The notes under the pieces: generated by a model
The model's database searches: none
What the model saw: only the letters and a program-made list of their open reading frames with translations
Told to the model about the DNA's origin: nothing
Program-made: the position numbers and the translations under genes
DNA from: an uncultured Chloroflexota bacterium
GTDB taxonomy: Bacteria; Chloroflexota; UBA11872
Length of the DNA stretch: 64,000 nucleotides
NCBI GenBank assembly: GCA_958296175.1
Contig: OY282448.1
Location: 907,899 to 971,898, forward strand
Reading direction: 5' to 3'
Shown here: in pieces, positions 1 through 64,000 of the stretch
Numbering within the stretch: the first letter of the stretch is position 1
Layout of the letters: each line of letters starts with the position of its first letter

Positions 1-1
1 C

Positions 2-1258
2 GGCGGCCTGTCGGGCGCGTCCGCGGTCCGTATCAGTGACAGACAACGCGCGGACGTTGCCGAGGAATGCCTGAGCTCGGTTTGGGACAAGACGTATTTG
101 CTGGGCCGCATGCCGCCCGCGCCGCTGATCTCTCGACGAACAGCCGTCAGGGTCGCCGACGTGTTCTGCGGCGCCGGCGGCCTCTCGTTTGGCGTGTTCG
201 ACGCGGTCCGCGCGTGCGGTCTGGAGCCCCGCAGCGTGTTGGCTGTGGATGTCAGTCGTACGGCGCTGGAGGTCTATCGGCGGAATTTCGACCCCGAGGG
301 GTATTCGGCGGAGAATCTTTGGACGTCGGTCACGACCAACTACTCGACGCGCGGACCGCGGATTGCTTTTTCGAGCGCGCCGGCGCTGCTCTCCGAGCCG
401 CTCGCGGCTGCGCATGGGAAGGTCGACCTGCTGCTCGGCGGGCCTCCGTGCGAGGGGCACTCCACGTCCAACAACCGAACCAGACGCTCGGACCCCCGGA
501 ACATGTACTACGTCGTGATGCCTGCGCTGGCGGTTGCGCTGGGGGCCAAGGCGGTGATTGTCGAAAACGTCCCAGGCATTCGACACGACAGCCGGGGGAT
601 TCTGGAGCAAGCCAAGGGTCTGTTTGCGTCGAGCGGCTATCTGGTGGACGAATTCGTGGTGGACGCGGTTCGCGTTGGGTTGCCGCAGACCAGAAAGCGG
701 CACATTTTGCTCGCGAGCTGCGGCCACCAGCCAGACGTGCGCGCCGCCGTTGCGCGGGTCGCGCGCCCGCAGCGACCATTGCGCTGGGCTATCGAGGATC
801 TTATGCACGTGGATTCTCACGACCTCTTCGATACGCCCGCCACCCTTTCCGACGTCAACAAGCGAAGAATCGATTATCTCTTCGATCACGGCGAATACGA
901 TCTTCCGAACGAGCATCGGCCGGACAGTCACAAGGACGGGCATACGTACCCGTCCATCTACGGACGTTTGCGTTGGGACAAGCCGGCGGGAACGATTACG
1001 ACCGGGTTCAACACGCCTGGGCGCGGCCGCTACGTGCACCCGGAGCGGCGCACGACGATCACGCCGCACGAGGCGGCGCGCATTCAAGGGTTCCCGGATT
1101 GTTTCGAGTTCAGGCTGATCGACGGCCGGGCGCCCACGCGCACCGACCTGGCCGCCATGATCGGCGACGCGGTCCCGCCGCAGATTGGATACGCGGCGGG
1201 ATTGGCCGCGCTTGCCTCGCTTGCGGACGACCTGGTCGACCGCGGCACCGCGCGGTGA
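2..1258 (+). CDS. C5-cytosine DNA methyltransferase, 5' end beyond window
   Basis: This enzyme transfers a methyl group from SAM to C5 of cytosine in DNA. Motif I is VADVFCGAGGLSFG, the catalytic PPC (Cys codon 449-451) lies in GGPPCEGHS, motif VI is VENVPG and motif VIII is LPQTRKRH. A C-terminal IQGFP segment and a GDAVPP motif X-like end follow. The frame is open, without stop, from base 2, and the residues before the first in-frame ATG (110) and TTG (98) read like protein (RADVAEECLSSVWDK), so the gene probably starts outside the window. No restriction partner is visible downstream; one could lie to the left. Family is certain, the start is not. Confidence 0.9.
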   Translation, partial: GGLSGASAVRISDRQRADVAEECLSSVWDKTYLLGRMPPAPLISRRTAVRVADVFCGAGGLSFGVFDAVRACGLEPRSVLAVDVSRTALEVYRRNFDPEGYSAENLWTSVTTNYSTRGPRIAFSSAPALLSEPLAAAHGKVDLLLGGPPCEGHSTSNNRTRRSDPRNMYYVVMPALAVALGAKAVIVENVPGIRHDSRGILEQAKGLFASSGYLVDEFVVDAVRVGLPQTRKRHILLASCGHQPDVRAAVARVARPQRPLRWAIEDLMHVDSHDLFDTPATLSDVNKRRIDYLFDHGEYDLPNEHRPDSHKDGHTYPSIYGRLRWDKPAGTITTGFNTPGRGRYVHPERRTTITPHEAARIQGFPDCFEFRLIDGRAPTRTDLAAMIGDAVPPQIGYAAGLAALASLADDLVDRGTAR

Positions 1259-1360
1259 GATGCGCCTGCGGGCGCGAGGCGCGACTCCACCGTCGCCGCA
1301 CCCGCCGCACCCGCCGCATCCGTCGGGCGCGCGGCGTCGACCGCCGCGCCGCGTTCCCGC

Positions 1361-1388
1361 TTGCCAGCGTCCGAAATCTGGGCATAAT
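1361..1388 (+). promoter_or_regulatory. sigma70-type promoter of the 1.4 kb RNA
   Basis: TTGCCA (1361-1366), 16 bases, CATAAT (1383-1388): each box matches five of six consensus bases. Transcription would start near 1394, in the gap after the methyltransferase, and would run into the terminator at 1553-1590. Confidence 0.55.
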
Positions 1389-1393
1389 GGCCG

Positions 1394-1588
1394 CATACCG
1401 GATATCGGCATCAGGCCGAAGCTCCGAACCGCTGAGGGGGTGATACATATGGGCGATACCAGTCGTGGTCTTCCGGGCACCGCCGTATGTGAGGTGAGCG
1501 CTCACTAGCTGCGTGACACCCGGGTACGGGATCACGTGCCCGGAATGCCATGAAAAAAAGCGGCCCCCACGGGGGCCGCTTTTGCTTT
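1394..1588 (+). ncRNA. Candidate free-standing structured RNA, about 190 nt
   Basis: The segment sits between a good promoter and an intrinsic terminator and is full of complementary segments. GGCAT (1407-1411) can pair with ATGCC (1545-1549), and ACATATGG (1445-1452) with CCGTATGT (1483-1490). The latter encloses the hairpin ACCA-GTCG-TGGT (1458-1469). GTGAGCGCTCAC (1494-1505) is a perfect palindrome, and GGGTACG (1522-1528) pairs with CGTGCCC (1535-1541). I found no hallmark of tmRNA, SRP RNA or RNase P. Size and closing stem would suit a 6S-like RNA, but that is only a guess. It also contains a 20-codon ORF with a Shine-Dalgarno, so it could instead be a small mRNA. Confidence 0.45.
1449..1508 (+). 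CDS. Possible 19-residue peptide ORF inside the 1.4 kb RNA
   Basis: ATG at 1449 follows GAGGGGG (1434-1440) by eight bases and opens 20 codons ending in TAG. The peptide would be MGDTSRGLPGTAVCEVSAH, with a single Cys and no membrane segment. It starts within the helix ACATATGG/CCGTATGT and ends at the GTGAGCGCTCAC palindrome, so coding and structure coincide. I do not recognise it. It may be chance. Confidence 0.25.
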   Translation: MGDTSRGLPGTAVCEVSAH

Positions 1589-1590
1589 GA
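1553..1590 (+). terminator. Strong, bidirectional intrinsic terminator
   Basis: AAAAGCGGCCCCC (1556-1568) and GGGGGCCGCTTTT (1571-1583) form a near-perfect GC-rich hairpin. It is followed on the plus strand by TTTTGCTTT and on the minus strand by seven T. It ends the 1.4 kb RNA from the left and the RidA gene from the right. Confidence 0.85.
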
Positions 1591-1669
1591 GGGAGACCGC
1601 AAGCTCCCGGCGCGCGGGGGCCTGACGCGGGAAAGGTGCGGCGGCCCCGCCGGGGGACGGCGGGGCGGC

Positions 1670-2119
1670 TCAGCTGCGCAGCAGGAACATGGCCTCGATT
1701 TCGACCGGGATTTGCATCGGCAGCGTGCTGCAGCCCACGGCCGAGCGCGTGTGGCGGCCGGCCTCGCCAAAGACTTGCTGCATCAGCTCGGAACAGCCGT
1801 TGACGACCAGATGCACGTCGTCGCAGTCGGGCGCGGCGTTGACGAAGCCGATCACCTTGACCACGCGCTCCACCTCGTCCAGGCTGCCGGCGGCCTTGCG
1901 CACCTGGGCCAGGATGTTCAGGCCCGAATCTCGCGCCGCGCGGGCGCCGGTGGGCACGTCGTACTCGTCTCCCACGCGCCCGCGCCAGTCACCGCCGGGC
2001 GGCTGGCCGGCAATCCACAGCAGATTGCCCGTTTGGATGGCCGGCACGTAGGCCGCCATGGGCGTGGGGGCCTCCGGCAGAACGATGCCTTGCTCCTGCA
2101 TGCGCGCTTCGTGCGACAC
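1670..2119 (-). CDS. RidA/YjgF/UK114-family protein
   Basis: About 150 residues, the usual RidA size. RidA proteins deaminate reactive enamine/imine intermediates released by PLP enzymes; others of the family act in catabolic pathways. Family features are visible in YVPAIQTGNLLWIAGQ, the central IGFVNAAPDCDDVHLVVNG and the C-terminal RSAVGCSTLPMQIPVEIEA. The frame runs open further upstream to 2269, but that extension is Ala/Arg-rich and not protein-like. GTG at 2119, with GGAG about ten bases before it, is the preferred start, and ATG at 2101 is the alternative. It is divergent from the dehydrogenase at 2269. Confidence 0.85.
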   Translation of the reverse strand: MSHEARMQEQGIVLPEAPTPMAAYVPAIQTGNLLWIAGQPPGGDWRGRVGDEYDVPTGARAARDSGLNILAQVRKAAGSLDEVERVVKVIGFVNAAPDCDDVHLVVNGCSELMQQVFGEAGRHTRSAVGCSTLPMQIPVEIEAMFLLRS

Positions 2120-2268
2120 GGGTCTCAGTCTCCAGGCGTTTCGCGGCTGGGCGCGATTGTAGGCGGCCGCCGCCCGCGCCGGCCGCGCGGGCGGCGCAGC
2201 GGCAGATTCGAACCGACCCGCCGGCCGCGACATAATGGCCGGGACCAGCGGGCCGGGGAATATGACCA

Positions 2269-3261
2269 ATGGCGATCCGCACGATTCACGTTGGCGCCTG
2301 GAATCGGGCCCGCGCGCACCTGGGCGCGATGGCCGCGTCGGACGCGTTCGACCCTGTGGCGCTGGTCGACGTCGACGCCGAGTTCCTGGCCAAGGGCGGC
2401 GACCTGGCCGACCTGGGCGCCGACGCCATGCACTCGTCCTTGACCGAAGCGCTGGACCGGCACGACTGCGACGCGGTGGTGGTGGTGACGCCGGTGACGC
2501 TGCACGCGCCGTTCATCGACGAGGCGCTGGCGGCCGGCAAGCACGTGATGGTGGAAAAACCCTTCACCGTCAGCCTGGCCGATGCCGAACGCGCGGTGGC
2601 AACCGCCCAGGCGGCAGGGCTGCAGCTGCTGGTGACGCAGAACGACCGCCTGAACCCGGCCTACCTGACCATGCGGCGGCATCTGGCCGACGAGACGTTC
2701 GGGCCGCCAGGCTACGCGGTGATGGTGCATCACAAGCCGCGCTCCGGCCCTTATCACCACTCGCCGCACATGCACCTGTGGCAGCAAGGCGTCCACCAGC
2801 TGGACACGCTGCTGGCCACCATGCCGCGCCCTCCGGTGCGCGTGCAGGGCCTGAGCGTGGAACCGCCCTGGGGAACCTGGCCGACGCCCTCGCTGGTGCA
2901 CGCAATCATCGAGTTCGAGGACGGCGCGACGGCCGCCTACACGGGCACCTCGCAAGCGCGCCACACGGAGCTGCAGTTCACCGTGGTGTGCGCCGAGGGG
3001 GCGCTCTCCTCCTGGCGGCGCGGCCGGGACACCGGGCTGCGGCTCGAGCGCGGCGGCGCGTCCGAATCCCTGCCTCTGGACGCGCCGCCCAACGGCATGT
3101 CCGCCGAGGAACGGATCGCCGACATGTTCGCCCGTCAGATCATCCACGGCGCAGACACCGAGCTGTCGGGCCGCAACAACCTGACCACCATCCGCGTGGT
3201 GGACGCCGTGGCGCGCGCCACGGAAGAGCTGCGCGCCATCGATCTGCCGCCACGGCACTGA
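2269..3261 (+). CDS. Gfo/Idh/MocA-family oxidoreductase
   Basis: This 330-residue NAD(P)-dependent dehydrogenase is likely to act on sugars, inositols or related polyols. The N-terminus has the Rossmann beta strand IRTIHVGAWNRARAH, where the usual GxGxxG is degenerate, then VVVVTPVTLHAPF and the diagnostic VEKPFT (EKP motif, about residues 96-101). The C-terminal half is the alpha/beta substrate domain with HMHLWQQGVHQLD, where the catalytic His is expected. ATG at 2269 follows GGGGAA. It precedes a hydroxyacid dehydrogenase on the same strand, suggesting a catabolic unit. The degenerate nucleotide loop is odd. The substrate cannot be read from sequence. Confidence 0.88.
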   Translation: MAIRTIHVGAWNRARAHLGAMAASDAFDPVALVDVDAEFLAKGGDLADLGADAMHSSLTEALDRHDCDAVVVVTPVTLHAPFIDEALAAGKHVMVEKPFTVSLADAERAVATAQAAGLQLLVTQNDRLNPAYLTMRRHLADETFGPPGYAVMVHHKPRSGPYHHSPHMHLWQQGVHQLDTLLATMPRPPVRVQGLSVEPPWGTWPTPSLVHAIIEFEDGATAAYTGTSQARHTELQFTVVCAEGALSSWRRGRDTGLRLERGGASESLPLDAPPNGMSAEERIADMFARQIIHGADTELSGRNNLTTIRVVDAVARATEELRAIDLPPRH

Positions 3262-3434
3262 CCAGGCGGCGCGGCGGCGTGTGGGCCGCGGGTGACGCGG
3301 GCAGACGCCGCCCCGCCCGCCCCACCCGCCCGGGCGGTTGTGCTCGGGTCCCTGGCGGGAGAACGCCGCGGTTGGAGAATGATGGGATGATGCGGTGGTC
3401 TCGTTGACGGCGGCCCTACGATGATGGTGATTTC

Positions 3435-4406
3435 ATGACGCGAGTGCTCCAGACGTTTCCTCTGCCTGCGGAGGTCGAGGCCAAGCTGCGGGCGCACTAT
3501 GGCGTCACGCAGGCGTTGTTTGCCGAGGGCGATGCGTTGGCGGCGGCGGCGCGCGGCTGCCGCGGCGTGGTGGCTGGCACCGAGCCGTGGACGCGCGAGG
3601 TCTTCGACGCGGCGGGCGCGGACCTGGAGGCCATTTCGCGCGTAGGCACCGGCGTGGACAGCGTCGACCTGGCGGCGGCCACCGCGCACGGCGTGGCCGT
3701 GTTGAACGCGCCGGGCGAAAATGCGCAGACCATCGCGGAACTCAGCGTGGGGTTCATGTGGTCGCTGGCCCGCCGCATCGTGCGCGCGGACCGCGCCGTG
3801 CGCACGACGGGCTTCGAGATGCGCACGCGGCTGGACGGCGGCGAGCTGGCGGGCAAGACCGTGGGCGTGGTGGGCTTTGGCGAAATTGGCCGCCGCGTGG
3901 CCGCGATTTGTCACCACGGCTTCGGCATGCGGGTGCTGGTGACGACCGCGCGCCCCGACCCTGCCAGGTTCGAGGCGGCCGGCATCACGGCGGCGTTCGT
4001 CGACCTAGATCGGCTGCTGGCCGAGTCGGACTTCGTGGCGCTGCACGCTGCGGTCACCCCCGACACGGAGCGCATGATCGGCGCGCCCCAACTGGAGGCC
4101 ATGAAGCCTGGCGCCTACCTGATCAACACCTCCCGCGGGCAGCTGGTGGACGAGCCGGCGCTGGTGGAGGCGCTGGCCGCGGGCGCGATTGCCGGCTACG
4201 GGGCCGACGTGTTCGAGGTGGAACCCCCGCCGCCCGACCACCCGCTCTTCGACCTGCCCAACACTGTGCTGAGCCCGCACTTCGGCAGCGGAACCTTCGA
4301 GGCCATGTCGCGCATGGGCGGGCGGGCCGTGGAGAATCTGATCGAGCGGCTGTCCGGGGGGCGTCCCAGCCGCACGGTCAACCCGGAGGTCTACGACCAA
4401 GCCTAG
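3435..4406 (+). CDS. D-2-hydroxyacid (phosphoglycerate-type) dehydrogenase
   Basis: 323 residues, NAD-dependent oxidation or reduction of a D-2-hydroxyacid. The nucleotide loop is VGVVGFGEIGRRVA. The catalytic triad appears as Arg in INTSRGQLVDE, Glu in GADVFEVEPP and His in LSPHFGSGT. It resembles the catalytic part of SerA but has no C-terminal ACT domain, so a catabolic glyoxylate/hydroxypyruvate or sugar-acid role is as likely as serine synthesis. ATG at 3435 has no strong ribosome site. The 174 bases between it and the preceding dehydrogenase hold no gene. Confidence 0.88.
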   Translation: MTRVLQTFPLPAEVEAKLRAHYGVTQALFAEGDALAAAARGCRGVVAGTEPWTREVFDAAGADLEAISRVGTGVDSVDLAAATAHGVAVLNAPGENAQTIAELSVGFMWSLARRIVRADRAVRTTGFEMRTRLDGGELAGKTVGVVGFGEIGRRVAAICHHGFGMRVLVTTARPDPARFEAAGITAAFVDLDRLLAESDFVALHAAVTPDTERMIGAPQLEAMKPGAYLINTSRGQLVDEPALVEALAAGAIAGYGADVFEVEPPPPDHPLFDLPNTVLSPHFGSGTFEAMSRMGGRAVENLIERLSGGRPSRTVNPEVYDQA

Positions 4407-4931
4407 CTCGGAGGGCCGCCCACGGCCTGGGCGACCGGTGCGACGCGGTCCCAACGCGAAACGCGGGCGGCGCGGAGGCTCCCGGGTCGGGGTTGGCGAA
4501 TCGGCGCATCGATGGCCTGAATGCCCAGACCCGCACCGTTGCCGGCGCGGGTCTGGTCCGCGATGCGTGGGCAATCGCGTAAGCGGCCGTCAGTCAGCGG
4601 AGCAACAGCTACACCTGGTGCGATGGGCTGTTCAGCGTCAGCCAAACGCCTGTCCACAATGGGACGCTCCGCGACTGCGCGGCCGGCGGCCCCGCGACTA
4701 GCTACGCCGCGGGGCGCGGCCTGTCCACTTGCCAGCGTCCCATGAGGACCCGAATGTTCCGCCGGCGCGCTCCGGTGATCGGGCGCCGCCGGTGCGCCAG
4801 TGCAATCTCGTGCATGAGGCGCCTCCGTCGTCCATGACCTGCGGAAAATTGTGCGCAGGTCCCAACTGCACTGTAGGCGGTTTTTAGCTGGCTGTCAACA
4901 CGGTGGGGGCGGTGAAGAACCCTCACCCTGA

Positions 4932-4956
4932 CCCTCTCCCACTCTGTGGGAGAGGG
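4932..4956. repeat. Palindrome, 11-bp stem, REP-like
   Basis: CCCTCTCCCAC-TCT-GTGGGAGAGGG, preceded by CCTCACCCTGA. No T-run follows on either strand, so it is better read as an interspersed palindromic element than as a terminator. Confidence 0.6.
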
Positions 4957-4989
4957 AAAAGGCATCGACGACCACTGACCTGGCCGCGA

Positions 4990-5083
4990 AAGACGACCTT
5001 GCGCGCGGGGCTGCGTCATGCGGAGCAGCAGCGAGCTGGAACCGTCCTACAAGACGACCTTGCGCGCGCGGCCGCGTCCTTGC
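4990..5083. repeat. Direct repeat, 18 bp exact (33 bp imperfect), 61 bp apart
   Basis: AAGACGACCTTGCGCGCG occurs at 4990-5007 and 5051-5068. Similarity continues about 15 bases further with mismatches. It lies just upstream of the small membrane protein ORF at 5092. Confidence 0.6.
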
Positions 5084-5091
5084 GCCAGGGG

Positions 5092-5211
5092 ATGAAGGCC
5101 ATGGAACATCGGCTGATGTTTCGCCTGGGCGCCGCGGCGGCCGGCGCGGTGACCGTGCTGCTGGCCGCGATGAGCATCGCCGCCGCGGTTCTCTGGGCGA
5201 ACTTAGGCTAG
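5092..5211 (+). CDS. Small one-helix membrane protein
   Basis: 39 codons encoding a short polar start (MKAMEHRLMFRLG) and one hydrophobic helix of about 25 residues (GAVTVLLAAMSIAAAVLWA). It resembles the C-terminal half of small coiled-coil/membrane proteins such as the one at 23887-24096. The frame is open further upstream (DDLARAAASLRQ), so the protein may begin earlier at a TTG. The start codon overlaps AGGGG, and ATG 5101 is an alternative. The last nine bases overlap the end of the convergent aminotransferase. Function unknown. Confidence 0.35.
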   Translation: MKAMEHRLMFRLGAAAAGAVTVLLAAMSIAAAVLWANLG

Positions 5212-6378
5212 AAACGCCTCGATCCGCCGCAGCGCTTCTTCCAGCGCCTCCATGCTGGTGGCGAAGCTGAGCCGCACGCAGTCGTCCGCGCCGAAGTCCA
5301 CGCCGGGCACTACGCCCACGTGCGCTTCCTCCAGCAGGCGGCCGGCCCAGGCGGTGGAGCCGGCCACGCCTTTGGCCTCGAAGGTGTCGGACACGTCGGG
5401 GAAGGCGTAGAACGCGCCGCCGGGTTCGGGGCACACCACGCCTTCGATCTGGTTCAGCCGCTGGTGGACGAACTGCCCGCGGCGTTCGAACTCGGCGCGC
5501 ATGTCTTCCACACACGCCTGATCGCCGTTCAGCGCGGCGGCCAGGGCGTGCATGGTGAAGGTGGCCGCGCCGCTGGTGGTTTGCGACTGCAGCTTGGCCA
5601 TGCTCTGGATGACGTCCGCGGGCCCGGCCACGTAGCCGATGCGCCAGCCGGTCATGGAATAGGTCTTGGAGCCGGCGTTGAACGTCAGCGTGTGGTCGTA
5701 AGCGTGCGCCGAGGTGGCCGCGAAGCTCTTGAACGTGCGCCCGCCAAACAGCAGCCGGTCGTACATCTCGTCGCTGAACGTCACGACGTCCGTGTCCAGC
5801 AGCACCTCGGCCAGCGCGTCGGTTTCTGCGGGCGAATAGGCGGCGCCGGTGGGGTTGCTGGGGGAGTTGAACACGAACACGCGCGTGCGGGGCGTGAGCG
5901 CCTGGCGCAGTTGCTGAGGCGTGACCTTGAACCCGGCGTCCGCGCCCGCGGCCACGAAGACGGGCACGCCGCCGGCCAGCTTGACCTGCTCCGGGTACGA
6001 CACCCAGTAGGGCGCGGGGATGATGACCTCGTCGCCGGGGTCGATCAGGGTGGCGAAGGCCAGGAACAGCGCTTCCTTGCCGCCCACGCTGGCCAGCACC
6101 TGCGCCGGGGCGTAGGTCAGCCCGTTTTCGCGCGCCAGCTTGTCCACGACGGCCTGCTTGAGTTCGGGCACGCCCGAGGCGGGCTTGGCGTACTTGGTCT
6201 CGCCGCCGTCCAGCGCGGCGGCGGCGGCCTGCTTGATGTGGGCCGGCGTGTCGAAGTCGGGCTCGCCGGCGCCCAGGCTCACCACGTCGACGCCTTGCGC
6301 GCGCATGGCCGCAACCTTGTTGCTGACGGCGATGGTTCCCGATTCCGCCAAGTCTTGAACGCGCTGCGAGATCCTCAC
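5203..6378 (-). CDS. Class I PLP aminotransferase (aspartate aminotransferase-like)
   Basis: 391 residues, fold-type I aminotransferase, probably aspartate/2-oxoglutarate. Motifs: VSLGAGEPDFDTP near the N-terminus, SPSNPTGAAYS, the cofactor-binding VTFSDEMYDRL, and the Schiff-base Lys in NAGSKTYSMTGWRIGY. The C-terminal PEPGGAFYAFP and RLSFA (substrate Arg) are typical of subgroup Ib. The start is GTG at 6378, overlapping the TGA of the upstream nucleotidyltransferase as GTGA, so translation is coupled. The gene converges on the small membrane ORF. Confidence 0.92.
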   Translation of the reverse strand: MRISQRVQDLAESGTIAVSNKVAAMRAQGVDVVSLGAGEPDFDTPAHIKQAAAAALDGGETKYAKPASGVPELKQAVVDKLARENGLTYAPAQVLASVGGKEALFLAFATLIDPGDEVIIPAPYWVSYPEQVKLAGGVPVFVAAGADAGFKVTPQQLRQALTPRTRVFVFNSPSNPTGAAYSPAETDALAEVLLDTDVVTFSDEMYDRLLFGGRTFKSFAATSAHAYDHTLTFNAGSKTYSMTGWRIGYVAGPADVIQSMAKLQSQTTSGAATFTMHALAAALNGDQACVEDMRAEFERRGQFVHQRLNQIEGVVCPEPGGAFYAFPDVSDTFEAKGVAGSTAWAGRLLEEAHVGVVPGVDFGADDCVRLSFATSMEALEEALRRIEAFLA

Positions 6379-7712
6379 GGGCCGGCCTCTTGCTTCTGGG
6401 GAGATGCAGTCCCGCTATTGTGCACGACGGCGGCGCGGGGTTCACGCGCGGCGCCGGGGGCGAAGACGCCTTCGCGCGCCAGGTAGGCGGTCACGTCCCG
6501 GTCGAGCCGCGCCGGATAGGGCCGCTCCAGCCGCGCGCAGGCGCGCCGCAGCCAGCGGGAATACAACGCCGCCGCGTTGGCCGCAATCTGCCGAACGGCC
6601 TGGAGGCCGCCGCGGCGCAGCGGGCGCAGGGCGGCCTGAAGCGCGGCCGCATCGGCGGGCGCGGGCCGCGACAGGAGCTGCGGCGCTGCGGCGGGCGCGT
6701 CGGGATTGGCGCCAGCAGGCCCGCCGCAGCGCCCGTCCACGCGCGCCAGGTCGGCCGTGATCCTGGCAGCGGCGGCGTAGCCCCACAACAGCCCCGTGGA
6801 CAAGCCGCGGTTGTAGTAGGCGGCGCCGACCATGGCGTGCAGCAGCATGTCGACGGCCGCCTCCACGGCCTCGGCGGGGTTCGCCGCTGCGGGCGGCTCG
6901 CCGCCGGTGGGCGCGGGATGCAGCGGCACGGTCGAGCCATAGCGCTCGGCCAGCGCCTCGGCCAGCGGACGCAGCACGTCCAGGGTCGGGTCGATCGAAT
7001 CCGCCCGCGGGTCGGGCCACCCTGCGCTCCAGGCCGTCAGCGGCGCCAGGAGCGCTGCCGTGTCCGCCGCCGTCAATACACCGGCCGCCTGCTTGGGTCC
7101 CATGCGGCCCGCCGCCTGCGGGTCGTGCAGGAGCAGCGCCATGCGGTGGGCAGATTCCAACAGGTTCGCTTGCGCGTGCAGCGCTGACACCATCGCGCGG
7201 GTCTGGATCGCGCGCCGCAGGCGGCCGAGCTGCGGTGGAACCAGCGCGGCTTCGTGGTCGATCAGCTCCATCGGCGCGCGGCGCCGCGGCCGAAACGGGG
7301 CGCCGCAATACCGCGCCGCGTCGCCGTGCGGATCGACCAGCGGCGCCGCGGCTTCGGTTCGCGGCCGCCGCAGCGCCGCGGGCGTGGTGACGATCAGGTC
7401 CCCGCGCAGCGGCCCCTCGAACACGGCGATGACCAGGTGCTCGCCGCGCAGCGAGCGGACGCGCCAGCCCAGCAGCGGACGTATGGCGGCCAGCGCGTCG
7501 GGCATGGCCGCCAGCAGCGCGGGGTGATGGGACGCCTCCACGGCGACCCGCAGGTCGACGTCCGACCAGCGGTCCGCCGTGCCTTCCGCAATGCTGCCGC
7601 CCACCCAGGCGGCGGCGATCCTGGGGTCGCACGCCAGCGCCGCGCGCGCCGATTCGATGAGCTGGAGGTGCGGGCCGTCCGCGGGCAGGCGCGGGTTCGG
7701 CGGCAGCGTCAC
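6375..7712 (-). CDS. Nucleotidyltransferase-fold protein
   Basis: 445 residues. The N-terminal 130 or so carry the polymerase-beta-type nucleotidyltransferase signature GGSIAEGTADRWSDVDLRV, with the two metal-binding Asp in DVD. The rest is helical and Arg/Ala-rich and not recognised; it may be a kanamycin-nucleotidyltransferase-like helical domain. GTG at 7712 overlaps the stop of the nucleoside hydrolase (GTGA), and its own TGA overlaps the next GTG start, making a tightly coupled three-gene operon. It could modify a small molecule (nucleoside or aminoglycoside-like) or RNA; the sequence does not decide. Confidence 0.75.
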   Translation of the reverse strand: MTLPPNPRLPADGPHLQLIESARAALACDPRIAAAWVGGSIAEGTADRWSDVDLRVAVEASHHPALLAAMPDALAAIRPLLGWRVRSLRGEHLVIAVFEGPLRGDLIVTTPAALRRPRTEAAAPLVDPHGDAARYCGAPFRPRRRAPMELIDHEAALVPPQLGRLRRAIQTRAMVSALHAQANLLESAHRMALLLHDPQAAGRMGPKQAAGVLTAADTAALLAPLTAWSAGWPDPRADSIDPTLDVLRPLAEALAERYGSTVPLHPAPTGGEPPAAANPAEAVEAAVDMLLHAMVGAAYYNRGLSTGLLWGYAAAARITADLARVDGRCGGPAGANPDAPAAAPQLLSRPAPADAAALQAALRPLRRGGLQAVRQIAANAAALYSRWLRRACARLERPYPARLDRDVTAYLAREGVFAPGAAREPRAAVVHNSGTASPQKQEAGP

Positions 7713-8572
7713 CCCGCGCGGCTGATGACCTGCAGCAGGTCGGCGCGGAACCCGTCGGCGTCGATCGCGGCGGCCAGGCGCAGCGGCGCCGCGCCCGCCG
7801 CGGCCTGGAAGCGGACCTGACGCGCCGCGACCTCGGCGCGCATGGGCGCTGGGTCCAGGGTCAGGAAGTCCTCGCCCAGCGCCAGGGTCAGCGTGACGGG
7901 GTCGTACATCGGGGTCCAGGCGCGGCCGCGGCGGTCGAGGTAGGTCTCCAGCATCAGGCCCAGCGACGCGCCAACGCCCGGGGCGCTGCGCACGCGCGCC
8001 AGGTCGGTGCGCTGGAGCCGCGTTTGGGACGTCACCAGGTAATCGCCCACGCGCACCTGCTGCCCGTTGTTGCATACGGCCGCGGCGCTGGCCGGGTCCG
8101 TGCCAAAGTTGTGCTCGCGCGGATTGGCCGGGTCGTTGCGGCCGCCCATCATGACAATGCCGTCCAGACGCGCCAGCGCCTGCGGCCGCCGCTGGAGCAG
8201 GTCGGCCGCGTTGGTGGCCGGGCCGACGGTTGCCAGCCACACGGGGGCGGGCGCCGACGCGATCGCGTCGGCCATCAGGTCCACGGCCGGCCGCGGGTCG
8301 CGGCGCGGGTCGTCGCTGCCGAGCGGGAGCAGCACGTCGCCGGAACGCGGGATGTCGGCAATCTCGCCGCCCGAGGCGCCGGCGGCCACGGGGACGCCGG
8401 CCGCGCCCAGCTCGTCCAACACCCGCAGCGCCAGCGCCGCGCGCCAGCGTGCGTCGCCCAGCACGGTCGTCACCGCGCACAGGCGAATCCGCGGATGCCG
8501 CACCGCGTAGGCCAACGCAAACGCGTCGTCCACGTCGTCGCCGATGTCCGTGTCCAGAATGAGCGAGATCAT
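7709..8572 (-). CDS. Inosine-uridine-type nucleoside hydrolase
   Basis: 287 residues. Hydrolyses the N-glycosidic bond of ribonucleosides to base plus ribose. The N-terminal ILDTDIGDDVDDAFAL holds the Asp cluster that binds calcium and the ribose hydroxyls and is diagnostic of the IUNH family. GIVMMGGRNDPANPREHNFGTDP is the second family block and WTPMYDP is near the C-terminal metal-ligand region. ATG at 8572. First gene of the coupled operon with the nucleotidyltransferase and aminotransferase. Confidence 0.92.
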   Translation of the reverse strand: MISLILDTDIGDDVDDAFALAYAVRHPRIRLCAVTTVLGDARWRAALALRVLDELGAAGVPVAAGASGGEIADIPRSGDVLLPLGSDDPRRDPRPAVDLMADAIASAPAPVWLATVGPATNAADLLQRRPQALARLDGIVMMGGRNDPANPREHNFGTDPASAAAVCNNGQQVRVGDYLVTSQTRLQRTDLARVRSAPGVGASLGLMLETYLDRRGRAWTPMYDPVTLTLALGEDFLTLDPAPMRAEVAARQVRFQAAAGAAPLRLAAAIDADGFRADLLQVISRAG

Positions 8573-8657
8573 GCGGCGCGGCCTCCGGGGTCGTTCAGGC
8601 GTGCGCCGCGCTGGGCATGGCCGGGGTCATGCACGGCGGCGGCGGGCGGTGGGTGGG

Positions 8658-10379
8658 TCAGGCGACGCGCAGCGCGCCTTCGGCGTGCAGCTCGCTGAGG
8701 ATGTCGGTCACCAGCTTTTGCGTGCCCTGCGGCGTCTTGCCGGCCGCGGCGCCCCAGCTGGCGGCGGCGGCGTCCACGATCTCGCGGCCGCTGCGGGCGC
8801 CGTCCAGCAGCCGCAGCAGCGAGGCGGCGGCGATGGAGAGGTAGTGCGAATTCGAGCTCTCGCCGTCGGGAATCTCCACCAGAGTCGCCGGGCGCAGCAC
8901 GTTCTCGCGGTCGTTGAGCATGTAGGGCTGCCAGCGCACGCCGTCGGCCCAGGTCGGCACGCCGTCCAGCAGGCGGTCCTGGCCAACGGGTTGGTAGTTG
9001 CGCGCCTCGCGTTCTTCTTGCAGGTAGGCCTGCAGCTGGGCGTCCTGCTCGTCGCTGAGTTCCAGCTCGAAGTTCTGGTAGATGATCTTCAGCTGCTCGG
9101 GGCTGAAGCCGCCGGCGTGTTTGAGTTTCAGGTGGCTGGTGGCGCCCGGGCTGCGCGCCACGCCGGCGGCTATGAGCGAGAACGCCTGCTGCAGCGAGAA
9201 GCTTTGGGACGGGTCCACAATGCGCCGCGCCTGCCAGAACCAGTCCTCGCGGCTGCGCTCGCCGTGGTACCAGTGCAAGGCCAGGTCCAGAAAGTCCTGG
9301 GCGGTCTTGCGGTATTCGCTGTCGTACCAATGCATGGCCAGCGGTTCCAGGTCGGGCTGCCGCAGCGCGGCCGTGAGCGCCAGGCTGGCGCGGATGGCCC
9401 CGTTCATGGCAAGCGCAATGCCGGTGGACAGCACGGGGTCCACAAAGCAGGCGGCGTCCCCGCACAGCATGTAGCCCGGCCCGTGGAAAGCCGTGCAGAA
9501 GAACGACCAGTCGCTGTCCATCTCCACGCGGTCGGATATCCACGCGGCAGAGTCGAGCAGGCGCAGCAGTTCCGGCGTGGCGGCCACGTTCTCCAGAAAC
9601 AGGTCGACGCGCTGCGCCGGGGACTTGCCGCGCACGCGGCGCGGGTCGGTCACGAAGCCCACGCTGCTGATGTCGTCCGCCAGCGGGATGTGCCAGAACC
9701 AGCCGGCCGCGCTGGACACGATGTGCAGGTTGCCGTCGTCGTTGCGGGTCAGGTCGGGGTAGACCTCGGACAGCTTGCGCGCGCCGCGGTAGTAGCCGGA
9801 CAGCGCCACGTGGCGCAAGGCCTCGTTGAACTCGCGCAGGCCAAAGCGCTTGCCCAGCAGCGACGACTGCCCCGAGCAGTCCAGCACGTAGCGGGTGGTC
9901 AGCCGTCCTTCCGTGCCGTCGCCGCCGCGCCAGCGCAGGCCCACCACGCGCCCGCCCAGCTGCACCACGTCGGTCACTTGCGTGGCTTCCCAGACGGCGG
10001 CGCCCGAGTCCTCGCTGTGGTCCAGCAGGATCTTGTCGAAGTCGGCGCGCCGCACCTGGAAGGCGAAGAAGGCGTCGTCGATCAGCTCCGAGAACCGCAG
10101 CGTCCAGGGCGCGCGCGAGCGGCCCCAGATGTAGGTTGCGCCGTACTTGCGCACGAACCCGGCCTGCACCACCTTGTCGGTGATGCCCATTTGGTCGAGC
10201 GCCAGGAAGGCGATGGGCAGCAGCGACTCGCCGATGTGTTCGCGCGGGAAGCGCTCGCGTTCCAGCACGGCCACGCGGAACCCGGCGCGCGCCAGCAGCG
10301 TGGCGGCGGTGGAGCCGGCCGGCCCGCCGCCGATCACGGCGACGTCGACCTCGTGGCCGTCGATGGGTCGGGTGCTCAC
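8658..10379 (-). CDS. Flavin-dependent halogenase-family protein with PqqD-like C-terminus
   Basis: 573 residues. FAD-binding VAVIGGGPAGSTAATLLARA is followed by HIGESLLP, and the halogenase signature appears as GWFWHIP at 226-232 (family: WxWxIP). Lys78 in FVRKYGATY lies where tryptophan halogenases have the catalytic Lys79. CGDAACFVDPVLSTGIA is the second flavin block. The tail, about 495-573, reads like a small winged-helix PqqD-type domain (LLRLLDGARSGREIVDAAAA ... DILSELHAEGALRV). The start is GTG 10379, overlapping the TPR gene's TGA. Chlorination or bromination of a carrier- or peptide-bound substrate is inferred; the family also contains simple oxidoreductases. Confidence 0.8.
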   Translation of the reverse strand: MSTRPIDGHEVDVAVIGGGPAGSTAATLLARAGFRVAVLERERFPREHIGESLLPIAFLALDQMGITDKVVQAGFVRKYGATYIWGRSRAPWTLRFSELIDDAFFAFQVRRADFDKILLDHSEDSGAAVWEATQVTDVVQLGGRVVGLRWRGGDGTEGRLTTRYVLDCSGQSSLLGKRFGLREFNEALRHVALSGYYRGARKLSEVYPDLTRNDDGNLHIVSSAAGWFWHIPLADDISSVGFVTDPRRVRGKSPAQRVDLFLENVAATPELLRLLDSAAWISDRVEMDSDWSFFCTAFHGPGYMLCGDAACFVDPVLSTGIALAMNGAIRASLALTAALRQPDLEPLAMHWYDSEYRKTAQDFLDLALHWYHGERSREDWFWQARRIVDPSQSFSLQQAFSLIAAGVARSPGATSHLKLKHAGGFSPEQLKIIYQNFELELSDEQDAQLQAYLQEEREARNYQPVGQDRLLDGVPTWADGVRWQPYMLNDRENVLRPATLVEIPDGESSNSHYLSIAAASLLRLLDGARSGREIVDAAAASWGAAAGKTPQGTQKLVTDILSELHAEGALRVA

Positions 10380-12265
10380 GCGAAGGCTCGAAGTCTGGCG
10401 CGCGCCTGGGCGAGGTTCCCTCGAATCATCGCATGTTGCTGCGGATATGCGGCGGCGTCGAACACCTCGGCGGCGGTTTCGTAGCTTCGAACCGCGTCGC
10501 TGACGTCCTGCGCGCCGGCGCCGGCGGATTGCAGTAGGGCCGAGGCCAGGTTGTTGTGGGCGCTGGCAAACTCCAGCGGCCGCGCCGCGCGGTCGCTGGC
10601 GGCCACGCAGGCGCGGTAGGCCTGGATGGCCTGGGGCAGCGCCTGCGGCTGGCCGGCGGCGGCCAGCGTGGCCAGCGTCATGCCCAGCAGCAGCTGGGTC
10701 TCGGCGTGGGCGGCGGCGTCGCGGCGCCGATCGCGGGCCGCCAGCGCCGCGCGCAGGTGGGCCGCGCCTTCCTGGAGGTCCGCGGCGGACGCGCCGCCTG
10801 CTTCGAGCGTCAGCCGCCCCAGCGTGTGATGCGCGCGGCCCGCCAGGGGGCCGTCGGCCACCGCCTCCAGCGCGCGCCGGGCGGACGCGCCGGCGCGGCG
10901 CAGGTTGTCGGCGCGGTCGCCGTCGCGCCGCTGCGCAAGCGCGTCGGCCAGCGCCAGGTGCAGCTCCGCATAGCCCTCGGGTTCGTTGCTGCGGTCGACC
11001 GCGTCCAGACCGGCCTCGAAAGCGTCGACCGCCTGCCGCAGACGCGCCGCGCGGTCGCCCGCGGTGGAAGCCAGCAGCGCGGCGCCCAGGCTGTGCTGCA
11101 CGCGGGCAAACTCGGTGGGGAATTGGGCGCGCGGCCAGGCCGCCAGCGCCAGGCGGCTGAGCTCCAGGGCGCGCGCCGCGCGCGCCGCCGGCGGCGCGGC
11201 CTCGTCCAGCAGCAGGCGCGGCGCTTCGATCAGCGCGGCCGCCACCCGCGCCGGCAAGGCCATGCGCGGCGCCAGCGCAATGGCGGCCTCGTAGCGTTCC
11301 AGCGCCGCCGCGCGCGCGGCGGCGCCGCCGCCGGGCAGTCGGCCCGCCCAGAGGCGGGCGTAGCCAAGCTGCAGCTCGGCGCGTCGGTCCGGCGGCGCGT
11401 CGGCGGGGATGTCCCGCAAGGCAAGGTCGAAGGCGGCGCCCGCGCGCTCGAACTGCGTCGGGTCCAGGCCCGTCAGCTCGACCTGCGTGAGCGCCGCCTC
11501 CGCGCGCGCCGCGGCCGCCTCGTCGGGTCGGCCGGCGGCCGCGGCCAGCTCGGCGGCGCGTTCGAACGCATCCACCGCCGCGCGCAGCTGCTCCAGGCGC
11601 GAGCCTTCCAGCTGCACGCGCCTGGCCTGGCCGTAGGCCAGCAGCAGCTCGGCGTGTTCGGCGGGGCGGGTGTCGGCGTCGACCAGGCGCAGGGCCGCCT
11701 GATATTCGGCAAGCGCCTCGGCGCGGGCGCGCGGGTCGGGCATGGCCGCCAGCACTGCGCCCACGCTGGCGCGCGCCTGCGCGTGTTGCACCGGCGCGTC
11801 GGCGGGCGGCAGCGCCTCCGCCACGCGCTCGAAACACCAGCGCGCGGCTTCCAGCTGCCCCCCGGTCCAGTGCGCCAGCCCCAGGCCGTGAAAGGCGCGC
11901 GTGTGCGCTTCCGGAAACTCGTCGCGGTTGAAGACCACGATGGCGCGCTGATAGCTGTCTATCGCTTCGTGCAGCACGTCCGGGTCGCCCAGCCGCGCGC
12001 GCCGGGCCAGGATGTCGGCCAGGTCCAGGTGCAGCCCGGCGAATTCCACCGGCTGCGCGGCCAGGTCGAACGCGTCGGCCGCCTCGATCAGAAGGTCGGT
12101 GGCCGCGCGCAGCTGCATCACGTCGGCGCCGGCCGCGTCGCGCAGCGTGCGGGCGCGGGCGACCTTGGCCTGCGCGGCCGCGTCGGGCGCCGGCAGGGGG
12201 TCCAGACGCGCCGGCACGGGTTCGCGCCAACCGTCGGCGCGGCGTTCCTCCGCAGGACCCTCCAT
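10376..12265 (-). CDS. TPR-like repeat protein in the halogenase operon
   Basis: 629 residues, almost entirely Ala/Arg/Leu-rich helices in repeats of about 50-60 residues, such as AIDSYQRAIVVFNRDEFPEAHTR and AVDAFEAGLDAVDRSNEPEGYAE. The recurring pattern is A(V/I)xxY/FExAxxxxxxxxxPxExAxxxxxLG, which gives degenerate tetratricopeptide repeats. No catalytic motif or signal peptide is seen. It ends in a GTGA overlap with the halogenase and starts 35 bases after the SRPBCC gene, so it is likely a scaffold or partner of the halogenase. The ATG start at 12265 has a weak ribosome site. Confidence 0.7.
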   Translation of the reverse strand: MEGPAEERRADGWREPVPARLDPLPAPDAAAQAKVARARTLRDAAGADVMQLRAATDLLIEAADAFDLAAQPVEFAGLHLDLADILARRARLGDPDVLHEAIDSYQRAIVVFNRDEFPEAHTRAFHGLGLAHWTGGQLEAARWCFERVAEALPPADAPVQHAQARASVGAVLAAMPDPRARAEALAEYQAALRLVDADTRPAEHAELLLAYGQARRVQLEGSRLEQLRAAVDAFERAAELAAAAGRPDEAAAARAEAALTQVELTGLDPTQFERAGAAFDLALRDIPADAPPDRRAELQLGYARLWAGRLPGGGAAARAAALERYEAAIALAPRMALPARVAAALIEAPRLLLDEAAPPAARAARALELSRLALAAWPRAQFPTEFARVQHSLGAALLASTAGDRAARLRQAVDAFEAGLDAVDRSNEPEGYAELHLALADALAQRRDGDRADNLRRAGASARRALEAVADGPLAGRAHHTLGRLTLEAGGASAADLQEGAAHLRAALAARDRRRDAAAHAETQLLLGMTLATLAAAGQPQALPQAIQAYRACVAASDRAARPLEFASAHNNLASALLQSAGAGAQDVSDAVRSYETAAEVFDAAAYPQQHAMIRGNLAQARARLRAFA

Positions 12266-12300
12266 GCGCGCGCTGGCCGGCGCCGTGCTGGCGGCCGCCC

Positions 12301-12768
12301 CTAGTCGCCGCTCAGGACGCCGGCCATCAGCCCGTCCAGGTTGGCCAGCGCCTGCTCGAAATCCTGCGCGACCTTGCTGCGCATGCCAAACGAGCGAATC
12401 AGCCCCAGCGGGCCGCCGCCGGACCAGGTGCTGGTGAGCGTGACCTCCGTGCGGTCGCCGCTGGGGCGCAGGTCGATGGTGGTGCGCACGTTGTGGAACG
12501 ACCCCACGTCGCGGCCGTCGCGCGTCTCGCGCACCGTGCGCCAGGCGATGCGCCGCGAGTTGTCCCAGGCCACCACGCGCTGCTCGGCCTGCGCGCCGTC
12601 GGCCATATGGGCCACGTGCTCGCGTCCCGAGGCCCTGAGCGGGCCGCCAGTGTGCTCGATGGACGTGATGCCAGGCAGCCACTCGGCCGTCTGGTCGAAG
12701 TCGGAGAGCACGTGCCACACACGCTCCTGCGATCCGGGCACCACCTGGCGGGCAACAACTTTGGCCAT
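12301..12768 (-). CDS. SRPBCC (START/polyketide-cyclase-like) protein
   Basis: 155 residues with the helix-grip fold pattern: MAKVVARQVVPGSQERVWHVLSDF, WLPGITSIEHTGG, ITSIE/VVAWDN strands, a beta hairpin TEVTLTSTWSGGG and the long C-terminal helix QDFEQALANLDGLMAG. Such proteins bind hydrophobic ligands in a central cavity. Some are polyketide cyclases or coenzyme Q-binding proteins. First gene of the operon SRPBCC-TPR-halogenase, which suggests it presents or processes the halogenase substrate. An in-frame extension to 12852 is rejected in favour of ATG 12768. Confidence 0.8.
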   Translation of the reverse strand: MAKVVARQVVPGSQERVWHVLSDFDQTAEWLPGITSIEHTGGPLRASGREHVAHMADGAQAEQRVVAWDNSRRIAWRTVRETRDGRDVGSFHNVRTTIDLRPSGDRTEVTLTSTWSGGGPLGLIRSFGMRSKVAQDFEQALANLDGLMAGVLSGD

Positions 12769-13097
12769 TTGCACGCGTCCTCTCGCCCGCGCCGCCGCGC
12801 ACGCTGCGCTCCCCAACGCGGGCGGCCAGTGTGCGCCCTGAAGTCCCCTCACCGCAAGCCGCCGCCGCGTGCCGGGGGCCGCAGCCGCCGAGGAGAGGAG
12901 CGCAGGCGGGGTTGGCGGCGGACGAGTGTTCAGGCGTGCGCGCTGGGGCCTGGGGATGCTGCGGGGGTTTACGATGGGGGCGGGGCTAGGCGCGGGTGCG
13001 CCGCGCCTGGCCGCATCCCTGAGGTCCGCAGGGCGGTCGAACGGCGCACGCCGCCGTCCATGCCGCGGGACTGCGTCCGGAGACGGCTGAGGTTTGC

Positions 13098-13934
13098 ATG
13101 CAGATCGAACGGCAGACGCCGCGCTTTTTCAACCGCTGCATGGTGCGCGACGGCGCTCGTCCGGTCATGGCGCTGAACCTGGGCGGCTCGGACAAGGACC
13201 TGTGGCTCATGCGGCCGTGCGTGCATCCGCTGTACACGCCCGCCGGGCTGCCGGTCACGGAAATGGGCGCGCACAACTTCCCGCACCACAAGGGGATCTG
13301 GATTGGGCACGCCAAGCTGAACGGCGTGAACTTCTTTCACGACCTGGCCGAGGCCGGCTGGATCGTGCCCGTGGCCGAGTCCTGCCAGGCCGACGCCGCC
13401 GGCGCGCGTATGGTCCTGGAACTGGAGTGGCGCGACCGGCGCGGCACGGTGCTGGCCGCCGAAACCCGCACGCACGAAGTGCGGCGCGACGGGCCGGCGC
13501 ACGTGCTGGACGTCGTGACCACCCTGCACGCCTCGCACGGGGCGCTGGAGCTGGGCGTGGACAACCACGCCTGGGCAGGATGCCGCGCCATCGACGCGCT
13601 GGATTGTGACGACGGCGGCCAGATGCTGGATTCCGAGGGCCGCACGTCGCCGGACGCCGTCAACGGCCAGCAGGTGCGCTGGGTGTGCGATAGCGGCCGC
13701 ATCGGCGGCCAGGCGTGCGGCGTTGCTCTGATGGCGCATCCCGCCTGTGCGCCGGTGCCCGTCTTCGCGCGCTTTTACGGCACCAACCTGCTGAACCCCA
13801 CCATGTACGAGCCGCTGGCCATTGCCGCGGGCGCGTCGTGGACGTTCGGCGCGCGCCTTGCGGCGTTCGACGGGCCGCCCGACGCGGCGCGGCTGAACCG
13901 CTGGTGGGCCGACGGCGGGCGCCGCCAGGACTGA
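13098..13934 (+). CDS. PmoA/DUF6807-family protein
   Basis: 278 residues of the family annotated PmoA or DUF6807, which is misleadingly named and not a methane monooxygenase subunit. Recognised by RPCVHPLYTPAG, then HNFPHHKGIWIGH and NGVNFFHDL, and the C-terminal ARFYGTNLLNPTMYEPLAI. Members commonly sit beside Gfo/Idh dehydrogenases and are presumed to act on sugars or glycosides; no reaction is established to my knowledge. Start ATG 13098. It is a single plus-strand gene between minus-strand operons. Confidence 0.8.
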   Translation: MQIERQTPRFFNRCMVRDGARPVMALNLGGSDKDLWLMRPCVHPLYTPAGLPVTEMGAHNFPHHKGIWIGHAKLNGVNFFHDLAEAGWIVPVAESCQADAAGARMVLELEWRDRRGTVLAAETRTHEVRRDGPAHVLDVVTTLHASHGALELGVDNHAWAGCRAIDALDCDDGGQMLDSEGRTSPDAVNGQQVRWVCDSGRIGGQACGVALMAHPACAPVPVFARFYGTNLLNPTMYEPLAIAAGASWTFGARLAAFDGPPDAARLNRWWADGGRRQD

Positions 13935-14098
13935 CGGCCGCGGCGCACGGCCGGCCCGGACCGACTCTGCCGTTAGGCCGCCGCCGACGGGCGCGTGGGC
14001 GCCAGCCCGGCGCCCGGCGCTCACAGACGCGCAGCCGCGAACCTGCCGGCCGCGCGGCGGCGCGTCGGCGAGCCCGCGCCGGCCGACAGCGCCCGGCG

Positions 14099-14443
14099 TC
14101 AGATGCGCTCGGCCCGCTCCAGCTCCAGGACGAACATGGCGGCGCCGCCCACTTCGACCTCCACGGGCAGCGCCAGATCGATCTCGCCCGTCCAGGGCAG
14201 CGTGACCAGCTCGGTGCGGGTGGTGCAGGTGTCGGCGGTCAGCCGCTGCAGCTCGTCCAGCCGCGCAGACTCCAGCGCCACCAGAAACACGGCGTTGGTG
14301 GCCTGCAAGAACCCGCCGGCGCTGGCGATGCGCGTGTGCGCAATGCCGGCGACGCGCAGCGCGTCCGAGTAGGCGCTGGCGTCGTCGTCCTGCACCACCG
14401 ACAGCACCAGCCGGTCGTAGGTCGCCGGGTCCGGCAGCTCCAT
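14099..14443 (-). CDS. Cyclic-di-AMP receptor-like protein (PII-like), copy 2
   Basis: 114 residues matching the cyclic-di-AMP receptor family (DarA/PstA/CdaA-receptor, former DUF970). The start LVLSVVQDDDASAYSDALR, then HTRIASAGGFLQATNAVFLVALE, carry the PII-like beta-alpha-beta and the GGFL loop that contacts the ligand. It lies 160 bases downstream of a paralogue on the same strand. Divergence in the second half (TCTTRTEL...) suggests a different partner. Real start ATG 14443; the longer frame to 14683 is Pro/Arg-rich and overlaps the paralogue. Confidence 0.75.
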   Translation of the reverse strand: MELPDPATYDRLVLSVVQDDDASAYSDALRVAGIAHTRIASAGGFLQATNAVFLVALESARLDELQRLTADTCTTRTELVTLPWTGEIDLALPVEVEVGGAAMFVLELERAERI

Positions 14444-14603
14444 CAGACGCTCCCCAGCAGCCCGCCGCGGGCGCGGCGGACGCCGCCGGGCGCGCCCGCG
14501 CCGCCATGCCAGCGGCGGCGCTCGCGCATCCGTCCGCGCCGGCGCGCGGGGCGTCGGTTGGCGGCGTTCACGTAGACCCTCCGGTGGGTGCGGCCATGGC
14601 CGT

Positions 14604-14948
14604 TCAGAGGCGGGCGAAGGCGTCGACGCGCACGACGAACACGATGCCGTAGGCCGAGCCGCTCTTCGACTGCCCCGAGGCATGCGTGGCGGCGGCGCGG
14701 ATGCGCTCGATGACGTCGTCCACCTGCGCCGCCCCCACGCCCACCATGAAGATGGCGTTGCCGCGGCGCAAGAACCCGCCCTGGGCGTCGATGCGCGTCG
14801 CGCCGTAGCTCGATTCCACCAGCGCCTGCGTCACGGCCTCCGCATCGTCGCGGTGCACGACCGCAAAAATCAGCCGTTCGACGTCGTCCGAGCCCTTGGC
14901 CACCAGTGGATCCTTCGCCTCGTCCCCGCCCCCAACCATAACAAGCAC
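14604..14948 (-). CDS. Cyclic-di-AMP receptor-like protein (PII-like), copy 1
   Basis: 114 residues of the same family: LIFAVVHRDDAEAVTQALVE, YGATRIDAQGGFLRRGNAIFMVGV and VDDVIERIR. The GGFLRRGN block is close to the family consensus GGFLRxGN. The first 20 or so residues (to DDVER) are an extra N-terminal segment. An internal GTG (VAKGSDD) may be the true start. PstA-type proteins bind c-di-AMP, and c-di-AMP generally limits potassium uptake; TrkH/TrkA genes occur at 37-39 kb in this window. No diadenylate cyclase is seen here. Confidence 0.8.
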   Translation of the reverse strand: MLVMVGGGDEAKDPLVAKGSDDVERLIFAVVHRDDAEAVTQALVESSYGATRIDAQGGFLRRGNAIFMVGVGAAQVDDVIERIRAAATHASGQSKSGSAYGIVFVVRVDAFARL

Positions 14949-15017
14949 TCCGCCGCCGCCCGCCCCGGCCGCCGCCGTCCGCCCCGACCGCGCGTCTGGG
15001 GCTAGACGAGGCTGAGG

Positions 15018-15458
15018 CTAGACGCGGCCGCCGAGGGGAACCTCGCGTCCTTCGTCCAGGTCGAGTCGGTCGAACTGGCGCACCAGATCGGTGCGGTGCG
15101 CCTGGCCGATGGCGGCCAGAAAGCCGCGGTAGCGCGTCCAGGCCGCCTCGTCCTGCGGCGCGCGCGTCATCATCCAGCGGTTGAAGGTCATGACCGCCTG
15201 CGGGGACTTCGGGGCCGTCTGCGACTCGATCCAGGCCCACACGGCCTCGTCGTCGGGGGCGGCCGCCGCCGCCGCTGCGAAGTCGGCGGCCGCAACGCCC
15301 AGGAACTCGAAGAGATCGGCCGAGAAGCCGCGGCGCGAGAGGTAGTCCCCCAAAGTTCCGGCATGCTCCGCGCGCACCTTGTCGATCGCCCGCGGCAGCA
15401 TGACGATGCCGTGCAGCGATTCGTACGGGCTGCGCGGCGTTCCGTTCACCAGGTCCAT
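15018..15458 (-). CDS. DUF5069-family protein
   Basis: 146 residues. Recognised by the N-terminal PRSPYESLHGIVMLPRAIDKVRAE and the middle block DEAVWAWIESQTAPKSPQAVMTFNR, which recur in DUF5069 proteins of unknown function. ATG at 15458 is preceded by AAGGAG at eight bases, a good ribosome site, which rules out the longer upstream frame. It follows the two c-di-AMP receptor genes on the minus strand in transcription space but is separated from copy 1 by about 70 bases and lies upstream of it, so all three could be one transcript. Confidence 0.75.
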   Translation of the reverse strand: MDLVNGTPRSPYESLHGIVMLPRAIDKVRAEHAGTLGDYLSRRGFSADLFEFLGVAAADFAAAAAAAPDDEAVWAWIESQTAPKSPQAVMTFNRWMMTRAPQDEAAWTRYRGFLAAIGQAHRTDLVRQFDRLDLDEGREVPLGGRV

Positions 15459-15540
15459 GCGGCGGCTCCTTCGTTCCAGCGCCCGCGCGGCGGTCGGCAG
15501 GCGCAGCGATGGTGGGCCGCCGCGGCGCGCGGCGCAACCC

Positions 15541-15697
15541 GCCGCGCCCGCCTCGTCCAGACGGGCGCGGACTGGCATGCGCCCGGCACACGTGTTCAGC
15601 AACCGCTCGCGCCGCGCCCGAGCGCGTGGACTGGCAGCGTTGACCGTTTCCACGACCTCGCGTTGCGTTGCCGCGCCCGAGCGCGTGCAGACTGGCA
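15541..15697. repeat. Three-unit repeat with 33-base spacers
   Basis: Units GCCGCGCCCG...GACTGGCA lie at 15541-15577 (with a 9-11 base insert), 15611-15636 and 15670-15697. The second and third differ only by two extra bases (GCGTG-GACTGGCA versus GCGTG-CAGACTGGCA). The two spacers (15578-15610 and 15637-15669) are both exactly 33 bases and unrelated. The units contain a short hairpin CGCGC-CCGA-GCGCG. No cas gene is near. Confidence 0.55.
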
Positions 15698-15739
15698 CCA
15701 TACGCGGCAACCAACTGACCGCGGCGCACGAGGGTCGAG

Positions 15740-16894
15740 ATGAAAATCGCCGACATTCAGTTCCATGCGTTCAACCCGGGCCGCCGCAACGTGCAGGTCG
15801 TGCGCGTGGAGTCCGACACCGGCTATTACGGCTGGGGCGAGGCGGGGTTCAGCACGCGCGACCTGGCCGTGGGCGGCGCGGTTGCGCACTTCCGCGACTT
15901 CCTGCTGGGGCAGGACCCGCGCCGCATCGGCCGCATCTGGCAGGAGACCTACCGCAGCCACTACTTCGAAGGCGGGCGCGTGATCACCGCCGCCATGTCC
16001 GCCATCGACATCGCGCTGCACGACCTGGTGGCCAAAAGCCTGGGCGTGCCCGTCTACCAGCTGCTGGGCGGCAAGCAGCGGGACGTCGTGCCCTGCTTCG
16101 TCACCACCCAGGCGCACGACCAGGACGCCCTCATCCAGGAGGTCGAGCGCCTGGTCGCCGAGGGGTGGGAGTGCATCCGCACCTCGGTCTACATGCCCGG
16201 CGTCAGCGGCGGCCGCGGCGTGTTCGAGCCGCGCACGTCCGTGGCCGTCACCTCCGAGTGGCACACCGCGCTGCGCCAGGCCGTCGGCCCCGGGCCGGTG
16301 CTGGGGCCCGACTACCACCACCGGCTCTCCGTGGCCGAGGCCGCGTCCTACTGCCAGCGCATGCCGCCGGGCACCATCGACTTCCTGGAAGAGCCGATCC
16401 GCGACGAAAGCCCCAGCGCCTACGCCGCGCTGCGCAGCATGACCGACGTGCCCTTCGCCATCGGCGAAGAGTTCGCCAGCAAGTGGCAGTTCGCGCCCTA
16501 CGTCGAGCAGGGGCTGACCAACTTCGCCCGCCTGGACGTTGCCAACGTGGGCGGGTTCACCGAGGCCATGAAGGTGGCCGGCTGGTGCGAGACGCACTAC
16601 ATCGACCTGATGCCGCACAACCCGCTCGGCCCCGTCTCCACCGCCGCCTGCGTGCACCTGGGCGCCGCCGTGCCCAACTTCTGCTGGCTGGAAGACCGCG
16701 CGGTCGACCTGGGCCGGCTCTACACCAACGACGTCTTCCCAGAACAGCCCACCCTGGAAGGCGTCGCATACCCCGTCCCCAACACCCCCGGCCTGGGCGT
16801 AGACATCGACCTGGACGCCGCCAAAGAACTCCCCGTCACCCACACCGAAAACCCCCACCTCTCCCGCCCCGACGGCTCCGTGACGAACTGGTAG
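15740..16894 (+). CDS. Mandelate racemase/muconate lactonizing-type sugar-acid dehydratase
   Basis: 384 residues of the enolase superfamily, closest in feel to galactonate/gluconate-type dehydratases. The capping domain has YGWGEAGFS and the barrel AMSAIDIALHDLVAKSLGVP. Metal-ligand positions appear as Asp in GPDYHHRLS, Glu in IDFLEEPI and Glu in AIGEEFASK. DLMPHNPLGPVSTAA supplies the catalytic His. Syn-elimination of water from an aldonate to the 2-keto-3-deoxy acid is the expected reaction. ATG at 15740 after GAGGG. Confidence 0.88.
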   Translation: MKIADIQFHAFNPGRRNVQVVRVESDTGYYGWGEAGFSTRDLAVGGAVAHFRDFLLGQDPRRIGRIWQETYRSHYFEGGRVITAAMSAIDIALHDLVAKSLGVPVYQLLGGKQRDVVPCFVTTQAHDQDALIQEVERLVAEGWECIRTSVYMPGVSGGRGVFEPRTSVAVTSEWHTALRQAVGPGPVLGPDYHHRLSVAEAASYCQRMPPGTIDFLEEPIRDESPSAYAALRSMTDVPFAIGEEFASKWQFAPYVEQGLTNFARLDVANVGGFTEAMKVAGWCETHYIDLMPHNPLGPVSTAACVHLGAAVPNFCWLEDRAVDLGRLYTNDVFPEQPTLEGVAYPVPNTPGLGVDIDLDAAKELPVTHTENPHLSRPDGSVTNW

Positions 16895-16961
16895 TAGGCA
16901 GATTAAAGTACAAAGCACTGCCGCTTCTGTCTGCATTGCACAATAACCAAGCTGCTGTAGT

Positions 16962-17444
16962 TCAGACCGCGTCGCCTTGCGTTTCACAGAACAACGACTC
17001 AAGGTGTTTCATCAGACGATCACACATGCAATACCACTCCATGACGCGTGAAAATGTGATGTCAGAAGAGTTTCCATGGGCAATCCTATTACGATGACTT
17101 ACAATGCTGCTAAAAGCGCTCAATTCAGCACCAAACATTTGCTCGATATCATGACGCCAAGAGGGACTGAAGCTGCCAACAAACCGAAGAATATTATGCC
17201 TAGAAGGGTTTTTCGGAAGTCTATCAATACTCCGATCGGCAAAATCTAGAACGTACTGCTGCGATCTTTTGCTGCAGTATTCATAAGCAAATTCGTGCAA
17301 GATTCTCTCCGTATAGCCGGAAACCAAGATGCAAAGATATTTAGAATAATCAGAGTTCAGTTCCAGGTTGTCAGAATCAGGGTATCGCGAGAAGGCGGCG
17401 TCCAAACTCTTCTTTATACGGCGCGCCTCAGCTTGACCTCTCAC
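16962..17444 (-). CDS. HEPN-domain protein (MAE_28990/RiboL-PSP-like), putative RNase effector
   Basis: 160 residues, mostly helical. The HEPN catalytic signature Rx4H is present as SHRNRIAHG (Arg118, His123), typical of metal-free HEPN ribonucleases. GTG at 17444 overlaps the TGA of the DUF262 gene (GTGA), so the two proteins are made together. This pairing recalls known DUF262 plus MAE_28990-type HEPN couples proposed as toxin-antitoxin or phage-defence systems. The gene is visibly AT-richer than its neighbours, suggesting transfer. Function is inferred from motif and context only. Confidence 0.75.
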   Translation of the reverse strand: MRGQAEARRIKKSLDAAFSRYPDSDNLELNSDYSKYLCILVSGYTERILHEFAYEYCSKRSQQYVLDFADRSIDRLPKNPSRHNILRFVGSFSPSWRHDIEQMFGAELSAFSSIVSHRNRIAHGNSSDITFSRVMEWYCMCDRLMKHLESLFCETQGDAV

Positions 17445-18574
17445 TTGACTTCAGAGAATATGGCGGATGCCTGTGCCATACGCGTGTGAACGCTGTCCTC
17501 AGACGCCGTGCGCTGATCAATCGCATCCTTGTACGTAGCATCGTGCATCAGGCTATCCAGAAGGGGTTTCAGACCCTTCAAGTGGGTTATAGGCCCGCAA
17601 TCCAGCCGGCGTGCAATACCCACCATTACGGAATCAGCAACTGCCGCATTCACCGTTCGTACTGGACGAAATGCAGACTTGCCAACGCCTTGATTGATAG
17701 CCTCGCAAGTCAATATAAACTTCTTACGCCAAGTCTGTTGCGTGACTTCATCTATGTTTCTGAATTTGGCGAGAAAGTCATTCAGGAATCCCTTCATGGG
17801 CCTCCTATACGAACCTTCGCACTCATAAAATGCAAGAAATCTCAAGATCAACTCATGATCCTTGAAGCGTGGCGACTCGTCGGTGCCGAACAAGTTGCGC
17901 CAGTCTTCGTTTGCGTTAAGGCTTCGTACCAACTTAATTAATGGACCATCGTACAACGCGATCCTGATCTCCTGCGGTTGAAGCGGAGTACCTCCGGTAT
18001 TTATCCGTTCAAAGAGGTTATATATTTGTCTGTGATGGGAAAGGTCATCTTGTTTGATAATTGTTGCATGAACTATGCTGTTGTCAAGACGCCTTCTATC
18101 TTCAGGCGGCAATTCATGGTAGGCGTATCCATTGAAATTGCTGACGTAATTAAGTCTGAACGGAGTATTTTTGAATTGCCCGCTATAAAAAGCTTCCAGC
18201 GTCACAAGTCTTTGCTGTCCGTCTAGTACGAGAAGAATATTATTTGGCTGCTGAACGAGAAATATACCCGGGACAGGGAATCCCATCAAAAGTGACTCGA
18301 TGAATTTATCGCATTGCGACTTTCTCCATACAAAGTTTCGTTGAAAACCTGGTATCCCTGTTTCCCCTTCGGTCTCTGGATTGAATCTGGGAATTATGAT
18401 ATCAGAACTGCGAAGTCGTGCAACGAGCCCGTCGACAAGAAAATCGGCCCCGTACGATGTCATCGTATAGGTAGTGTCGAGAACCTCTTCACTAGGATCG
18501 ACGTCTATAACATCGTCTCCAATCTTCTCTGCGGGAACTGGAGTAGGAGACGCCCTCATCGATCCGTCGTCCAC
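17441..18574 (-). CDS. DUF262 (GmrS/ParB-like) protein
   Basis: 377 residues from GTG 18574, or 372 from ATG 18559. The DUF262 NTPase/nuclease core is seen as IPGFQRNFVWRKSQCDKFIESLL, then LVLDGQQRLVTLEAFY (DGQQR at 118-122), then FERINTGGTPLQPQEIR. The GmrD-type HNH domain is absent; only the GmrS-like half is present. GTG 18574 follows AGAGG by seven bases, which favours it over an ATG at 18634 lying before the predicted transcription start. Paired with a HEPN effector, it is likely the sensor or NTP-dependent regulator. AT-richer than flanks. Confidence 0.85.
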   Translation of the reverse strand: MDDGSMRASPTPVPAEKIGDDVIDVDPSEEVLDTTYTMTSYGADFLVDGLVARLRSSDIIIPRFNPETEGETGIPGFQRNFVWRKSQCDKFIESLLMGFPVPGIFLVQQPNNILLVLDGQQRLVTLEAFYSGQFKNTPFRLNYVSNFNGYAYHELPPEDRRRLDNSIVHATIIKQDDLSHHRQIYNLFERINTGGTPLQPQEIRIALYDGPLIKLVRSLNANEDWRNLFGTDESPRFKDHELILRFLAFYECEGSYRRPMKGFLNDFLAKFRNIDEVTQQTWRKKFILTCEAINQGVGKSAFRPVRTVNAAVADSVMVGIARRLDCGPITHLKGLKPLLDSLMHDATYKDAIDQRTASEDSVHTRMAQASAIFSEVK

Positions 18575-18624
18575 ACGTTTACCTCTTGCGCCGGGGTGCA
18601 GCGGCTGGTGACGCTCGCCGCCAC

Positions 18625-18654
18625 AGTATGCCATTCACGTACGCTGCCTGTCGA
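18625..18654 (-). promoter_or_regulatory. Possible promoter of the DUF262-HEPN operon
   Basis: On the minus strand TCGACA (18654-18649), 18 bases, CATACT (18630-18625). It predicts a leader of about 45 bases before GTG 18574. Confidence 0.35.
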
Positions 18655-18694
18655 CGTCTCGAACGAGCGGCGTCCCGCCGTGGCGTTTTATTGG

Positions 18695-19732
18695 CTACTC
18701 CGGCCGCGGGGCGGGGGCGGCCATGGGGTGGGGGCCGTTGGTGGCGGGGGTGCGGCGGGCCAGGTCGTAGACGGCGTCTTGCAGCTCCAGGATGCGGACG
18801 GCCTGGCGGATGGGGATCGGCGGCGGGCCGCCCTGGGCCAGCGCGGCGAGCGAGCGGCGCATGATGGCGCCCATCAGCGTGCGGCGCGGCGGTTCGGCAA
18901 TGCGCTGGATGCCGGCGCTGGTGTGCACCTGCACCTCGGGCTGCCCGGCGGCGTTCATCAGCCCCACCACCGTGGCGCCGGCGCCGACGGCGCGGATGAC
19001 GTATTCGCCGGCAGTCTCGCCCAGGGGGTAGGCGTAGCTGCATTCGATCAGGGCCGTGGCGCCGTCGGCCGTGCGGAACAGGCCGGCGGCGTAGTCCTCG
19101 AACGGGCGTTCGAACAGGGCGTTCGAGAGCACGCCGGCCACGGCGTCGACGGGCTGGCCGCCCACGGCCTCCAGCATCACGTCGATGCCGTGCTGACATT
19201 CCACGGCCCAGCAGCCGCCGCCGGAGACGGACGGGTCGTTGTGCCAGGCGGAGGGTTTGCCGTCGTAGCGCGCCGGGGTGGAGGTGCTCAGGCGGCTGTG
19301 GAAGTGAACCAGCCTGCCAAACGCGCCGTCGGCGCGCAGGCGGCGCAGCACGTCGAAGACGCTCAGCTCGCGCGTGGGCAGGGTCAGCGCGCCGAACAGG
19401 CCGGCGGCCTCGGAGGCCTGGGCGGCGGGGCGCAGCCGCGCGGCGCAGTCGGCCCAGGGTTTGTCGTACAGATAGGGCACGCGCGCGTCCACGCAGGCGT
19501 GCAGGTAGGCGGGCGCCTGGGTGTGGCGGCCCGACACCAGCGCCACGTCGGGGCGGACGGCGGCCAGGCACTCGGCGGCGTCGGCAAACACGGGGCAGCC
19601 CCAGGCCTCGGCCATGGCGGCGCGCTCGGATTCCAGCGGGTCGAAGGCGCCCGCGATTTCGTGCCCCTGCGCGCGGGCCTCGCGGCCCATGCCGAATCCG
19701 TGATGACTGTAAGAAAGCACCACCGCACGCAT
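18695..19732 (-). CDS. Gfo/Idh/MocA-like oxidoreductase, divergent
   Basis: 345 residues. The N-terminal strand is MRAVVLSYSHHGFGMGREA, a nucleotide loop without the standard GxGxxG. DVALVSGRHTQAPAYLHAC and YLYDKPWADC hold the family's strand and (E)KP-like motif, here with DKP. The C-terminal part includes GGGCWAVECQHGIDVMLEAVG, with the conserved GG and His. Compared with the 2269 and 35921 paralogues it is the most divergent. ATG 19732. It lies beside the DUF262 island and ends 120 bases from it. Confidence 0.75.
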   Translation of the reverse strand: MRAVVLSYSHHGFGMGREARAQGHEIAGAFDPLESERAAMAEAWGCPVFADAAECLAAVRPDVALVSGRHTQAPAYLHACVDARVPYLYDKPWADCAARLRPAAQASEAAGLFGALTLPTRELSVFDVLRRLRADGAFGRLVHFHSRLSTSTPARYDGKPSAWHNDPSVSGGGCWAVECQHGIDVMLEAVGGQPVDAVAGVLSNALFERPFEDYAAGLFRTADGATALIECSYAYPLGETAGEYVIRAVGAGATVVGLMNAAGQPEVQVHTSAGIQRIAEPPRRTLMGAIMRRSLAALAQGGPPPIPIRQAVRILELQDAVYDLARRTPATNGPHPMAAPAPRPE

Positions 19733-19797
19733 GCGTTCATCTCCCAGGGCCGGCGAGTGGGTGTCAGTGTACGGGGCGGCCGTTCGCGAGGCTGGCG

Positions 19798-20178
19798 TTA
19801 GCCGGCCGTCCCATCGTTGCGGCGGTGCAGGAGGATCAGGTTGCCGTCGGGGTCCGCGATCCCGGCCGCGCGGCAGGATGCCTGTTCGCCAGGCTCGAGC
19901 ACGATCGGCACGCCTTGCCGGCGCAGTTCCTCGACGGTCTGCTCGACGTCGTCGACCGCGATAGCCGCGGCGCCGCTGTGGCCGCGGGGGTCCGCGCCGC
20001 GCTGCTCCGGGGCGGACCGCAGGGCGAGCACCGTTGGCGTGCCGCCAACCGCGAACTCCACCCAGCCCGGGGCGCACCACGTCTCGCCCGTCAGCCCCAG
20101 CGTGTTCTTGTAGAAGTCAGCGCTCGCATGAATGTCCCGCACGCTGTAACAGAAGAAATCTATCCCTCGCGGTTTCAT
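19798..20178 (-). CDS. VOC (glyoxalase/dioxygenase-fold) protein
   Basis: 126 residues, one VOC domain formed of two beta-alpha-beta3 modules. FFCYSVRDIHASADFYKNTLGL and WVEFAVGG mark the first, and AIAVDDVEQTVEELRRQGVPIV and IADPDGNLILLHRR the second. Such proteins bind divalent metal and act as lyases, dioxygenases or resistance proteins. ATG 20178 follows GGAGG. The neighbours upstream are clpX/clpP/tig; no functional link is evident. Confidence 0.85.
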   Translation of the reverse strand: MKPRGIDFFCYSVRDIHASADFYKNTLGLTGETWCAPGWVEFAVGGTPTVLALRSAPEQRGADPRGHSGAAAIAVDDVEQTVEELRRQGVPIVLEPGEQASCRAAGIADPDGNLILLHRRNDGTAG

Positions 20179-20267
20179 CGGACCCTCCACCGTCTGCGGA
20201 GCTGCGCAGAACGCGCAGGTCAAGAGTCGCGTTCGTCCGGGGAATTGGCGGGGAGCGCGGCGCGCTC

Positions 20268-21545
20268 TTAGGCCGTCTCTTCGGCCGGCGCGGCGTCGGC
20301 GTCGCTGCGGCTGGTTTTGGGGACCAGGATGGGGGCGCTTTTGGAGTCCACGGTTTCGCCGGTGACGACCACCTGCTCGATGCCGGACATGGAGGGGAGC
20401 GTGAACATGGTGTCCGTCAGCAGGTCTTCCAGCGTGGTGCGCAGGCCGCGCGCGCCGGTGTTGGTGTCCATGGCCTTGCGCGCGATGGCTTCCAGGCCGT
20501 CTTCGGTGATGTCCAGGTCCACGCCGTCCAGCGAAAACAGTTTCTGGAACTGGCGCAGCAGGGCGGTTTTGGGTTCGCAGAGAATCCGCACCAGGTCGCT
20601 GGCGTCCAGCGCGTCCAGGGCGGCCACCACGGGCAGGCGGCCGACGAATTCGGGGATCAGGCCGTATTTCAGCAGGTCGTCGGCGGTGACGTGGTGCATG
20701 ACGTTGACCGGTTTGTCGTCGTAGGAGCGGCGGCCGAAGCCCACGCCGATGCCCTGCCCGATGCGGCGGGCGATGATGCGGTCCAGCCCTTCGAACGCGC
20801 CGCCGCACACGAACAGGATGCCGCGCGTGTCGATCTGGATGAATTCCTGGTGGGGGTGCTTGCGCCCGCCTTGGGGCGGCACGTTGACCATGGCGCCTTC
20901 GATGATCTTGAGCAGCGCCTGCTGCACGCCTTCGCCGGAGACGTCGCGCGTGATGGAAGGGTTGTCGGATTTGCGGGCGACTTTGTCGATCTCGTCGATG
21001 AAGACGATGCCGGTCTGGGCGCGGGCGATGTCGAAGTCGGCGGCCTGGAGCAGGCGCAGCAGGACGCTTTCCACGTCTTCGCCCACGTAGCCGGCCTCGG
21101 TCAGCGCGGTTGCGTCGGCAATGCAGAAGGGCACGCTGAGGATGCGCGCCAGCGTGCGCGCAATTTCGCTCTTGCCCACGCCGGTGGGCCCCAGCAGCAG
21201 GATGTTGCTCTTGTGCAGCTCGAAGTCGTCATCGGCCAGGCCGGCGGCCACGCGCTTGTAGTGGTTGTAGACGGCGACGGAGACGACTTTCTTGGCGCGC
21301 TCCTGGCCAATGACGTAGTCGCTCAGATGCTCGTACAGGCGCTGGGGCTTGGGGATGCCGCCGGCCAGGGCGCGGGGGCTGGGCGCGCGGGAGCGCTCTT
21401 CGTCGATGATGTCGCGGCAGAGGTCAACGCACTCGTTGCAGATGTAGACGCCGCCGGACCCAGAAATGAGCCGGCGGACCTGGTCTTGCGTCTTGCCGCA
21501 GAACGAGCAGCGGTAGCTCGTCCGGCTGGAGCGGCTGCGCGCCAT
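20268..21545 (-). CDS. clpX: ATP-dependent Clp protease ATP-binding subunit ClpX
   Basis: 425 residues, full-length. Four-Cys zinc finger CSFCGK...CNECVDLC near the N-terminus, Walker [10 protein letters not shown], pore motif GYVGEDVES, Walker [11 protein letters not shown] and the [22 protein letters not shown] block are all present. C-terminal IPEFVGRLP and TGARGLR complete the AAA+ module. It unfolds substrates and feeds them to ClpP. Follows clpP by about 60 bases in the conserved order tig-clpP-clpX. Confidence 0.98.
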
Positions 21546-21604
21546 ACGTCTCCTGAAAGCGCCGCGCGGGATTCAGGCAGGGTACCTGCCCCGGCCCCGC
21601 GGGC

Positions 21605-22231
21605 CTAGGCGATTTCGCCGTCGGGTTGCCCCACGCTGGCGGAGCGCGGGGTCACGATCTGGTCGATCAGTCCATAGTCGCGCGCTTCCTGGGCCGTCAG
21701 GTAGAAGTCGCGGTCGGAGTCGGCGTGAATCCGCTCCTTGGGCTGTCCGGTGGCCGCCATGAAGATGGCGTCGATGCGGTCGCGCACCTTGCCGATCTCT
21801 CTCGCGCGGATTTCCAGGTCGGAGGCCTGCACGAAGCCTTCGAACCCCTGCGAGGGCTGGTGCAGCAGGACGGTGCTGTGCGGCAGCGCCGAGCGCTTGC
21901 CCTTGGCCCCGCCGGCCAAGATCACGCTGCCCATGCTGGCGGCCAGCCCCACGCAGGTGGTGGCCACGTCGTTGGGCACGTATTGCATGGTGTCGAACAC
22001 GGCCAGCCCCGCGCTGACGCTGCCGCCGGGCGAGTTGATGTACATGTAGATGTCGGCCTCGGCGTCTTCGCTGGTCAGGAGCAGGAGCTGCGCGATGATC
22101 GTGTTGGCCACGGCGTCGTCGATGGGCGTGCCCAGAAAGATGATGCGGTCGCGCAGCAGCCGCGAATAGATGTCCATGCCGCGTTCGCCGCGGTCGGTCT
22201 GCTCGATGACGTAGGGAACCAGAATGCCCAT
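21605..22231 (-). CDS. clpP: ATP-dependent Clp protease proteolytic subunit ClpP
   Basis: 208 residues. Serine protease of the Clp chamber: catalytic Ser in [11 protein letters not shown], His in LLHQPSQGF and Asp in [26 protein letters not shown] supplies the oxyanion loop. ATG 22231. It lies between tig and clpX on the minus strand as one operon. Confidence 0.97.
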
Positions 22232-22264
22232 GCGTAGCGTCCTTTTCCTGGGAGGGGGCGGCGT

Positions 22265-23701
22265 TCAGGCCTGAGGGCGTGCCGCGTCGTCCGCCGCGTC
22301 GTCCGCCGGTTCGGCCGGGTGGGCGGCCGCGGCTTCCTCCGCGGCGGCGGCGAGTTCGGGCGGCGGCGCGCCGTGCTCGTGCTCGTGGTCGTGCTCGTGG
22401 TCGTGCAGCGTCCCCGCGCCGCCGGTCAGCGCCGCCGTCAGCGCCTGCAAGGCTTTGCGGGAGCGCAGCGTGGTAGCCACGCGCTCGCGCGCCTCGCCGC
22501 GCATCAGGTTCGAGCGGATCAGACTGCGGCGTTCCTCGGGGTAGAACCCGGCCACGCGGTCGACCTCGGCCTGCATCTCCTCCTCGCCGACGGTCAGCTC
22601 GTGCTGGGTTGCGTAAGCGTCCAGGGCCAGGCCGCGCTGGATGCGGCGCAGGGCGTCGTCGCGCGCGTTCGCTTCCCAATCGCCGCGCGAGAGGCCCTGC
22701 ATGGCCAGGTAGGTGTCCACCGCCACGCCGCCGTCCACCAGGGACTGCGTGCGCTCGCGGATGACCTGGTCGCGTTCGCGGTCGATCAGCACGTCGGCAA
22801 CCTCGAAGGCGGTGCGCTCGACCAGCGCGTTCACCGCGCGGTCTTCCACCTCGCGCTGCGCCGCGTGCGCCTGCTGGTGGTGCAGCTCGCGGGTCACGCG
22901 CTCGCGCAGCGCCGCCACGCTGTCGAACGGCCCCACGCTGCGCGCAAACTCGTCGTCCAGGTCGGGCAGCCGCTGTTCGTTCACGGCGTCGATCTGAATC
23001 TCGATGGTGACCATCTGGCCGCGCAGCGCCTCGTTGGGGTCGTCCGGCGGCAGAACGGCGTCGTAGGACGCGCTGTCGCCGGCGGACCGCCCGGTCACGG
23101 CGGCGTCGAACCCGGCGGGGAAGCCGTTCTCGCCCACCAGCACGTTGTAGGGCTGGGGCGCGTCCGGCGCGCCGCCGCCGGCCGTCATGCGAATCAGAGT
23201 CTGAATCATGTCGCCGGCCGCCGCGGGGCGGTCCACCGGCTCCCAGGAGGCCTGCGTGGCGCGAATCTGCTCGATCTGGGCGTCCACGTCGTCCTCGCCC
23301 ACCTCTGCGGCAGGCGCCTCGACCGTCACGCCGCTGACGTCGCCCAGCTCCACCGTGGGGCGCACGGCCACTTCCGCCGAGAAGACCAAGGGCGCATCCA
23401 GCGAGGGGGCGTCGGGCAGGTCGATCTCGGGCTGGTCGATGGGGTCCACGCCCGTGGTTTCCAGGGCGGAGGTGTAGGCGCGCGGCACGACGGCTTCCAG
23501 CATGTCCTGCATCAGCGCGCCCTCGCCGGCGGCGCGCTCCACCAGGCGGCGCGGCGCTTTGCCCGGGCGGAAGCCCGGAATCTTCAGGCGGCGCCCAACG
23601 CGCTGGACGGCGCGGCCATATTCCTTCTGCAGGTCGTCCGACGGCACTTCCACCGACAGCCGCACGCGGCTGCCGGCCAACTTCTCAGCGGTGGCGGGCA
23701 T
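22265..23701 (-). CDS. tig: Trigger factor (ribosome-associated chaperone)
   Basis: 478 residues. The N-terminal ribosome-binding domain includes KIPGFRPGKAPRRLVE, the GFRxGKxP signature that docks on L23. The PPIase (FKBP-like) domain follows around 160-240 and a long helical chaperone domain to about 430. The tail is unusual: HDHEHDHEHEHG followed by an Ala/Pro/Asp-rich end, a possible metal-binding extension. ATG 23701 follows a candidate promoter at 23755-23783. First gene of tig-clpP-clpX. Confidence 0.95.
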   Translation of the reverse strand: MPATAEKLAGSRVRLSVEVPSDDLQKEYGRAVQRVGRRLKIPGFRPGKAPRRLVERAAGEGALMQDMLEAVVPRAYTSALETTGVDPIDQPEIDLPDAPSLDAPLVFSAEVAVRPTVELGDVSGVTVEAPAAEVGEDDVDAQIEQIRATQASWEPVDRPAAAGDMIQTLIRMTAGGGAPDAPQPYNVLVGENGFPAGFDAAVTGRSAGDSASYDAVLPPDDPNEALRGQMVTIEIQIDAVNEQRLPDLDDEFARSVGPFDSVAALRERVTRELHHQQAHAAQREVEDRAVNALVERTAFEVADVLIDRERDQVIRERTQSLVDGGVAVDTYLAMQGLSRGDWEANARDDALRRIQRGLALDAYATQHELTVGEEEMQAEVDRVAGFYPEERRSLIRSNLMRGEARERVATTLRSRKALQALTAALTGGAGTLHDHEHDHEHEHGAPPPELAAAAEEAAAAHPAEPADDAADDAARPQA

Positions 23702-23754
23702 TCCCAGGTGTCCGAGGCAGGCGGCGCCCGCGGGTCGCAGGGCGGGTGAATGCG

Positions 23755-23783
23755 ATTCTACTGTACGCGGCCGCGGCTGCCAG
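23755..23783 (-). promoter_or_regulatory. Candidate tig promoter
   Basis: Minus strand: CTGGCA (23783-23778), 17 bases, TAGAAT (23760-23755). The leader to ATG 23701 would be about 47 bases. Confidence 0.4.
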
Positions 23784-23886
23784 GCGGCGGCAAGGACGTC
23801 TGGCCGTCCAACGGTCGCGGCGGCGCGGTTGGTCGTCGATCAGCCGCGGAGAGGAACGGCCGCAGCCGCGGAGACCGCCGCCGGCA

Positions 23887-24096
23887 TCAGCCCGAAAAGC
23901 GGTCGACCAGCACCGCGATCGACGTGCCCACCACGATGATCAGCGTGCCGACGACGCCAAACCCAATCCCGGCAATCCAGCGCGTGAGCCGCGCTTCCAA
24001 CGCATGGAGGTCGGCCTTGGTCACCAGATGCGGCAGCGTGCTTTCGATCTGCGCCAGGCGCCGCTCGTGGTCGAGCGAGCTGGAATCGGCGGTCAT
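23887..24096 (-). CDS. Small coiled-coil membrane protein
   Basis: 69 residues from ATG 24096 (or 72 from ATG 24105). The N-terminal half is a charged helix, LDHERRLAQIESTLPHLVTKADLHALEARLT, heptad-like, followed by one hydrophobic helix, GFGVVGTLIIVVGTSIAVLV. GGAGG nine bases upstream favours ATG 24096. Similar short proteins of unknown function occur in many bacteria, and the ORF at 5092 ends the same way. Two 25-bp repeats overlap its start and ribosome site. Confidence 0.6.
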   Translation of the reverse strand: MTADSSSLDHERRLAQIESTLPHLVTKADLHALEARLTRWIAGIGFGVVGTLIIVVGTSIAVLVDRFSG

Positions 24097-24181
24097 CGCT
24101 CGCATCCTCCTGCGGTCGGCTCTAGGCTCACTATTACAAACGCGGGCGGCGCGTGTATCGCTCGCATCCTCCTGCGGTCGG
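24095..24181. repeat. 25-bp exact direct repeat, 62 bp apart
   Basis: The copies lie at 24095-24119 and 24157-24181 and contain the small gene's ribosome site (GCATCCTCCTGCGG on the plus strand). The spacer between them is 37 bases. Confidence 0.7.
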
Positions 24182-24534
24182 TTCTGGGTCGGCCGGATGC
24201 ATCAGCGGCAGTAAGCCTGAGTTTACGCTACGCGCCGTGCACGCGGCGCCTGCGTTCTCGTTATCCATCGGACCCTCCGGAACGAGTGGGGGCAGAGCGA
24301 GAGCCGCGGCCGCGGGCGCAAGGTGTGCGGCGGCGGGGGCGTGGGTAGAGTTGCGGCAGGGTTGTTGCGGCGGCGCGGGTGTGCGCCGGCGTCTTTGTTG
24401 CTCCAGGCCCAGCCCGCCGCGGGCTGGGCGGCGCGGGAGGACGGCATCGTCACGCGAACCCTCGGCCGCCCGCACCGTGCACCCCGCGCGCGCTGGGCGG
24501 GGACGCGCTGCCGCCGCAGGCGGCAGCGCTGACC
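24182..24534. other. Leader region of the polysaccharide operon
   Basis: No gene is seen. It holds a very stable hairpin GCCCAGCCCGC-CGC-GGGCTGGGC-type at 24407-24429 without a T-run. Both strands carry long GC-rich frames with no protein-like content. Confidence 0.45.
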
Positions 24535-25908
24535 GTGCTGCTTCGCCGCCTGGCGCCGCAGGCCGACCGGCGCGCCGCGCGGCAGACGCTGTGGATGGGC
24601 GCAATCACGGCGGCGCAGGTGGTGGGCGGCGTGGCGCACGCCGCGCTGTCCGCCCGGATTCTGGGGCCGGAAGGCTTCGGCGTGCTGGTGGTGGTCATCG
24701 CCGCGGCCTCGCTCGTGTTCGGCCTGGCCACCATCCCGGGGGAAGAAGTCATCACCACCTACGTCACGCGCAGCGCCGCCCGCGGGCGGCCGGACGAGGC
24801 GGGGCAGGCCGCGCGGCTGGCGCTGGGCGCGGCCCTGGGCATGCGGGCGGGCGCCTACGGCCTGATCGCGGGCGCCGCGCTCCTGGCGGCCGGCCCCCTG
24901 GGCGTGGTCGACGCGGTCTACGCGCGGGCCATGCTGCTGTACGGCGTGTGCGGCGTCTTGACGTCGATGACCGGGGAATGTCTGGCGCTGCTGCGGTTGG
25001 CCGACCGCCTGCCGCTGGGGTTCGCCGCGGCTGGCGCGGGCGCGCTGGCCGGCGTGGGCGCGCTGCTGTGGGCGTGGCTGAGCGGCGGCGGGCTGCTGGC
25101 GGTGGTCATGGCGTCGGTCGTCAAGACGGCGGTGCTCGGCGGCGGCCTGGGGCTGGCGGCCGCCGCCATGGCGCGCCGCGCGGGCGTTCCCGGGCTGCTG
25201 CGTTCGCTGTCGGTCACGGTCCCGCGCGACATCCGGCGGTTTCATCTCGCCTCGTTCGGCCGCTCCTCGGTCGAAGCGCTGCACCTGCATGCCGACGCGC
25301 TGCTGCTGGCGGGGCTGACCAGCGCGTCCCAGGTCGGCTTGTACCGCGCGGCCCGCTACGTGACCGACGCCGCCAAGCTGCCGTTCCTGGCCGCCGCCCA
25401 GGGCGTGCAGGTCGAATACAGCCGGCACTGGTACGCGGGCGGCGGGGAAGCGGGGGACGGGGCCGCAGGCGGCGGCCGCGCCGAGGTTCGACGCCTGGCG
25501 CGCCGCGCCGCCGCGCTCACGGCCGCCGCGGCCGCGGCGGGGTACGCCGCGCTGTTCGTCTTTCACCAGCAGATCATCGCCGTCGTGCTGGGCCCGGACT
25601 TCGCGGCGGCGGGGCGCTCGCTGCAGATTATGATTCCAGGCGCGTTCGTCGTTGCGAGCATCACGGTGCTGTCCGTCATTCCCACGGCCACAGGGCGCGC
25701 CGTGCCGCAGCTGGCGGCCATGTCGGCGGCGGTTGCCGCCCAGGCGGTTGCGCTGGCGGTGCTGGCGCCCAGGCTTGGCGCGGCCGGCGCAGCCTGGGGC
25801 TTCACGGTGCACGCCCTGGTCTTCGCCGCGGTAATCCTTCCCTGCGCGGCCGCCATCCTGCGCGGCGCCTCGCGGCGGCGGACGCCGCGCCCCGCCCCCC
25901 GCCCGTGA
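24535..25908 (+). CDS. Polysaccharide flippase (Wzx/MATE-like)
   Basis: About 457 residues with 12-14 predicted membrane segments, beginning LWMGAITAAQVVGGVAHAALSARILGPEGFGVLVVV, the typical Wzx/RfbX N-terminus (GPxxFGxxxV). It moves lipid-linked oligosaccharide across the inner membrane. The start is uncertain: GTG 24535 is the last start codon before the conserved region, and the frame is open further upstream with unlikely sequence. The stop overlaps the ligase start (GTGA). First gene of the exopolysaccharide operon. Confidence 0.8.
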   Translation: MLLRRLAPQADRRAARQTLWMGAITAAQVVGGVAHAALSARILGPEGFGVLVVVIAAASLVFGLATIPGEEVITTYVTRSAARGRPDEAGQAARLALGAALGMRAGAYGLIAGAALLAAGPLGVVDAVYARAMLLYGVCGVLTSMTGECLALLRLADRLPLGFAAAGAGALAGVGALLWAWLSGGGLLAVVMASVVKTAVLGGGLGLAAAAMARRAGVPGLLRSLSVTVPRDIRRFHLASFGRSSVEALHLHADALLLAGLTSASQVGLYRAARYVTDAAKLPFLAAAQGVQVEYSRHWYAGGGEAGDGAAGGGRAEVRRLARRAAALTAAAAAAGYAALFVFHQQIIAVVLGPDFAAAGRSLQIMIPGAFVVASITVLSVIPTATGRAVPQLAAMSAAVAAQAVALAVLAPRLGAAGAAWGFTVHALVFAAVILPCAAAILRGASRRRTPRPAPRP

Positions 25909-27806
25909 CGGCGCGGGCGCTCGGCGGGTTCACGCCCCTGGCCTGGATGCGGCGCCAGCGGTTCAGGCTGCGGCCCTGGATGCTGTGCTACGTCCTGCTG
26001 GTCGACATCGCCGCGCAGCTGCTGCTGAAGACGTGGTCGGAAGTCCTCGAAATCCTGCTGTTCCTCGCCATCATCGGGGTCTATCTGGCGCTAAAGCTTG
26101 CCGCCCAGGGGCCGCGCGGGTTGCTGCGCATGGTCACCGAAACGCGCGTCCAACAATTGGCCGCGCTGTTCATCCTGGCCCTTATGGCGGCGTTCATTTG
26201 GGGCGACAAGTCCCCTCGCTCGGTGCTGGCGCTGCTGCGGCTGCCGACCTATCTGGTGGTGGCGGCCGTGGTGGTGGATGCGCTGCGGCGCGAGGAGCGG
26301 ATGAACTCGTTTGCCTGGACGATGCTCGTCAGCATTACGCTCCTCTTCGGGCTGATCTTCGTGGAGTATTATTTCGGCAGCGACGCCGTGGGGATGCGCT
26401 GCGAATACGTAGAACGCTGCATCACGCGCAAGATCGAAGGCTGGCACTGGGCCGGGCTGCTGCACGAATCGACGGACATCGCGCGGTTAGCAACCAACGG
26501 CGGCGATATGAACGTGTCCGTTATCGCGGAGGCGTACGGAATTGTCCGCGTCGTGTTATTCGGCGTCTTGGGTTGCGCCGTGGGGACGATGTTGACGCTG
26601 CGTTCCCGCCGCCTGGCCGTGCGCGCGCTCGCCGCCGCGATGACGAGCGTCCTTGTGTTCGGCCTAATCATCAGCGCGTCGCGGGCGGGCCTGCTCGGCC
26701 TCGGCGTCATGTGGGCGTCGCTCCTGGCGCTGCACGTGTGGTCGGCGCAGCTGCGCCGCGCCGCGCTGTGGCTGGCCGCCGTCATCGCGGCGGTGACGGC
26801 CGCGGGCGTCGTGATGTCGATGGCCCTGCCCGTGGGAGAAACAGTGCTCGACCGCGTGTCCGCCGCGGTGGAGGACGTCTGGGCGTCCACGCAGACACTC
26901 CTCGACCCGCCCGAACCACAGCCGCCCACCGACCGCATGGCCGAACCGTCTGCCCCACAGCCGCCCACCGACCGCATAGCCGACCCGTCTGCCCCGCAGC
27001 CGTCCACCGACCGCGCAGCCGAACCGTCTGCCCCGCGGCCGTCCACCGACCGCATAGCCGACCCGTCTGCCCCGCAGCCGTCCACCGACCGCGCAGCCGA
27101 ACCGTCTGCCCCGCGGCCGTCCACCGACCGCATAGCCGACCCGTCTGCCCCGCAGCCGTCCACCGACCGCGCAGCCGAACCGTCTGCCCCGCGGCCGTCC
27201 ACCGACCGCGCAGCCGACCCGCCCGCCCCGTGGCCGTCCATCGACCGCGCGGCCGAACCGACTGGGGTCATCGGCCGCCCCCTTACTTCGGAAAGCACCG
27301 TTCCAGGGGATCTCCGGCGCCTGCGGAACTGGCAGCTGGCCATGGATATGTTTACCGCCAGCCCCGTGGTCGGCGCTGGATACCGCACCTATCAACCGGA
27401 GGCGCGCCGCAATTTTCCGTTCTCGATTACCGTGGGCGTGCACAGCGGCTATCTCAAGATTCTTTCCGAGACCGGGCTGCTGGGATTCGTCCCGTTTCTG
27501 GCCATGACGGGGTATGCGGCATGGGCGCTGCTGCGCCGCGAGCCGGACGAGCCGGCCGCGGCCGCCGCCTGGCGCAGCGTTTTCCTGAGCGCGCTGGCCG
27601 CCATGCTGGCGATGAACCTGACCGACACGCATTCCAGCGACCGGTTCTTTTGGGTGGTGCTGGCGGTTGCGGCCGCGGCGGAGGTGCGGCGGCGGCGGCG
27701 GCGCGAATTGCGCTCAGCGCCGCAGCCCGCCAACGCCCAGCCGGCGCCTCCCGCGCTCGAACGCCGCGGACAGCGCGAGGCGGACGGCCACGAAGATCAT
27801 AGTTGA
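25905..27806 (+). CDS. O-antigen ligase/Wzy-family membrane protein with internal repeats
   Basis: 633 residues from GTG 25905, coupled to the flippase. About ten membrane segments are visible. After VWASTQTLLDPPEP comes a Pro/Ser/Asp-rich stretch of nine 13-residue units (PSTDRAAEPSAPR / PSTDRIADPSAPQ), then the ligase block GDLRRLRNWQLAMDMFTASPVVGAGYRTY and HSGYLKILSETGLLGFVPFL. The latter is the conserved H-x-x-x-L...E-x-G-x-x-G segment of the WaaL/Wzy_C domain. The repeats fall in the large periplasmic loop. Role: ligation or polymerisation of the polysaccharide. Confidence 0.8.
   Translation: MTARALGGFTPLAWMRRQRFRLRPWMLCYVLLVDIAAQLLLKTWSEVLEILLFLAIIGVYLALKLAAQGPRGLLRMVTETRVQQLAALFILALMAAFIWGDKSPRSVLALLRLPTYLVVAAVVVDALRREERMNSFAWTMLVSITLLFGLIFVEYYFGSDAVGMRCEYVERCITRKIEGWHWAGLLHESTDIARLATNGGDMNVSVIAEAYGIVRVVLFGVLGCAVGTMLTLRSRRLAVRALAAAMTSVLVFGLIISASRAGLLGLGVMWASLLALHVWSAQLRRAALWLAAVIAAVTAAGVVMSMALPVGETVLDRVSAAVEDVWASTQTLLDPPEPQPPTDRMAEPSAPQPPTDRIADPSAPQPSTDRAAEPSAPRPSTDRIADPSAPQPSTDRAAEPSAPRPSTDRIADPSAPQPSTDRAAEPSAPRPSTDRAADPPAPWPSIDRAAEPTGVIGRPLTSESTVPGDLRRLRNWQLAMDMFTASPVVGAGYRTYQPEARRNFPFSITVGVHSGYLKILSETGLLGFVPFLAMTGYAAWALLRREPDEPAAAAAWRSVFLSALAAMLAMNLTDTHSSDRFFWVVLAVAAAAEVRRRRRRELRSAPQPANAQPAPPALERRGQREADGHEDHS
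26922..27266 (+). repeat. Nine tandem 39-bp units in the ligase gene
   Basis: Units start at 26922, 26961, 27000, 27039, 27078, 27117, 27156, 27195 and 27234. From unit 3, two unit types (RAAEPSAPR and RIADPSAPQ) alternate, so a 78-bp higher-order repeat is present about three times. The reading frame is kept whatever the copy number. Confidence 0.95.
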
Positions 27807-28929
27807 CCTGCTGTTCATCGTTCCAGCGCGCAATCGGGGCACGCAGACCTACGTCGATCACCTGCTGCCGGCGTTGCGGGAGCTGCCGGGCGTGGAGCTC
27901 GTGTGCGTGACGAACGCGCGCAATCACCGCTATTACGCCGAAGACCTCGGCCTGCCGTGCCACCGGGCCCCCGTCGGCGGGTCGAACCGGCCGCTGCGCG
28001 CGCTCTATCAGCAGGCGGTGCTGAGCTCCACCGCGCGGCGGCTTGGCGGCGACGTATTGTTCTGCCCGGGATATCTATCGCCGGTGGCTGCACGGCTGCC
28101 GACGGTGGTGGTGATGCACGACGTGAACTTTCGGGACATTCCGCAGTCGGTGTCCGCCAGCCGGCGGTTGCTGTACAACCTGATAGTCCCGCGCGCCGTC
28201 CGCGCCGCCGCCGCGGTCATCACGGTGTCGCACTTTGCCAAGCAGCGCCTTCGGCGCGCGCTGGCCTGTGACGACGGCGCGATAGCCGTGGTGCACGAAG
28301 GGCCGCCGGCGCATCCGCAGGCGCCAGGCGCCGACTGGGCGGCCGTGCGGCGCAGATACGGGATACGCGGCGCCTGTTTTCTGTCTATCTCCAGCGGCGC
28401 GCCGCACAAGAACGTCCCGCGGCTGGTGCAGGGGTTCGTGCAGGCGCGGCGCAGCTCCGCGGACGGCGCGCAGCTGGCGTTGGTCGGCCACGAGCTGGAC
28501 GCCGAGACGCGCGCCTACCTGGAGCGGGAAGGCATGCGCGGCGCCGTGGCCGCCACCGGCTTCGTTCCCCAGGCCGACAAGCTGGCCTTCCTGCGCAACA
28601 GCCGCGCCTTCGTCTTCCCGTCGCTGTACGAAGGGTTCGGCCTGCCCGCGCTGGAAGCGCAGGGCTGCGGGCTGCCGCTGGCGGCGTCCAGATGCGGCAG
28701 CCTGCCGGAAGTGTGCGGCCGCGGCGCGCTCTACTTCGACGCGCGCTCGGCGCCGAGCATTGCCGGCGCGTTCCTGCAGCTGGACGCCGACGCCGCCCTG
28801 CGCGCGCGGCTGATTCGGGCAGGGTACGCTAATCTTTCTCGATTCTCGTGGACGCGCGCCGCGGAGGAAACGCTGGTGGTTCTCAGGAAGGCTGCGGCGC
28901 GAAGGCCCGCCGCGCCGCAGGACCGATGA
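27790..28929 (+). CDS. GT4-family glycosyltransferase (start codon unclear)
   Basis: About 379 residues, GT-B fold. KIIVDLLFIVPARNRGTQTYVDHLLPAL, VVVMHDVNFRDIP, AVITVSHFAKQRL, FLSISSGAPHKNVPRLVQGF and the C-terminal nucleotide-sugar block FPSLYEGFGLPALEAQGCGLP identify it. There is no ATG, GTG or TTG in frame near the conserved start; the only in-frame one is TTG 27667 deep inside the ligase gene. ACG 27790, nine bases after GCGAGG, stands exactly where ATG would be expected, so an ACG start or a base change is likely. Ends in an ATGA overlap with the next gene. Confidence 0.85.
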   Translation, partial: TKIIVDLLFIVPARNRGTQTYVDHLLPALRELPGVELVCVTNARNHRYYAEDLGLPCHRAPVGGSNRPLRALYQQAVLSSTARRLGGDVLFCPGYLSPVAARLPTVVVMHDVNFRDIPQSVSASRRLLYNLIVPRAVRAAAAVITVSHFAKQRLRRALACDDGAIAVVHEGPPAHPQAPGADWAAVRRRYGIRGACFLSISSGAPHKNVPRLVQGFVQARRSSADGAQLALVGHELDAETRAYLEREGMRGAVAATGFVPQADKLAFLRNSRAFVFPSLYEGFGLPALEAQGCGLPLAASRCGSLPEVCGRGALYFDARSAPSIAGAFLQLDADAALRARLIRAGYANLSRFSWTRAAEETLVVLRKAAARRPAAPQDR

Positions 28930-29729
28930 CCCCTCCCAGCATCTCCATCGTGACGCCCGTGCTCAACGACGTGCGGGTGCGGCGCGCCCTGGACTCCATC
29001 CTCGGCCAGCGGCACGCGCCCGACCTGGAACTGGTGGTGGTGGACGCGGGGTCCACGGACGGCACGTTGGAGGTCCTGCACGCCTACCGCCACCGCATCG
29101 CCGCGCTCATCGTGGAGCCGGACGAGGGCATCTACGACGGCATGAACAAAGGCATCCGCCGCTCCACCGGCGACGTGATCGGCATTCTGAACGCCGACGA
29201 CCGCTACAGCGACCCGCTGGTGCTGCGGGACGTGGCGCAGGTCTTCCAGCAGGCGGACGTGGACGTCTGTTACGGCAACGTGGTCTACGTCAACGACGCC
29301 GGCCGCATCCTGCGCTACTGGAGGCCGGGGGAGTTCCGCGGCTACAAGTGGCGCTTCGGCTGGGCGCCGCCGCACCCCACGCTGTTCGTGCGGCGGCGCG
29401 TCTACGAACGCTACGGCGCCTTCGACCTCGACTTCCCCATCTCCGGCGACTACGAGCTGTCGCTGCGGCTGCTGCTCAAGCACGGCGTGCGCGCCGCCTA
29501 CGTAGACCGCGTGCTGGTGGACATGGCGCCCGGCGGCAACGCCACCGGCTCGGTTGGCGCGCTGGCCAAGGGGCACCTGGAGATGCTGCGCGCCTGGCGG
29601 TGCAACCAGCTGCGCGGCGGCCACGCGGCGCCGCTGCTCAAACAACTGAGCCGCGGCGTGCAGTACCTGCGCCGCCCCCCCCCCCCCCACGCCGCCATGA
29701 CAGTGCGCCGTCCGTGGAGAGCTAAGTGA
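28926..29729 (+). CDS. GT2-family glycosyltransferase (WcaA/colanic-acid type)
   Basis: 267 residues. Start ISIVTPVLNDVRVRRALDSIL, then ELVVVDAGSTDGT (nucleotide binding), DEGIYDGMNKGIRRSTGDVIGILNADDRY (DxD-like ADD) and FPISGDYELSLRLLLKHG. No membrane segments. ATG 28926 overlaps the stop of the GT4 gene, and its own TGA overlaps the next GTG. A run of 14 C lies 40 bases before the stop, and slippage there would change or shorten the last 17 or so residues. Confidence 0.88.
   Translation: MTPPSISIVTPVLNDVRVRRALDSILGQRHAPDLELVVVDAGSTDGTLEVLHAYRHRIAALIVEPDEGIYDGMNKGIRRSTGDVIGILNADDRYSDPLVLRDVAQVFQQADVDVCYGNVVYVNDAGRILRYWRPGEFRGYKWRFGWAPPHPTLFVRRRVYERYGAFDLDFPISGDYELSLRLLLKHGVRAAYVDRVLVDMAPGGNATGSVGALAKGHLEMLRAWRCNQLRGGHAAPLLKQLSRGVQYLRRPPPPHAAMTVRRPWRAK
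29675..29688 (+). repeat. 14-base poly-C tract in a glycosyltransferase gene
   Basis: Uninterrupted C14 within the codons for PPPP near the C-terminus. One frame change runs into TGA at about 29697-29699, the other into the TAA about ten codons on. Such tracts are hypermutable in known phase-variable genes, but assembly error is also possible. Confidence 0.8.
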
Positions 29730-31660
29730 GAATTGCCGTGACCGGGGCCGGCGGCTTCATCGGCCATCACCTCGTCAAACGCCTCAAGGCCGACGGCCAC
29801 TGGGTGCGCGGCGTGGACGTCAAACAGCCGGAGTTCGAGGACACCTGCGCCGACGAATTCGTGATTGCCGACCTGCGCACCTTCGAAAGCTGCCTGCGCG
29901 CCGCCGACGGCGTGCACGACGTGTACCAGCTGGCCGCCGACATGGGCGGCATCGGCTACATCGCCGCCAACCACGCCGTGCTGACCCGCAACAACATGCT
30001 GATAAACAGCCACATGCTGGAAGCGGCGCGCGTGCGCGGGGTCACGCGCTACCTCTACACCAGCTCCGCCTGCGTCTACCCCAGCTTTCTGCAAGACGCC
30101 GAGGACGCGCCTCCCCTGCGGGAAGCCGAAGCCATCCCCGCCGACCCGGAGAAGGGCTACGGCTGGGAAAAGCTGTTCACCGAACAGCTCGTCAGCTATT
30201 ACCACGAAGAGTTTGGGCTGGACACGCGCATCGTGCGGTTCCACAACATCTACGGGCCGCTGGGCGCGTACGACGGCGGCCGCGAAAAAGCGCCGGCCGC
30301 CATCTGCCGCAAGGTCGCGCTCGCCCAGGACGGCGCAGCCATCGAAATCTGGGGCGACGGCAAACAGACGCGCAGCTTCTGTTACATCGACGACTGCATC
30401 GAAGGCATGCGCCGCGTCATGGAGTCCGGCTATACCCAGCCGATCAACCTGGGCAGAGACGATCTGGTCACCATCGACGACCTGGTGGACGTGGCGTGCC
30501 AGGCCGCGGGCAAGCGCGTGCAGCGCCGCTACGACCTGTCCCGCCCCCAGGGCGTGCGCGGGCGCAACAGCGACAACACCGTGCTGAAGGAAGTCACCGG
30601 CTGGCGCCCGTCCACCAGCCTGCAGGACGGCATCGCGCGCACCTACGGCTGGATTGCCGCGCAGATAGCCCAGTCCCCGTCCCCGGCGCCGAAGCCCGTC
30701 TCGGTCATCCTCCCCACGCGCAACGACGAGCCGGCCCTGCCAACCGCGCTGGACTCGGTGCTGGCCCAGGACTACGCCGGCGCCGTGGAGGTGATCGTGG
30801 CCGACGGATCGGACACCCCGGCTACGGCGGAGCTGCTGCGGCGGCGCTATCCCTCGGTGCGCGTGATCGACAACCCGGAGCACAGCACCTCGGCCGGCCT
30901 GAACCGCGCGCTGTGGGCGGCGACGGGCGAGATCATCGTGCGCTGCGACAGCGGCTGCGTGCTGCCGCCAAGCTACGTGACGCGGGCGGTGGCCACGCTG
31001 GAACGCACGGGCGCGGCCAACGTTGGCGGGCGGCAGCACACCGTGGGCGCCACCGTCTTCGAACGCGCCGTGGCCATGGCCACCAGCACCATGCTGGGGG
31101 TCGGCGACGCGCGCTACCGCCTGGGCGGGCCCGAAGGCGCCGCCGACACCGTCTACCTGGGTGTCTGGTCCCGCGCCACGCTGGACGCCATGGGCGGGTT
31201 CAACCCCGACCTGCGCAAGAACCAGGACTACGAACTCAACTGGCGGCTGCGGCGGCAAGGCAAGACCGTGTGGTTCGATCCCGATCTGGCGGTCGTCTAC
31301 CATCCGCGCGGGAACCTGCGCGCGCTGGCGCGGCAGTACTTCGACTACGGCCGCTGGAAGTCCGTGATGCTGCGCTACCATCCCGCCTCCCTGCGGGTGC
31401 GGCAGATCATCCCTCCGCTGCTGGTGGCGGGGCTGGCGGCGTCGGCGGTGCTGGCGCTGATGGGGGCGGGCTGGCCGGCGCTGACCGTGCCGCTGGTCTA
31501 TCTGCTGACTCTGGCGCTGGGCGCGGCGCTGCTGGGCATGCGCCGCCACGACCCGGCCGCCGTGCTGGTGCCCCTGGTGCTGGCCACCATGCACCTCAGC
31601 TGGGGCGCCGGCTTCTTCCTGCCGCCGCTTGGAAGCTGGAAAGGACGGCGCGCCGGCTGA
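29726..31660 (+). CDS. GDP-mannose 3,5-epimerase-like / GT2 fusion
   Basis: 644 residues. Residues 1-310 are an extended SDR epimerase: VTGAGGFIGHHLV, ADMGGIGYIAANHA, TSSACVYPSF (Cys-containing), YGWEKL (YxxxK), RFHNIYGPLGAYDGGREKAPAAICRK, GRNSDNT. This is very close in pattern to GDP-mannose 3,5-epimerase, whose Cys and Lys acid/base residues are conserved. After a short Pro/Ser linker a GT2/ExoA-like domain starts (VSVILPTRNDEPALPTALDS, EVIVADGSDTPAT, FNPDLRKNQDYELNWRLRR) with two or three C-terminal membrane helices. It would make GDP-L-galactose-type donor and transfer a sugar. GTG start, coupled. Confidence 0.88.
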   Translation: MRIAVTGAGGFIGHHLVKRLKADGHWVRGVDVKQPEFEDTCADEFVIADLRTFESCLRAADGVHDVYQLAADMGGIGYIAANHAVLTRNNMLINSHMLEAARVRGVTRYLYTSSACVYPSFLQDAEDAPPLREAEAIPADPEKGYGWEKLFTEQLVSYYHEEFGLDTRIVRFHNIYGPLGAYDGGREKAPAAICRKVALAQDGAAIEIWGDGKQTRSFCYIDDCIEGMRRVMESGYTQPINLGRDDLVTIDDLVDVACQAAGKRVQRRYDLSRPQGVRGRNSDNTVLKEVTGWRPSTSLQDGIARTYGWIAAQIAQSPSPAPKPVSVILPTRNDEPALPTALDSVLAQDYAGAVEVIVADGSDTPATAELLRRRYPSVRVIDNPEHSTSAGLNRALWAATGEIIVRCDSGCVLPPSYVTRAVATLERTGAANVGGRQHTVGATVFERAVAMATSTMLGVGDARYRLGGPEGAADTVYLGVWSRATLDAMGGFNPDLRKNQDYELNWRLRRQGKTVWFDPDLAVVYHPRGNLRALARQYFDYGRWKSVMLRYHPASLRVRQIIPPLLVAGLAASAVLALMGAGWPALTVPLVYLLTLALGAALLGMRRHDPAAVLVPLVLATMHLSWGAGFFLPPLGSWKGRRAG

Positions 31661-31701
31661 CGCGGCTGCGCGGCCGGCCCGCCTGGCCCGTTCGCGCCGC
31701 C

Positions 31702-31797
31702 GGACGGCTGCGCCCGTTCGCGCCGCGCCGTCGTCTAAACAGTCGAGACCATTAGCGCCAGTTGGACGGCTGGGCCCGTTCGCGCCGCGCCGTCGTC
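31702..31797. repeat. 34-bp near-identical repeat pair, 62 bp apart
   Basis: Copies at 31702-31735 and 31764-31797 differ by one base. Each has GACGGC...GCCGTC arms around GCGCCCGTTCGCGC, that is, a REP-like hairpin. A partial copy (CCCGTTCGCGCCGC) lies at 31687. The spacer of 28 bases is unrelated and AT-richer. Confidence 0.75.
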
Positions 31798-31841
31798 CTG
31801 CCGCCCCGTCAGCGCGGGAATCACGCGCCGGCGAAGGCTGC

Positions 31842-33578
31842 TCAGCGCGGGAGGACGCGGATCGTGATGACGTCGGCCTCGTGATACTGCTGGTGCCGCA
31901 CGGACGAGGCGTAGTGCTGGAGCAGGTGGAGCGAGAGGTCCTGCGCCCGCGGCGTTTCCAGGTCGTGCTCCTGCAGCTGGCGGACGCGGTCCTCCAGGTT
32001 CTGCTCCCCCGCCGCGCTGATTACCTCCAGTTCCGCCGCCTCGTCGTCCCCGGACGCCAGCACGACCATGCGGCGGGCGCCGCCCTCGGGCGGGCCGCCC
32101 TCGGGCGGGGCCAGCGTCAGGAGAATCTCTTCCGCGGCCGCGCTGACCCGCGCCGCCGTGGACGCGCTCCAGCCGCAGCGGGCGGCGGCGCGCGCCAGAA
32201 AGGCGTTGAGATCCGGCAGCGCCGCCACGTCCAGCCTGGACCGAAACCGCAGACGCCGCTGCCCGGTGACCTGCACGAGCAGCGTAAGGATGATGGCGGT
32301 GATCCCCCCGGTCGTGAGGCCGCTCCCCAGCAGGGCCACGTAGGCCGGGGGCAGGTCCGGCTGTGGAAGCAGTCCAAAGTCCGAACTCGCGCCAACCAGG
32401 AGCGAGATTCCCACCACCAGCCCCTTCGCTGGGTCCAGACCGTCCCGCACCACGATGCGCATCCCCTCGGAGAACAAGAACGCCGTAGTCGCGATGGCAA
32501 AGCCGGCAATCACGGGATCGGGGATGGAGCTGAGCAGTCCCGACGCCTTGGGCAGAAACGCCAGGGCGATGAACGCGCCGCCGATGCAATAGCCAACGGC
32601 GCGGGAGGCGGCGCCGGTGATCTGGATGAACGACAGCACGGTCCACCCGCTGGTGTTGGGCACCGTGCCCGCCAGGCCGGCCGCCAGGTTGCTCAGGCCA
32701 GCGGTCGAGATGGTCTGCTGCACGGTCCGAAAGTCGATCGCCCGCGCGCGGCGCCAGGAGACCCGCTGCAGGCCAATGGAGGCCCCGCCCATCTGAAAGG
32801 CGAAGATCACGCTCAGAAACAGAAACGCCGGCAGCAGCGTCCAGAAGGCGGTCCCAACGTCGAGCCCCAGCCCCGTCGGCCAGCCGCCGGGCGGAAGCCC
32901 GGCCCACGGCGCGCGCGTCACGCGCTCGGTGTCGAACAGGCCAAAGGCCGCGGCGCACGCCGACCCCGCGGCAATGCTCAGCAGCGGCGCCCACAGCCGC
33001 AGGGTCTTGGGGCCGCGCAGAGACAGCCCCACCACCACCGCGATTGTCACCAGCGCGGCCGCCGGGACGCCCGGGCCCGCGGCCGCGGCGTCCATGTTCA
33101 GCAGACGGAACATCACGGACGCCACGGCCAGCGCCACGATCATGAGCACCGTGCCGTACACCGTTGGCGTGACGATCCGCCGCAGGAGGAACAGCCGCCG
33201 CGCGATGACGACCTGGAAGACCGCCGAGACCAGCACCAGGGTCGTCAGCGTGGCGGGACCCCCGTCCACCAGCGCCGCGATGCAGAGCGGGATGGCGGCG
33301 AAGGACGTGTACATGGGATGCAAGACCCCCGCCCCCACGGGGCCGACCCGCACCACCTGCAGCAGCGACCCCACCCCCACGGTGACGAGCGTGGCGAAGA
33401 CCATCCACTCCAGATAGGCGGTGTCCACGCCGGAACTCCGGGCCACGGTCACCGGCGCGATCAGCAGGTCGGCGGCGGAGATGGCGGCGAACTGCAGACC
33501 CAGCCCCGCCGTGACCAGCAGCGGCGGGCGTTCGTTCGGTTCGTAGCGGGGCCCTGCGGCAACCGGCGGCTCGGTCAC
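31842..33578 (-). CDS. NCS2-type nucleobase permease with cytosolic C-terminal domain
   Basis: About 578 residues. Fourteen-helix SLC23/NCS2 fold: VGVGSLLQVVRVGPVGAGVLHPMYTSFAA, AFQMGGASIGLQRVSWRR, the core NLAAGLAGTVPNTSGWTVLSF (family motif in TM10 region) and SEGMRIVVRDGLD. After the last membrane helix, about 150 residues follow with AAAEEILLTLAPPEGG...ARRMVVLASGDDEAAELEVIS, reminiscent of a HATPase_c/anti-sigma-type domain (N-box-like AAEEI). The frame to 33647 overlaps the tRNA, so GTG 33578 is taken as start. Xanthine/uracil/urate transport is inferred. Confidence 0.82.
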   Translation of the reverse strand: MTEPPVAAGPRYEPNERPPLLVTAGLGLQFAAISAADLLIAPVTVARSSGVDTAYLEWMVFATLVTVGVGSLLQVVRVGPVGAGVLHPMYTSFAAIPLCIAALVDGGPATLTTLVLVSAVFQVVIARRLFLLRRIVTPTVYGTVLMIVALAVASVMFRLLNMDAAAAGPGVPAAALVTIAVVVGLSLRGPKTLRLWAPLLSIAAGSACAAAFGLFDTERVTRAPWAGLPPGGWPTGLGLDVGTAFWTLLPAFLFLSVIFAFQMGGASIGLQRVSWRRARAIDFRTVQQTISTAGLSNLAAGLAGTVPNTSGWTVLSFIQITGAASRAVGYCIGGAFIALAFLPKASGLLSSIPDPVIAGFAIATTAFLFSEGMRIVVRDGLDPAKGLVVGISLLVGASSDFGLLPQPDLPPAYVALLGSGLTTGGITAIILTLLVQVTGQRRLRFRSRLDVAALPDLNAFLARAAARCGWSASTAARVSAAAEEILLTLAPPEGGPPEGGARRMVVLASGDDEAAELEVISAAGEQNLEDRVRQLQEHDLETPRAQDLSLHLLQHYASSVRHQQYHEADVITIRVLPR

Positions 33579-33604
33579 CGGGGCCGCCGGGTTCGAATCT
33601 GCGG

Positions 33605-33690
33605 TGGGGAAGGAGAGACTCGAACTCTCACGGAGAGCAACCTCCACGTGATCCTAAATCACGCTCGTCTACCAGTTCCGACACTTCCCC
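33605..33690 (-). tRNA. tRNA-Leu (anticodon UAG)
   Basis: 86 bases on the minus strand. The acceptor GGGGAAG pairs with CTTCCCC; anticodon stem CGTGA/TCACG with loop TTTAGGA gives UAG. A long class II variable arm (GGAG...CTCC) and T arm GAGAG-TTCGAGT-CTCTC follow. The 3' CCA is not encoded (CCG follows the discriminator A). It lies 26 bases upstream of the permease start and is probably on the same transcript. Confidence 0.95.
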
Positions 33691-33948
33691 TGCGCGCGGC
33701 GCTTGTGGGCCGGGGCCGGACGCGCGCGCGTCCGACGGCTGCGGCGAGTATAGGAGCGGCGCGCCGCCCGGCATTTCCCCTGGCGGGGTCCCGCCGCGGC
33801 AGGGCCGCGCGGCCCGCGGCCCGCGGCGCCGCGCGCCGCGCCGCTTTGGCGGCGGGCGGGGGGCGGCTAGGATGGGGGGACGGGCGCCGAGCCGCCCCAT
33901 TCGCGGCCTCTTGCTGTGTTGCCGCCGAGCCAGAACAGGACCCTGCCC

Positions 33949-34554
<606 letters not shown>

Positions 34555-34710
34555 CCCCCGCCGCCTGACGCCGCGCCGGCCCCGCGCCCCGCGCGGGGCC
34601 GGCGGCGTCCGCAGGCGCACCTAATCCGGGCGGGCGTCGGCCCCGCCTCCCGCGCGCCCGCGGCCGACGTGCGGCTCCTGGCAGGCGGCGCCGTCATCGC
34701 CGCCCGCCCC

Positions 34711-35017
34711 CATGCGCGCGGCCAGCGTGTGAAGCTGTCGGCGCTGCCCTCCCGCACCAACCGCCCGTCGCCATGCGCGCGGCCAGCGTTCCAGGAAGGC
34801 CTCGACAGGCCAGCAGCCACGACCCCGCCCCCCGCGTGCGGCCGGCGCGGGCGGCCGCCGCCGAGGGCTGCACCCGCGCTCGCCCCCCCCGCTGCCGGAT
34901 CACATCGGGCGTCGTCGAGAACGGCTACACCCGCGCTCGCCCCCCGCGCGGCCGGCGCCCGCCCTTCATAGCGATTCCGGTGCACGTCAGCCTCGCCCCC
35001 GCGCGCGGCCGGCGCGG
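34711..35017. repeat. Array of about six degenerate GC-rich repeats, 53-61 bp period
   Basis: A core close to GCGCGCGGCCGGCG recurs with its central GGCC at 34720, 34781, 34840, (34893, eroded), 34950 and 35007. Units 1-2 share CATGCGCGCGGCCAGCGT; units 4-5 share a 21-base block at 34868 and 34925 (one mismatch). Cores are near-palindromic. It fills the gap between the SOD and SIMPL genes, and no gene is seen there. Confidence 0.6.
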
Positions 35018-35039
35018 CAAACGCAGGTAAGATGTAGGC

Positions 35040-35870
35040 ATGCTCTCGCTGTATCGGCGCGCGCCGTGGCACGTCCAGCTTCTGACCATCGTCGTGATCG
35101 TGGCGGCGCTGGCGGGAGTTGGCTATCTGGGGCTGCAGCAGTTCCAGGCCGGCGACACGAGCGCGGGCGAGGCCGCCCCGTCGGTGGACGTGGGCGGCGC
35201 CGCGGCCGTGCTGCCCCAGGGCGAGCGGGCGTTCGGCCTGCACGTCGTGGGCGAGGGCGAGGTCGTCGTCTCGCCCGACCGCGCCATCGTGACCCTGGGC
35301 GTGGAGTCGGCCGCCGCCACCGCGGCCGACGCCGCCGCGCAGACGAACGAAACCGCCGGCGACCTGATCGACGCCATTCGCGGCGTCAGCTCCAACGAGG
35401 ACGAGGTGCGGATTCAGACCACCGGCCTCAGCATGGCGCCGGTCTTCCCCGCCGTGCAGGGCGGAGGCGCGTCCACGGCGGACCCCGTGGGCTACCGCTC
35501 GGCCAACACCGTGACGGTCACCATCGACAAGCTGGAGCTGACCTCGCAGGTGCTGGACGCCGCGCTGGGCGCGGGGGCCAACACCGTGCGCTCGATCGAG
35601 TTCACCCTGCAGGACGACGGGCCGGCCAAAGCGCGCGCCTTGCGCATGGCCGTGCTGGACGCCGCCGCCAAAGCGCGCGCGGTGGCCGACGCGCTGCGCG
35701 GCAGCGTGCGCGGGCTGATTGCGCTGCACGAAGACTTCGTCAGCTTCCCGCAGCCGTCGTACCGCGGCGGCGCCGCCTTCGCCGCCGAGGCCGTCCAAGC
35801 CCCGGCGCCGGTGGCCCCGGGCGAACTCCGCGTCCGCGCCGTCGTGCGCGCCAACTTCGCCTACGAGTAA
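35040..35870 (+). CDS. SIMPL-domain (DUF541) protein, membrane-anchored
   Basis: 276 residues. A single N-terminal hydrophobic helix (LLTIVVIVAALAGVGYLGL), then the SIMPL domain: LHVVGEGEVVVSPDRAIVTLGVE (the conserved GxGxVxxxPDxA), IRGVSSNEDEVRIQTTGLSMAPVF, YRSANTVTVTIDKLELTSQVLDAALGAGAN, KARALRMAVLDAAAKARAVADAL. Such proteins are periplasmic or extracytoplasmic, associated with envelope stress and signalling, with no known catalysis. ATG 35040. Confidence 0.9.
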   Translation: MLSLYRRAPWHVQLLTIVVIVAALAGVGYLGLQQFQAGDTSAGEAAPSVDVGGAAAVLPQGERAFGLHVVGEGEVVVSPDRAIVTLGVESAAATAADAAAQTNETAGDLIDAIRGVSSNEDEVRIQTTGLSMAPVFPAVQGGGASTADPVGYRSANTVTVTIDKLELTSQVLDAALGAGANTVRSIEFTLQDDGPAKARALRMAVLDAAAKARAVADALRGSVRGLIALHEDFVSFPQPSYRGGAAFAAEAVQAPAPVAPGELRVRAVVRANFAYE

Positions 35871-35920
35871 CGCCGCCCGCCGGAACGCCGCCCCGCGTCC
35901 GGGGCCGTCCGCCCTGCGGC

Positions 35921-36952
35921 TTACCCCAGGTCGGCCGGCCGCACCGGCTGGCCCGTGCGCGCCGACGCGGTGATGGCCAGCGTGGCCCGCAGCGTGAGCA
36001 CGGCGTCGGCGTAGGTCGAGCGAATCCCCGCCGGGTCGCCGCTGGCAACCGCCCGCACGAAGGCCTGGTCCAGCAGGAACATGGCGTCTCCGCGGTTCGT
36101 GAGGTTGCGGACGCTGCCCGGCACGGCAATGCGGCCGCCGTCGGTCCACACCCGCAGCGACAGGTCGCGCGCCACGATGGTCACGCCGTGGTCCCAGGGT
36201 TCCCCGGCCACCCCGTTCAGGCCGCAGGTGTTTAGCAGCGTGCCCACCGCGCCGTTGGCAAACCGCAGCGCAGCCACGGAGACGTCGGCAATGTCCCGGC
36301 CGGCCGCGTCGTCCATCAGCCGCGCGGCGTCCTCCACGTGCACGCGCTCGATCTCGCCCACCAGGTAGCGCTGCAAGTCCACCACGTGCGTGGCCTGTTC
36401 CACTACCTGCCCGCCCGACTGCGCCTGCACGCGCCACCAGGGGGTGCCGGGCATGCCGCCCAGATAGGTTCCAATGGCCATGCCCACGCGCCGCCCGGCC
36501 AGCATGCCGCGCGCCGTGTCGGCGGCCTCGCTGTAGCGCGTCTGGTAGCCAACCGAGGTGACGAGACCGCGCGCCTGGACGGCGCGCTCGACGGCGCGCA
36601 CCTGCGCCATGTCCAGCCCCACCGGCTTCTGCACCAGCATGGCCGCGCCGGCCTCGATGCACTGGTGCTCCACCTCGCCGTGGGCGAACGGCGGCAGCGC
36701 AATGACCACCGCGTCGGGCGCGGTCGACCGCAGCATCTGCCCGGCGTCGCTGAACGTCGGAATCTGCGGCGGCGCCATGGGCGGCTGCTGACGGGCGGCC
36801 GCGGCGATGAGCGTGGGCTGGATGCGCGACGGGTCGACGTCCACCAACGCCGCCACGCGAGCCTCCGGCATACGCAGCAGGTGGGTCAGATGCCTGGCGG
36901 CAATGCCGCCAACGCCAATCAGCGCCACCCGCACAGGCGGTCGGTCGGTCAT
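35921..36952 (-). CDS. Gfo/Idh/MocA-family oxidoreductase
   Basis: 343 residues with canonical motifs: VALIGVGGIAARHLTHLL (GxGGIAxRH), DAVVIALPPFAHGE, LVQKPVGLDM (KP motif, here QKP), and the catalytic His region QSGGQVVEQATHVVDLQRYLVGE. NAD(P)-dependent oxidation of a sugar or its derivative is expected. ATG 36952. Convergent with the SIMPL gene, 50 bases apart. Confidence 0.9.
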   Translation of the reverse strand: MTDRPPVRVALIGVGGIAARHLTHLLRMPEARVAALVDVDPSRIQPTLIAAAARQQPPMAPPQIPTFSDAGQMLRSTAPDAVVIALPPFAHGEVEHQCIEAGAAMLVQKPVGLDMAQVRAVERAVQARGLVTSVGYQTRYSEAADTARGMLAGRRVGMAIGTYLGGMPGTPWWRVQAQSGGQVVEQATHVVDLQRYLVGEIERVHVEDAARLMDDAAGRDIADVSVAALRFANGAVGTLLNTCGLNGVAGEPWDHGVTIVARDLSLRVWTDGGRIAVPGSVRNLTNRGDAMFLLDQAFVRAVASGDPAGIRSTYADAVLTLRATLAITASARTGQPVRPADLG

Positions 36953-37066
36953 GCGTGCCTGAGGCCAGTACTGCCGGGCGGCGACAGAATACGGACGGGC
37001 CGCCGCGAGCGTCAACGCGGGGCGGCGTCGGCCCGCGGGCCTCGGCCGCCGCCGCCGGACGCCTGT

Positions 37067-37143
37067 GTTACCGTAACGGCATACCCCCCCTGTCGCTTCG
37101 CCGGCAGGGTCGAGACCGCCTCCCCCAGGCGGTCTCTGTCTTT
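37067..37143 (+). terminator. Palindrome, hairpin and intrinsic terminator upstream of trkH
   Basis: GTTAC-C-GTAAC (37067-37077) is followed by the hairpin CTGTCG..CGGCAG (37090-37107), then a 10-bp terminator stem GAGACCGCCT/AGGCGGTCTC (37112-37136) with TGTCTTT. No plus-strand gene precedes it, so it ends a small RNA or attenuates trkH, whose start is about 310 bases on. The rest of 36953-37448 shows nothing gene-like. Confidence 0.55.
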
Positions 37144-37448
37144 GTGGGGGGCCTGTGCCTAACCTCGGTATTCCGGCGCAAAGCCCGCCCCGCGCTGGTC
37201 GGCCCCTACGCCGAGCACCCAGTCCCAGAGAATGGCCCGCGGCGGCGGCCTGCGCGCAGCGGCTCTGGAGCAGCCATCTGCGGCGGCGCCAGCTTCCCGA
37301 TACGCTGACGGATGCGACGAAAACGGCCGCCAGGCCGACGCCGAGGTGACGTGGACGATGGAGAAGACGCGGCGGCGCTGTCCCTGGGGGCGCAGCGCGC
37401 CGGCCGCAGCGCGCCGCGGCCGCTGCGAGGGCGGCGCCCGCCGCAGGC

Positions 37449-38897
37449 GTGATGTCCAGCTCGCCGCGTAGACCGGCGGGCGCGCCGCGGCCGCTGGGGC
37501 TGGGCGACCGTGTGGTCAGGGTGCCGCGGCGCGTGTCGACCATCCTGCGCGTGGACACGCGCCGCATGCGGCCCGGCCCCTTGCGGCCCGGCGTGATTCT
37601 TACGGCCGTCTTTGCCGGGCTCGTTCTGGTGGGAACCCTGCTGTTGCTGCTGCCGGTGTCCCTGAACGAGGGGCGCCACCCGGATGTGCTGACCGCGCTG
37701 TTCACGGCCACCTCGGCCGTGTGCGTTACGGGGCTGACGGTGGTGTCCACGCATGACCATTGGTCGCTGTTCGGCCAGATCGTGATTCTGGCGCTGATCC
37801 AGGTCGGCGCGCTTGGGTTCGTCATCGGCGCCATCGTCATCCTCTCGCTGGCGGGGCGGCGCACGTCGTCCCGCGAGCGCATGTTGTTCGGCCAGCATCT
37901 GGGGCTGGGCGAACCGGGCGGGCTGCTGGGGCTGGTCTGGCGCATCAGCGCGCTTACGCTGGCGCTGGAAGCCGTGGGCGCGGTGCTGCTGTATCTGCGC
38001 ATTAGCGCCGACGCGGCGGTGGAGCGCCCCGTCTGGTGGTCGATCTTTCACGCGATTTCTGGGTTTACGAATGCCGGGTTCAACGTGGAACCCGGGCTGG
38101 CCAGTTTCGAGCGCCTGCTGGACGACCCGGCCACGCTGGGGGTGCTGACCGCCCTGCCCCTGCTGGGCGCGCTGGGGTTCACGGTGATCTTCGACGTCCT
38201 GCGCCGCCGCCGCTGGCGGCGCCTGGGGCTGGAGTCGCGCGTGGTGTTGACCTCCATGCTGGCCATGACGGCGGCGGGGTTTGCCGTGCTGTTCGTGCTG
38301 GCGCCCGACTTCGGCGGCGCGGTTGGAGACGACCTGGGGCTGCGCGCCAACACGGCCTTGAACCATTCGGTCTGGCGCACCGCCGGGTTTTCCACCGTGG
38401 ACCTGAGCCGCCTGCCCACCGACACGCTGATCGCGCTGATCGTGATGATGTTCGTCGGCGGGGCGTCGGCCTCCGTGGCCGGCGGCGTCACTGTCAATAC
38501 CCTGGGCGTGCTGGTCATTGCCATGCTGTCGCACATTCGCGGGCGGCGCTATCCCGAAGCCTTCGGCCGCCGCATTGCCCAGTACACCGTCATGCGGGCG
38601 CTGACCGTGGTGGGCCTGTCCGTCGCGGCCGTCGTGGCGGCCACGGTAATCATGTCCATCGCGGAGCGCGGGTCGGGCGCCGTGCTGTCCAACCTGTTGT
38701 TCGAAGCCGTCAGCGCGTTTGCGGTCGTGGGATACTCCACCGGAATCACGCCGGAGTTGTCCGTGGTGTCCAAGCTGGTGCTCATTGCCGCCATGTTCAC
38801 CGGGCGGCTGGGGGCGCTGACGCTGGCGCAGGCGCTGGTCACGCGCGAGCGGCAGCCGCTCGTGCGCCGCCCCGAAGAGGTCATCAAGGTCGGCTAG
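37449..38897 (+). CDS. Potassium uptake protein, TrkH/KtrB family
   Basis: 482 residues, about ten membrane helices. The four M1-P-M2 repeats show as FTATSAVCVTGLTVV, FHAISGFTNAGFNVEP, ALNHSVWRTAGFSTVD and FEAVSAFAVVGYSTGI, whose Gly residues (TGL, NAG, AGF, YSTG) form the selectivity filter. GTG 37449 or ATG 37452 starts it. The cytosolic TrkA-type gate is the next gene. Uptake may be controlled by c-di-AMP, whose receptors are at 14 kb. Confidence 0.94.
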   Translation: MMSSSPRRPAGAPRPLGLGDRVVRVPRRVSTILRVDTRRMRPGPLRPGVILTAVFAGLVLVGTLLLLLPVSLNEGRHPDVLTALFTATSAVCVTGLTVVSTHDHWSLFGQIVILALIQVGALGFVIGAIVILSLAGRRTSSRERMLFGQHLGLGEPGGLLGLVWRISALTLALEAVGAVLLYLRISADAAVERPVWWSIFHAISGFTNAGFNVEPGLASFERLLDDPATLGVLTALPLLGALGFTVIFDVLRRRRWRRLGLESRVVLTSMLAMTAAGFAVLFVLAPDFGGAVGDDLGLRANTALNHSVWRTAGFSTVDLSRLPTDTLIALIVMMFVGGASASVAGGVTVNTLGVLVIAMLSHIRGRRYPEAFGRRIAQYTVMRALTVVGLSVAAVVAATVIMSIAERGSGAVLSNLLFEAVSAFAVVGYSTGITPELSVVSKLVLIAAMFTGRLGALTLAQALVTRERQPLVRRPEEVIKVG

Positions 38898-38917
38898 CCG
38901 CCGGCCGCGCTCCGTCC

Positions 38918-39562
38918 ATGCAAGTCCTGGTGGCCGGCCTGGGCCGGTTTGGCTCCAACCTGGCGTGCGCGCTGGCCGAGGCGGGGCACGACGTGGTGGC
39001 GCTAGACCTCTCCGAGCGCGCGGTGCAAGGCGTGGCCCAGGTCGTCGACCAGGCCGTGGTGGGCGACGCCGCGAACGAAGCCGTCTTGCGCGAGGTCGGC
39101 GCCACGGACGTCGACCTGGCCGTGGTGGGCATGGCGGGCGTCGAGTCCAGCGTGCTGATAACCTCGAACCTGAAAACTCTGAACGTGCCGCGCGTCTTTG
39201 CCAAAGCCTCCAGCGAGGCGCACCGGCTCATCCTGGAGCGCGTCGGCGCCGACCGCGTGGTGTTCCCCGAGCGCGACATGGCCGAGCGCCTGGCCCAGAG
39301 CGTGTCCCGCCCCGGCCAGCTCGACTATCTGGAACTGCTGCCCCACATCGGCATCTCCGAGGTGCGCGGCGAGGGGTTCGCCGGGCAGTCGCTGGCCAAC
39401 CTGAACCTGCGCGCGCGCTTTGGAGTGAACGTGCTGGTCGTCAAGCGGGGCAACGAGGTCGTCGTGATGCCAGACCTGACCGAGCGCATCGCGCCCGGCG
39501 ACGTGCTGGTGGTGGTGGGGCGCGACCGGCAGATCGCCGAACTGCAAGCCGCGGCCGGGTGA
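38918..39562 (+). CDS. Potassium channel regulator, TrkA/KtrA (RCK) family
   Basis: 214 residues: RCK_N Rossmann domain (VLVAGLGRFGSNLACALAEAGHDVVALD; loop GLGRFG), then an RCK_C domain from about 135 (SEVRGEGFAGQSLANLNLRARFGVNVLVV...ERIAPGDVLVVVG). Binds NAD(H)/ATP and gates TrkH; RCK_C is also a known c-di-AMP site in KtrA. Twenty bases after trkH. Confidence 0.94.
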   Translation: MQVLVAGLGRFGSNLACALAEAGHDVVALDLSERAVQGVAQVVDQAVVGDAANEAVLREVGATDVDLAVVGMAGVESSVLITSNLKTLNVPRVFAKASSEAHRLILERVGADRVVFPERDMAERLAQSVSRPGQLDYLELLPHIGISEVRGEGFAGQSLANLNLRARFGVNVLVVKRGNEVVVMPDLTERIAPGDVLVVVGRDRQIAELQAAAG

Positions 39563-40053
39563 CCCCAGGCCGCCGCCGCGGGCCGGGCGCAGGCGCGGCG
39601 CAGCGCTGAGCGCGCCCGGCGCCGAGGACCGCGCCGGGCCGCCCGGCGCGCCTCCCCGCCTCTCGACCCTCCCGCCCGCGTATCTCCGCGCGCCCCCCGT
39701 CCCGCCGTCCACCGGCGCATAGCCCCGCACCTTTCCAGAGCGAGAGCACGGAGGGCGAAGAGGCGCAGACGCGCGGGGTGGTCGGCTCGCGGGCCGGTCG
39801 GCGGGCCTGGCGGCCGGACCTGGGCGCCGCCGGGGGCGCAAGGCCGGACAAATTTTTCGGCGTGGACAGGGCGTGGACGGCCGTGGACCGCGTGTGTGCG
39901 GCCGTGCCGGCGCGCGCGCCCGCGCCCGCGCCGGCAGCCAGTCACCAAGCCCGCCGCTCGTATTGGCGCCCCCGCCGCCGCCGCTCCAGATGGAACGCCC
40001 ACCCCGCGCGAACGATGCGCGAACGATGTTTCCACAGCGGGGGAAACCCGTCG
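39563..40053. other. Intergenic region before the nrdJ promoter
   Basis: No gene recognised. There are GC-rich reading frames in all phases, short repeats of CGTGGAC (39860-39890) and a tandem CGAACGATG pair (40010-40030). Confidence 0.4.
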
Positions 40054-40082
40054 TTGACGCCCAAGATGTTGTGGTCTACTAT
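40054..40082 (+). promoter_or_regulatory. Promoter ahead of the nrdJ region
   Basis: TTGACG (40054-40059), 17 bases, TACTAT (40077-40082). The spacer holds CCCAAGATGTTGTGG, and about 29 bases on lies CCCCTACATATTGG. The two could be weak NrdR boxes, but neither matches a consensus well. Confidence 0.5.
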
Positions 40083-40236
40083 CTGCATCCCCTACATATT
40101 GGTCTAGGCTTTACGCCTTGAGTCGTCACAATGAGCGGCGGTTGCTTTGGTGCGGGCGTGGGTCGAGCGTGGGGACGCGCGAGTTCGTGCGCTGTGGTCA
40201 GGGGTTAGTGCGGCTGTGATCAGACTGCTGGGCGAG

Positions 40237-40560
40237 ATGCACCGCACGCGCGACGGGCGGCACTTCGCCATCGACTTCGTGCAGATCATCCCCTCCACCG
40301 GGGCCTACGACCTCGTGCTGTTCGGCGTGCGCGACGCCAAGAGCGAGTTCTCCATGGGCGTGGCCTTCCCCCAGGATTCGGCCAGCGCCTGGGGTGCGCA
40401 CGAGTCCCTGGTGCGTGAGGGCCTCGGCCAGATTCGCACGCAGCTGGAACGCGGCGACGTCGAAGACGGCTCGTTGGTCGAGATTCCATCCACGGCCTGG
40501 GGCGGGTGGCGGCCGAGCCATCGGTTCTCGGTGCCGTCCAACAAAACCCGCTACGCATAG
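40237..40560 (+). CDS. Hypothetical protein upstream of nrdJ
   Basis: 107 residues from ATG 40237, with GTG 40216 in frame as an alternative. Sequence: MHRTRDGRHFAIDFVQI, a beta-rich middle (YDLVLFGVRDAKSEFSMGVAF) and a helix (ESLVREGLGQIRTQLERGD). It has protein-like composition and lies between the promoter and nrdJ, 84 bases before it, so it is probably co-transcribed. I do not recognise the family. Confidence 0.5.
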   Translation: MHRTRDGRHFAIDFVQIIPSTGAYDLVLFGVRDAKSEFSMGVAFPQDSASAWGAHESLVREGLGQIRTQLERGDVEDGSLVEIPSTAWGGWRPSHRFSVPSNKTRYA

Positions 40561-40644
40561 CCGCAGCGCCGTGGTTCCCACCGAGACAGCCGCAGCGTCT
40601 GCAGCACAGCACGGGAACGGCAGGAAAGGAAGCGAGGGAGCAGG

Positions 40645-43542
40645 ATGACCGAAGCGAGGGGCGGCGCGCTTCGTCCGGCCGCGGAATATCCCGAGCTGTC
40701 ATCGAACGCCCTCGCCGTGCTGCGCAAGCGCTATTTCCTGAAAGACCGCGTCGACCATCCCGTCGAAGACGTGGACGCCTTCTTCCAGCGCGTGGTGCGC
40801 GGCGTGGTGGACGTGGAGCTGGAGCGCGGCTGGAGCGACGCCGCCAGCCACGCAGACCTGGTCGACTCCATGTACGACCTGCTGCGCGGCCTGCGCTTCG
40901 TGCCCAACAGCCCCTGCCTCATGAACGCCGGCAAGCCCCAGGGCTACGCGCAAATGGCCGCCTGCTTCGTGCTGCCCATCGAGGACGACCTGCGCAGCAT
41001 CAAAACCACCGACATGCACGCCGCCATCATTCACCAGAGCGGCGGCGGCACCGGCTTCAACTTCTCCCAAATCCGCCCGCGCGGCGACTTCGTGCGCAGC
41101 TCCGGCGGCGTGGCCAGCGGCCCCGTCAGCTTCATGTCCATGATCGACTACTCCTGCGGCGAGATTAAGCAGGGCGGCACGCGCCGCGGCGCCAACATGG
41201 GGATTCTGAACGTCGACCACCCCGACATCCTGGACTTCATCACCTGCAAGACCCAGGACGGGCGCATCGCCAACTTCAACATCTCGGTCGGCGTCACCGA
41301 CGCCTTCATGCAGGCCGTGCGCGACGACGGCGACTACGAGCTGGTCAACCCGCGCGTGCGCAACAGCAGCGACGGGGCCGACCGGACCGACCCCAGCGCC
41401 GCCGCGCGGCCGCGTCGGCTGCGCGCGCGCGCCGTCTGGGACCAGCTGGTGGACGGCGCCTGGCTCAACGGCGAACCCGGCATGATCTTCCTGGACCGGC
41501 TCCAACGCACCAACCCCACCCCCGACGTGGCCCCGCAGGACACCACCAACCCCTGCGGCGAACAGCCCCTGCTGCCCTACGAAGCCTGCGTGCTGGGCAG
41601 CCTGAACCTCAACTGGCACCTCAGCCCCGACGGCACGCGCATCGACTGGCAAGCCCTGCGCCGCGACGTGCACCTGGCCATCCGCTTCCTGGACGACATG
41701 GTGGAAGCCTCCAACTTCCCGCTCGCAGAAATCGACGCCATCGTCAAGCACGGCAACCGGCGCGTGGGCCTGGGCGTGATGGGCTGGGCCGACCTGCTCT
41801 TTGCCCTGGGCCTGGCCTACGACAGCCCCGAGGCCGAAGCCCTGGCCGGCGAAGTCATGCACTTCGTCAACGACGAGGCGCGCCGCGCCTCCGAAGAGCT
41901 GGCCCGCGCGCGCGGCGCGTTCCCGAACTTTGCCGGCTCCAGCTGGGACCGGCAGGGCCACGCGCCGCGGCGCAACGCCACCGTCACCACCATTGCCCCC
42001 ACCGGCACCATCAGCATGATTGCCGACGCCGCCAGCGGCATCGAACCGCTCTTCGCCCTCATCTTCTGGAAGAACGTCATGCGCGACGGCGCCGCCGCCG
42101 CCGCCACCACCCTGCGCTACGTCAACCCCCTGTTCGAAGACTACGCGCGCCGGCACGGCTTCTTCAGCGAAGCGCTGCTGGACGCCGTCGAAGCCAACCA
42201 CGGCAGCTTGCAAATCACCGCCGACACGCCGGCCGACGCCCTCCCGGCGCTGGCGCGCGTGCCCGAAACCGCCCGCCGCATCTTCGTCACCGCCCACGAC
42301 GTCACGCCCGAATGGCACATCCGCGTGCAGAGCGCCTTCCAGGCCCACACCGAAAACGCCGTGTCCAAAACCATCAACTTCCCGCACGAAGCCACGCGCC
42401 GCGACGTGGAACGCGGCTACTGGATGGCCTACGAGCTGGGCTGCAAAGGCGTCACCGTCTACCGCGACGGCAGCCGCGACCTGCAAGTGCTGACCACCAG
42501 CAACAGCGGCGACAAAACGCGGCGCGACGCCGCCGCCGAGCCCCAGGCCGCCGCCGCCGCCGCGCCGGGCGTCGACGGGTCGGCGCCGCCCCCCGAACCT
42601 GCGCCCACGCCCGCGGCAACGGTTGGCGGGTCCGCCGCGGCCCAGTCAGCGCCGCCCCCCGAACCCGCGGTCGCCGGCCACAGCCAGGCCAACGGCCACA
42701 CGCCGGCCACCGGCCACGGCCCGGCCAACGGCCGCGCCGCCGCGCCGGCGCCCGGCGCCGTCAACGGACACGCCGACCGCGACCATCTGCCGATGGCCCC
42801 CATGGTCGAACGCGAGCGCCCCGACCAGATTCACGGAACCACCACGCGCATCCGCACCGGCTGCGGCCCGCTGTTCGTCACCATCAACGAAGACGACCAC
42901 GGCCAGCCGTTCGAAACCTTCGCCACGCTGGGCAAGGCCGGCGGGTGCGCCGCCGCGCAAACCGAAGCCATCGGGCGGCTCGCCTCCCTGGCGCTGCGCT
43001 CCGGCGTGCCAGCCGCCCAGGTGCAGCAACACCTGCGCGGCATCACCTGCCACCGCCCCGCCGGCTACGGCCCCAACCGCGTGCTCTCCTGCGGCGACGG
43101 CATCGCCCAGGCGCTGGCCCGCCAGCTGCACGTGGACAACAGCAACTACGTGCCCATGGTGGACCTGCAAGGCGAAGGCACCTACACCCCACCCCCCAAC
43201 CACCCCCCCGCCGCGCCCCCGCCGCAAGCCGCCGCGCACCGCCCCCCGCCCGCCGCCGTGTCTGGAGCAACCGCACCAAGTCCAGCCGCGCCCCCGCCGC
43301 CCCCCGCCGCGCCTAGCCACGCCGCGCCCAGCCACGCCGCGCCGCGCCCAGCCGTATCCGCCGCCGCAATCCCGGCCGCGTCCGCCGCCGCCGCGCCCCG
43401 CAACGGCCACGCCGCCCCCGCCGAAGGCTCCGCCAGCGCCCAAGGCTTCGTAGGCGCCTGCCCATCCTGCGGCAGCAGCCAACTCCACTACGCCGAAGGC
43501 TGCGTCAAATGCCTCTCCTGCGGCTACAGCGACTGCGGCTAA
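40645..43542 (+). CDS. nrdJ: Adenosylcobalamin-dependent (class II) ribonucleotide reductase
   Basis: 965 residues. Reduces ribonucleotides using B12, with no small subunit. RFVPNSPCLMNAGK (first redox Cys), QSGGGTGFNFSQIRPRGD, GTRRGANMGIL, TTNPCGEQPLLPYEAC (radical Cys and Glu), TVTTIAPTGTISMIADAASGIEP. After about 640 there is an Ala/Pro linker, then a TSCPD domain (IRTGCGPLFVTINEDDHGQPFETFATLGKAGGC), a second Pro/Ala-rich linker with tandem PSHAA units, and a C-terminal zinc ribbon CPSCGS...CLSCGYSDCG. Full length for this subfamily. Confidence 0.97.
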   Translation: MTEARGGALRPAAEYPELSSNALAVLRKRYFLKDRVDHPVEDVDAFFQRVVRGVVDVELERGWSDAASHADLVDSMYDLLRGLRFVPNSPCLMNAGKPQGYAQMAACFVLPIEDDLRSIKTTDMHAAIIHQSGGGTGFNFSQIRPRGDFVRSSGGVASGPVSFMSMIDYSCGEIKQGGTRRGANMGILNVDHPDILDFITCKTQDGRIANFNISVGVTDAFMQAVRDDGDYELVNPRVRNSSDGADRTDPSAAARPRRLRARAVWDQLVDGAWLNGEPGMIFLDRLQRTNPTPDVAPQDTTNPCGEQPLLPYEACVLGSLNLNWHLSPDGTRIDWQALRRDVHLAIRFLDDMVEASNFPLAEIDAIVKHGNRRVGLGVMGWADLLFALGLAYDSPEAEALAGEVMHFVNDEARRASEELARARGAFPNFAGSSWDRQGHAPRRNATVTTIAPTGTISMIADAASGIEPLFALIFWKNVMRDGAAAAATTLRYVNPLFEDYARRHGFFSEALLDAVEANHGSLQITADTPADALPALARVPETARRIFVTAHDVTPEWHIRVQSAFQAHTENAVSKTINFPHEATRRDVERGYWMAYELGCKGVTVYRDGSRDLQVLTTSNSGDKTRRDAAAEPQAAAAAAPGVDGSAPPPEPAPTPAATVGGSAAAQSAPPPEPAVAGHSQANGHTPATGHGPANGRAAAPAPGAVNGHADRDHLPMAPMVERERPDQIHGTTTRIRTGCGPLFVTINEDDHGQPFETFATLGKAGGCAAAQTEAIGRLASLALRSGVPAAQVQQHLRGITCHRPAGYGPNRVLSCGDGIAQALARQLHVDNSNYVPMVDLQGEGTYTPPPNHPPAAPPPQAAAHRPPPAAVSGATAPSPAAPPPPPAAPSHAAPSHAAPRPAVSAAAIPAASAAAAPRNGHAAPAEGSASAQGFVGACPSCGSSQLHYAEGCVKCLSCGYSDCG

Positions 43543-43554
43543 GAGTGTGACGCG

Positions 43555-43803
43555 ATGAGCTCGACGAAGGGCGCCGCGAATTCATCGTTGGCCTACAAGG
43601 GCCCGCGTTCGATCGCTGAGATTGCGGAGGGTATCGAGGCCGCACTTCGCACCGCCGTGGCGGAGGGGCCGTTTCACTACGGAACTGGGCGTCAATCCGG
43701 GCGTCTAGAACGGTCGGGGTCTGCGCCAGGGATAGGCACGCAGGTGTGCCAGATTTGTGCGGCGTGGTCTTGCAGGGCTTCGGCGGCGGGAATGTTGCCG
43801 TAG
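43555..43803 (+). CDS. Short ORF after nrdJ, possibly truncated
   Basis: 82 codons. The first 45 (GPRSIAEIAEGIEAALRTAVAEGPF) look helical and protein-like; the rest overlaps the ankyrin remnant on the other strand and is not. Possibly the start of a gene broken here. No family recognised. Confidence 0.25.
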   Translation: MSSTKGAANSSLAYKGPRSIAEIAEGIEAALRTAVAEGPFHYGTGRQSGRLERSGSAPGIGTQVCQICAAWSCRASAAGMLP

Positions 43804-43970
43804 GCGTTGGCAAGACCCAGGGCGCGGTGGTCGTTATTTGCCTGGGGATCTGTGCCGTATTCGAGCAGGAGTTCGATGACCGTTGCGCCGTCCCTGCCAT
43901 TTTTCCTGCACAGGTGGGAATCCCGTCGCGGCTCGGGTGTTTCCGCTGGGAGCGTGCGCTCGCGTTGGAC
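43692..43970 (-). pseudogene. 3' remnant of an ankyrin-repeat gene
   Basis: In one minus-strand frame without a start: NGRDGATVIELLLEYGTDPQ, then NNDHRALGLANAYGNIPAAEAL, ending in TGA at 43694-43692. The pattern G-x-T-x-I-x-x-L-L-x-x-G-x-D and A-x-x-x-x-N-x-x-x-A-E is that of one and a half ankyrin repeats. The frame is open upstream only to a TAA near 43975 and has no initiation codon, so this is a decayed end of a longer gene. Confidence 0.55.
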
Positions 43971-43981
43971 TTAGACTGCGG

Positions 43982-44776
43982 CTATAGCCCCTCGGCCAGC
44001 CAGGTGACGAAGTCTTGGCGGGCGGGGGGGTGGGTGAGGAGTTCTACGCCGTGGCCGGTCGTCTGGTAGGCGGTGACGCGGCGCGGGGGTTGGGTGCGGC
44101 CGTAGAGGGCTTGGGCTTGCAGGGTTTCTGAGGCGTCGGACTGGAAGAGCACGCCGTGGGGTTGGAAGTCGGGCAATCCTTCGCCCATGAGGGGCCCGCC
44201 GGGTTCGAAGTGGATGCTGAGGGCAACGGTGCGCCGCACGGCGGGCAGCGCGCCGGAAGCCACCCAGGCTGCGTTGGCGCCGGCGCTGGCGCCGCCCACG
44301 CCCAGGCGGTTCGCGTCCACGCGTGTGTGCGCCGCCAGCCAGGTTAGCGAGGCTGCCGCGTCCAGCAGCCAGCCGTTCAGCGTGCCGGCGCGGTCGGTCA
44401 CGTAGTCGGTCTGGCCGTCGGGGCCAATGCGCCGCAGGCTTTCGCCGTGGGCGCGCAGGTCGGGCGCCAGCACGGCCAGGCCGGCGGCCAGCAGGTGGGG
44501 CGTCAGGGTGTCCCATTGCACGCGCGCGCCCTGGTACTGGTGCAGCAGGACGACGGCGGGCCAGGGCGGCGCGGCGGTGGGCGGCGGCGTGAACTGCGCG
44601 ACGATTTGCACGCCGTCCGACGTGCGGTAGGTCACGGCGCCGCTGTCGGCGTCGCTGGGCGGCAGGGGCGGCACCTGCGGCGCGCAGGCGAACCCGGCCG
44701 CGGCCCCCGCGCCGAGCGCCAGGCCCGCGCCCAACAGCAAGCGGCGGGGAATGCGGCGGGCGGCGGGCTGGTTCAC
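43982..44776 (-). CDS. Secreted alpha/beta hydrolase, lipoprotein-like
   Basis: 264 residues from GTG 44776, which has AAGGAG at five bases. Signal region RRIPRRLLLGAGLALGAGAAAGFAC with twin-Arg character and a Cys that could be lipidated. Hydrolase core: PWPAVVLLHQYQG, APDLRAHGES, LGVGGASAGANAAW (nucleophile Ser in GGASAG) and QTTGHGVELL (His). Dienelactone-hydrolase/prolyl-peptidase-like; substrate unknown. The frame extends 22 codons further upstream through a duplicated copy of the signal start (44811-44845). Confidence 0.8.
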   Translation of the reverse strand: MNQPAARRIPRRLLLGAGLALGAGAAAGFACAPQVPPLPPSDADSGAVTYRTSDGVQIVAQFTPPPTAAPPWPAVVLLHQYQGARVQWDTLTPHLLAAGLAVLAPDLRAHGESLRRIGPDGQTDYVTDRAGTLNGWLLDAAASLTWLAAHTRVDANRLGVGGASAGANAAWVASGALPAVRRTVALSIHFEPGGPLMGEGLPDFQPHGVLFQSDASETLQAQALYGRTQPPRRVTAYQTTGHGVELLTHPPARQDFVTWLAEGL

Positions 44777-44845
44777 GTCTCCTTCCTGCATGGGTATCGC
44801 ACAGGCCGTTCGGGGAATGCGGCGGGCGGCGGGGTGGTTCACGTC
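44745..44845. repeat. 35-bp repeat pair, 66 bp apart, over the hydrolase start
   Basis: Copies 44745-44779 and 44811-44845 differ at one base. Each encodes VN(Q/H)PAARRIP on the minus strand. Because 66 is a multiple of three, the upstream copy is in frame. Confidence 0.8.
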
Positions 44846-44931
44846 ACGTTCCCTCGGCGGGCGCGGGGGTGGGTGGTGGCGTAGGGTGCGGACGGGGAGC
44901 GGGCGTGTGCGGATGGGGGCGGCGCGGTTCG

Positions 44932-45834
44932 GTGCGGATTTCGCTGTCGGGGTTGTTGTTCGACGCCTGCGGGGCTGCGGACGTTGCGGCGGCCGCGCGG
45001 GCGTCGGGCTATGTCGGCGTGGAGCTGCGCGGCACGCGCCGCCAGCTGCCGCCCGATGCGGCCGCGGACCGCGTGCGGCGGCTGCAGGACCTCTTCGCCG
45101 GGCTGGAGGTCGCCAACATCGCGTCGCACGCGGGGAACTTCGCGCTGGTGGACGCCGACGGGGCGCGGCGCGAGCGGGAGTCGGTGCGGAAATATCTGGC
45201 TTGGGCCGCCCGGCTGGGAGCGGGCAGCGTGCGCGTCTGGCCCGGCTGGGTGGCGGCCGCCGAGGCCGAACCGGGGCATTGGGAGCGCGCGGCGCGGCAT
45301 CTGCGCTGGTGCGCCGAGGCGGCGGCCGACCGCGGGGTGATGGTGGCCGTCGAAATGCACCACGCCACGCTGGCCGAGTCCCCGCAGGGCGCCGCCCGCC
45401 TGCTGGACGCCGTGGACCGGCCGGCCATCGGTCTGATTCTGGATCCGGCCAACCTGATGCAGACGCCGGCGCCCTTCGGCGCGGCCGCGGTCGGCCCGAT
45501 CTGGGACCGGTTGCTTCACGTCCACGTCAAGGACCATGCCATCGTGACTTCCGCGCATCCCGCCGCCTATCCGTTCCGAGACTACCTGCGCCACATTGGG
45601 ACCTGGGTGGCCCGCATGGAAGGCCCGCGGCGGCGTCTGGGCCCCGGCTGGTTTGCCAAGCGCGCTTTGGGCCAGGGGCACGTGCCGTGGCCGGCTATCC
45701 TGGCCGAGCTGCGGCGGCGGCACTATGCCGGTCATCTGATTGTGGAATCCGAGGTCGGCCCGGGCATGCCGGAGGGAAGCGAGCTGGCGCGCCGTGAATA
45801 CCAGACCCTGCGCCGCTGGCTGGACGCGCTGTGA
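44932..45834 (+). CDS. Sugar phosphate isomerase/epimerase-like TIM barrel
   Basis: 300 residues of the xylose-isomerase-like TIM-barrel family. Expected metal ligands: Glu in VAVEMHHATLAES, Asp in GLILDPANLMQT, His in LLHVHVKDHA and Glu in HLIVESEVGPG. The first strand is ISLSGLLFDACGAAD. Isomerisation or epimerisation of a ketose or inositol derivative is probable; the window has several dehydrogenases that could use its product. GTG 44932 is the chosen start because the preceding frame is Gly/Arg-rich. The opposite-strand hydrolase is divergent. Confidence 0.82.
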   Translation: MRISLSGLLFDACGAADVAAAARASGYVGVELRGTRRQLPPDAAADRVRRLQDLFAGLEVANIASHAGNFALVDADGARRERESVRKYLAWAARLGAGSVRVWPGWVAAAEAEPGHWERAARHLRWCAEAAADRGVMVAVEMHHATLAESPQGAARLLDAVDRPAIGLILDPANLMQTPAPFGAAAVGPIWDRLLHVHVKDHAIVTSAHPAAYPFRDYLRHIGTWVARMEGPRRRLGPGWFAKRALGQGHVPWPAILAELRRRHYAGHLIVESEVGPGMPEGSELARREYQTLRRWLDAL

Positions 45835-45931
45835 GCGGCCGCGGCGCCGGAGACGCCGCGGCGGGGCGGAACGCGTACCGCCGCCGCTCACGCCGCCGGT
45901 CGGCGGTTGCGGCGGATAGGCCGAGGGCGGC

Positions 45932-46876
45932 GTGAGCGGCTGGGAGCTGCAGCCCTTGCGCCGGGCGGACCTGCCCGCCGCCGCGTCGTTGTGCGCCCGT
46001 GAGATCGAGCATCTGCCATTCTCGCCCGCCATCCTGGCCGACCGCATTCTGGACGACCCGGATTTCGACCCCGCGCTCAACCCGACGGCCTGGCGCGGCG
46101 GCCGGCTGATTGGCTTGGCCTGCGGCGCGCCGCCGAACGAGCGCTTGCAGACGGCCGGCGGGGTCAAGCTGTTCGCCGTGGCTCGGCAGGAACGCCGCCG
46201 CGGCGTCGCAACGCAGCTGTTCGACGAGATCGAAGACCGCCTGGCCGCGCGCGGCGCCGGCGAGTCCATCGCGGTGATCGCCGGCAACAACCGCTTTATG
46301 CAGGGCCTGGACCTGCGCTACACGGAAGCGCTCTGCTTCCTGGAAGCGCGCGGCTACACGCGCGCCGGCGACGGCATGGACATGGACGTCGACCTGCGCG
46401 CCCAGCCGCTGGACACCGCGGCGCAGGAGGCCGCGCTGGAACGCGGCCACGGCGTACGCCTGCGGCGCATGACGCCAGCCGACCACGACCGCGTGTGGGC
46501 ATACGTCGAACGCGAGTTCGAGTTTCCCAGCCCGCTGGCGCCCACGCCCATCGGGAGGCGCTGGGCATATCTGGCCACCGCCGGCCTGAAGCTCGACCCG
46601 CCCACGCTGCACACGGCCGAACGCGGCGGCGCCCTGGGCGGCTTCGCGGTGACCGACGTGGCCGCGCCCGGACGCCTGGGCCCCATGGGCGTGTCGCCCG
46701 ACCTGCGCGGGCTGGGCGTGGGAACGGCGCTGCTCAAACGCGCGCTGGCCGACCTGCGCGCCCGCGGCCTGGCCGTGGGCGTTATCTACGGCGCCGGCCC
46801 CTACGCCTTCTACGCACGCACCGTGGCCGCGCGGACCAGCGCAGTCTTCTGGCGGCTGCGCAAACCCCTGACCTAA
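45932..46876 (+). CDS. Double-GNAT acetyltransferase
   Basis: 314 residues with two GNAT domains in tandem. The first has LFAVARQERRRGVATQLFDEIEDRL (acetyl-CoA loop RRRGVA), the second MGVSPDLRGLGVGTALLKRALADLRARG (loop RGLGVG), followed by YGAGPYAFYAR. N-acetylation of an amine is expected; duplicated GNATs occur in mycothiol synthase and in resistance enzymes, but I cannot assign a substrate. GTG 45932. No partner gene. Confidence 0.85.
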   Translation: MSGWELQPLRRADLPAAASLCAREIEHLPFSPAILADRILDDPDFDPALNPTAWRGGRLIGLACGAPPNERLQTAGGVKLFAVARQERRRGVATQLFDEIEDRLAARGAGESIAVIAGNNRFMQGLDLRYTEALCFLEARGYTRAGDGMDMDVDLRAQPLDTAAQEAALERGHGVRLRRMTPADHDRVWAYVEREFEFPSPLAPTPIGRRWAYLATAGLKLDPPTLHTAERGGALGGFAVTDVAAPGRLGPMGVSPDLRGLGVGTALLKRALADLRARGLAVGVIYGAGPYAFYARTVAARTSAVFWRLRKPLT

Positions 46877-46984
46877 CCCCCGCCCTCACGCACGGCCGGC
46901 CCGGCGGGTTCGCCGGCTACGGTTCCCGCTGCCACGGCCGAGAAGGTCCCTGCACGCCGAGCGAAATCGAGACCCGCCTCGGCG

Positions 46985-47013
46985 CTGACGCCGCGGTGAT
47001 GGACCAGTAGAAT
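46985..47013 (+). promoter_or_regulatory. Promoter of the restriction-modification cassette
   Basis: CTGACG (46985-46990), 17 bases, TAGAAT (47008-47013), giving a leader of about 70 bases before the methyltransferase ATG at 47089. Confidence 0.45.
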
Positions 47014-47088
47014 TGAGGGGACGGAGAGGAATCCGCTCCAGGCGCGCCGGGCTGTAGTTCTCGTCCGGCAGGCGTAGGATCAGGACTG

Positions 47089-48285
47089 ATGCGCGAGATT
47101 CAAGCTGACCACTTGGTGTGGACCATTGGCGATGCGCCTTCGTACGGATTGAGTGCGCGCGATCTTCGGCTCAGCCCTTGGACGTGCGCCGAGTTTTTTG
47201 CCGGAACCGGGCTTGTTCGCGCGGCGCTGACGCCGGTAGGCTATTCCGTCGTCTGGGCCAACGACAACAACCCGTCAAAGCGGAACCTCTACCAGGACAA
47301 CTTCAGTGCCGCCGAGTTTCGATTTGACGACATTCGGAATGTTCGCGGCGCTGATGTTCCCTCGGTTGATCTGGCGAGCGCGTCGTTTCCCTGCGTCGAC
47401 CTCTCCCTGGCCGGGTCCAGGCGGGGCATCCACAGCGGCGAATCGAGCATGTTCTGGGAGTTCGTGCGCATCGTTGGGGAAATGCGTGGCCGGCAACCCT
47501 CGGCGCTTCTGGTTGAAAACGTCCCGGGATTCGCATATTCCGCTGGAGGAAAGGACCTCGAAGCGGCAATTGTCGGCTTGAACAACCTCGGCTATCTCTG
47601 CGACGCGTTTGTGGTGGATGCAAGGCACTTCGTCCCGCAGAGTCGGAAGCGTCTGTTTATTGTCGCGTGGAAAGGCGCCCCCGATTTGACGGACGATTGG
47701 GCCTCGTCGGAACTGCGTCCTGCATGGCTCTGCGATTTCATGCGTGCGTACGAGCATCTTGGTGTTTACCCCTTGCCAACCGCAGCCATGCCCACGGCCC
47801 CCCAGTCACTGGACGACATTGTCGAATGCATGCCAACGGACGACGGGAGGTGGTGGGGCCAGGAACGCCACCGGCGCTTTGTTGACTCCCTGTCGAGCAT
47901 TCAGGCGGCTCGACTCGACTCGCTGGCCGCAGACCAACGGATCAACTGGCGCACCGCCTACCGACGGACGAGGGGCGGAGTCGCCAGATGGGAGATACGG
48001 CGCGACGCCATTGCGGGCTGCCTGCGGACTACACGTGGAGGGTCCAGCAAGCAGGCATTGGTGGAAGCGGGCCAGGGCGATGTCCGCGTCCGATGGTTGA
48101 CAAGCCGGGAATATGGCCGGCTGCAAGGCGTTTCGGACGATTACAAGATTGGTAGTGTAACGGACAACGAAGCCATGTTTGCTTTTGGCGACGCGGTGTG
48201 TGTACCCGTCATTCGCTGGGTAGCACAAACGTATTTGACGCCGATTCTGAGTAGGGGGCTGCTGCGCGTTGCCACAGCGTCGTAA
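47089..48285 (+). CDS. C5-cytosine DNA methyltransferase of a type II R-M cassette
   Basis: 398 residues. Motif I AEFFAGTGLVRAAL, motif IV SFPCVDLSLAGSRRG (catalytic Cys in FPC), motif VI LLVENVPGF, motif VIII FVPQSRKRLFIVA; REYGRLQGVSDDY and GDAVCVPVI are motifs IX-X. About 120 residues between VIII and IX form the target-recognition region. It protects host DNA from the GIY-YIG nuclease that follows, whose frame overlaps by 17 bases. Not closely related by eye to the methyltransferase at the left edge (PPCEGHS versus FPCVDLS). ATG 47089. Confidence 0.93.
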   Translation: MREIQADHLVWTIGDAPSYGLSARDLRLSPWTCAEFFAGTGLVRAALTPVGYSVVWANDNNPSKRNLYQDNFSAAEFRFDDIRNVRGADVPSVDLASASFPCVDLSLAGSRRGIHSGESSMFWEFVRIVGEMRGRQPSALLVENVPGFAYSAGGKDLEAAIVGLNNLGYLCDAFVVDARHFVPQSRKRLFIVAWKGAPDLTDDWASSELRPAWLCDFMRAYEHLGVYPLPTAAMPTAPQSLDDIVECMPTDDGRWWGQERHRRFVDSLSSIQAARLDSLAADQRINWRTAYRRTRGGVARWEIRRDAIAGCLRTTRGGSSKQALVEAGQGDVRVRWLTSREYGRLQGVSDDYKIGSVTDNEAMFAFGDAVCVPVIRWVAQTYLTPILSRGLLRVATAS

Positions 48286-48970
48286 GGTGAGCAATCCTCC
48301 TGATGTGGAGGACATGCTCCGTGGCCTTGAGAAGCTATTGAACACTCCTGACAATAGCGGAAACAAGGTTGGAGACGCAACCTACGGCGTCTATGCGTTT
48401 TACGACTACGATGGTGAACCAATTTACATCGGACAAACAAGGGAAAAGATTCGTGTACGCATTCGCCGCCATTTGTCAAACCAACGCACAGACGCTGTGG
48501 CGATGGCTGTGCTCGACCCGATGGAAGTCGCTGAAGTTGAGATGTGGCCGCTGCATGACGTTGATTCGACAATGACGAATCACAAGATTAAGGACATTCT
48601 TGACCGTGCCGAATATGCGGTTCTCCAGTACGCGATCCAGCACTCTTCGTTTGGCGCTATTCTAAATGAGGGTGACATTGCTTCGACTGAACCATTTGTG
48701 CTGGGAAAATCCGTGCGCGGAAGGATTATTTCTGAGGAAGTTTTTGATCGCTATGTACACGCCGATATACGAATAGCACGACGAGCAGCAACGATAGCAA
48801 GCCTTGCGAAAGTCGTAAGTGAACGAAACGTGTCGGTCGGCCTTCGGCGTACGCTTGTCACACAAGCAAGACGACTGGAGGCTCTCGCGCGAAATCGGCT
48901 GGCTGAAGCCGGCGTGAACTATGAAGATTGGCTTCGTGAGCTACGGAGCGACGGTTCTGACGATGGCTGA
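48269..48970 (+). CDS. GIY-YIG nuclease, probable restriction endonuclease
   Basis: 233 residues from TTG 48269, or 227 from GTG 48287. The GIY-YIG core is YGVYAFYDYDGEPIYIGQTREKIRVRIRRHL: GVY, YIG, then the catalytic Arg in RVRIRRHL. Glu in DRAEYAVLQYAI is the likely metal ligand. The C-terminal 90 residues are helical and presumably bind DNA. Type II GIY-YIG restriction enzymes are known (Eco29kI class). Between a methyltransferase and Vsr, this is the natural candidate for the restriction half. AT-richer than the neighbourhood. Confidence 0.82.
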   Translation: MPQRRKVSNPPDVEDMLRGLEKLLNTPDNSGNKVGDATYGVYAFYDYDGEPIYIGQTREKIRVRIRRHLSNQRTDAVAMAVLDPMEVAEVEMWPLHDVDSTMTNHKIKDILDRAEYAVLQYAIQHSSFGAILNEGDIASTEPFVLGKSVRGRIISEEVFDRYVHADIRIARRAATIASLAKVVSERNVSVGLRRTLVTQARRLEALARNRLAEAGVNYEDWLRELRSDGSDDG

Positions 48971-49415
48971 CACATATAGCCCGGAAGTGCGGCGGCGTGT
49001 CATGCAAAGCGTAAAGTCGTCCAACACAACACCGGAGCTGATGCTGCGGCGTGAACTATGGGCCGTAGGCATGCGTGGCTGGCGCGTCAATCGAACCGAC
49101 CTCCCGGGAAAACCGGATATCGTCTTTGGTCCGGCTCGAGTTGCGGTCTTTGTCGACGGCGCATTCTGGCATGGGCATCCAACGAAGTATTGGCAGGGTC
49201 GCAGCGGCCCTTACTGGGACAAGAAGATCGAGCGCAACATGCGCCGAGATCGGGACGTCAACCGAAAGCTGCACGAGGAAGGCTGGACCGTCATCAGGGC
49301 CTGGGACTTCGAGGTCGAGCGAAACGTTGCCGCCGTCGCCGCGCGCGTGCGGAAGCTTGTCCAGCAGCAGCCTCGGGTCGATGGCCCGATCGCCGCGGCG
49401 CCTGGAACCCGCTGA
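48963..49415 (+). CDS. vsr: Very short patch repair endonuclease
   Basis: 150 residues. Nicks 5' of T:G mismatches that arise by deamination of methylcytosine. YSPEVRRRVMQSVKSSNTTPELMLRRELW, then LPGKPDIVFGPARVAVFVDGAFWHGHP (catalytic Asp in PDIVF, the HGH/FxDGxFWHG block), then RDRDVNRKLHEEGWTVIRAWDFE. The ATG at 48963 overlaps the nuclease stop by eight bases. Typical companion of C5-methyltransferases. Confidence 0.95.
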   Translation: MADTYSPEVRRRVMQSVKSSNTTPELMLRRELWAVGMRGWRVNRTDLPGKPDIVFGPARVAVFVDGAFWHGHPTKYWQGRSGPYWDKKIERNMRRDRDVNRKLHEEGWTVIRAWDFEVERNVAAVAARVRKLVQQQPRVDGPIAAAPGTR

Positions 49416-49416
49416 A

Positions 49417-50346
49417 TCAGCCCGCCGGCTCGTCCAGCCGGGCCACGCGGTCCAGGGCTTCGGTCCATACGTCGTTGGGGATGGCGCTGGTGGCTTCGTG
49501 GACGTTGGCTTCGATCTCGTAGACCGAGGCGGCGCCGGTGAGGACGGTGTCGATGTCGGGGTTGGCCAGCACGAAGCGCATGTTGAGGTGGCGCAGGTCG
49601 ACCTGGCGCTCGCGGCACCAGGCGTACCAGGCGCGGGCCTGGGCTATGTCGTCCGGCGTGTACATCTGCCGGTAGGGCCGCACCTTCAGCGCAATCATGG
49701 GGTCGCCGTGGGCCAGCAGGCCTTGCATCTGGGGCGAGCCGAGGATGACGCCCACGCCGTTGGCCTTGGCGCGGCGGATCAGCGGAACGGCCGTGCGCCG
49801 CACCAGGTTGTAGTCGGCGTAGGTCAGGATGGCGTCCACGCGCCCGGCGTCGATGGCTTGGCGGTGGAAGGCGTGGTTGCGCACGCCCAGGCCGATAGCG
49901 CCCAGACGGCCTTCGCCGCGCAGCGCCGCCAGCGCGTCGAAGCCGTGGCCGGCAGCCAGCACCGGCGCCATGTCGGGCGGGTCGTGAATGAGCACCAGGT
50001 CGAAGCGGTCGCGCCCCAGCAGGCGGGAACTGTCGTCCAGCGACCAGCGAATGTCGTCGGCGCTGTAGCTGCCAGGGCGGCTGGGGTGGGTGCCGACTTT
50101 GGTGGAGATGGTGAGGTCCGGCAGGTGCAGCTCGCGCAGGGCCAGGCCGACGTATTCCTGGCTGCGCGCGTACAGCGGCGCGGTGTCCAGGTGGCGCAGG
50201 CCGAGCTGGTACATGCGCTGAATGGTCTGGCGCGCTTCGTCCGGGGTGATGGGGTGGGCCAGCCCGCCCATCTGCGACGCGCCGAAGCTGAGGCGCGTTG
50301 GGCAGAGGTCCGTGCGGCCGAGGCGGCGGCGTTCCAGGGCGCTCAC
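49417..50346 (-). CDS. Aldo/keto reductase
   Basis: 309 residues. NADP-dependent TIM barrel: LRHLDTAPLYARSQEYVGLAL (Asp and Tyr of the tetrad), ISTKVGTHPS (Lys), DLVLIHDPPD (His). C-terminal VLTGAASVYEIEANV matches the nucleotide region. Similar to L-fucose/D-threo-aldose dehydrogenase-type AKRs. Convergent with vsr, one base between stops. Confidence 0.9.
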   Translation of the reverse strand: MSALERRRLGRTDLCPTRLSFGASQMGGLAHPITPDEARQTIQRMYQLGLRHLDTAPLYARSQEYVGLALRELHLPDLTISTKVGTHPSRPGSYSADDIRWSLDDSSRLLGRDRFDLVLIHDPPDMAPVLAAGHGFDALAALRGEGRLGAIGLGVRNHAFHRQAIDAGRVDAILTYADYNLVRRTAVPLIRRAKANGVGVILGSPQMQGLLAHGDPMIALKVRPYRQMYTPDDIAQARAWYAWCRERQVDLRHLNMRFVLANPDIDTVLTGAASVYEIEANVHEATSAIPNDVWTEALDRVARLDEPAG

Positions 50347-50837
50347 GGGGCCGCATCCAGCCGCGCTCGGGTTGCACGGGGCCGCCCGCCGCCTGCGCCG
50401 TCCAGGCCGGGGCCGCGTCGAGGAATACGTCCGGGCGCGTGCGTCCGGACGTTTCCGCCGCCAGCAGAATCTCCTGCACGCAACATGAGGGCGCCCCTCG
50501 GACAGCTGAACTGCTGGCGACGGTGCCAGCCGGCGCCGCCGCCGTCAATCCGACGCGGGCGCTGCCAGCGGCGGGTGCATCACGCGCGGACGGCGCCAGC
50601 GGATTTGGTCGATCCGGCGCGGGCGGCGGTCGATTCGGGCAGGGTGCGCGCAAGGCTGCCAGGTCGACCTGCGCGCCGCGCGGGCCGCGGGCGGGCCTGC
50701 GCCGCGGGCTTCGCGTGGGCGGCTTGTGCGATAGTGCCGCGTGGAACGGAAGCCGCGGACTTCGGTAGGCTTGGCCTCGAGCCATCGCGTCAACCATACG
50801 GCCGTCCCATGGGCCGCCGCGCAGGAGTGTCGACAGC
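50347..50837. other. Intergenic region upstream of the lipoprotein pair
   Basis: No gene. It contains the palindrome CGTCCGG..CCGGACG (about 50430-50453) and GC-rich frames on both strands that do not read as protein. Confidence 0.4.
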
Positions 50838-51059
50838 GTGATCGAGCGGCGCCGTGTCGTGCGGAGTCTGCCCATCATGGCCGCGTTTGGCCTGGGGCTG
50901 CTGGCCGCGTGCGGCGGGTCCGAGGAACGAACGCCCGGCCAGTTCAACTTCCCCAGAGTCCGCGACGGGCACCAGTACTACATCAGCGAGGAAGAGCGCG
51001 CGCAGCTGCAGCGGCAGGCAGAATTGGACAGAACGCGCACACCCGCGGCGGGGACATAG
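50838..51059 (+). CDS. Small lipoprotein, paralogue of the next gene
   Basis: 73 residues from GTG 50838. Signal peptide RRRVVRSLPIMAAFGLGLLAAC with lipobox LAAC, then a short mature part: PGQFNFPRVRDGHQYYISEEERAQLQRQAELD. The pattern PGxxxFPxxRxxxxxYISxEERxQLxxxA is shared with the next protein. No known domain. Confidence 0.65.
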   Translation: MIERRRVVRSLPIMAAFGLGLLAACGGSEERTPGQFNFPRVRDGHQYYISEEERAQLQRQAELDRTRTPAAGT

Positions 51060-51311
51060 ATGCGGACCCAAGAGGCTCGATCATTGACCAGACGCTCGCT
51101 GCTGGCCGCGGGGACGGCGTTCGCCGCCGCCCTGGCGCTGGGCGCCTGCGGGTCGCGCTCGAACGAGGTGCCCGGCGGCTACGCCTTTCCCAAGCAGCGG
51201 CCCAGCAGCGACGACTACATCAGCCCAGAAGAGCGCGAGCAGCTGCGCCAAAAGGCGGCTGAGGACCAGCGCGACCGCGCCGCCGACGCGCCCACGCCCG
51301 GCGGAGGCTGA
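51060..51311 (+). CDS. Small lipoprotein with twin-Arg signal
   Basis: 83 residues. Signal LTRRSLLAAGTAFAAALALGAC (twin Arg, lipobox LGAC), mature part VPGGYAFPKQRPSSDDYISPEEREQLRQKAAED, then a Pro/Ala/Gly tail. The ATG directly follows the stop of its paralogue, so the pair is coupled. The conserved acidic YISPEERE block suggests a common binding partner. Unknown function. Confidence 0.65.
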   Translation: MRTQEARSLTRRSLLAAGTAFAAALALGACGSRSNEVPGGYAFPKQRPSSDDYISPEEREQLRQKAAEDQRDRAADAPTPGGG

Positions 51312-51422
51312 CCACTGCGCGCGGCCGCCTGAGCCGCGGCTGACGCGCGGCCGCGGGCCGCGCGCCGTACACTCCCCAGACGCTGGCGGCCGGGGCTGGC
51401 CATACGCCCAAAAGGTTTGCAC

Positions 51423-52193
51423 GTGGGAATCCTGGATCGATTCAGCTTGGCCGGAACGACGGCCCTGGTGACCGGCGGCGGCACCGGCATCGGCCGGGCG
51501 CTGGCGCGCGGCTTTGCCGAGGCAGGCGCCGACGTGGCGGTGTGCGGCCGCACCCAGGCCGCGCTGGACGACACCGCCGCCGCCATCGAAGCCGCGGGCC
51601 AGAAGGCGCTGGCCATTCGGACGGACGTCACCCAGGCCGACCAGGTCGCGGCGCTCGTCCAGACCATTCTGCGGGCATGGGGGCGGCTGGACGCCGCCTG
51701 CAACAACGCCGGCGTCAACAACTGGGCGCCCGCCGCCGAGCTGTCGGAAACCGACTGGGACTGGGTCTACGACACCAACGTCAAAGGCGCGTTTCTGTGC
51801 GCGCAGGCCGAAGGGCGCGCCATGCTCGCCGCCGGCCGCGGGTCCATCATCAACCTGGCCTCGATCTCGGCGCGCATCACCAACCGGCCGCAGCCGCAGG
51901 CGCACTACAACTCGTCCAAAGCCGCGCTGGTGCAGCTCAGCAAGTCGCTGGCGGGGGAGTGGGCGCCGCACGGCGTGCGGGTCAATGCGCTCAGCCCCGG
52001 CTACACCCGCACCGAAATGGCCGACGCCCCGCGCACGCGCCAGGCGCAGCCGATCTGGAACCGCGACACGCCCCTGGGCCGCATGGCCGAGGTGGAAGAA
52101 CTGCAAGGCGCGGCGGTGTTTCTGGCCTCCGAGGCGTCCTCCTACGTCACCGGGCACGACCTGATCGTGGACGGCGGCTTCACCGTCTGGTAG
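51423..52193 (+). CDS. Short-chain dehydrogenase/reductase
   Basis: 256 residues. TALVTGGGTGIGRALARGF (TGxxxGIG), CNNAGVNNW (NNAG), catalytic Ser in INLASISARI and YxxxK in AHYNSSKAAL; LSPGYTRTEMA and VTGHDLIVDGGFTVW complete a classical SDR of the gluconate 5-dehydrogenase/3-oxoacyl-reductase kind. GTG 51423 follows AAAAGG by seven bases; a TTG two codons earlier is less likely. Upstream are the lipoprotein genes. Confidence 0.9.
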   Translation: MGILDRFSLAGTTALVTGGGTGIGRALARGFAEAGADVAVCGRTQAALDDTAAAIEAAGQKALAIRTDVTQADQVAALVQTILRAWGRLDAACNNAGVNNWAPAAELSETDWDWVYDTNVKGAFLCAQAEGRAMLAAGRGSIINLASISARITNRPQPQAHYNSSKAALVQLSKSLAGEWAPHGVRVNALSPGYTRTEMADAPRTRQAQPIWNRDTPLGRMAEVEELQGAAVFLASEASSYVTGHDLIVDGGFTVW

Positions 52194-52366
52194 CCGCCGG
52201 GCCGCCGCCTGCAAGCCGCTGTGCGGGCCACAGGCCGCCGCCAGGGAACGCGCCCAACCGCTCGCACCCGCGCGCCGCCGTGAGGGCCAGGCCGCCGCCG
52301 CGGCGCGGGACCCGCCGCCGCCCGCCCGCTGGTCGGCAGCGCCGCATCCGCGGCCGAGACGCGCGC

Positions 52367-53215
52367 CTATGCGCGCGCCGGCGCGCGCATCTCCCGCCGC
52401 GCCTGACGCACCAGCTCGGGCAGATGGTCGTCGTGGGCCAGGCGCTGCTCCAGATGGCGCATGCGGCGCGGGCCGGCAGTCTCGATCATCGCCGGGCCAT
52501 AGGCGCGCGTGCACCAGAACCGCGCCAGCGACGCAACGTCCTGGCGCAGCGCCTCCACGTCGTCGTCCGCAAAGCGCTCCGACATGTTCATCGTGAACAT
52601 GCGGCGCCGCGTCCCGCCCCCGAACGACGCATGCTTCAGGTCCTGGTCGAACATCACCACGTCGCCCGGCTGCGACTCCAGCGCCGCCGCCGGCAGCTCC
52701 GAGCCCGAAACGCCCAGCCGCTCCGCCGCGCGTTCCGTGCGGATGCTCGACATAATGTCGTGCAGCCCTTCGGCGTAGCGGTCGCCCCGATGGTGGCTGC
52801 CGGGAATCACGCGCAGGCAGCCGCTGTCCCGCGCGACGGGGTCCAGATAGAAGGCGAACTTCAGATAGCGGTATGGCGTGCGCGCGTAACCGTCGGAGTG
52901 CCAGCGCGTATCGCCCACATAGAAATTGCCGTCGCTGGCCGCGTAAGTGTAGTCGTCGCCCAACAGGTCGCTGGCCGTGCCGTCGATGCGCGGGTCGTCC
53001 AGCAGCGCGCTGAGATATGCGCTCTGGTCGATGAACGGCACCAGCGCCGAGCGCTGCTGGTGGTCGTGCGCCTGCCCGTGATGCCCGCCGCCGTGCTCCG
53101 CCCACACGCGCTCGAACTCCTCGGTAATCGCCGCGGCCTCCTCGGCAAACAGCCCGGGAAAGCTCAGATACCCAAACGTCTCGAAAAACGTCCGCTGCTG
53201 CTCCGAAAGCCCCAT
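52367..53215 (-). CDS. Phytanoyl-CoA dioxygenase (PhyH)-family protein
   Basis: 282 residues. Fe(II)/2-oxoglutarate dioxygenase fold: N-terminal LSEQQRTFFETFGYLSFPGLF, metal motif HxD in TRWHSDGYARTPY, distal His in LKHASFGGGTRRRMFTMN with the 2-oxoglutarate Arg. SGCLRVIPGSHHRGD is the PhyH signature. PhyH proteins hydroxylate diverse small molecules; the family is expanded in sponge-associated and marine bacteria. The upstream frame (to 53437) is Arg/Gly-rich and rejected; ATG 53215. Confidence 0.9.
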   Translation of the reverse strand: MGLSEQQRTFFETFGYLSFPGLFAEEAAAITEEFERVWAEHGGGHHGQAHDHQQRSALVPFIDQSAYLSALLDDPRIDGTASDLLGDDYTYAASDGNFYVGDTRWHSDGYARTPYRYLKFAFYLDPVARDSGCLRVIPGSHHRGDRYAEGLHDIMSSIRTERAAERLGVSGSELPAAALESQPGDVVMFDQDLKHASFGGGTRRRMFTMNMSERFADDDVEALRQDVASLARFWCTRAYGPAMIETAGPRRMRHLEQRLAHDDHLPELVRQARREMRAPARA

Positions 53216-53391
53216 AGCCCCTGCCTCCACCGCGCCCGCGCCAGCCAAGTCTAGGACGCACCGCCCCCCCCAGCCCGCCGCCCCCGGCAACCAGCCAGCC
53301 CGTTCCACCATGCAGCCGAACGTCACGCCGCCGCGGTCCGCGGCGCCCCGTCCAGGAGGCACTATGGCATGCAGGAACGGAGGCGACCGGC

Positions 53392-54333
53392 ATGGACGAT
53401 CGTCAGATGCGGCCAGACCGCCCGGGCGCGGCCGCACCCCATCGTCCGGCCGCGCGGCCGCCGCCGATCGAGGTCCGCCGGCTGAACAAGCGCTACAAGG
53501 GTGGACCGCAGGCCAACCAGGACGTCTCGCTGACCGTCGCCTGGGGCGAGGCGCTGGGCGTCGTGGGGCCGAACGGCGCCGGCAAGACCACGCTGGTGCG
53601 CCAGATCACCACCGAACTCGTGCCCACGTCAGGCACGGTGTGGGTGCTTGGCATCGACGCCGTGCGCCATCCCGACCAGGTCAAGGCGCGGATCGGCGTT
53701 GTGCCGCAGGAAGCGCGGCTCTTCGACCAGCTATCGGCATCCCAGCACCTGCGCATCTTCGGCCAGCTGCGCGGGCTGTCGCGGCGCGGCGCCCGCCGCC
53801 GCGCCGACGAGCTGCTCCAGCAGCTCGACCTCCAGCGCTACCGCCGCACCGCCAGCGCCAAGCTGTCCGGCGGCCTGCGCCGCCGGCTGCTGATTGGCAT
53901 TGCCCTGCTGGCCGAACCGGACCTGCTGATCCTGGACGAACCCACGGTTGGCCTGGACGTGGAATCGCGCCGACAGTTATGGGCGGTGATTCGGGACTAC
54001 CGCCGCCGCGGCGCCGCCATCCTGCTGACCACGCATTACATGGAGGAAGCCGAGGCGCTCTGCGACCGCATCGCCGTCATCCAGGACGGGCGCCTGACCT
54101 CCATCGACACCGTGGAGAACCTGCGCGCCTCCATCGGCCACCAATTCAAGCTGACCTACCAAACCCGCGGCCGGCGCCGCACGCTGTACGGCAACGACGA
54201 AGCAGCGCTGGCCGCCCGCGTGCGCGCCGCAGGCGTGGACGAATACACCGTGACGCGCACCACCCTGGAAGACGTCTATCTGACCCTGACGAAGGACACC
54301 CAACAACGAAGCGGCGGCGATGGCGCGGACTGA
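53392..54333 (+). CDS. ABC exporter ATP-binding protein
   Basis: 313 residues. Walker A VVGPNGAGKTTL, Q-loop VPQEARLFDQL, signature LSGGLRRRL (variant of LSGGQ), Walker B LLILDEPTVGLD, switch His in LTTHYMEEAEALCDR. C-terminal 80 residues (FKLTYQTRGRRRTLYG...) are the usual DrrA/CcmA-type extension. ATP hydrolysis powers the permease encoded next, which overlaps by 14 bases. Drug, polysaccharide or lipid export is possible. Confidence 0.93.
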   Translation: MDDRQMRPDRPGAAAPHRPAARPPPIEVRRLNKRYKGGPQANQDVSLTVAWGEALGVVGPNGAGKTTLVRQITTELVPTSGTVWVLGIDAVRHPDQVKARIGVVPQEARLFDQLSASQHLRIFGQLRGLSRRGARRRADELLQQLDLQRYRRTASAKLSGGLRRRLLIGIALLAEPDLLILDEPTVGLDVESRRQLWAVIRDYRRRGAAILLTTHYMEEAEALCDRIAVIQDGRLTSIDTVENLRASIGHQFKLTYQTRGRRRTLYGNDEAALAARVRAAGVDEYTVTRTTLEDVYLTLTKDTQQRSGGDGAD

Positions 54334-55084
54334 CCCGCTGACTGCCCCGGGACCGCGCAAGCTGCTGGCCGATTCGCTGACCGTGCTGGAGCTGCACGCG
54401 CTGCCCTGGCTGCGCCAGTGGTACCTGCTCGTGCTGGCCGCGGTGATGTTTCCTATCCCCATGTTTTACGTCTTTCAGGCCATCGCTCCAGACGACGCGG
54501 CCACCTGGCAGCGGCTGCTGGCGGGAACGCTGATCTTCGGCAGCGCCCTCAGCACCGCCATGCTAGTTGGGCAACAAATCGTGGCGCAGCGGTTCATGGG
54601 GCAGCTAAAGCTCGTCGTCACCATGCCAGTGTCCAAAGCCGCCTACGTGGCCGGCACGCTGGCCTTCACGTCCGTCTCCGGCGTCCTCACCACGCTGTTC
54701 CTGCTGGGGTTCGCCCTCGTCGCTGGCGTGGACGTCAGCCCCACCTGGGCGCTGGCGCCCGCGCTGCTGCTGACCGTGCTGGCGCTGGCCGGCCTGGTGC
54801 TCTTCGTCATGAGCTTCGCGCCCTCCATGCAAGTGGGCAACATCCTGGCCAGCCTAATCGCCATTGCGCTGGTCATCGTGTCGCCGGTCTACTTCACGAT
54901 GGAGGCGGCGCCGCCCGTCTTGCGCTGGTTCGGCTACGTGTCGCCCCTGCGCTACGCGGCCGACGCCACCGCCGCCGCGCTGGGCGGCCGCGCCGACGTC
55001 TGGCCGGAGCTGGCCGTCCTGTCCGCCTGGGCGCTCGCCAGCATGGCCCTAGGCCTCTGGCGCCTCCCCTGGCGCGAGACGTAG
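54320..55084 (+). CDS. ABC-2-type permease
   Basis: 254 residues with six predicted membrane segments. ABC-2 features: FGSALSTAMLVGQQIVAQRFMGQLKLVVTMPVSKAAY (long helix and EAA-like coupling), YVSPLRYAADATAAALGG near the C-terminus. Partner of the preceding ATPase. Substrate unknown. Confidence 0.9.
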   Translation: MARTDPLTAPGPRKLLADSLTVLELHALPWLRQWYLLVLAAVMFPIPMFYVFQAIAPDDAATWQRLLAGTLIFGSALSTAMLVGQQIVAQRFMGQLKLVVTMPVSKAAYVAGTLAFTSVSGVLTTLFLLGFALVAGVDVSPTWALAPALLLTVLALAGLVLFVMSFAPSMQVGNILASLIAIALVIVSPVYFTMEAAPPVLRWFGYVSPLRYAADATAAALGGRADVWPELAVLSAWALASMALGLWRLPWRET

Positions 55085-55134
55085 GGCGCCGTCCTGGCCG
55101 CCCCCCCCCACGCCCCAACCGGCTCGTTTGAACG

Positions 55135-55213
55135 CTACCCAGCATTTGTCCGCCCCGTGATAGTGAAGGAGTACAGCGCTGCATTGCGCAGCACGAGAAC
55201 GTGGGGCCGGAGA
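55135..55213 (-). pseudogene. 3' remnant of the beta-propeller glycosidase-like gene
   Basis: Reads RLRPHVLVLRNAALYSFTIT, then GRTNAG and stop (TAG 55137-55135). The last residues of the complete gene at 59386-61005 read LRFVMRNAKLYSFTVT. The nucleotides GAAGGAGTACAGC and neighbours are shared as well. It starts three codons after the stop of the 1353-codon gene, as if that gene had replaced the front of a paralogue. Confidence 0.65.
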
Positions 55214-55215
55214 CG

Positions 55216-58200
55216 TCAAAGAAGCAGTCGGCGGCGTATGACCGCTTCAGAGTTCTCCTGCCTAGCCTCATCCTCGTACAGGTCCGCGATGCGTCCGAGG
55301 ACACCGCTCGTGTAGGGGTGCTCGAATTCGATCCGTCGCGCCCATCCTCGATACCTGGCGGCCTGCTCATCGCCCTCGCCGCGCGTATGGATTACGCGAG
55401 CGTTATAGACACCAAGACTAAATCCACGCTCGATGTGCTCGGAAGGAATGGTCTCCATGACCTCGCAGACCGATCGGCACGGCCATACGCCGCTCTGGTC
55501 GGCTGGCGCCTTGGCGAGAAGCTGACCGATGCGCCGGTCGCCAACGTCCGCACGGCCATGCTCGGCGCACAGGCTGCGCACTTCCTTGACCCAGTGCAGC
55601 AGGTGCTGGGCGTCGATCGTGTCATCGGATGCAGTACCGGGAATGCGGCTGACGCCTTCGAGGAACCGGTAGGCGGCTGTGGCAGCGGCATCCCGCTGAC
55701 CTGCGTCCTCGAACTGCCACTCTGGCGGGTCCTGACCATCGCCGCTGCGTTTGAAGATGTACGCGAGAGCTTGAACGAATAGAATTGGCCACTCCTCGAT
55801 CTGGCGTTCCAGATTGGGGATGCCGTGCTTGCTGTAGTCGAGCGCTCCAATGAATGCAAGTTCCAGTCGCGCCATCTCGACCGACGTGACGCCGGCGCGG
55901 CCGTCGAGGGCGTCCAGCGCCTGCGAGATTTCTAAAGCCTCGAGCGCATCGCCGGGGCCTGACTCGTCGTTGGCCGCAGCAAGCGCCGTCAGGAGTCGTT
56001 TGAAGCGCGACGTCTCGACTTTCTTCCATTCCCACCGCACGGCGTGGAAAGCCGTGTGCGGTCGACCGGCGTCCAGGAAGCGATCGATGGACTCGGTTAT
56101 CTCCGCCTCGGTGAGCTGGGGACCGTAGGGACCGACCTCGCGCCAGTATCGGTCGCGGACGTCCTGCGGCTGCTGGTTCAGGATGCGCCAGGTTTGCTCG
56201 CCGAATTGGGCGCAACAGAGAAGCCGTACCTTCTGGTCTGGAGTGGACGTCCCAACCACGGTCGACAGAAGTTCGAACTGCCGGCGCGCGTCGGTATGCC
56301 AGACGACCCCGCACATGAAGGCGTCGATTTTATCCCTGGGCTCGGCATCAGCGGACAGACAGGATCGCAGGATGTCGGCCGCAGCGTTCAGGCCGGATGA
56401 GTTCAGTCCCGCGTAGCGCCCAACCACGTGGGCGGCGCCGCTGCTTGCGAGGAGGGAGGCGACACCGGCAAATCCACGCTCTGTCCAGATATCCGACATC
56501 GCCTTGGTTCGTCGTTCGTGAATCCATGCTTCTCGCTTCACGTGGTCGAACTGCTCACCCTCGACCCACGCATCGGAAGGCACAACAACCCGTTCGCTGG
56601 CGAACAGCCAGGCATGGCGGCTGACTACGTCGCGAGGCTCGAGCTTCCGAGAGGCGGCGCGCGCTCGGTCGTGGGTTGCGGCCGTCAGACCGCGCTGGCG
56701 TCCGCGTCCAGTGAGCACGGAACGGCGAATCCGCTCGCGCAACTGTACCTTGGCCGTTTCGTCAGCCTCGTCCCGTGCCCAGGCGTCGATCAGACCCCAC
56801 ACGGTGGATTGGTCGTCAGGGGACATTGCAGCAAGACGCTCGACTAGATCGCCAAGCGTCGTGCTGTCGTGCTTATGCCATGCCAGCGCCAGACCCAGGG
56901 CTTTGCGGGCGAACGCGTCCTGCTCTTGCTTGGTAACGACCTCTCCGGCATCGGAGGGGACGGCGCGCCAGTGCGGCCGATAGCTGCGGCTCCCTTGCTG
57001 TTGGTCGGGGTCGAATTGCCAGGTGCAGATGTGCCAGCCGACGTCAGGGAACCGACTAACGAGCATTTCCAGGCCCTGCATGCGCTCGTCGAGCGTAGCC
57101 GCCGTTTGGGGCATCCAGGACCAATAGACGGCGGCAAGACTGGCGATTGGCTTGTTGGACCAGTTGTCATCGAGCTTCGTTTTCGCCAATTGCGCAAGGA
57201 TTGCGCTGACGCGCGAGAGATTTCGCGGGTCCCACGCCAGACATTCCAGCGCCCACAAGAGCCCTGTGCATGGACAGTCGCTGAACAGGCTGTTGCCTGC
57301 GGGTTTCAAGAGGCCTTGCAAAACAGGCTCTGGCAATCGGAGGTCCGTCTCGATCGATTGGAGAAACTCGTCTGGAGCTGCTTCGGCATATCTCGGAAGA
57401 TAATCTTCCTGCGACAGCAGCTTCTCGAGTGTGAGCGGCGTGAGAAGTCGTCGGACGAGTCTGGAAACTCGTCCCTCGACGTCAATACCAAGACGGTTTT
57501 GGAACAAGTCGTTCCCGTGGACTGACAGCAGCACGAGCGTCTCGCAGAAGCCGTCGCGCAGTGCTTTGGAGTGGTCGCGCACCTTGCCATAGAAGCCAGC
57601 CGCCCATCTTCGATCCTCCGGCAACCCCAGAGCCGGATCGACCTCCGATAGGACGTACTCGGCCAACTCCAGAAAATCCACAATGTTCTTCTCTGTCATC
57701 GACCCGCCGACGGCGAAGAGAACGTCGATTTTGGATACGACGCCGCGATGCTGTCCGACGGACCAGACCGGACAGTCGTCGAGTTCCAGCATGTGCGCGA
57801 TGGTTTCCTCGACGTTCTGATAATCGCCGCCCGCAAGGACGGAGAGAATTTCGCAGTCGGCGCTCGACCCTTTGTGCCATGCGCCGACCAGGGCCATAGG
57901 GATCAGGCTCCGGGCAATCGCCAAGTCCCTGGCCCATTCCGGTCCCCTGATCGCGTCGATACAGGAAAGCCGCCGCCGCAGAATGGTTGGCGAGCGGCCG
58001 GACGCTCTGGACAGCCGATCGAGGGCGTCCCGCTCGATGCCCATGTCGGCAAGCGCCGTCTCGAAGGCCTCGCGGCCCAGCGGTTGGAGGGCGATGTCAG
58101 GCTCCCGGTCGGTATAATTTCGGGGCCGTACGACGATGCAGTGACGCTGCCGGTACACGGTGGTGAGCTCGCGTTCGGCTTCCTCGTTCGACACGATCGG

Positions 58201-59277
58201 TATGAATGGCGACGGGGTAGCCGCCAGGGTCCGCAGGGTCTGCGCCGACTCGATGACCACTGCTCGATTCCTCTGATTGGCGGGCATGTCGACGTGCTCG
58301 AACAGACATGCAAGGAACGCGAGAGCTTCGTCCTTGGAGTCAGCGGCAACGACGAATGGCCGTCGGCTCGATTTGCCCAGCCACTCGCTGAACGTGCCGT
58401 GGAACGCGGTGATGGACGGCTCGAAGATCTTGGCCGTCATCTGCGGCTCGCTGGCCTCGGCCCATTGCTTCCAGGCTCGATCCAGCGTCCCGAACCCGTC
58501 GGTGGGCAGGTCGAGCTGCTCGGCCAGCCAGATTTGCCCAGTGATCGAGGCTTCCAGCCACTGTTCGAGGTCGCTGGCGTCGTAAGCCCGCACCTCTTTC
58601 CAGTTGCCGCGTGTTTCCATTCTGCTGGCCCAGTCGTTCTTGCCGCGCCACGTGCGAGGCGTGACGAAGACGAACGTGTGCTCCATCCGCTCCGCCACCG
58701 AAATGCTCGCTACCCGCTTGGCGTAGTCGCGGCCGGCTTTTGCTGCCGGCTGTTTATTCGTGCTGACTTCCCAGCCGGACTTTCCTTTCGGGACCCATGG
58801 CGTCGCCGCGTCTGCCTCGACCCAGCCGTCCCACCCCGGCCGCTGGGCGTTGTCGCCGCCGGGGAAGTCCACGCGCCGCAGGCCGCGTCCCGTGGAATGC
58901 ACCAGCCGGCGTAGCAGCACAGGCAGGTAGTCGCGCGCCTCGATGCGGTCCGCCCAGCTGTCGATCCGTCGCGCGGTGATGGGAGTGGCAAGGAAAGGCG
59001 GCACGTTGCCCTGGACTGCCACCGCCCGGTCTTCCTCGCGTCGTCGGTCGCGGCCCGCCTGCGCCTGGAGATCCTGAAGCTCCTGCCGGTCGGCCCCGAA
59101 CACTTTTTCCAGCCGCAGCGCCATTGTGGGAGACAAGGACGACTTGCCGTTCAAGAGATTGGACAACGCCGGCCGGCCGACGCCCAGTCGTTTGGCGGCG
59201 TCCGTCACGGACATCCCCTGGGGGATCACGTGCTGCCTGATGAAAACCCCGACACTCATGGCCGGTTCGATACTCAA
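55216..59277 (-). CDS. Giant HigA-HTH / nuclease-like / helical protein, putative defence gene
   Basis: 1353 residues from TTG 59277 (AAGGA at seven bases) or 1347 from ATG 59259. Residues 8-75 are a HigA-type HTH (VTDAAKRLGVGRPALSNLLNGKSSLSPTMALRLEKVFG). Residues 115-280 resemble a restriction-endonuclease fold: PGWDGW (Asp150), GWEVSTNK (Glu170, Lys175), DYAKRV, FVFVTPRTW. A region around 300-420 resembles a P-loop ATPase without a Walker A (FVVAADSKDEALAFL). The remaining 900 are helical, repeat-like. Lower GC than flanks. Overall layout recalls nuclease-STAND defence proteins; function inferred. Confidence 0.7.
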   Translation of the reverse strand: MSIEPAMSVGVFIRQHVIPQGMSVTDAAKRLGVGRPALSNLLNGKSSLSPTMALRLEKVFGADRQELQDLQAQAGRDRRREEDRAVAVQGNVPPFLATPITARRIDSWADRIEARDYLPVLLRRLVHSTGRGLRRVDFPGGDNAQRPGWDGWVEADAATPWVPKGKSGWEVSTNKQPAAKAGRDYAKRVASISVAERMEHTFVFVTPRTWRGKNDWASRMETRGNWKEVRAYDASDLEQWLEASITGQIWLAEQLDLPTDGFGTLDRAWKQWAEASEPQMTAKIFEPSITAFHGTFSEWLGKSSRRPFVVAADSKDEALAFLACLFEHVDMPANQRNRAVVIESAQTLRTLAATPSPFIPIVSNEEAERELTTVYRQRHCIVVRPRNYTDREPDIALQPLGREAFETALADMGIERDALDRLSRASGRSPTILRRRLSCIDAIRGPEWARDLAIARSLIPMALVGAWHKGSSADCEILSVLAGGDYQNVEETIAHMLELDDCPVWSVGQHRGVVSKIDVLFAVGGSMTEKNIVDFLELAEYVLSEVDPALGLPEDRRWAAGFYGKVRDHSKALRDGFCETLVLLSVHGNDLFQNRLGIDVEGRVSRLVRRLLTPLTLEKLLSQEDYLPRYAEAAPDEFLQSIETDLRLPEPVLQGLLKPAGNSLFSDCPCTGLLWALECLAWDPRNLSRVSAILAQLAKTKLDDNWSNKPIASLAAVYWSWMPQTAATLDERMQGLEMLVSRFPDVGWHICTWQFDPDQQQGSRSYRPHWRAVPSDAGEVVTKQEQDAFARKALGLALAWHKHDSTTLGDLVERLAAMSPDDQSTVWGLIDAWARDEADETAKVQLRERIRRSVLTGRGRQRGLTAATHDRARAASRKLEPRDVVSRHAWLFASERVVVPSDAWVEGEQFDHVKREAWIHERRTKAMSDIWTERGFAGVASLLASSGAAHVVGRYAGLNSSGLNAAADILRSCLSADAEPRDKIDAFMCGVVWHTDARRQFELLSTVVGTSTPDQKVRLLCCAQFGEQTWRILNQQPQDVRDRYWREVGPYGPQLTEAEITESIDRFLDAGRPHTAFHAVRWEWKKVETSRFKRLLTALAAANDESGPGDALEALEISQALDALDGRAGVTSVEMARLELAFIGALDYSKHGIPNLERQIEEWPILFVQALAYIFKRSGDGQDPPEWQFEDAGQRDAAATAAYRFLEGVSRIPGTASDDTIDAQHLLHWVKEVRSLCAEHGRADVGDRRIGQLLAKAPADQSGVWPCRSVCEVMETIPSEHIERGFSLGVYNARVIHTRGEGDEQAARYRGWARRIEFEHPYTSGVLGRIADLYEDEARQENSEAVIRRRLLL

Positions 59278-59305
59278 AGTGATGTCCTTGCAGCCTGCAT
59301 GAGTT

Positions 59306-59331
59306 CGTATCCCGTAGCGCTACACCATACG
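59306..59331. promoter_or_regulatory. 26-bp palindromic operator candidate
   Basis: CGTAT-N3-GTAGCGCTAC-N3-ATACG, a perfect inverted repeat outside the two N3 gaps, 29-54 bases upstream of the giant gene's start. Its first domain is a HigA-like HTH, so autoregulation is likely. Confidence 0.6.
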
Positions 59332-59385
59332 GAAGTGAGCGCGCAACTTTTCTTGCCTCCGGCGGGTGCCGCCGTGGTGAGCGAG

Positions 59386-61005
59386 CTACCGGCCGTCCGA
59401 GCGCGTGACGGTGAAGGAGTACAGCTTGGCGTTGCGCATGACGAACCGGAGCCGACGGTGCGGGGTGAAGCGGGTGTAGACCGTGCCGGAGTCGGTGGTG
59501 CGGGGGAGCGGGAGGGCGGGGTCGCTGCGCCAGGTCACGGTGTGCCGCACGTCGTCGCCGGTCAATGGGTCGCAGTCGCGCAGCTCGCGGCCGGGGAGCG
59601 GGTGGTCGGCGGCGTCGCGCGCTTCGACCTTCAGGTACCCGCCGCGGCCGCAAGCGGCGTTCACGATCAGGCGGTCGCCCTCGGCCATGAACGGCTGCGT
59701 GGCCAGCATGCCTTCGCGCGTGTCGTTGGCGCCGACCGATACGAACCGGTGGCGGCGCAGCGCGCCAATGCCCAGGGCATAGCGCTGGCCGTCTGCGCCG
59801 CGCGTGGACGTACCGCGCAGGCCTTCCTCCCCGCCCGAGTACCACAAGTCATGCGTGGAGGTGGCGCCGCCGAAGTAGACCCGGGTTTCGTCGTCGCCGA
59901 CGTCGAGAATACGGGGGATGCCGATCTGGTTCGCGCACCAGCTGCCCGGCGCGCCCAGTCCGATCCAGTCGTGCGTGGGCGCCAGCCGCTCCCAGCGCCG
60001 CCCGTCGCGGCTGTGCACCAGTTCCACGGTGGAGGTGTTGCTGACCTGATGAAACACGCCCAGGCACCCAATCCAATGCCCGCCCACGCGGAACGGACGC
60101 ATGCCGTAAAAGGCGGTGTCCAGATTGTCCAGCGCGGGGTCGGGGGCCAGGATCAGGCGCGGCTCGCTCCAGCGCACGAAGTCGCGGCTTTCCGCCATGA
60201 AGATGCGGCGCGCGACGCGGCGGTTGGGAACGCCCACGGCCGCGTCGTAGCTGGGCGCGCCGCCCTGCATGGGCGCGTGGGTCGGCCGCGGGCGCGGCGC
60301 CAGTTCCATCAGGGGATGGCGCGTGACGATGCGGTAGACGCCGCTGTCGGGGTCGAAGGTCGGAAAGATCGTGTCGCCCAGTTTGGCGCCCAGCGGCCCG
60401 AACGTCGGCGCTTCGTCATGCGGCGCCCAGTGGATGCCGTCGGGCGAGTGCGCCAGCCGGATGTTTGCGCCGGGATGTTCGTCCGCCACCCGAAATCCCG
60501 GCGGGCCCAGCTCGTAGAGCATCTTGTAGCGGCGCGCCGGGTCGCGTTCCAACGGGTCGTCCAGCAGCGCGGGGCCCCACACGTTGCCGTAGGTTTCACT
60601 GCCGAACACGATGTTGGTGCCGCGCCCGTCGTCGTGCACCAGCCCCATGGCCGGCTTCTCCCAGCGCACGCCGTCGGACGAGCGCGCGTACATGAGCCGG
60701 AAGCGGCTGTTGTCCCAGTCGATCAGCGTGCCGCCCAGCCGCGCCATTTTCTCGCGGTCGAGGCGCATGTCGGTGTAGAGGCAGTGAAACCCGCCGTCGT
60801 CGCCGCGCCACAATGCCCAGTCGTCCGCGCCGAAATTGGTGAAGTGCTCCCAGGGCCGGTCCTGCTGCAACACCGGGTTGCCCTGAATCTGTCGGGGCGA
60901 ATGAACGGTGCGGGTGACGTTCTGGACTTCTTCTAGCATCCCGTTGTCGAAGAAGAACTGCGGCCGCTCGCCGATGATGAGTTCGGTGGAGTCCAATCCT
61001 GTCAC
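59386..61005 (-). CDS. Beta-propeller glycoside hydrolase-like protein
   Basis: 539 residues from GTG 61005. Repeated blades of a five-bladed propeller (GH43/GH32-like): RPWEHFTNFGADDWALWR, MYARSSDGVRWEKP, AHSPDGIHWAPHD, MAESRDFVRWSEP, VHSRDGRRWERLAPT, each with the S/R-x-D-G-x-x-W turn. A C-terminal beta sandwich ends in MRNAKLYSFTVTR. No signal peptide. Catalytic acids cannot be assigned. A paralogue lies at the right edge and a 3' fragment at 55135. Probably cleaves or binds a plant or algal oligosaccharide. Confidence 0.75.
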   Translation of the reverse strand: MTGLDSTELIIGERPQFFFDNGMLEEVQNVTRTVHSPRQIQGNPVLQQDRPWEHFTNFGADDWALWRGDDGGFHCLYTDMRLDREKMARLGGTLIDWDNSRFRLMYARSSDGVRWEKPAMGLVHDDGRGTNIVFGSETYGNVWGPALLDDPLERDPARRYKMLYELGPPGFRVADEHPGANIRLAHSPDGIHWAPHDEAPTFGPLGAKLGDTIFPTFDPDSGVYRIVTRHPLMELAPRPRPTHAPMQGGAPSYDAAVGVPNRRVARRIFMAESRDFVRWSEPRLILAPDPALDNLDTAFYGMRPFRVGGHWIGCLGVFHQVSNTSTVELVHSRDGRRWERLAPTHDWIGLGAPGSWCANQIGIPRILDVGDDETRVYFGGATSTHDLWYSGGEEGLRGTSTRGADGQRYALGIGALRRHRFVSVGANDTREGMLATQPFMAEGDRLIVNAACGRGGYLKVEARDAADHPLPGRELRDCDPLTGDDVRHTVTWRSDPALPLPRTTDSGTVYTRFTPHRRLRFVMRNAKLYSFTVTRSDGR

Positions 61006-61283
61006 TTGCAGTGCCGCCTTTCTGAGGCGTTTGCACGACCTGTCATTCCGGCAAACGCCAGAATCCAGGAGGCACGAGGTCCACTGTTGCGGGAACTAGT
61101 TCGTCGACACCGCTGCCCCCGCCCGGGCGTTAGGCAAAGGTCTCTTTCTGGGTGACGCACGGGCGCAGTGGGAGTCCGGCGCCGGCAGAGGAGTAACTTC
61201 TTGGTCGAGTCCGTGAGCTTCCGGGTTACCAACCGCGCAGACGGCGGGCGCGGTTCGACGCCGAACCTACCGATTGGCGGCAC

Positions 61284-62228
61284 TCAAAAAGCCGTCGATT
61301 GGCGCACAACCGGCCGATAGGACCGCGCGTCGAAGCCCACGAAGCGCACGCCTTGCATGGTGGCGAAGCGCTGCGCCATGACGTCCAGCGCCTGCGGGTT
61401 GTCGTCCATCAGCACGAAGTTGCGGCCCAGCGCATGGGCCGCCTCGCCCAGCGTGCCGCTGCCGGCAAAGCAATCCAGCAGCGTATCGCCGGGCTTGGAG
61501 GAGGCGTGCACGATGCGCCGCACGATGCCCAGCGGCTTCTGCGTGGGATAGCCGGTGCGCTCGCTCCCGTTGGTGGGCACGATCGTGTGCCACCACGTAT
61601 CCGTGGGCAGCTTGCCGCGCGCCGCCTTCTCGGGTCCAACCAGCCCCGGCGCCATGTAGGGGATGCGCTCCACCTCCGCCGCGTCGAAGTAATACCGCGC
61701 AGGATCGCGCACGTAGACCAGAATGTTGTCATGTTTGGCCGGCCACTTGCGCGTGGGCCGTGCGCCGTAATCGTAAGCCCAGACGATCTCGTTCAGAAAG
61801 CAGTCCCGGCCAAAAATCTCGTCCAGCAGAACCTTGACGTAATGAACTTCGCGGTAATCCAGATGCAGATACAGCGAACCCGTTGGACGCAAGACCCGGT
61901 GCGCCTCCACGAGCCTCGGCTCCAGGAACGCCAGGTAGTCGTCGAAGGCGTCGTCAAAGGCGCGCGCGGCGACCTCGATCGAACGGTAACGCCGGCCCTG
62001 GAACCCTGTCCGGTCGCCGTCAGGGTCGCGCACCGTGCGCAACCGAACCCGCGCCTGCCGGCGGCCGGTGTTGAACGGTGGATCGGTGTAGATCAGATCG
62101 ACCGATTCGGACGCCATGCTGCGTAGAAGCGGCAGATTGTCGCCAAAGTAGACGGTGCCGCGTTCGCCTGCGTCGACGTGACGCTCGTTCGGGGGCGTGC
62201 GCGAGACGCCGACTTTGTCGGCGCTCAT
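61284..62228 (-). CDS. N4/N6-type DNA methyltransferase
   Basis: 314 residues. Motif IV IYTDPPFNTG, motif I DCFAGSGTLGEAA placed C-terminal to IV, so the beta group (N6-adenine or N4-cytosine). GSLYLHLDYREVHYVKVLLDEIFG and WHTIVPTNGSERTGYPTQKPLG are the usual linking blocks. ATG 62228 overlaps the stop of the esterase (ATGA), so it is the last gene of a sugar operon and has no restriction partner; it is possibly an orphan regulatory or former R-M enzyme. Confidence 0.92.
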   Translation of the reverse strand: MSADKVGVSRTPPNERHVDAGERGTVYFGDNLPLLRSMASESVDLIYTDPPFNTGRRQARVRLRTVRDPDGDRTGFQGRRYRSIEVAARAFDDAFDDYLAFLEPRLVEAHRVLRPTGSLYLHLDYREVHYVKVLLDEIFGRDCFLNEIVWAYDYGARPTRKWPAKHDNILVYVRDPARYYFDAAEVERIPYMAPGLVGPEKAARGKLPTDTWWHTIVPTNGSERTGYPTQKPLGIVRRIVHASSKPGDTLLDCFAGSGTLGEAAHALGRNFVLMDDNPQALDVMAQRFATMQGVRFVGFDARSYRPVVRQSTAF

Positions 62229-63319
62229 GCATCCTCCCGCAGCCGCGCGGCCAGCCACGGCTCCGCGGCCGTGCCAAACCATCGATGCTCGCCCGAGCGC
62301 ACGTCGTGCACCAGATGGTCGTCGGCGTCGAGCAGGCGGTAGGCCGCGCGCGTAATCTCGACGTGCTCCGTGACGTTGGCCAGGCCGCGCGCGCCGTTGA
62401 GCGGGTCGCGGTCGCCGGTTTCGATCAGCAGCGGCCGCGGCGCGGTCAACGCGCCCAGGTCGCCCATGTCCACGGCTTGCCAAAGGCCGGGCACGTAGTT
62501 GCAGCCGCAGTTGTCGTTGATGTCCAGCAGCGAGTCGCGGAAGCCGTAGAAATAGCCGCTGACCACGGCCGCGCGCACGCGGTCGTCCAGCGCGGCCAGC
62601 CAGAGCGTTTGCAAGCCGCCGCCGCTCAGACCCGCACAGCCAATGCGCCGCGGGTCGCAGTCCGCGCGCGTCTGGATGTAATCGAGCAGCCGCATCAGGT
62701 CCCAGGTCCACATGCCGGTGACGGTCTGCCCCAGCGCAAGCGCGGCGAAATTGAGCGGCGTGCAGGTCGAGCGCATGAACGAGTCCTCGTCGTCCAGCTG
62801 GCCCACGGGTTCGCGGCGTTCGCCGAAGGCGCGAGCGTCGGGCGCAAAGGCGATGAGCCCGGCCTGCGCAAAGCGCTCGGCGTAGGCCCCGTTGAAACGC
62901 GCGATGGCGTCGGCCACGGCCGGGATGTCGCTGCGGCCGGCAGTCATGTTCTTGCCAGAACTGCCGTGGCCGTGCGGCGCAATCACCGCCGGCCGCCGCT
63001 CGCCGGGCCGCAGGTCGGCCGGCAGCAGCACGTAGAACGGCGTCACCACCTCGGGCTCGGTGTGAATCTCGACCCGCTGCCGCACGTAGCCCTCGCAGGG
63101 TATGGATTCGGTCACCACCGGCCGCGGGTCGGTGCGCCGCATCGAGTCGATGCCCGTGATACGCCGCAGATGCGCACGCACCGCCGCCCGCCAAGCCTCG
63201 AACCTGCTCGCGCTGCGCGTGTCCACCGGCATGCGCCGCCCCTCACGGTCGAACCGCGCGCGCAGCTCCTCGTGCGCCGGAAAGAAGCGCGTGAGCGCAG
63301 GGACGCGCGGCTCAGTCAT
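62225..63319 (-). CDS. Acetylxylan-esterase/dienelactone-like alpha/beta hydrolase
   Basis: 364 residues from ATG 63319 (GTG 63337 is an alternative). AVIAPHGHGSSGKNM (oxyanion), FAPDARAFGERREP, the nucleophile in IGCAGLSGGGLQTLWLAAL (GLSGGG), LLIETGDRDPLNGARG (Asp) and ADDHLVHDV (His). An N-terminal 90-residue segment is typical of cytosolic carbohydrate esterases of this group. It follows the glycosidase-like gene at the right edge and is coupled to the DNA methyltransferase. Deacetylation of an oligosaccharide is inferred. Confidence 0.85.
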   Translation of the reverse strand: MTEPRVPALTRFFPAHEELRARFDREGRRMPVDTRSASRFEAWRAAVRAHLRRITGIDSMRRTDPRPVVTESIPCEGYVRQRVEIHTEPEVVTPFYVLLPADLRPGERRPAVIAPHGHGSSGKNMTAGRSDIPAVADAIARFNGAYAERFAQAGLIAFAPDARAFGERREPVGQLDDEDSFMRSTCTPLNFAALALGQTVTGMWTWDLMRLLDYIQTRADCDPRRIGCAGLSGGGLQTLWLAALDDRVRAAVVSGYFYGFRDSLLDINDNCGCNYVPGLWQAVDMGDLGALTAPRPLLIETGDRDPLNGARGLANVTEHVEITRAAYRLLDADDHLVHDVRSGEHRWFGTAAEPWLAARLREDA

Positions 63320-63337
63320 GGATAGGCCAACAGGCAC

Positions 63338-64000
63338 TCACTGACGACCGAAGCTTATGGCGTGCAGCCGCGCGGCGCCGATGAGGTGGATGCGCAGGCG
63401 GATCGTGTCGTGCGGCAGGTCGCTCAGCCGCCGCTCGCGCCAGACCACGGGTTCGCGCAGACCGCCGCGGTGCAGCGGGCGGCAGTCGGCGCGGGCGAAG
63501 CCGTCCAGCGGCGCGCCGCCGTCAGGTCCCAGGACCTCCACCTCCGCCCAGCTGCGCCCCTGCTGCACCTCGCTGACGTTGAGCGTGAGCCTGCCGCGGC
63601 GGTCCGGAAGCCGCAGCGGCCGCGTGACGACGTGGCCGGGCGTCTCGCGGTCGACGGTTTCCAGACAGGTGAAACGGTCGCGCTCCAGCGTGGCCAGCCC
63701 CATGCGCGAGAGGCGGTTGGCGCCGATCTGCTGGTCGCCCCGCCAGCGCGAAGCCTCGGGCACGTTGCCCATCGGCCACTGCGTCCACTCCTCGCCGTTG
63801 CCGGTGTAGAAAAGATAGACCCGCTCACCGTGTTCGATCAGCTTGTCCGACGGCATCAGCGCGCCGCCGTCCCAGGCCCCGCGCGGGCCGCGCCGCACGA
63901 GCGGCTGATGCGGCTGGATGCGCGCGAAGCGGTCGCCGTCCCGGCTGACCGCCAGGCGGATGTCCGAGCAATACACGCCGCGCACGCCCGCGCCGGTGGG
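63338..64000 (-). CDS. Beta-propeller glycosidase-like protein, 5' end beyond window
   Basis: At least 220 residues; the frame is open to the window edge (PTGAGVRGVYCSDIRLAVSRDG), so GTG 63985 is not the true start. Blade motifs LAVSRDGDRFARIQPHQP and LFYTGNGEEWTQWP, then a beta-sandwich LPDRRGRLTLNVSEVQQGRSWAEVEVLGP and ending AARLHAISFGRQ. Same architecture as 59386-61005. First seen gene of the esterase/methyltransferase operon; 18 bases separate it from the esterase ATG. Confidence 0.75.
   Translation of the reverse strand, partial: PTGAGVRGVYCSDIRLAVSRDGDRFARIQPHQPLVRRGPRGAWDGGALMPSDKLIEHGERVYLFYTGNGEEWTQWPMGNVPEASRWRGDQQIGANRLSRMGLATLERDRFTCLETVDRETPGHVVTRPLRLPDRRGRLTLNVSEVQQGRSWAEVEVLGPDGGAPLDGFARADCRPLHRGGLREPVVWRERRLSDLPHDTIRLRIHLIGAARLHAISFGRQ

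Follow-up and report, generated by a model that had tools for sequence, protein, structure and literature searches.

The gene and its place in the genome

An uninterrupted frame of 1353 codons occupies positions 55216-59277 on the minus strand of the window, the 64-kb stretch of DNA analyzed here. It begins with TTG, 7 nt downstream of a sequence resembling a ribosome-binding site. Homologues along the whole length of the protein occur in two genomes of one sister genus (61-62% identity), and a Planctomycetota MAG carries a full-length homologue with 53% identity. Between the gene and its two closest homologues, codon positions 1, 2, and 3 are conserved at about 0.75, 0.80, and 0.54, which identifies the frame, by its pattern of substitution, as a genuine protein gene under selection. 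The features considered below are the following.

55090-59385, no strand: variable segment between conserved flanks, from comparison with genus members
55216-59277, minus strand: whole gene, 1353 amino acids, TTG start, from the open frame and full-length homologues
55219-57930, minus strand: alpha-solenoid of about 900 residues (450-1353), a proposed sensor, from AF2, Foldseek, and its recurrence behind other N termini
57958-58434, minus strand: degenerate P-loop-type domain without Walker A, residues 282-440, from AF2, a motif scan, and alignment to GLSGVGKT of PD-λ-4A
58492-58980, minus strand: PD-(D/E)XK-like nuclease domain, residues 100-262, from invariant residues and the order of secondary structures in AF2
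58738-58740, minus strand: K180, invariant in nuclease-bearing members
58768-58770, minus strand: E170, invariant in nuclease-bearing members
58828-58830, minus strand: D150, invariant in nuclease-bearing members
59077-59238, minus strand: HigA-type helix-turn-helix (HTH), residues 14-67, from Pfam HTH_3, TIGR02607, and Foldseek
59259, minus strand: alternative ATG start at codon 7
59285-59289, minus strand: AAGGA, ribosome-binding-site-like, from sequence
59306-59331, no strand: proposed operator CGTATGGTGTAGCGCTACGGGATACG, identical at 20 of 26 positions to the clade palindrome TGTATTGTGTAGCGCTACACAATACA, from homologue comparison

The gene has a GC content of 63.5%, compared with about 70% in the genes on either side, in agreement with the earlier note, which had seen a difference in base composition. 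The same note had called these neighbors sugar genes, a description that we could not uphold: one side is occupied by an ABC transporter pair according to Pfam, and a Pfam search with the gene at 59386-61005 returned no match.

The conserved flank on one side runs up to 55084-55089, and that on the other begins at 59386-59408. At the same spot, nine genus members have 1.9-2.4 kb with repeats and a frame that by eye, from its sequence, is adenosine-deaminase-like instead. Of the 13 genomes in its genus, 1 carries the gene, as do 2 of 6 in a sister genus and 16 of 400 in the phylum. This variable site is as expected for an accessory gene, and a conserved housekeeping gene was rejected based on the sparse distribution and the variable locus. 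The earlier note had set homologues that are conserved chromosomal genes outside variable loci against its own reading; the homologues that we found are mobile and sparse.

Domains of the protein and a candidate operator

Searches of the window protein against Pfam, NCBIfam, PADLOC, and PDB sequences matched the HTH and nothing in the remainder. The HigA-type nature of this HTH, proposed earlier, is borne out by Pfam HTH_3 (E 3.5e-10), by the HigA model TIGR02607 (E 4.7e-12, with a score of 45.6 slightly under the cut-off of 47.7), and by Foldseek matches to the HigA and GraA antitoxins in the PDB.

HigA antitoxins repress their own promoters via palindromes (PMC6987408). Autorepression of the window gene by its HTH at the putative operator is the natural reading of the sequences, and it is favored because the upstream palindrome TGTATTGTGTAGCGCTACACAATACA is common to 12 of 13 HigA-type members of the family and absent from all 13 members with other N termini. 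In the twelve, the match is 19-26 of 26 and lies at most 80 bases from the start, and none of 300 shuffles equalled the real match in any of them. Since the consensus was derived from these HigA-type sequences, some of the agreement inside the clade is to be expected, although its members differ in phylum and replicon. The window contains a single site matching the palindrome at 16 or more of 26 positions, namely 59306-59331, and a scan of the genome for the 24-bp consensus core gave no site at three or fewer mismatches. In the window promoter by itself, a generic search for inverted repeats gave nothing significant, and the operator emerged only through comparison of homologues. A sigma-70-like promoter was looked for upstream of the gene and not found. 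The self-regulation suggested in the earlier note is thus favored by a palindrome whose conservation goes with the HigA-type N terminus.

We modeled residues 1-470 with AF2 using 12 aligned relatives (mean pLDDT 85.8). Residues 114-232 form an alpha-beta-beta-beta-alpha-beta core (H114-129, E131-137, E151-157, E165-171, H177-191, E200-205) with pLDDT mostly above 85 except for a loop near 142-145, and its assignment as nuclease-like was read off this order of secondary structures, not from a superposition. D150 is positioned at the start of the second core strand and E170 close to the end of the third. These two residues and K180 are present in 31 of 31 nuclease-bearing members, including very diverged ones, and D184 is conserved at 97%. 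The earlier note had named Asp150, Glu170, and Lys175 in a PD-(D/E)XK-like region. The first two are the invariant acidic residues of a predicted nuclease-like fold, and the conserved lysine is K180 in place of Lys175. Because serine (S172) takes the canonical lysine position of an ExK motif, two residues after E170, and K180 lies in the following helix, the active site would be one with a displaced lysine. Judging from the invariant residues and the model, catalysis by this putative nuclease domain is likely. Neither the window protein nor family profiles matched a solved nuclease among PDB sequences, the profiles giving only chance-level matches such as ribosomal protein uS13, and no stand-alone nuclease domain was among the PDB matches listed by Foldseek for the N-terminal part.

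Residues 282-385 are Rossmann-like in the AF2 model. The motif GxxxxGK[ST] is absent from residues 290-340 of the window protein, and none of 38 family members has it in the corresponding region, from which we conclude that the loss of the P-loop is old and shared and that a "dead" NTPase, as defined by this motif, is a family trait. An ATPase-like segment lacking Walker A had been described earlier, and so had a helical tail of 900 residues. The latter is an alpha-solenoid in the AF2 model of residues 285-1353, nearly all helix, with a mean pLDDT of 84. Foldseek returned generic solenoid matches for it, karyopherins, CAND1, and SAMD9, as well as FANCI with DNA. With the N-terminal 470 residues there were seven PDB matches at E ≤ 0.001, Avs4 and SAMD9 among them; matches for this half of the protein also included clamp loaders and further AAA proteins. 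TM-scores were low overall (about 0.2), and these matches therefore back the domain layout and not kinship to any single protein. Against viral predicted structures, Foldseek gave HTH and AAA matches only.

Fold prediction thus bears out the anticipated layout, with a core like that of restriction endonucleases followed by a pseudo-NTPase and a solenoid of helices. What had been observed in the sequence earlier holds for the frame, the HTH, the nuclease-like core, the missing Walker A, and the helical tail; it does not hold for Lys175 and the sugar neighbors.

A mobile family beside defense genes

The window protein belongs to the family of PHROG phrog_18693, which covers its residues 100-1347 (E 2.1e-125), is listed as of unknown function, and consists mostly of members with another HTH or none. 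We found relatives on 23 plasmid records, 12 of which are predicted to be conjugative, on viral or prophage-like contigs, and on chromosomes or genomic islands: the family is horizontally moving. The viral relatives came from alignment-led scans. Scans started from single distant members, or from an alignment of N-terminal parts, added little or nothing, and a scan with the alignment of the XRE-type clade gave mostly HTH-only matches.

Members share a constant module from about residue 450 on and differ at the front end. A HigA HTH with nuclease and pseudo-NTPase is found in the window protein and in L006, L009, and L074; an XRE HTH opens L012 and L056, and a HTH_17/MerR-like HTH opens L053. 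L013, L014, and L083 have no HTH, and HTH-less members keep the D, E, and K of the nuclease. Another N-terminal domain is present in L078-L082 and L068, which we read, with its QIKH motif alone as the basis, as another PD-(D/E)XK type. In L016 and L085 the front end is a short tag only. In effector-sensor immune proteins, it is the front end that is swapped on a constant arm. The HigA-type opening, of which the earlier note knew no example among STAND-type anti-phage proteins, is present in the window protein but is not a singular trait, being one of several exchangeable HTH types in the family; proteins of this build are already in databases as "HigA family addiction module antitoxin," and some other members as "helix-turn-helix transcriptional regulator."

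Family copies adjoin AbiE in Rhizobium and Aminobacter. A copy in Acetobacter lies downstream of a type I restriction system, and one in Thalassospira among SIR2, Abi, AbiE, and RES-Xre genes. In a sister-genus genome a MmeI-like enzyme adjoins the copy, and further copies are near HsdR, Type ISP, or Eco57I-type genes, with type IIG/ISP enzymes among the neighbors. This proximity, seen at some tens of loci and with no matched control for how often such neighbors occur, amounts to a strong anecdote, not statistics. Homologues beside defense genes, in line with the check named in the earlier note, are found, including one beside PD-λ-4 in Escherichia coli.

The E. coli relative, WP_000871158, is 25% identical to the window protein over 1317 columns. 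It is matched in 204 of 5426 complete E. coli genomes, and 125 of the matches cover at least 80%; IS3 interrupts many of the copies. At the two loci that we read, the intact copy is located between an ssrA integrase and a divergent pair of genes assigned by PADLOC to PD-λ-4A (E 0) and PD-λ-4B (2e-164). In annotation the relative itself is just a "hypothetical protein," and PADLOC offers no model for it.

Relation to known systems and proposed function

Vassallo and colleagues obtained PD-λ-4 in a functional selection, as a system protecting against lambda (PMC9519451), and in a review it appears with a P-loop NTPase (PMC10952713). Beyond the adjacency in E. coli, our family profile aligned by hhalign with PD-λ-4A, the sequence being that of the E. 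coli neighbor, at a probability of 96.6 and E 5e-10 over 545 columns. The alignment is collinear, running from the nuclease end with a DLxxWLxxxP motif through the P-loop region to the mid-solenoid, and the nuclease part and the C-terminal part each match PD-λ-4A separately. HsdR and a Type ISP enzyme, both long and unrelated, gave no match. The PADLOC model PD-Lambda-4_A gave weak matches in 12 of 34 family members (best 5.4e-5) and none in the window protein, for which no other PADLOC model gave a match either, and a search for PD-λ-4A models in the genome and phylum of the window gave nothing useful. Based on these alignments, the family appears to be remotely related to PD-λ-4A. PD-λ-4A (1283 amino acids) differs in having the Walker A motif GLSGVGKT at 241, where the window family has none, and a QAKK nuclease motif, and in having no HigA HTH. 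It is also paired with a B gene, whereas the window gene has no adjoining B gene, flanked as it is by the ABC transporter pair on one side and an unrelated gene on the other.

Avs4 is a STAND nuclease that senses the phage portal. The window protein resembles Avs4 (AVAST type 4) in carrying a nuclease, an NTPase-like core, and a long helical C-terminal arm on one chain, and Foldseek matched Avs4 with E 2.1e-4 and a probability of 1.00 at a weak TM-score (0.23). The STAND/Avs layout of an N-terminal nuclease-like effector and a long helical C terminus is thus present, and the C terminus may act as sensor. Avs proteins, however, are ATPases, and the window protein lacks a P-loop; ATP-driven oligomerization as in STAND proteins cannot be assumed for this family because Walker A is absent. 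No Avs sequence match was obtained in the Pfam, PADLOC, or PDB searches. The N-terminal HTH, in sequence and fold, and the promoter palindrome recall the HigA and GraA antitoxins. In HigBA, the toxin HigB is encoded beside HigA, whereas here the HTH is fused to an effector-sensor protein of 1250 residues; a HigBA module was rejected, since no HigB is among the flanking open reading frames. The best reading is that the window protein works like Avs and PD-λ-4 and is a member of neither: not a full Avs because it has no Walker A, and not PD-λ-4 because it has neither Walker A nor a B gene.

We therefore propose, with a probability of roughly two-thirds, a self-repressed, single-gene, STAND-like nuclease sensor with a putative anti-phage role. 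The proposal builds on what the computations show: a domain architecture with conserved, putatively catalytic residues, a Walker A that is missing throughout the family, mobility, neighbors from defense systems, a remote relationship to PD-λ-4A, and an operator that HigA-type members share. The HTH would bind the palindrome in its own promoter and hold expression low, as the conserved operator suggests. Upon infection, the solenoid would recognize some phage component, and the pseudo-P-loop domain would relay the change without ATP or serve as scaffold only. The PD-(D/E)XK-like domain would then cut DNA, so that either phage DNA is destroyed or the infected cell is killed; cleavage, trigger, autorepression, and cellular outcome are the parts of the model that we infer. 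The interpretation given in the earlier note, a self-regulated abortive-infection or DNA-targeting system, stands in part, with the fold, the mobile homologues beside defense genes, and the conserved palindrome in its favor, and without the lysine that it named; its HigA domain is one of several exchangeable HTH types.

An unlikely alternative is a restriction-like or plasmid-exclusion enzyme, in which nuclease and solenoid recognize foreign or incoming DNA structures directly, in a type IV-like manner, the HTH sets the dose only, and plasmids and mobile elements are hit as much as phages. The many relatives on plasmids, over half of them predicted to be conjugative, the DNA methylases and restriction enzymes that are often neighbors, and the fold match to FANCI with DNA are in line with this, and alpha-solenoids are able to bind nucleic acid; the remote kin PD-λ-4A was nevertheless selected for protection against lambda, and an Avs4-like layout suits the sensing of a protein. 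Less probable still is an addiction-type element, a toxic nuclease silenced transcriptionally by its own HTH that stabilizes plasmids or islands instead of defending against phages. Its HigA-type domain with a candidate operator, its occurrence on plasmids and integrase-bearing islands, and the frequent IS3 disruption in E. coli, which suggests a cost, would fit, but the window holds no separate antitoxin or labile partner, many members lack an HTH, and simple addiction leaves the conserved solenoid of 900 residues unexplained. That the HTH-led nuclease core is enzymatically inactive and the protein acts at other promoters as a large transcription regulator, as the displaced lysine and the database name of some members might suggest, is very improbable given that D, E, and K are invariant even in very diverged members and in those without an HTH, and that there is one operator in the window and none in the genome within three mismatches of the consensus core.

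In conclusion, the sensor-nuclease reading may extend, as a tentative possibility that we hold at less than even odds, to a whole family of STAND-like immune proteins without a P-loop, with a nucleotide-independent switch from solenoid to nuclease and an exchangeable N-terminal repressor with its own operator, that is, effector, sensor, and expression control in one polypeptide. If so, this would be a one-gene defense uniting an immune sensor with self-control in the style of toxin-antitoxin systems. The intact E. coli member adjoins the proven PD-λ-4, and the family is thus common enough for immediate testing. Should it prove protective, STAND-like immune sensors could function without ATP binding, and a defense effector may carry its own transcriptional repressor, which would explain the silence of single-gene systems in a new host.

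Methylase and endonuclease genes near the window gene

Two sites with DNA methylase genes accompany the HigA-solenoid gene (55216-59277) in the window:
47089-49415 (+): C5-cytosine methylase, GIY-YIG domain protein and Vsr endonuclease, consecutive
61284-62228 (-): N6/N4 DNA methylase (Pfam, 1.5e-42)

The three-gene row, about 6 kb from the window gene, has a GC content of 58.5% compared with approximately 70% for the window, and a DNA search across the bacterial family's other 18 genomes did not find it. It looks like a restriction-modification cassette that was gained recently. The N6/N4 methylase gene has a GC content of 65.6% and is located about 2 kb from the window gene.

Corresponding and related loci

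At the site corresponding to the window gene in genus members (L038 790-2942 and relatives), repeats of approximately 250-320 bp lie beside an adenosine-deaminase-like frame, and their copy number varies among genomes. In the E. coli ssrA island (L121), a 293-aa protein (5575-6456, +), for which PADLOC gave no match, sits beside PD-λ-4 and the E. coli family member.

Alternative N termini and their upstream palindromes

In L078, L079, L080, L082, L086 and L068, the family solenoid is preceded by a different N-terminal domain, which bears a QIKH motif and has no match in Pfam; this is a sister architecture so far without a name. A short GxGHNIAxDLYIY-like tag is the sole front of two further solenoid frames:
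L016:9908-12673
L085:7908-10700

Immediately upstream of the former is a small hypothetical gene (9582-9902). These short-tag versions may operate with an effector in trans.

Members with an XRE HTH (L012, L056 and L054) carry, at the start codon, palindromes that differ from the HigA-type palindrome, for example GGTCATAT-ATTTC-ATATGACC at the start codon of L056. These palindromes suggest, if weakly on their own, that each HTH type is accompanied by its own putative operator.
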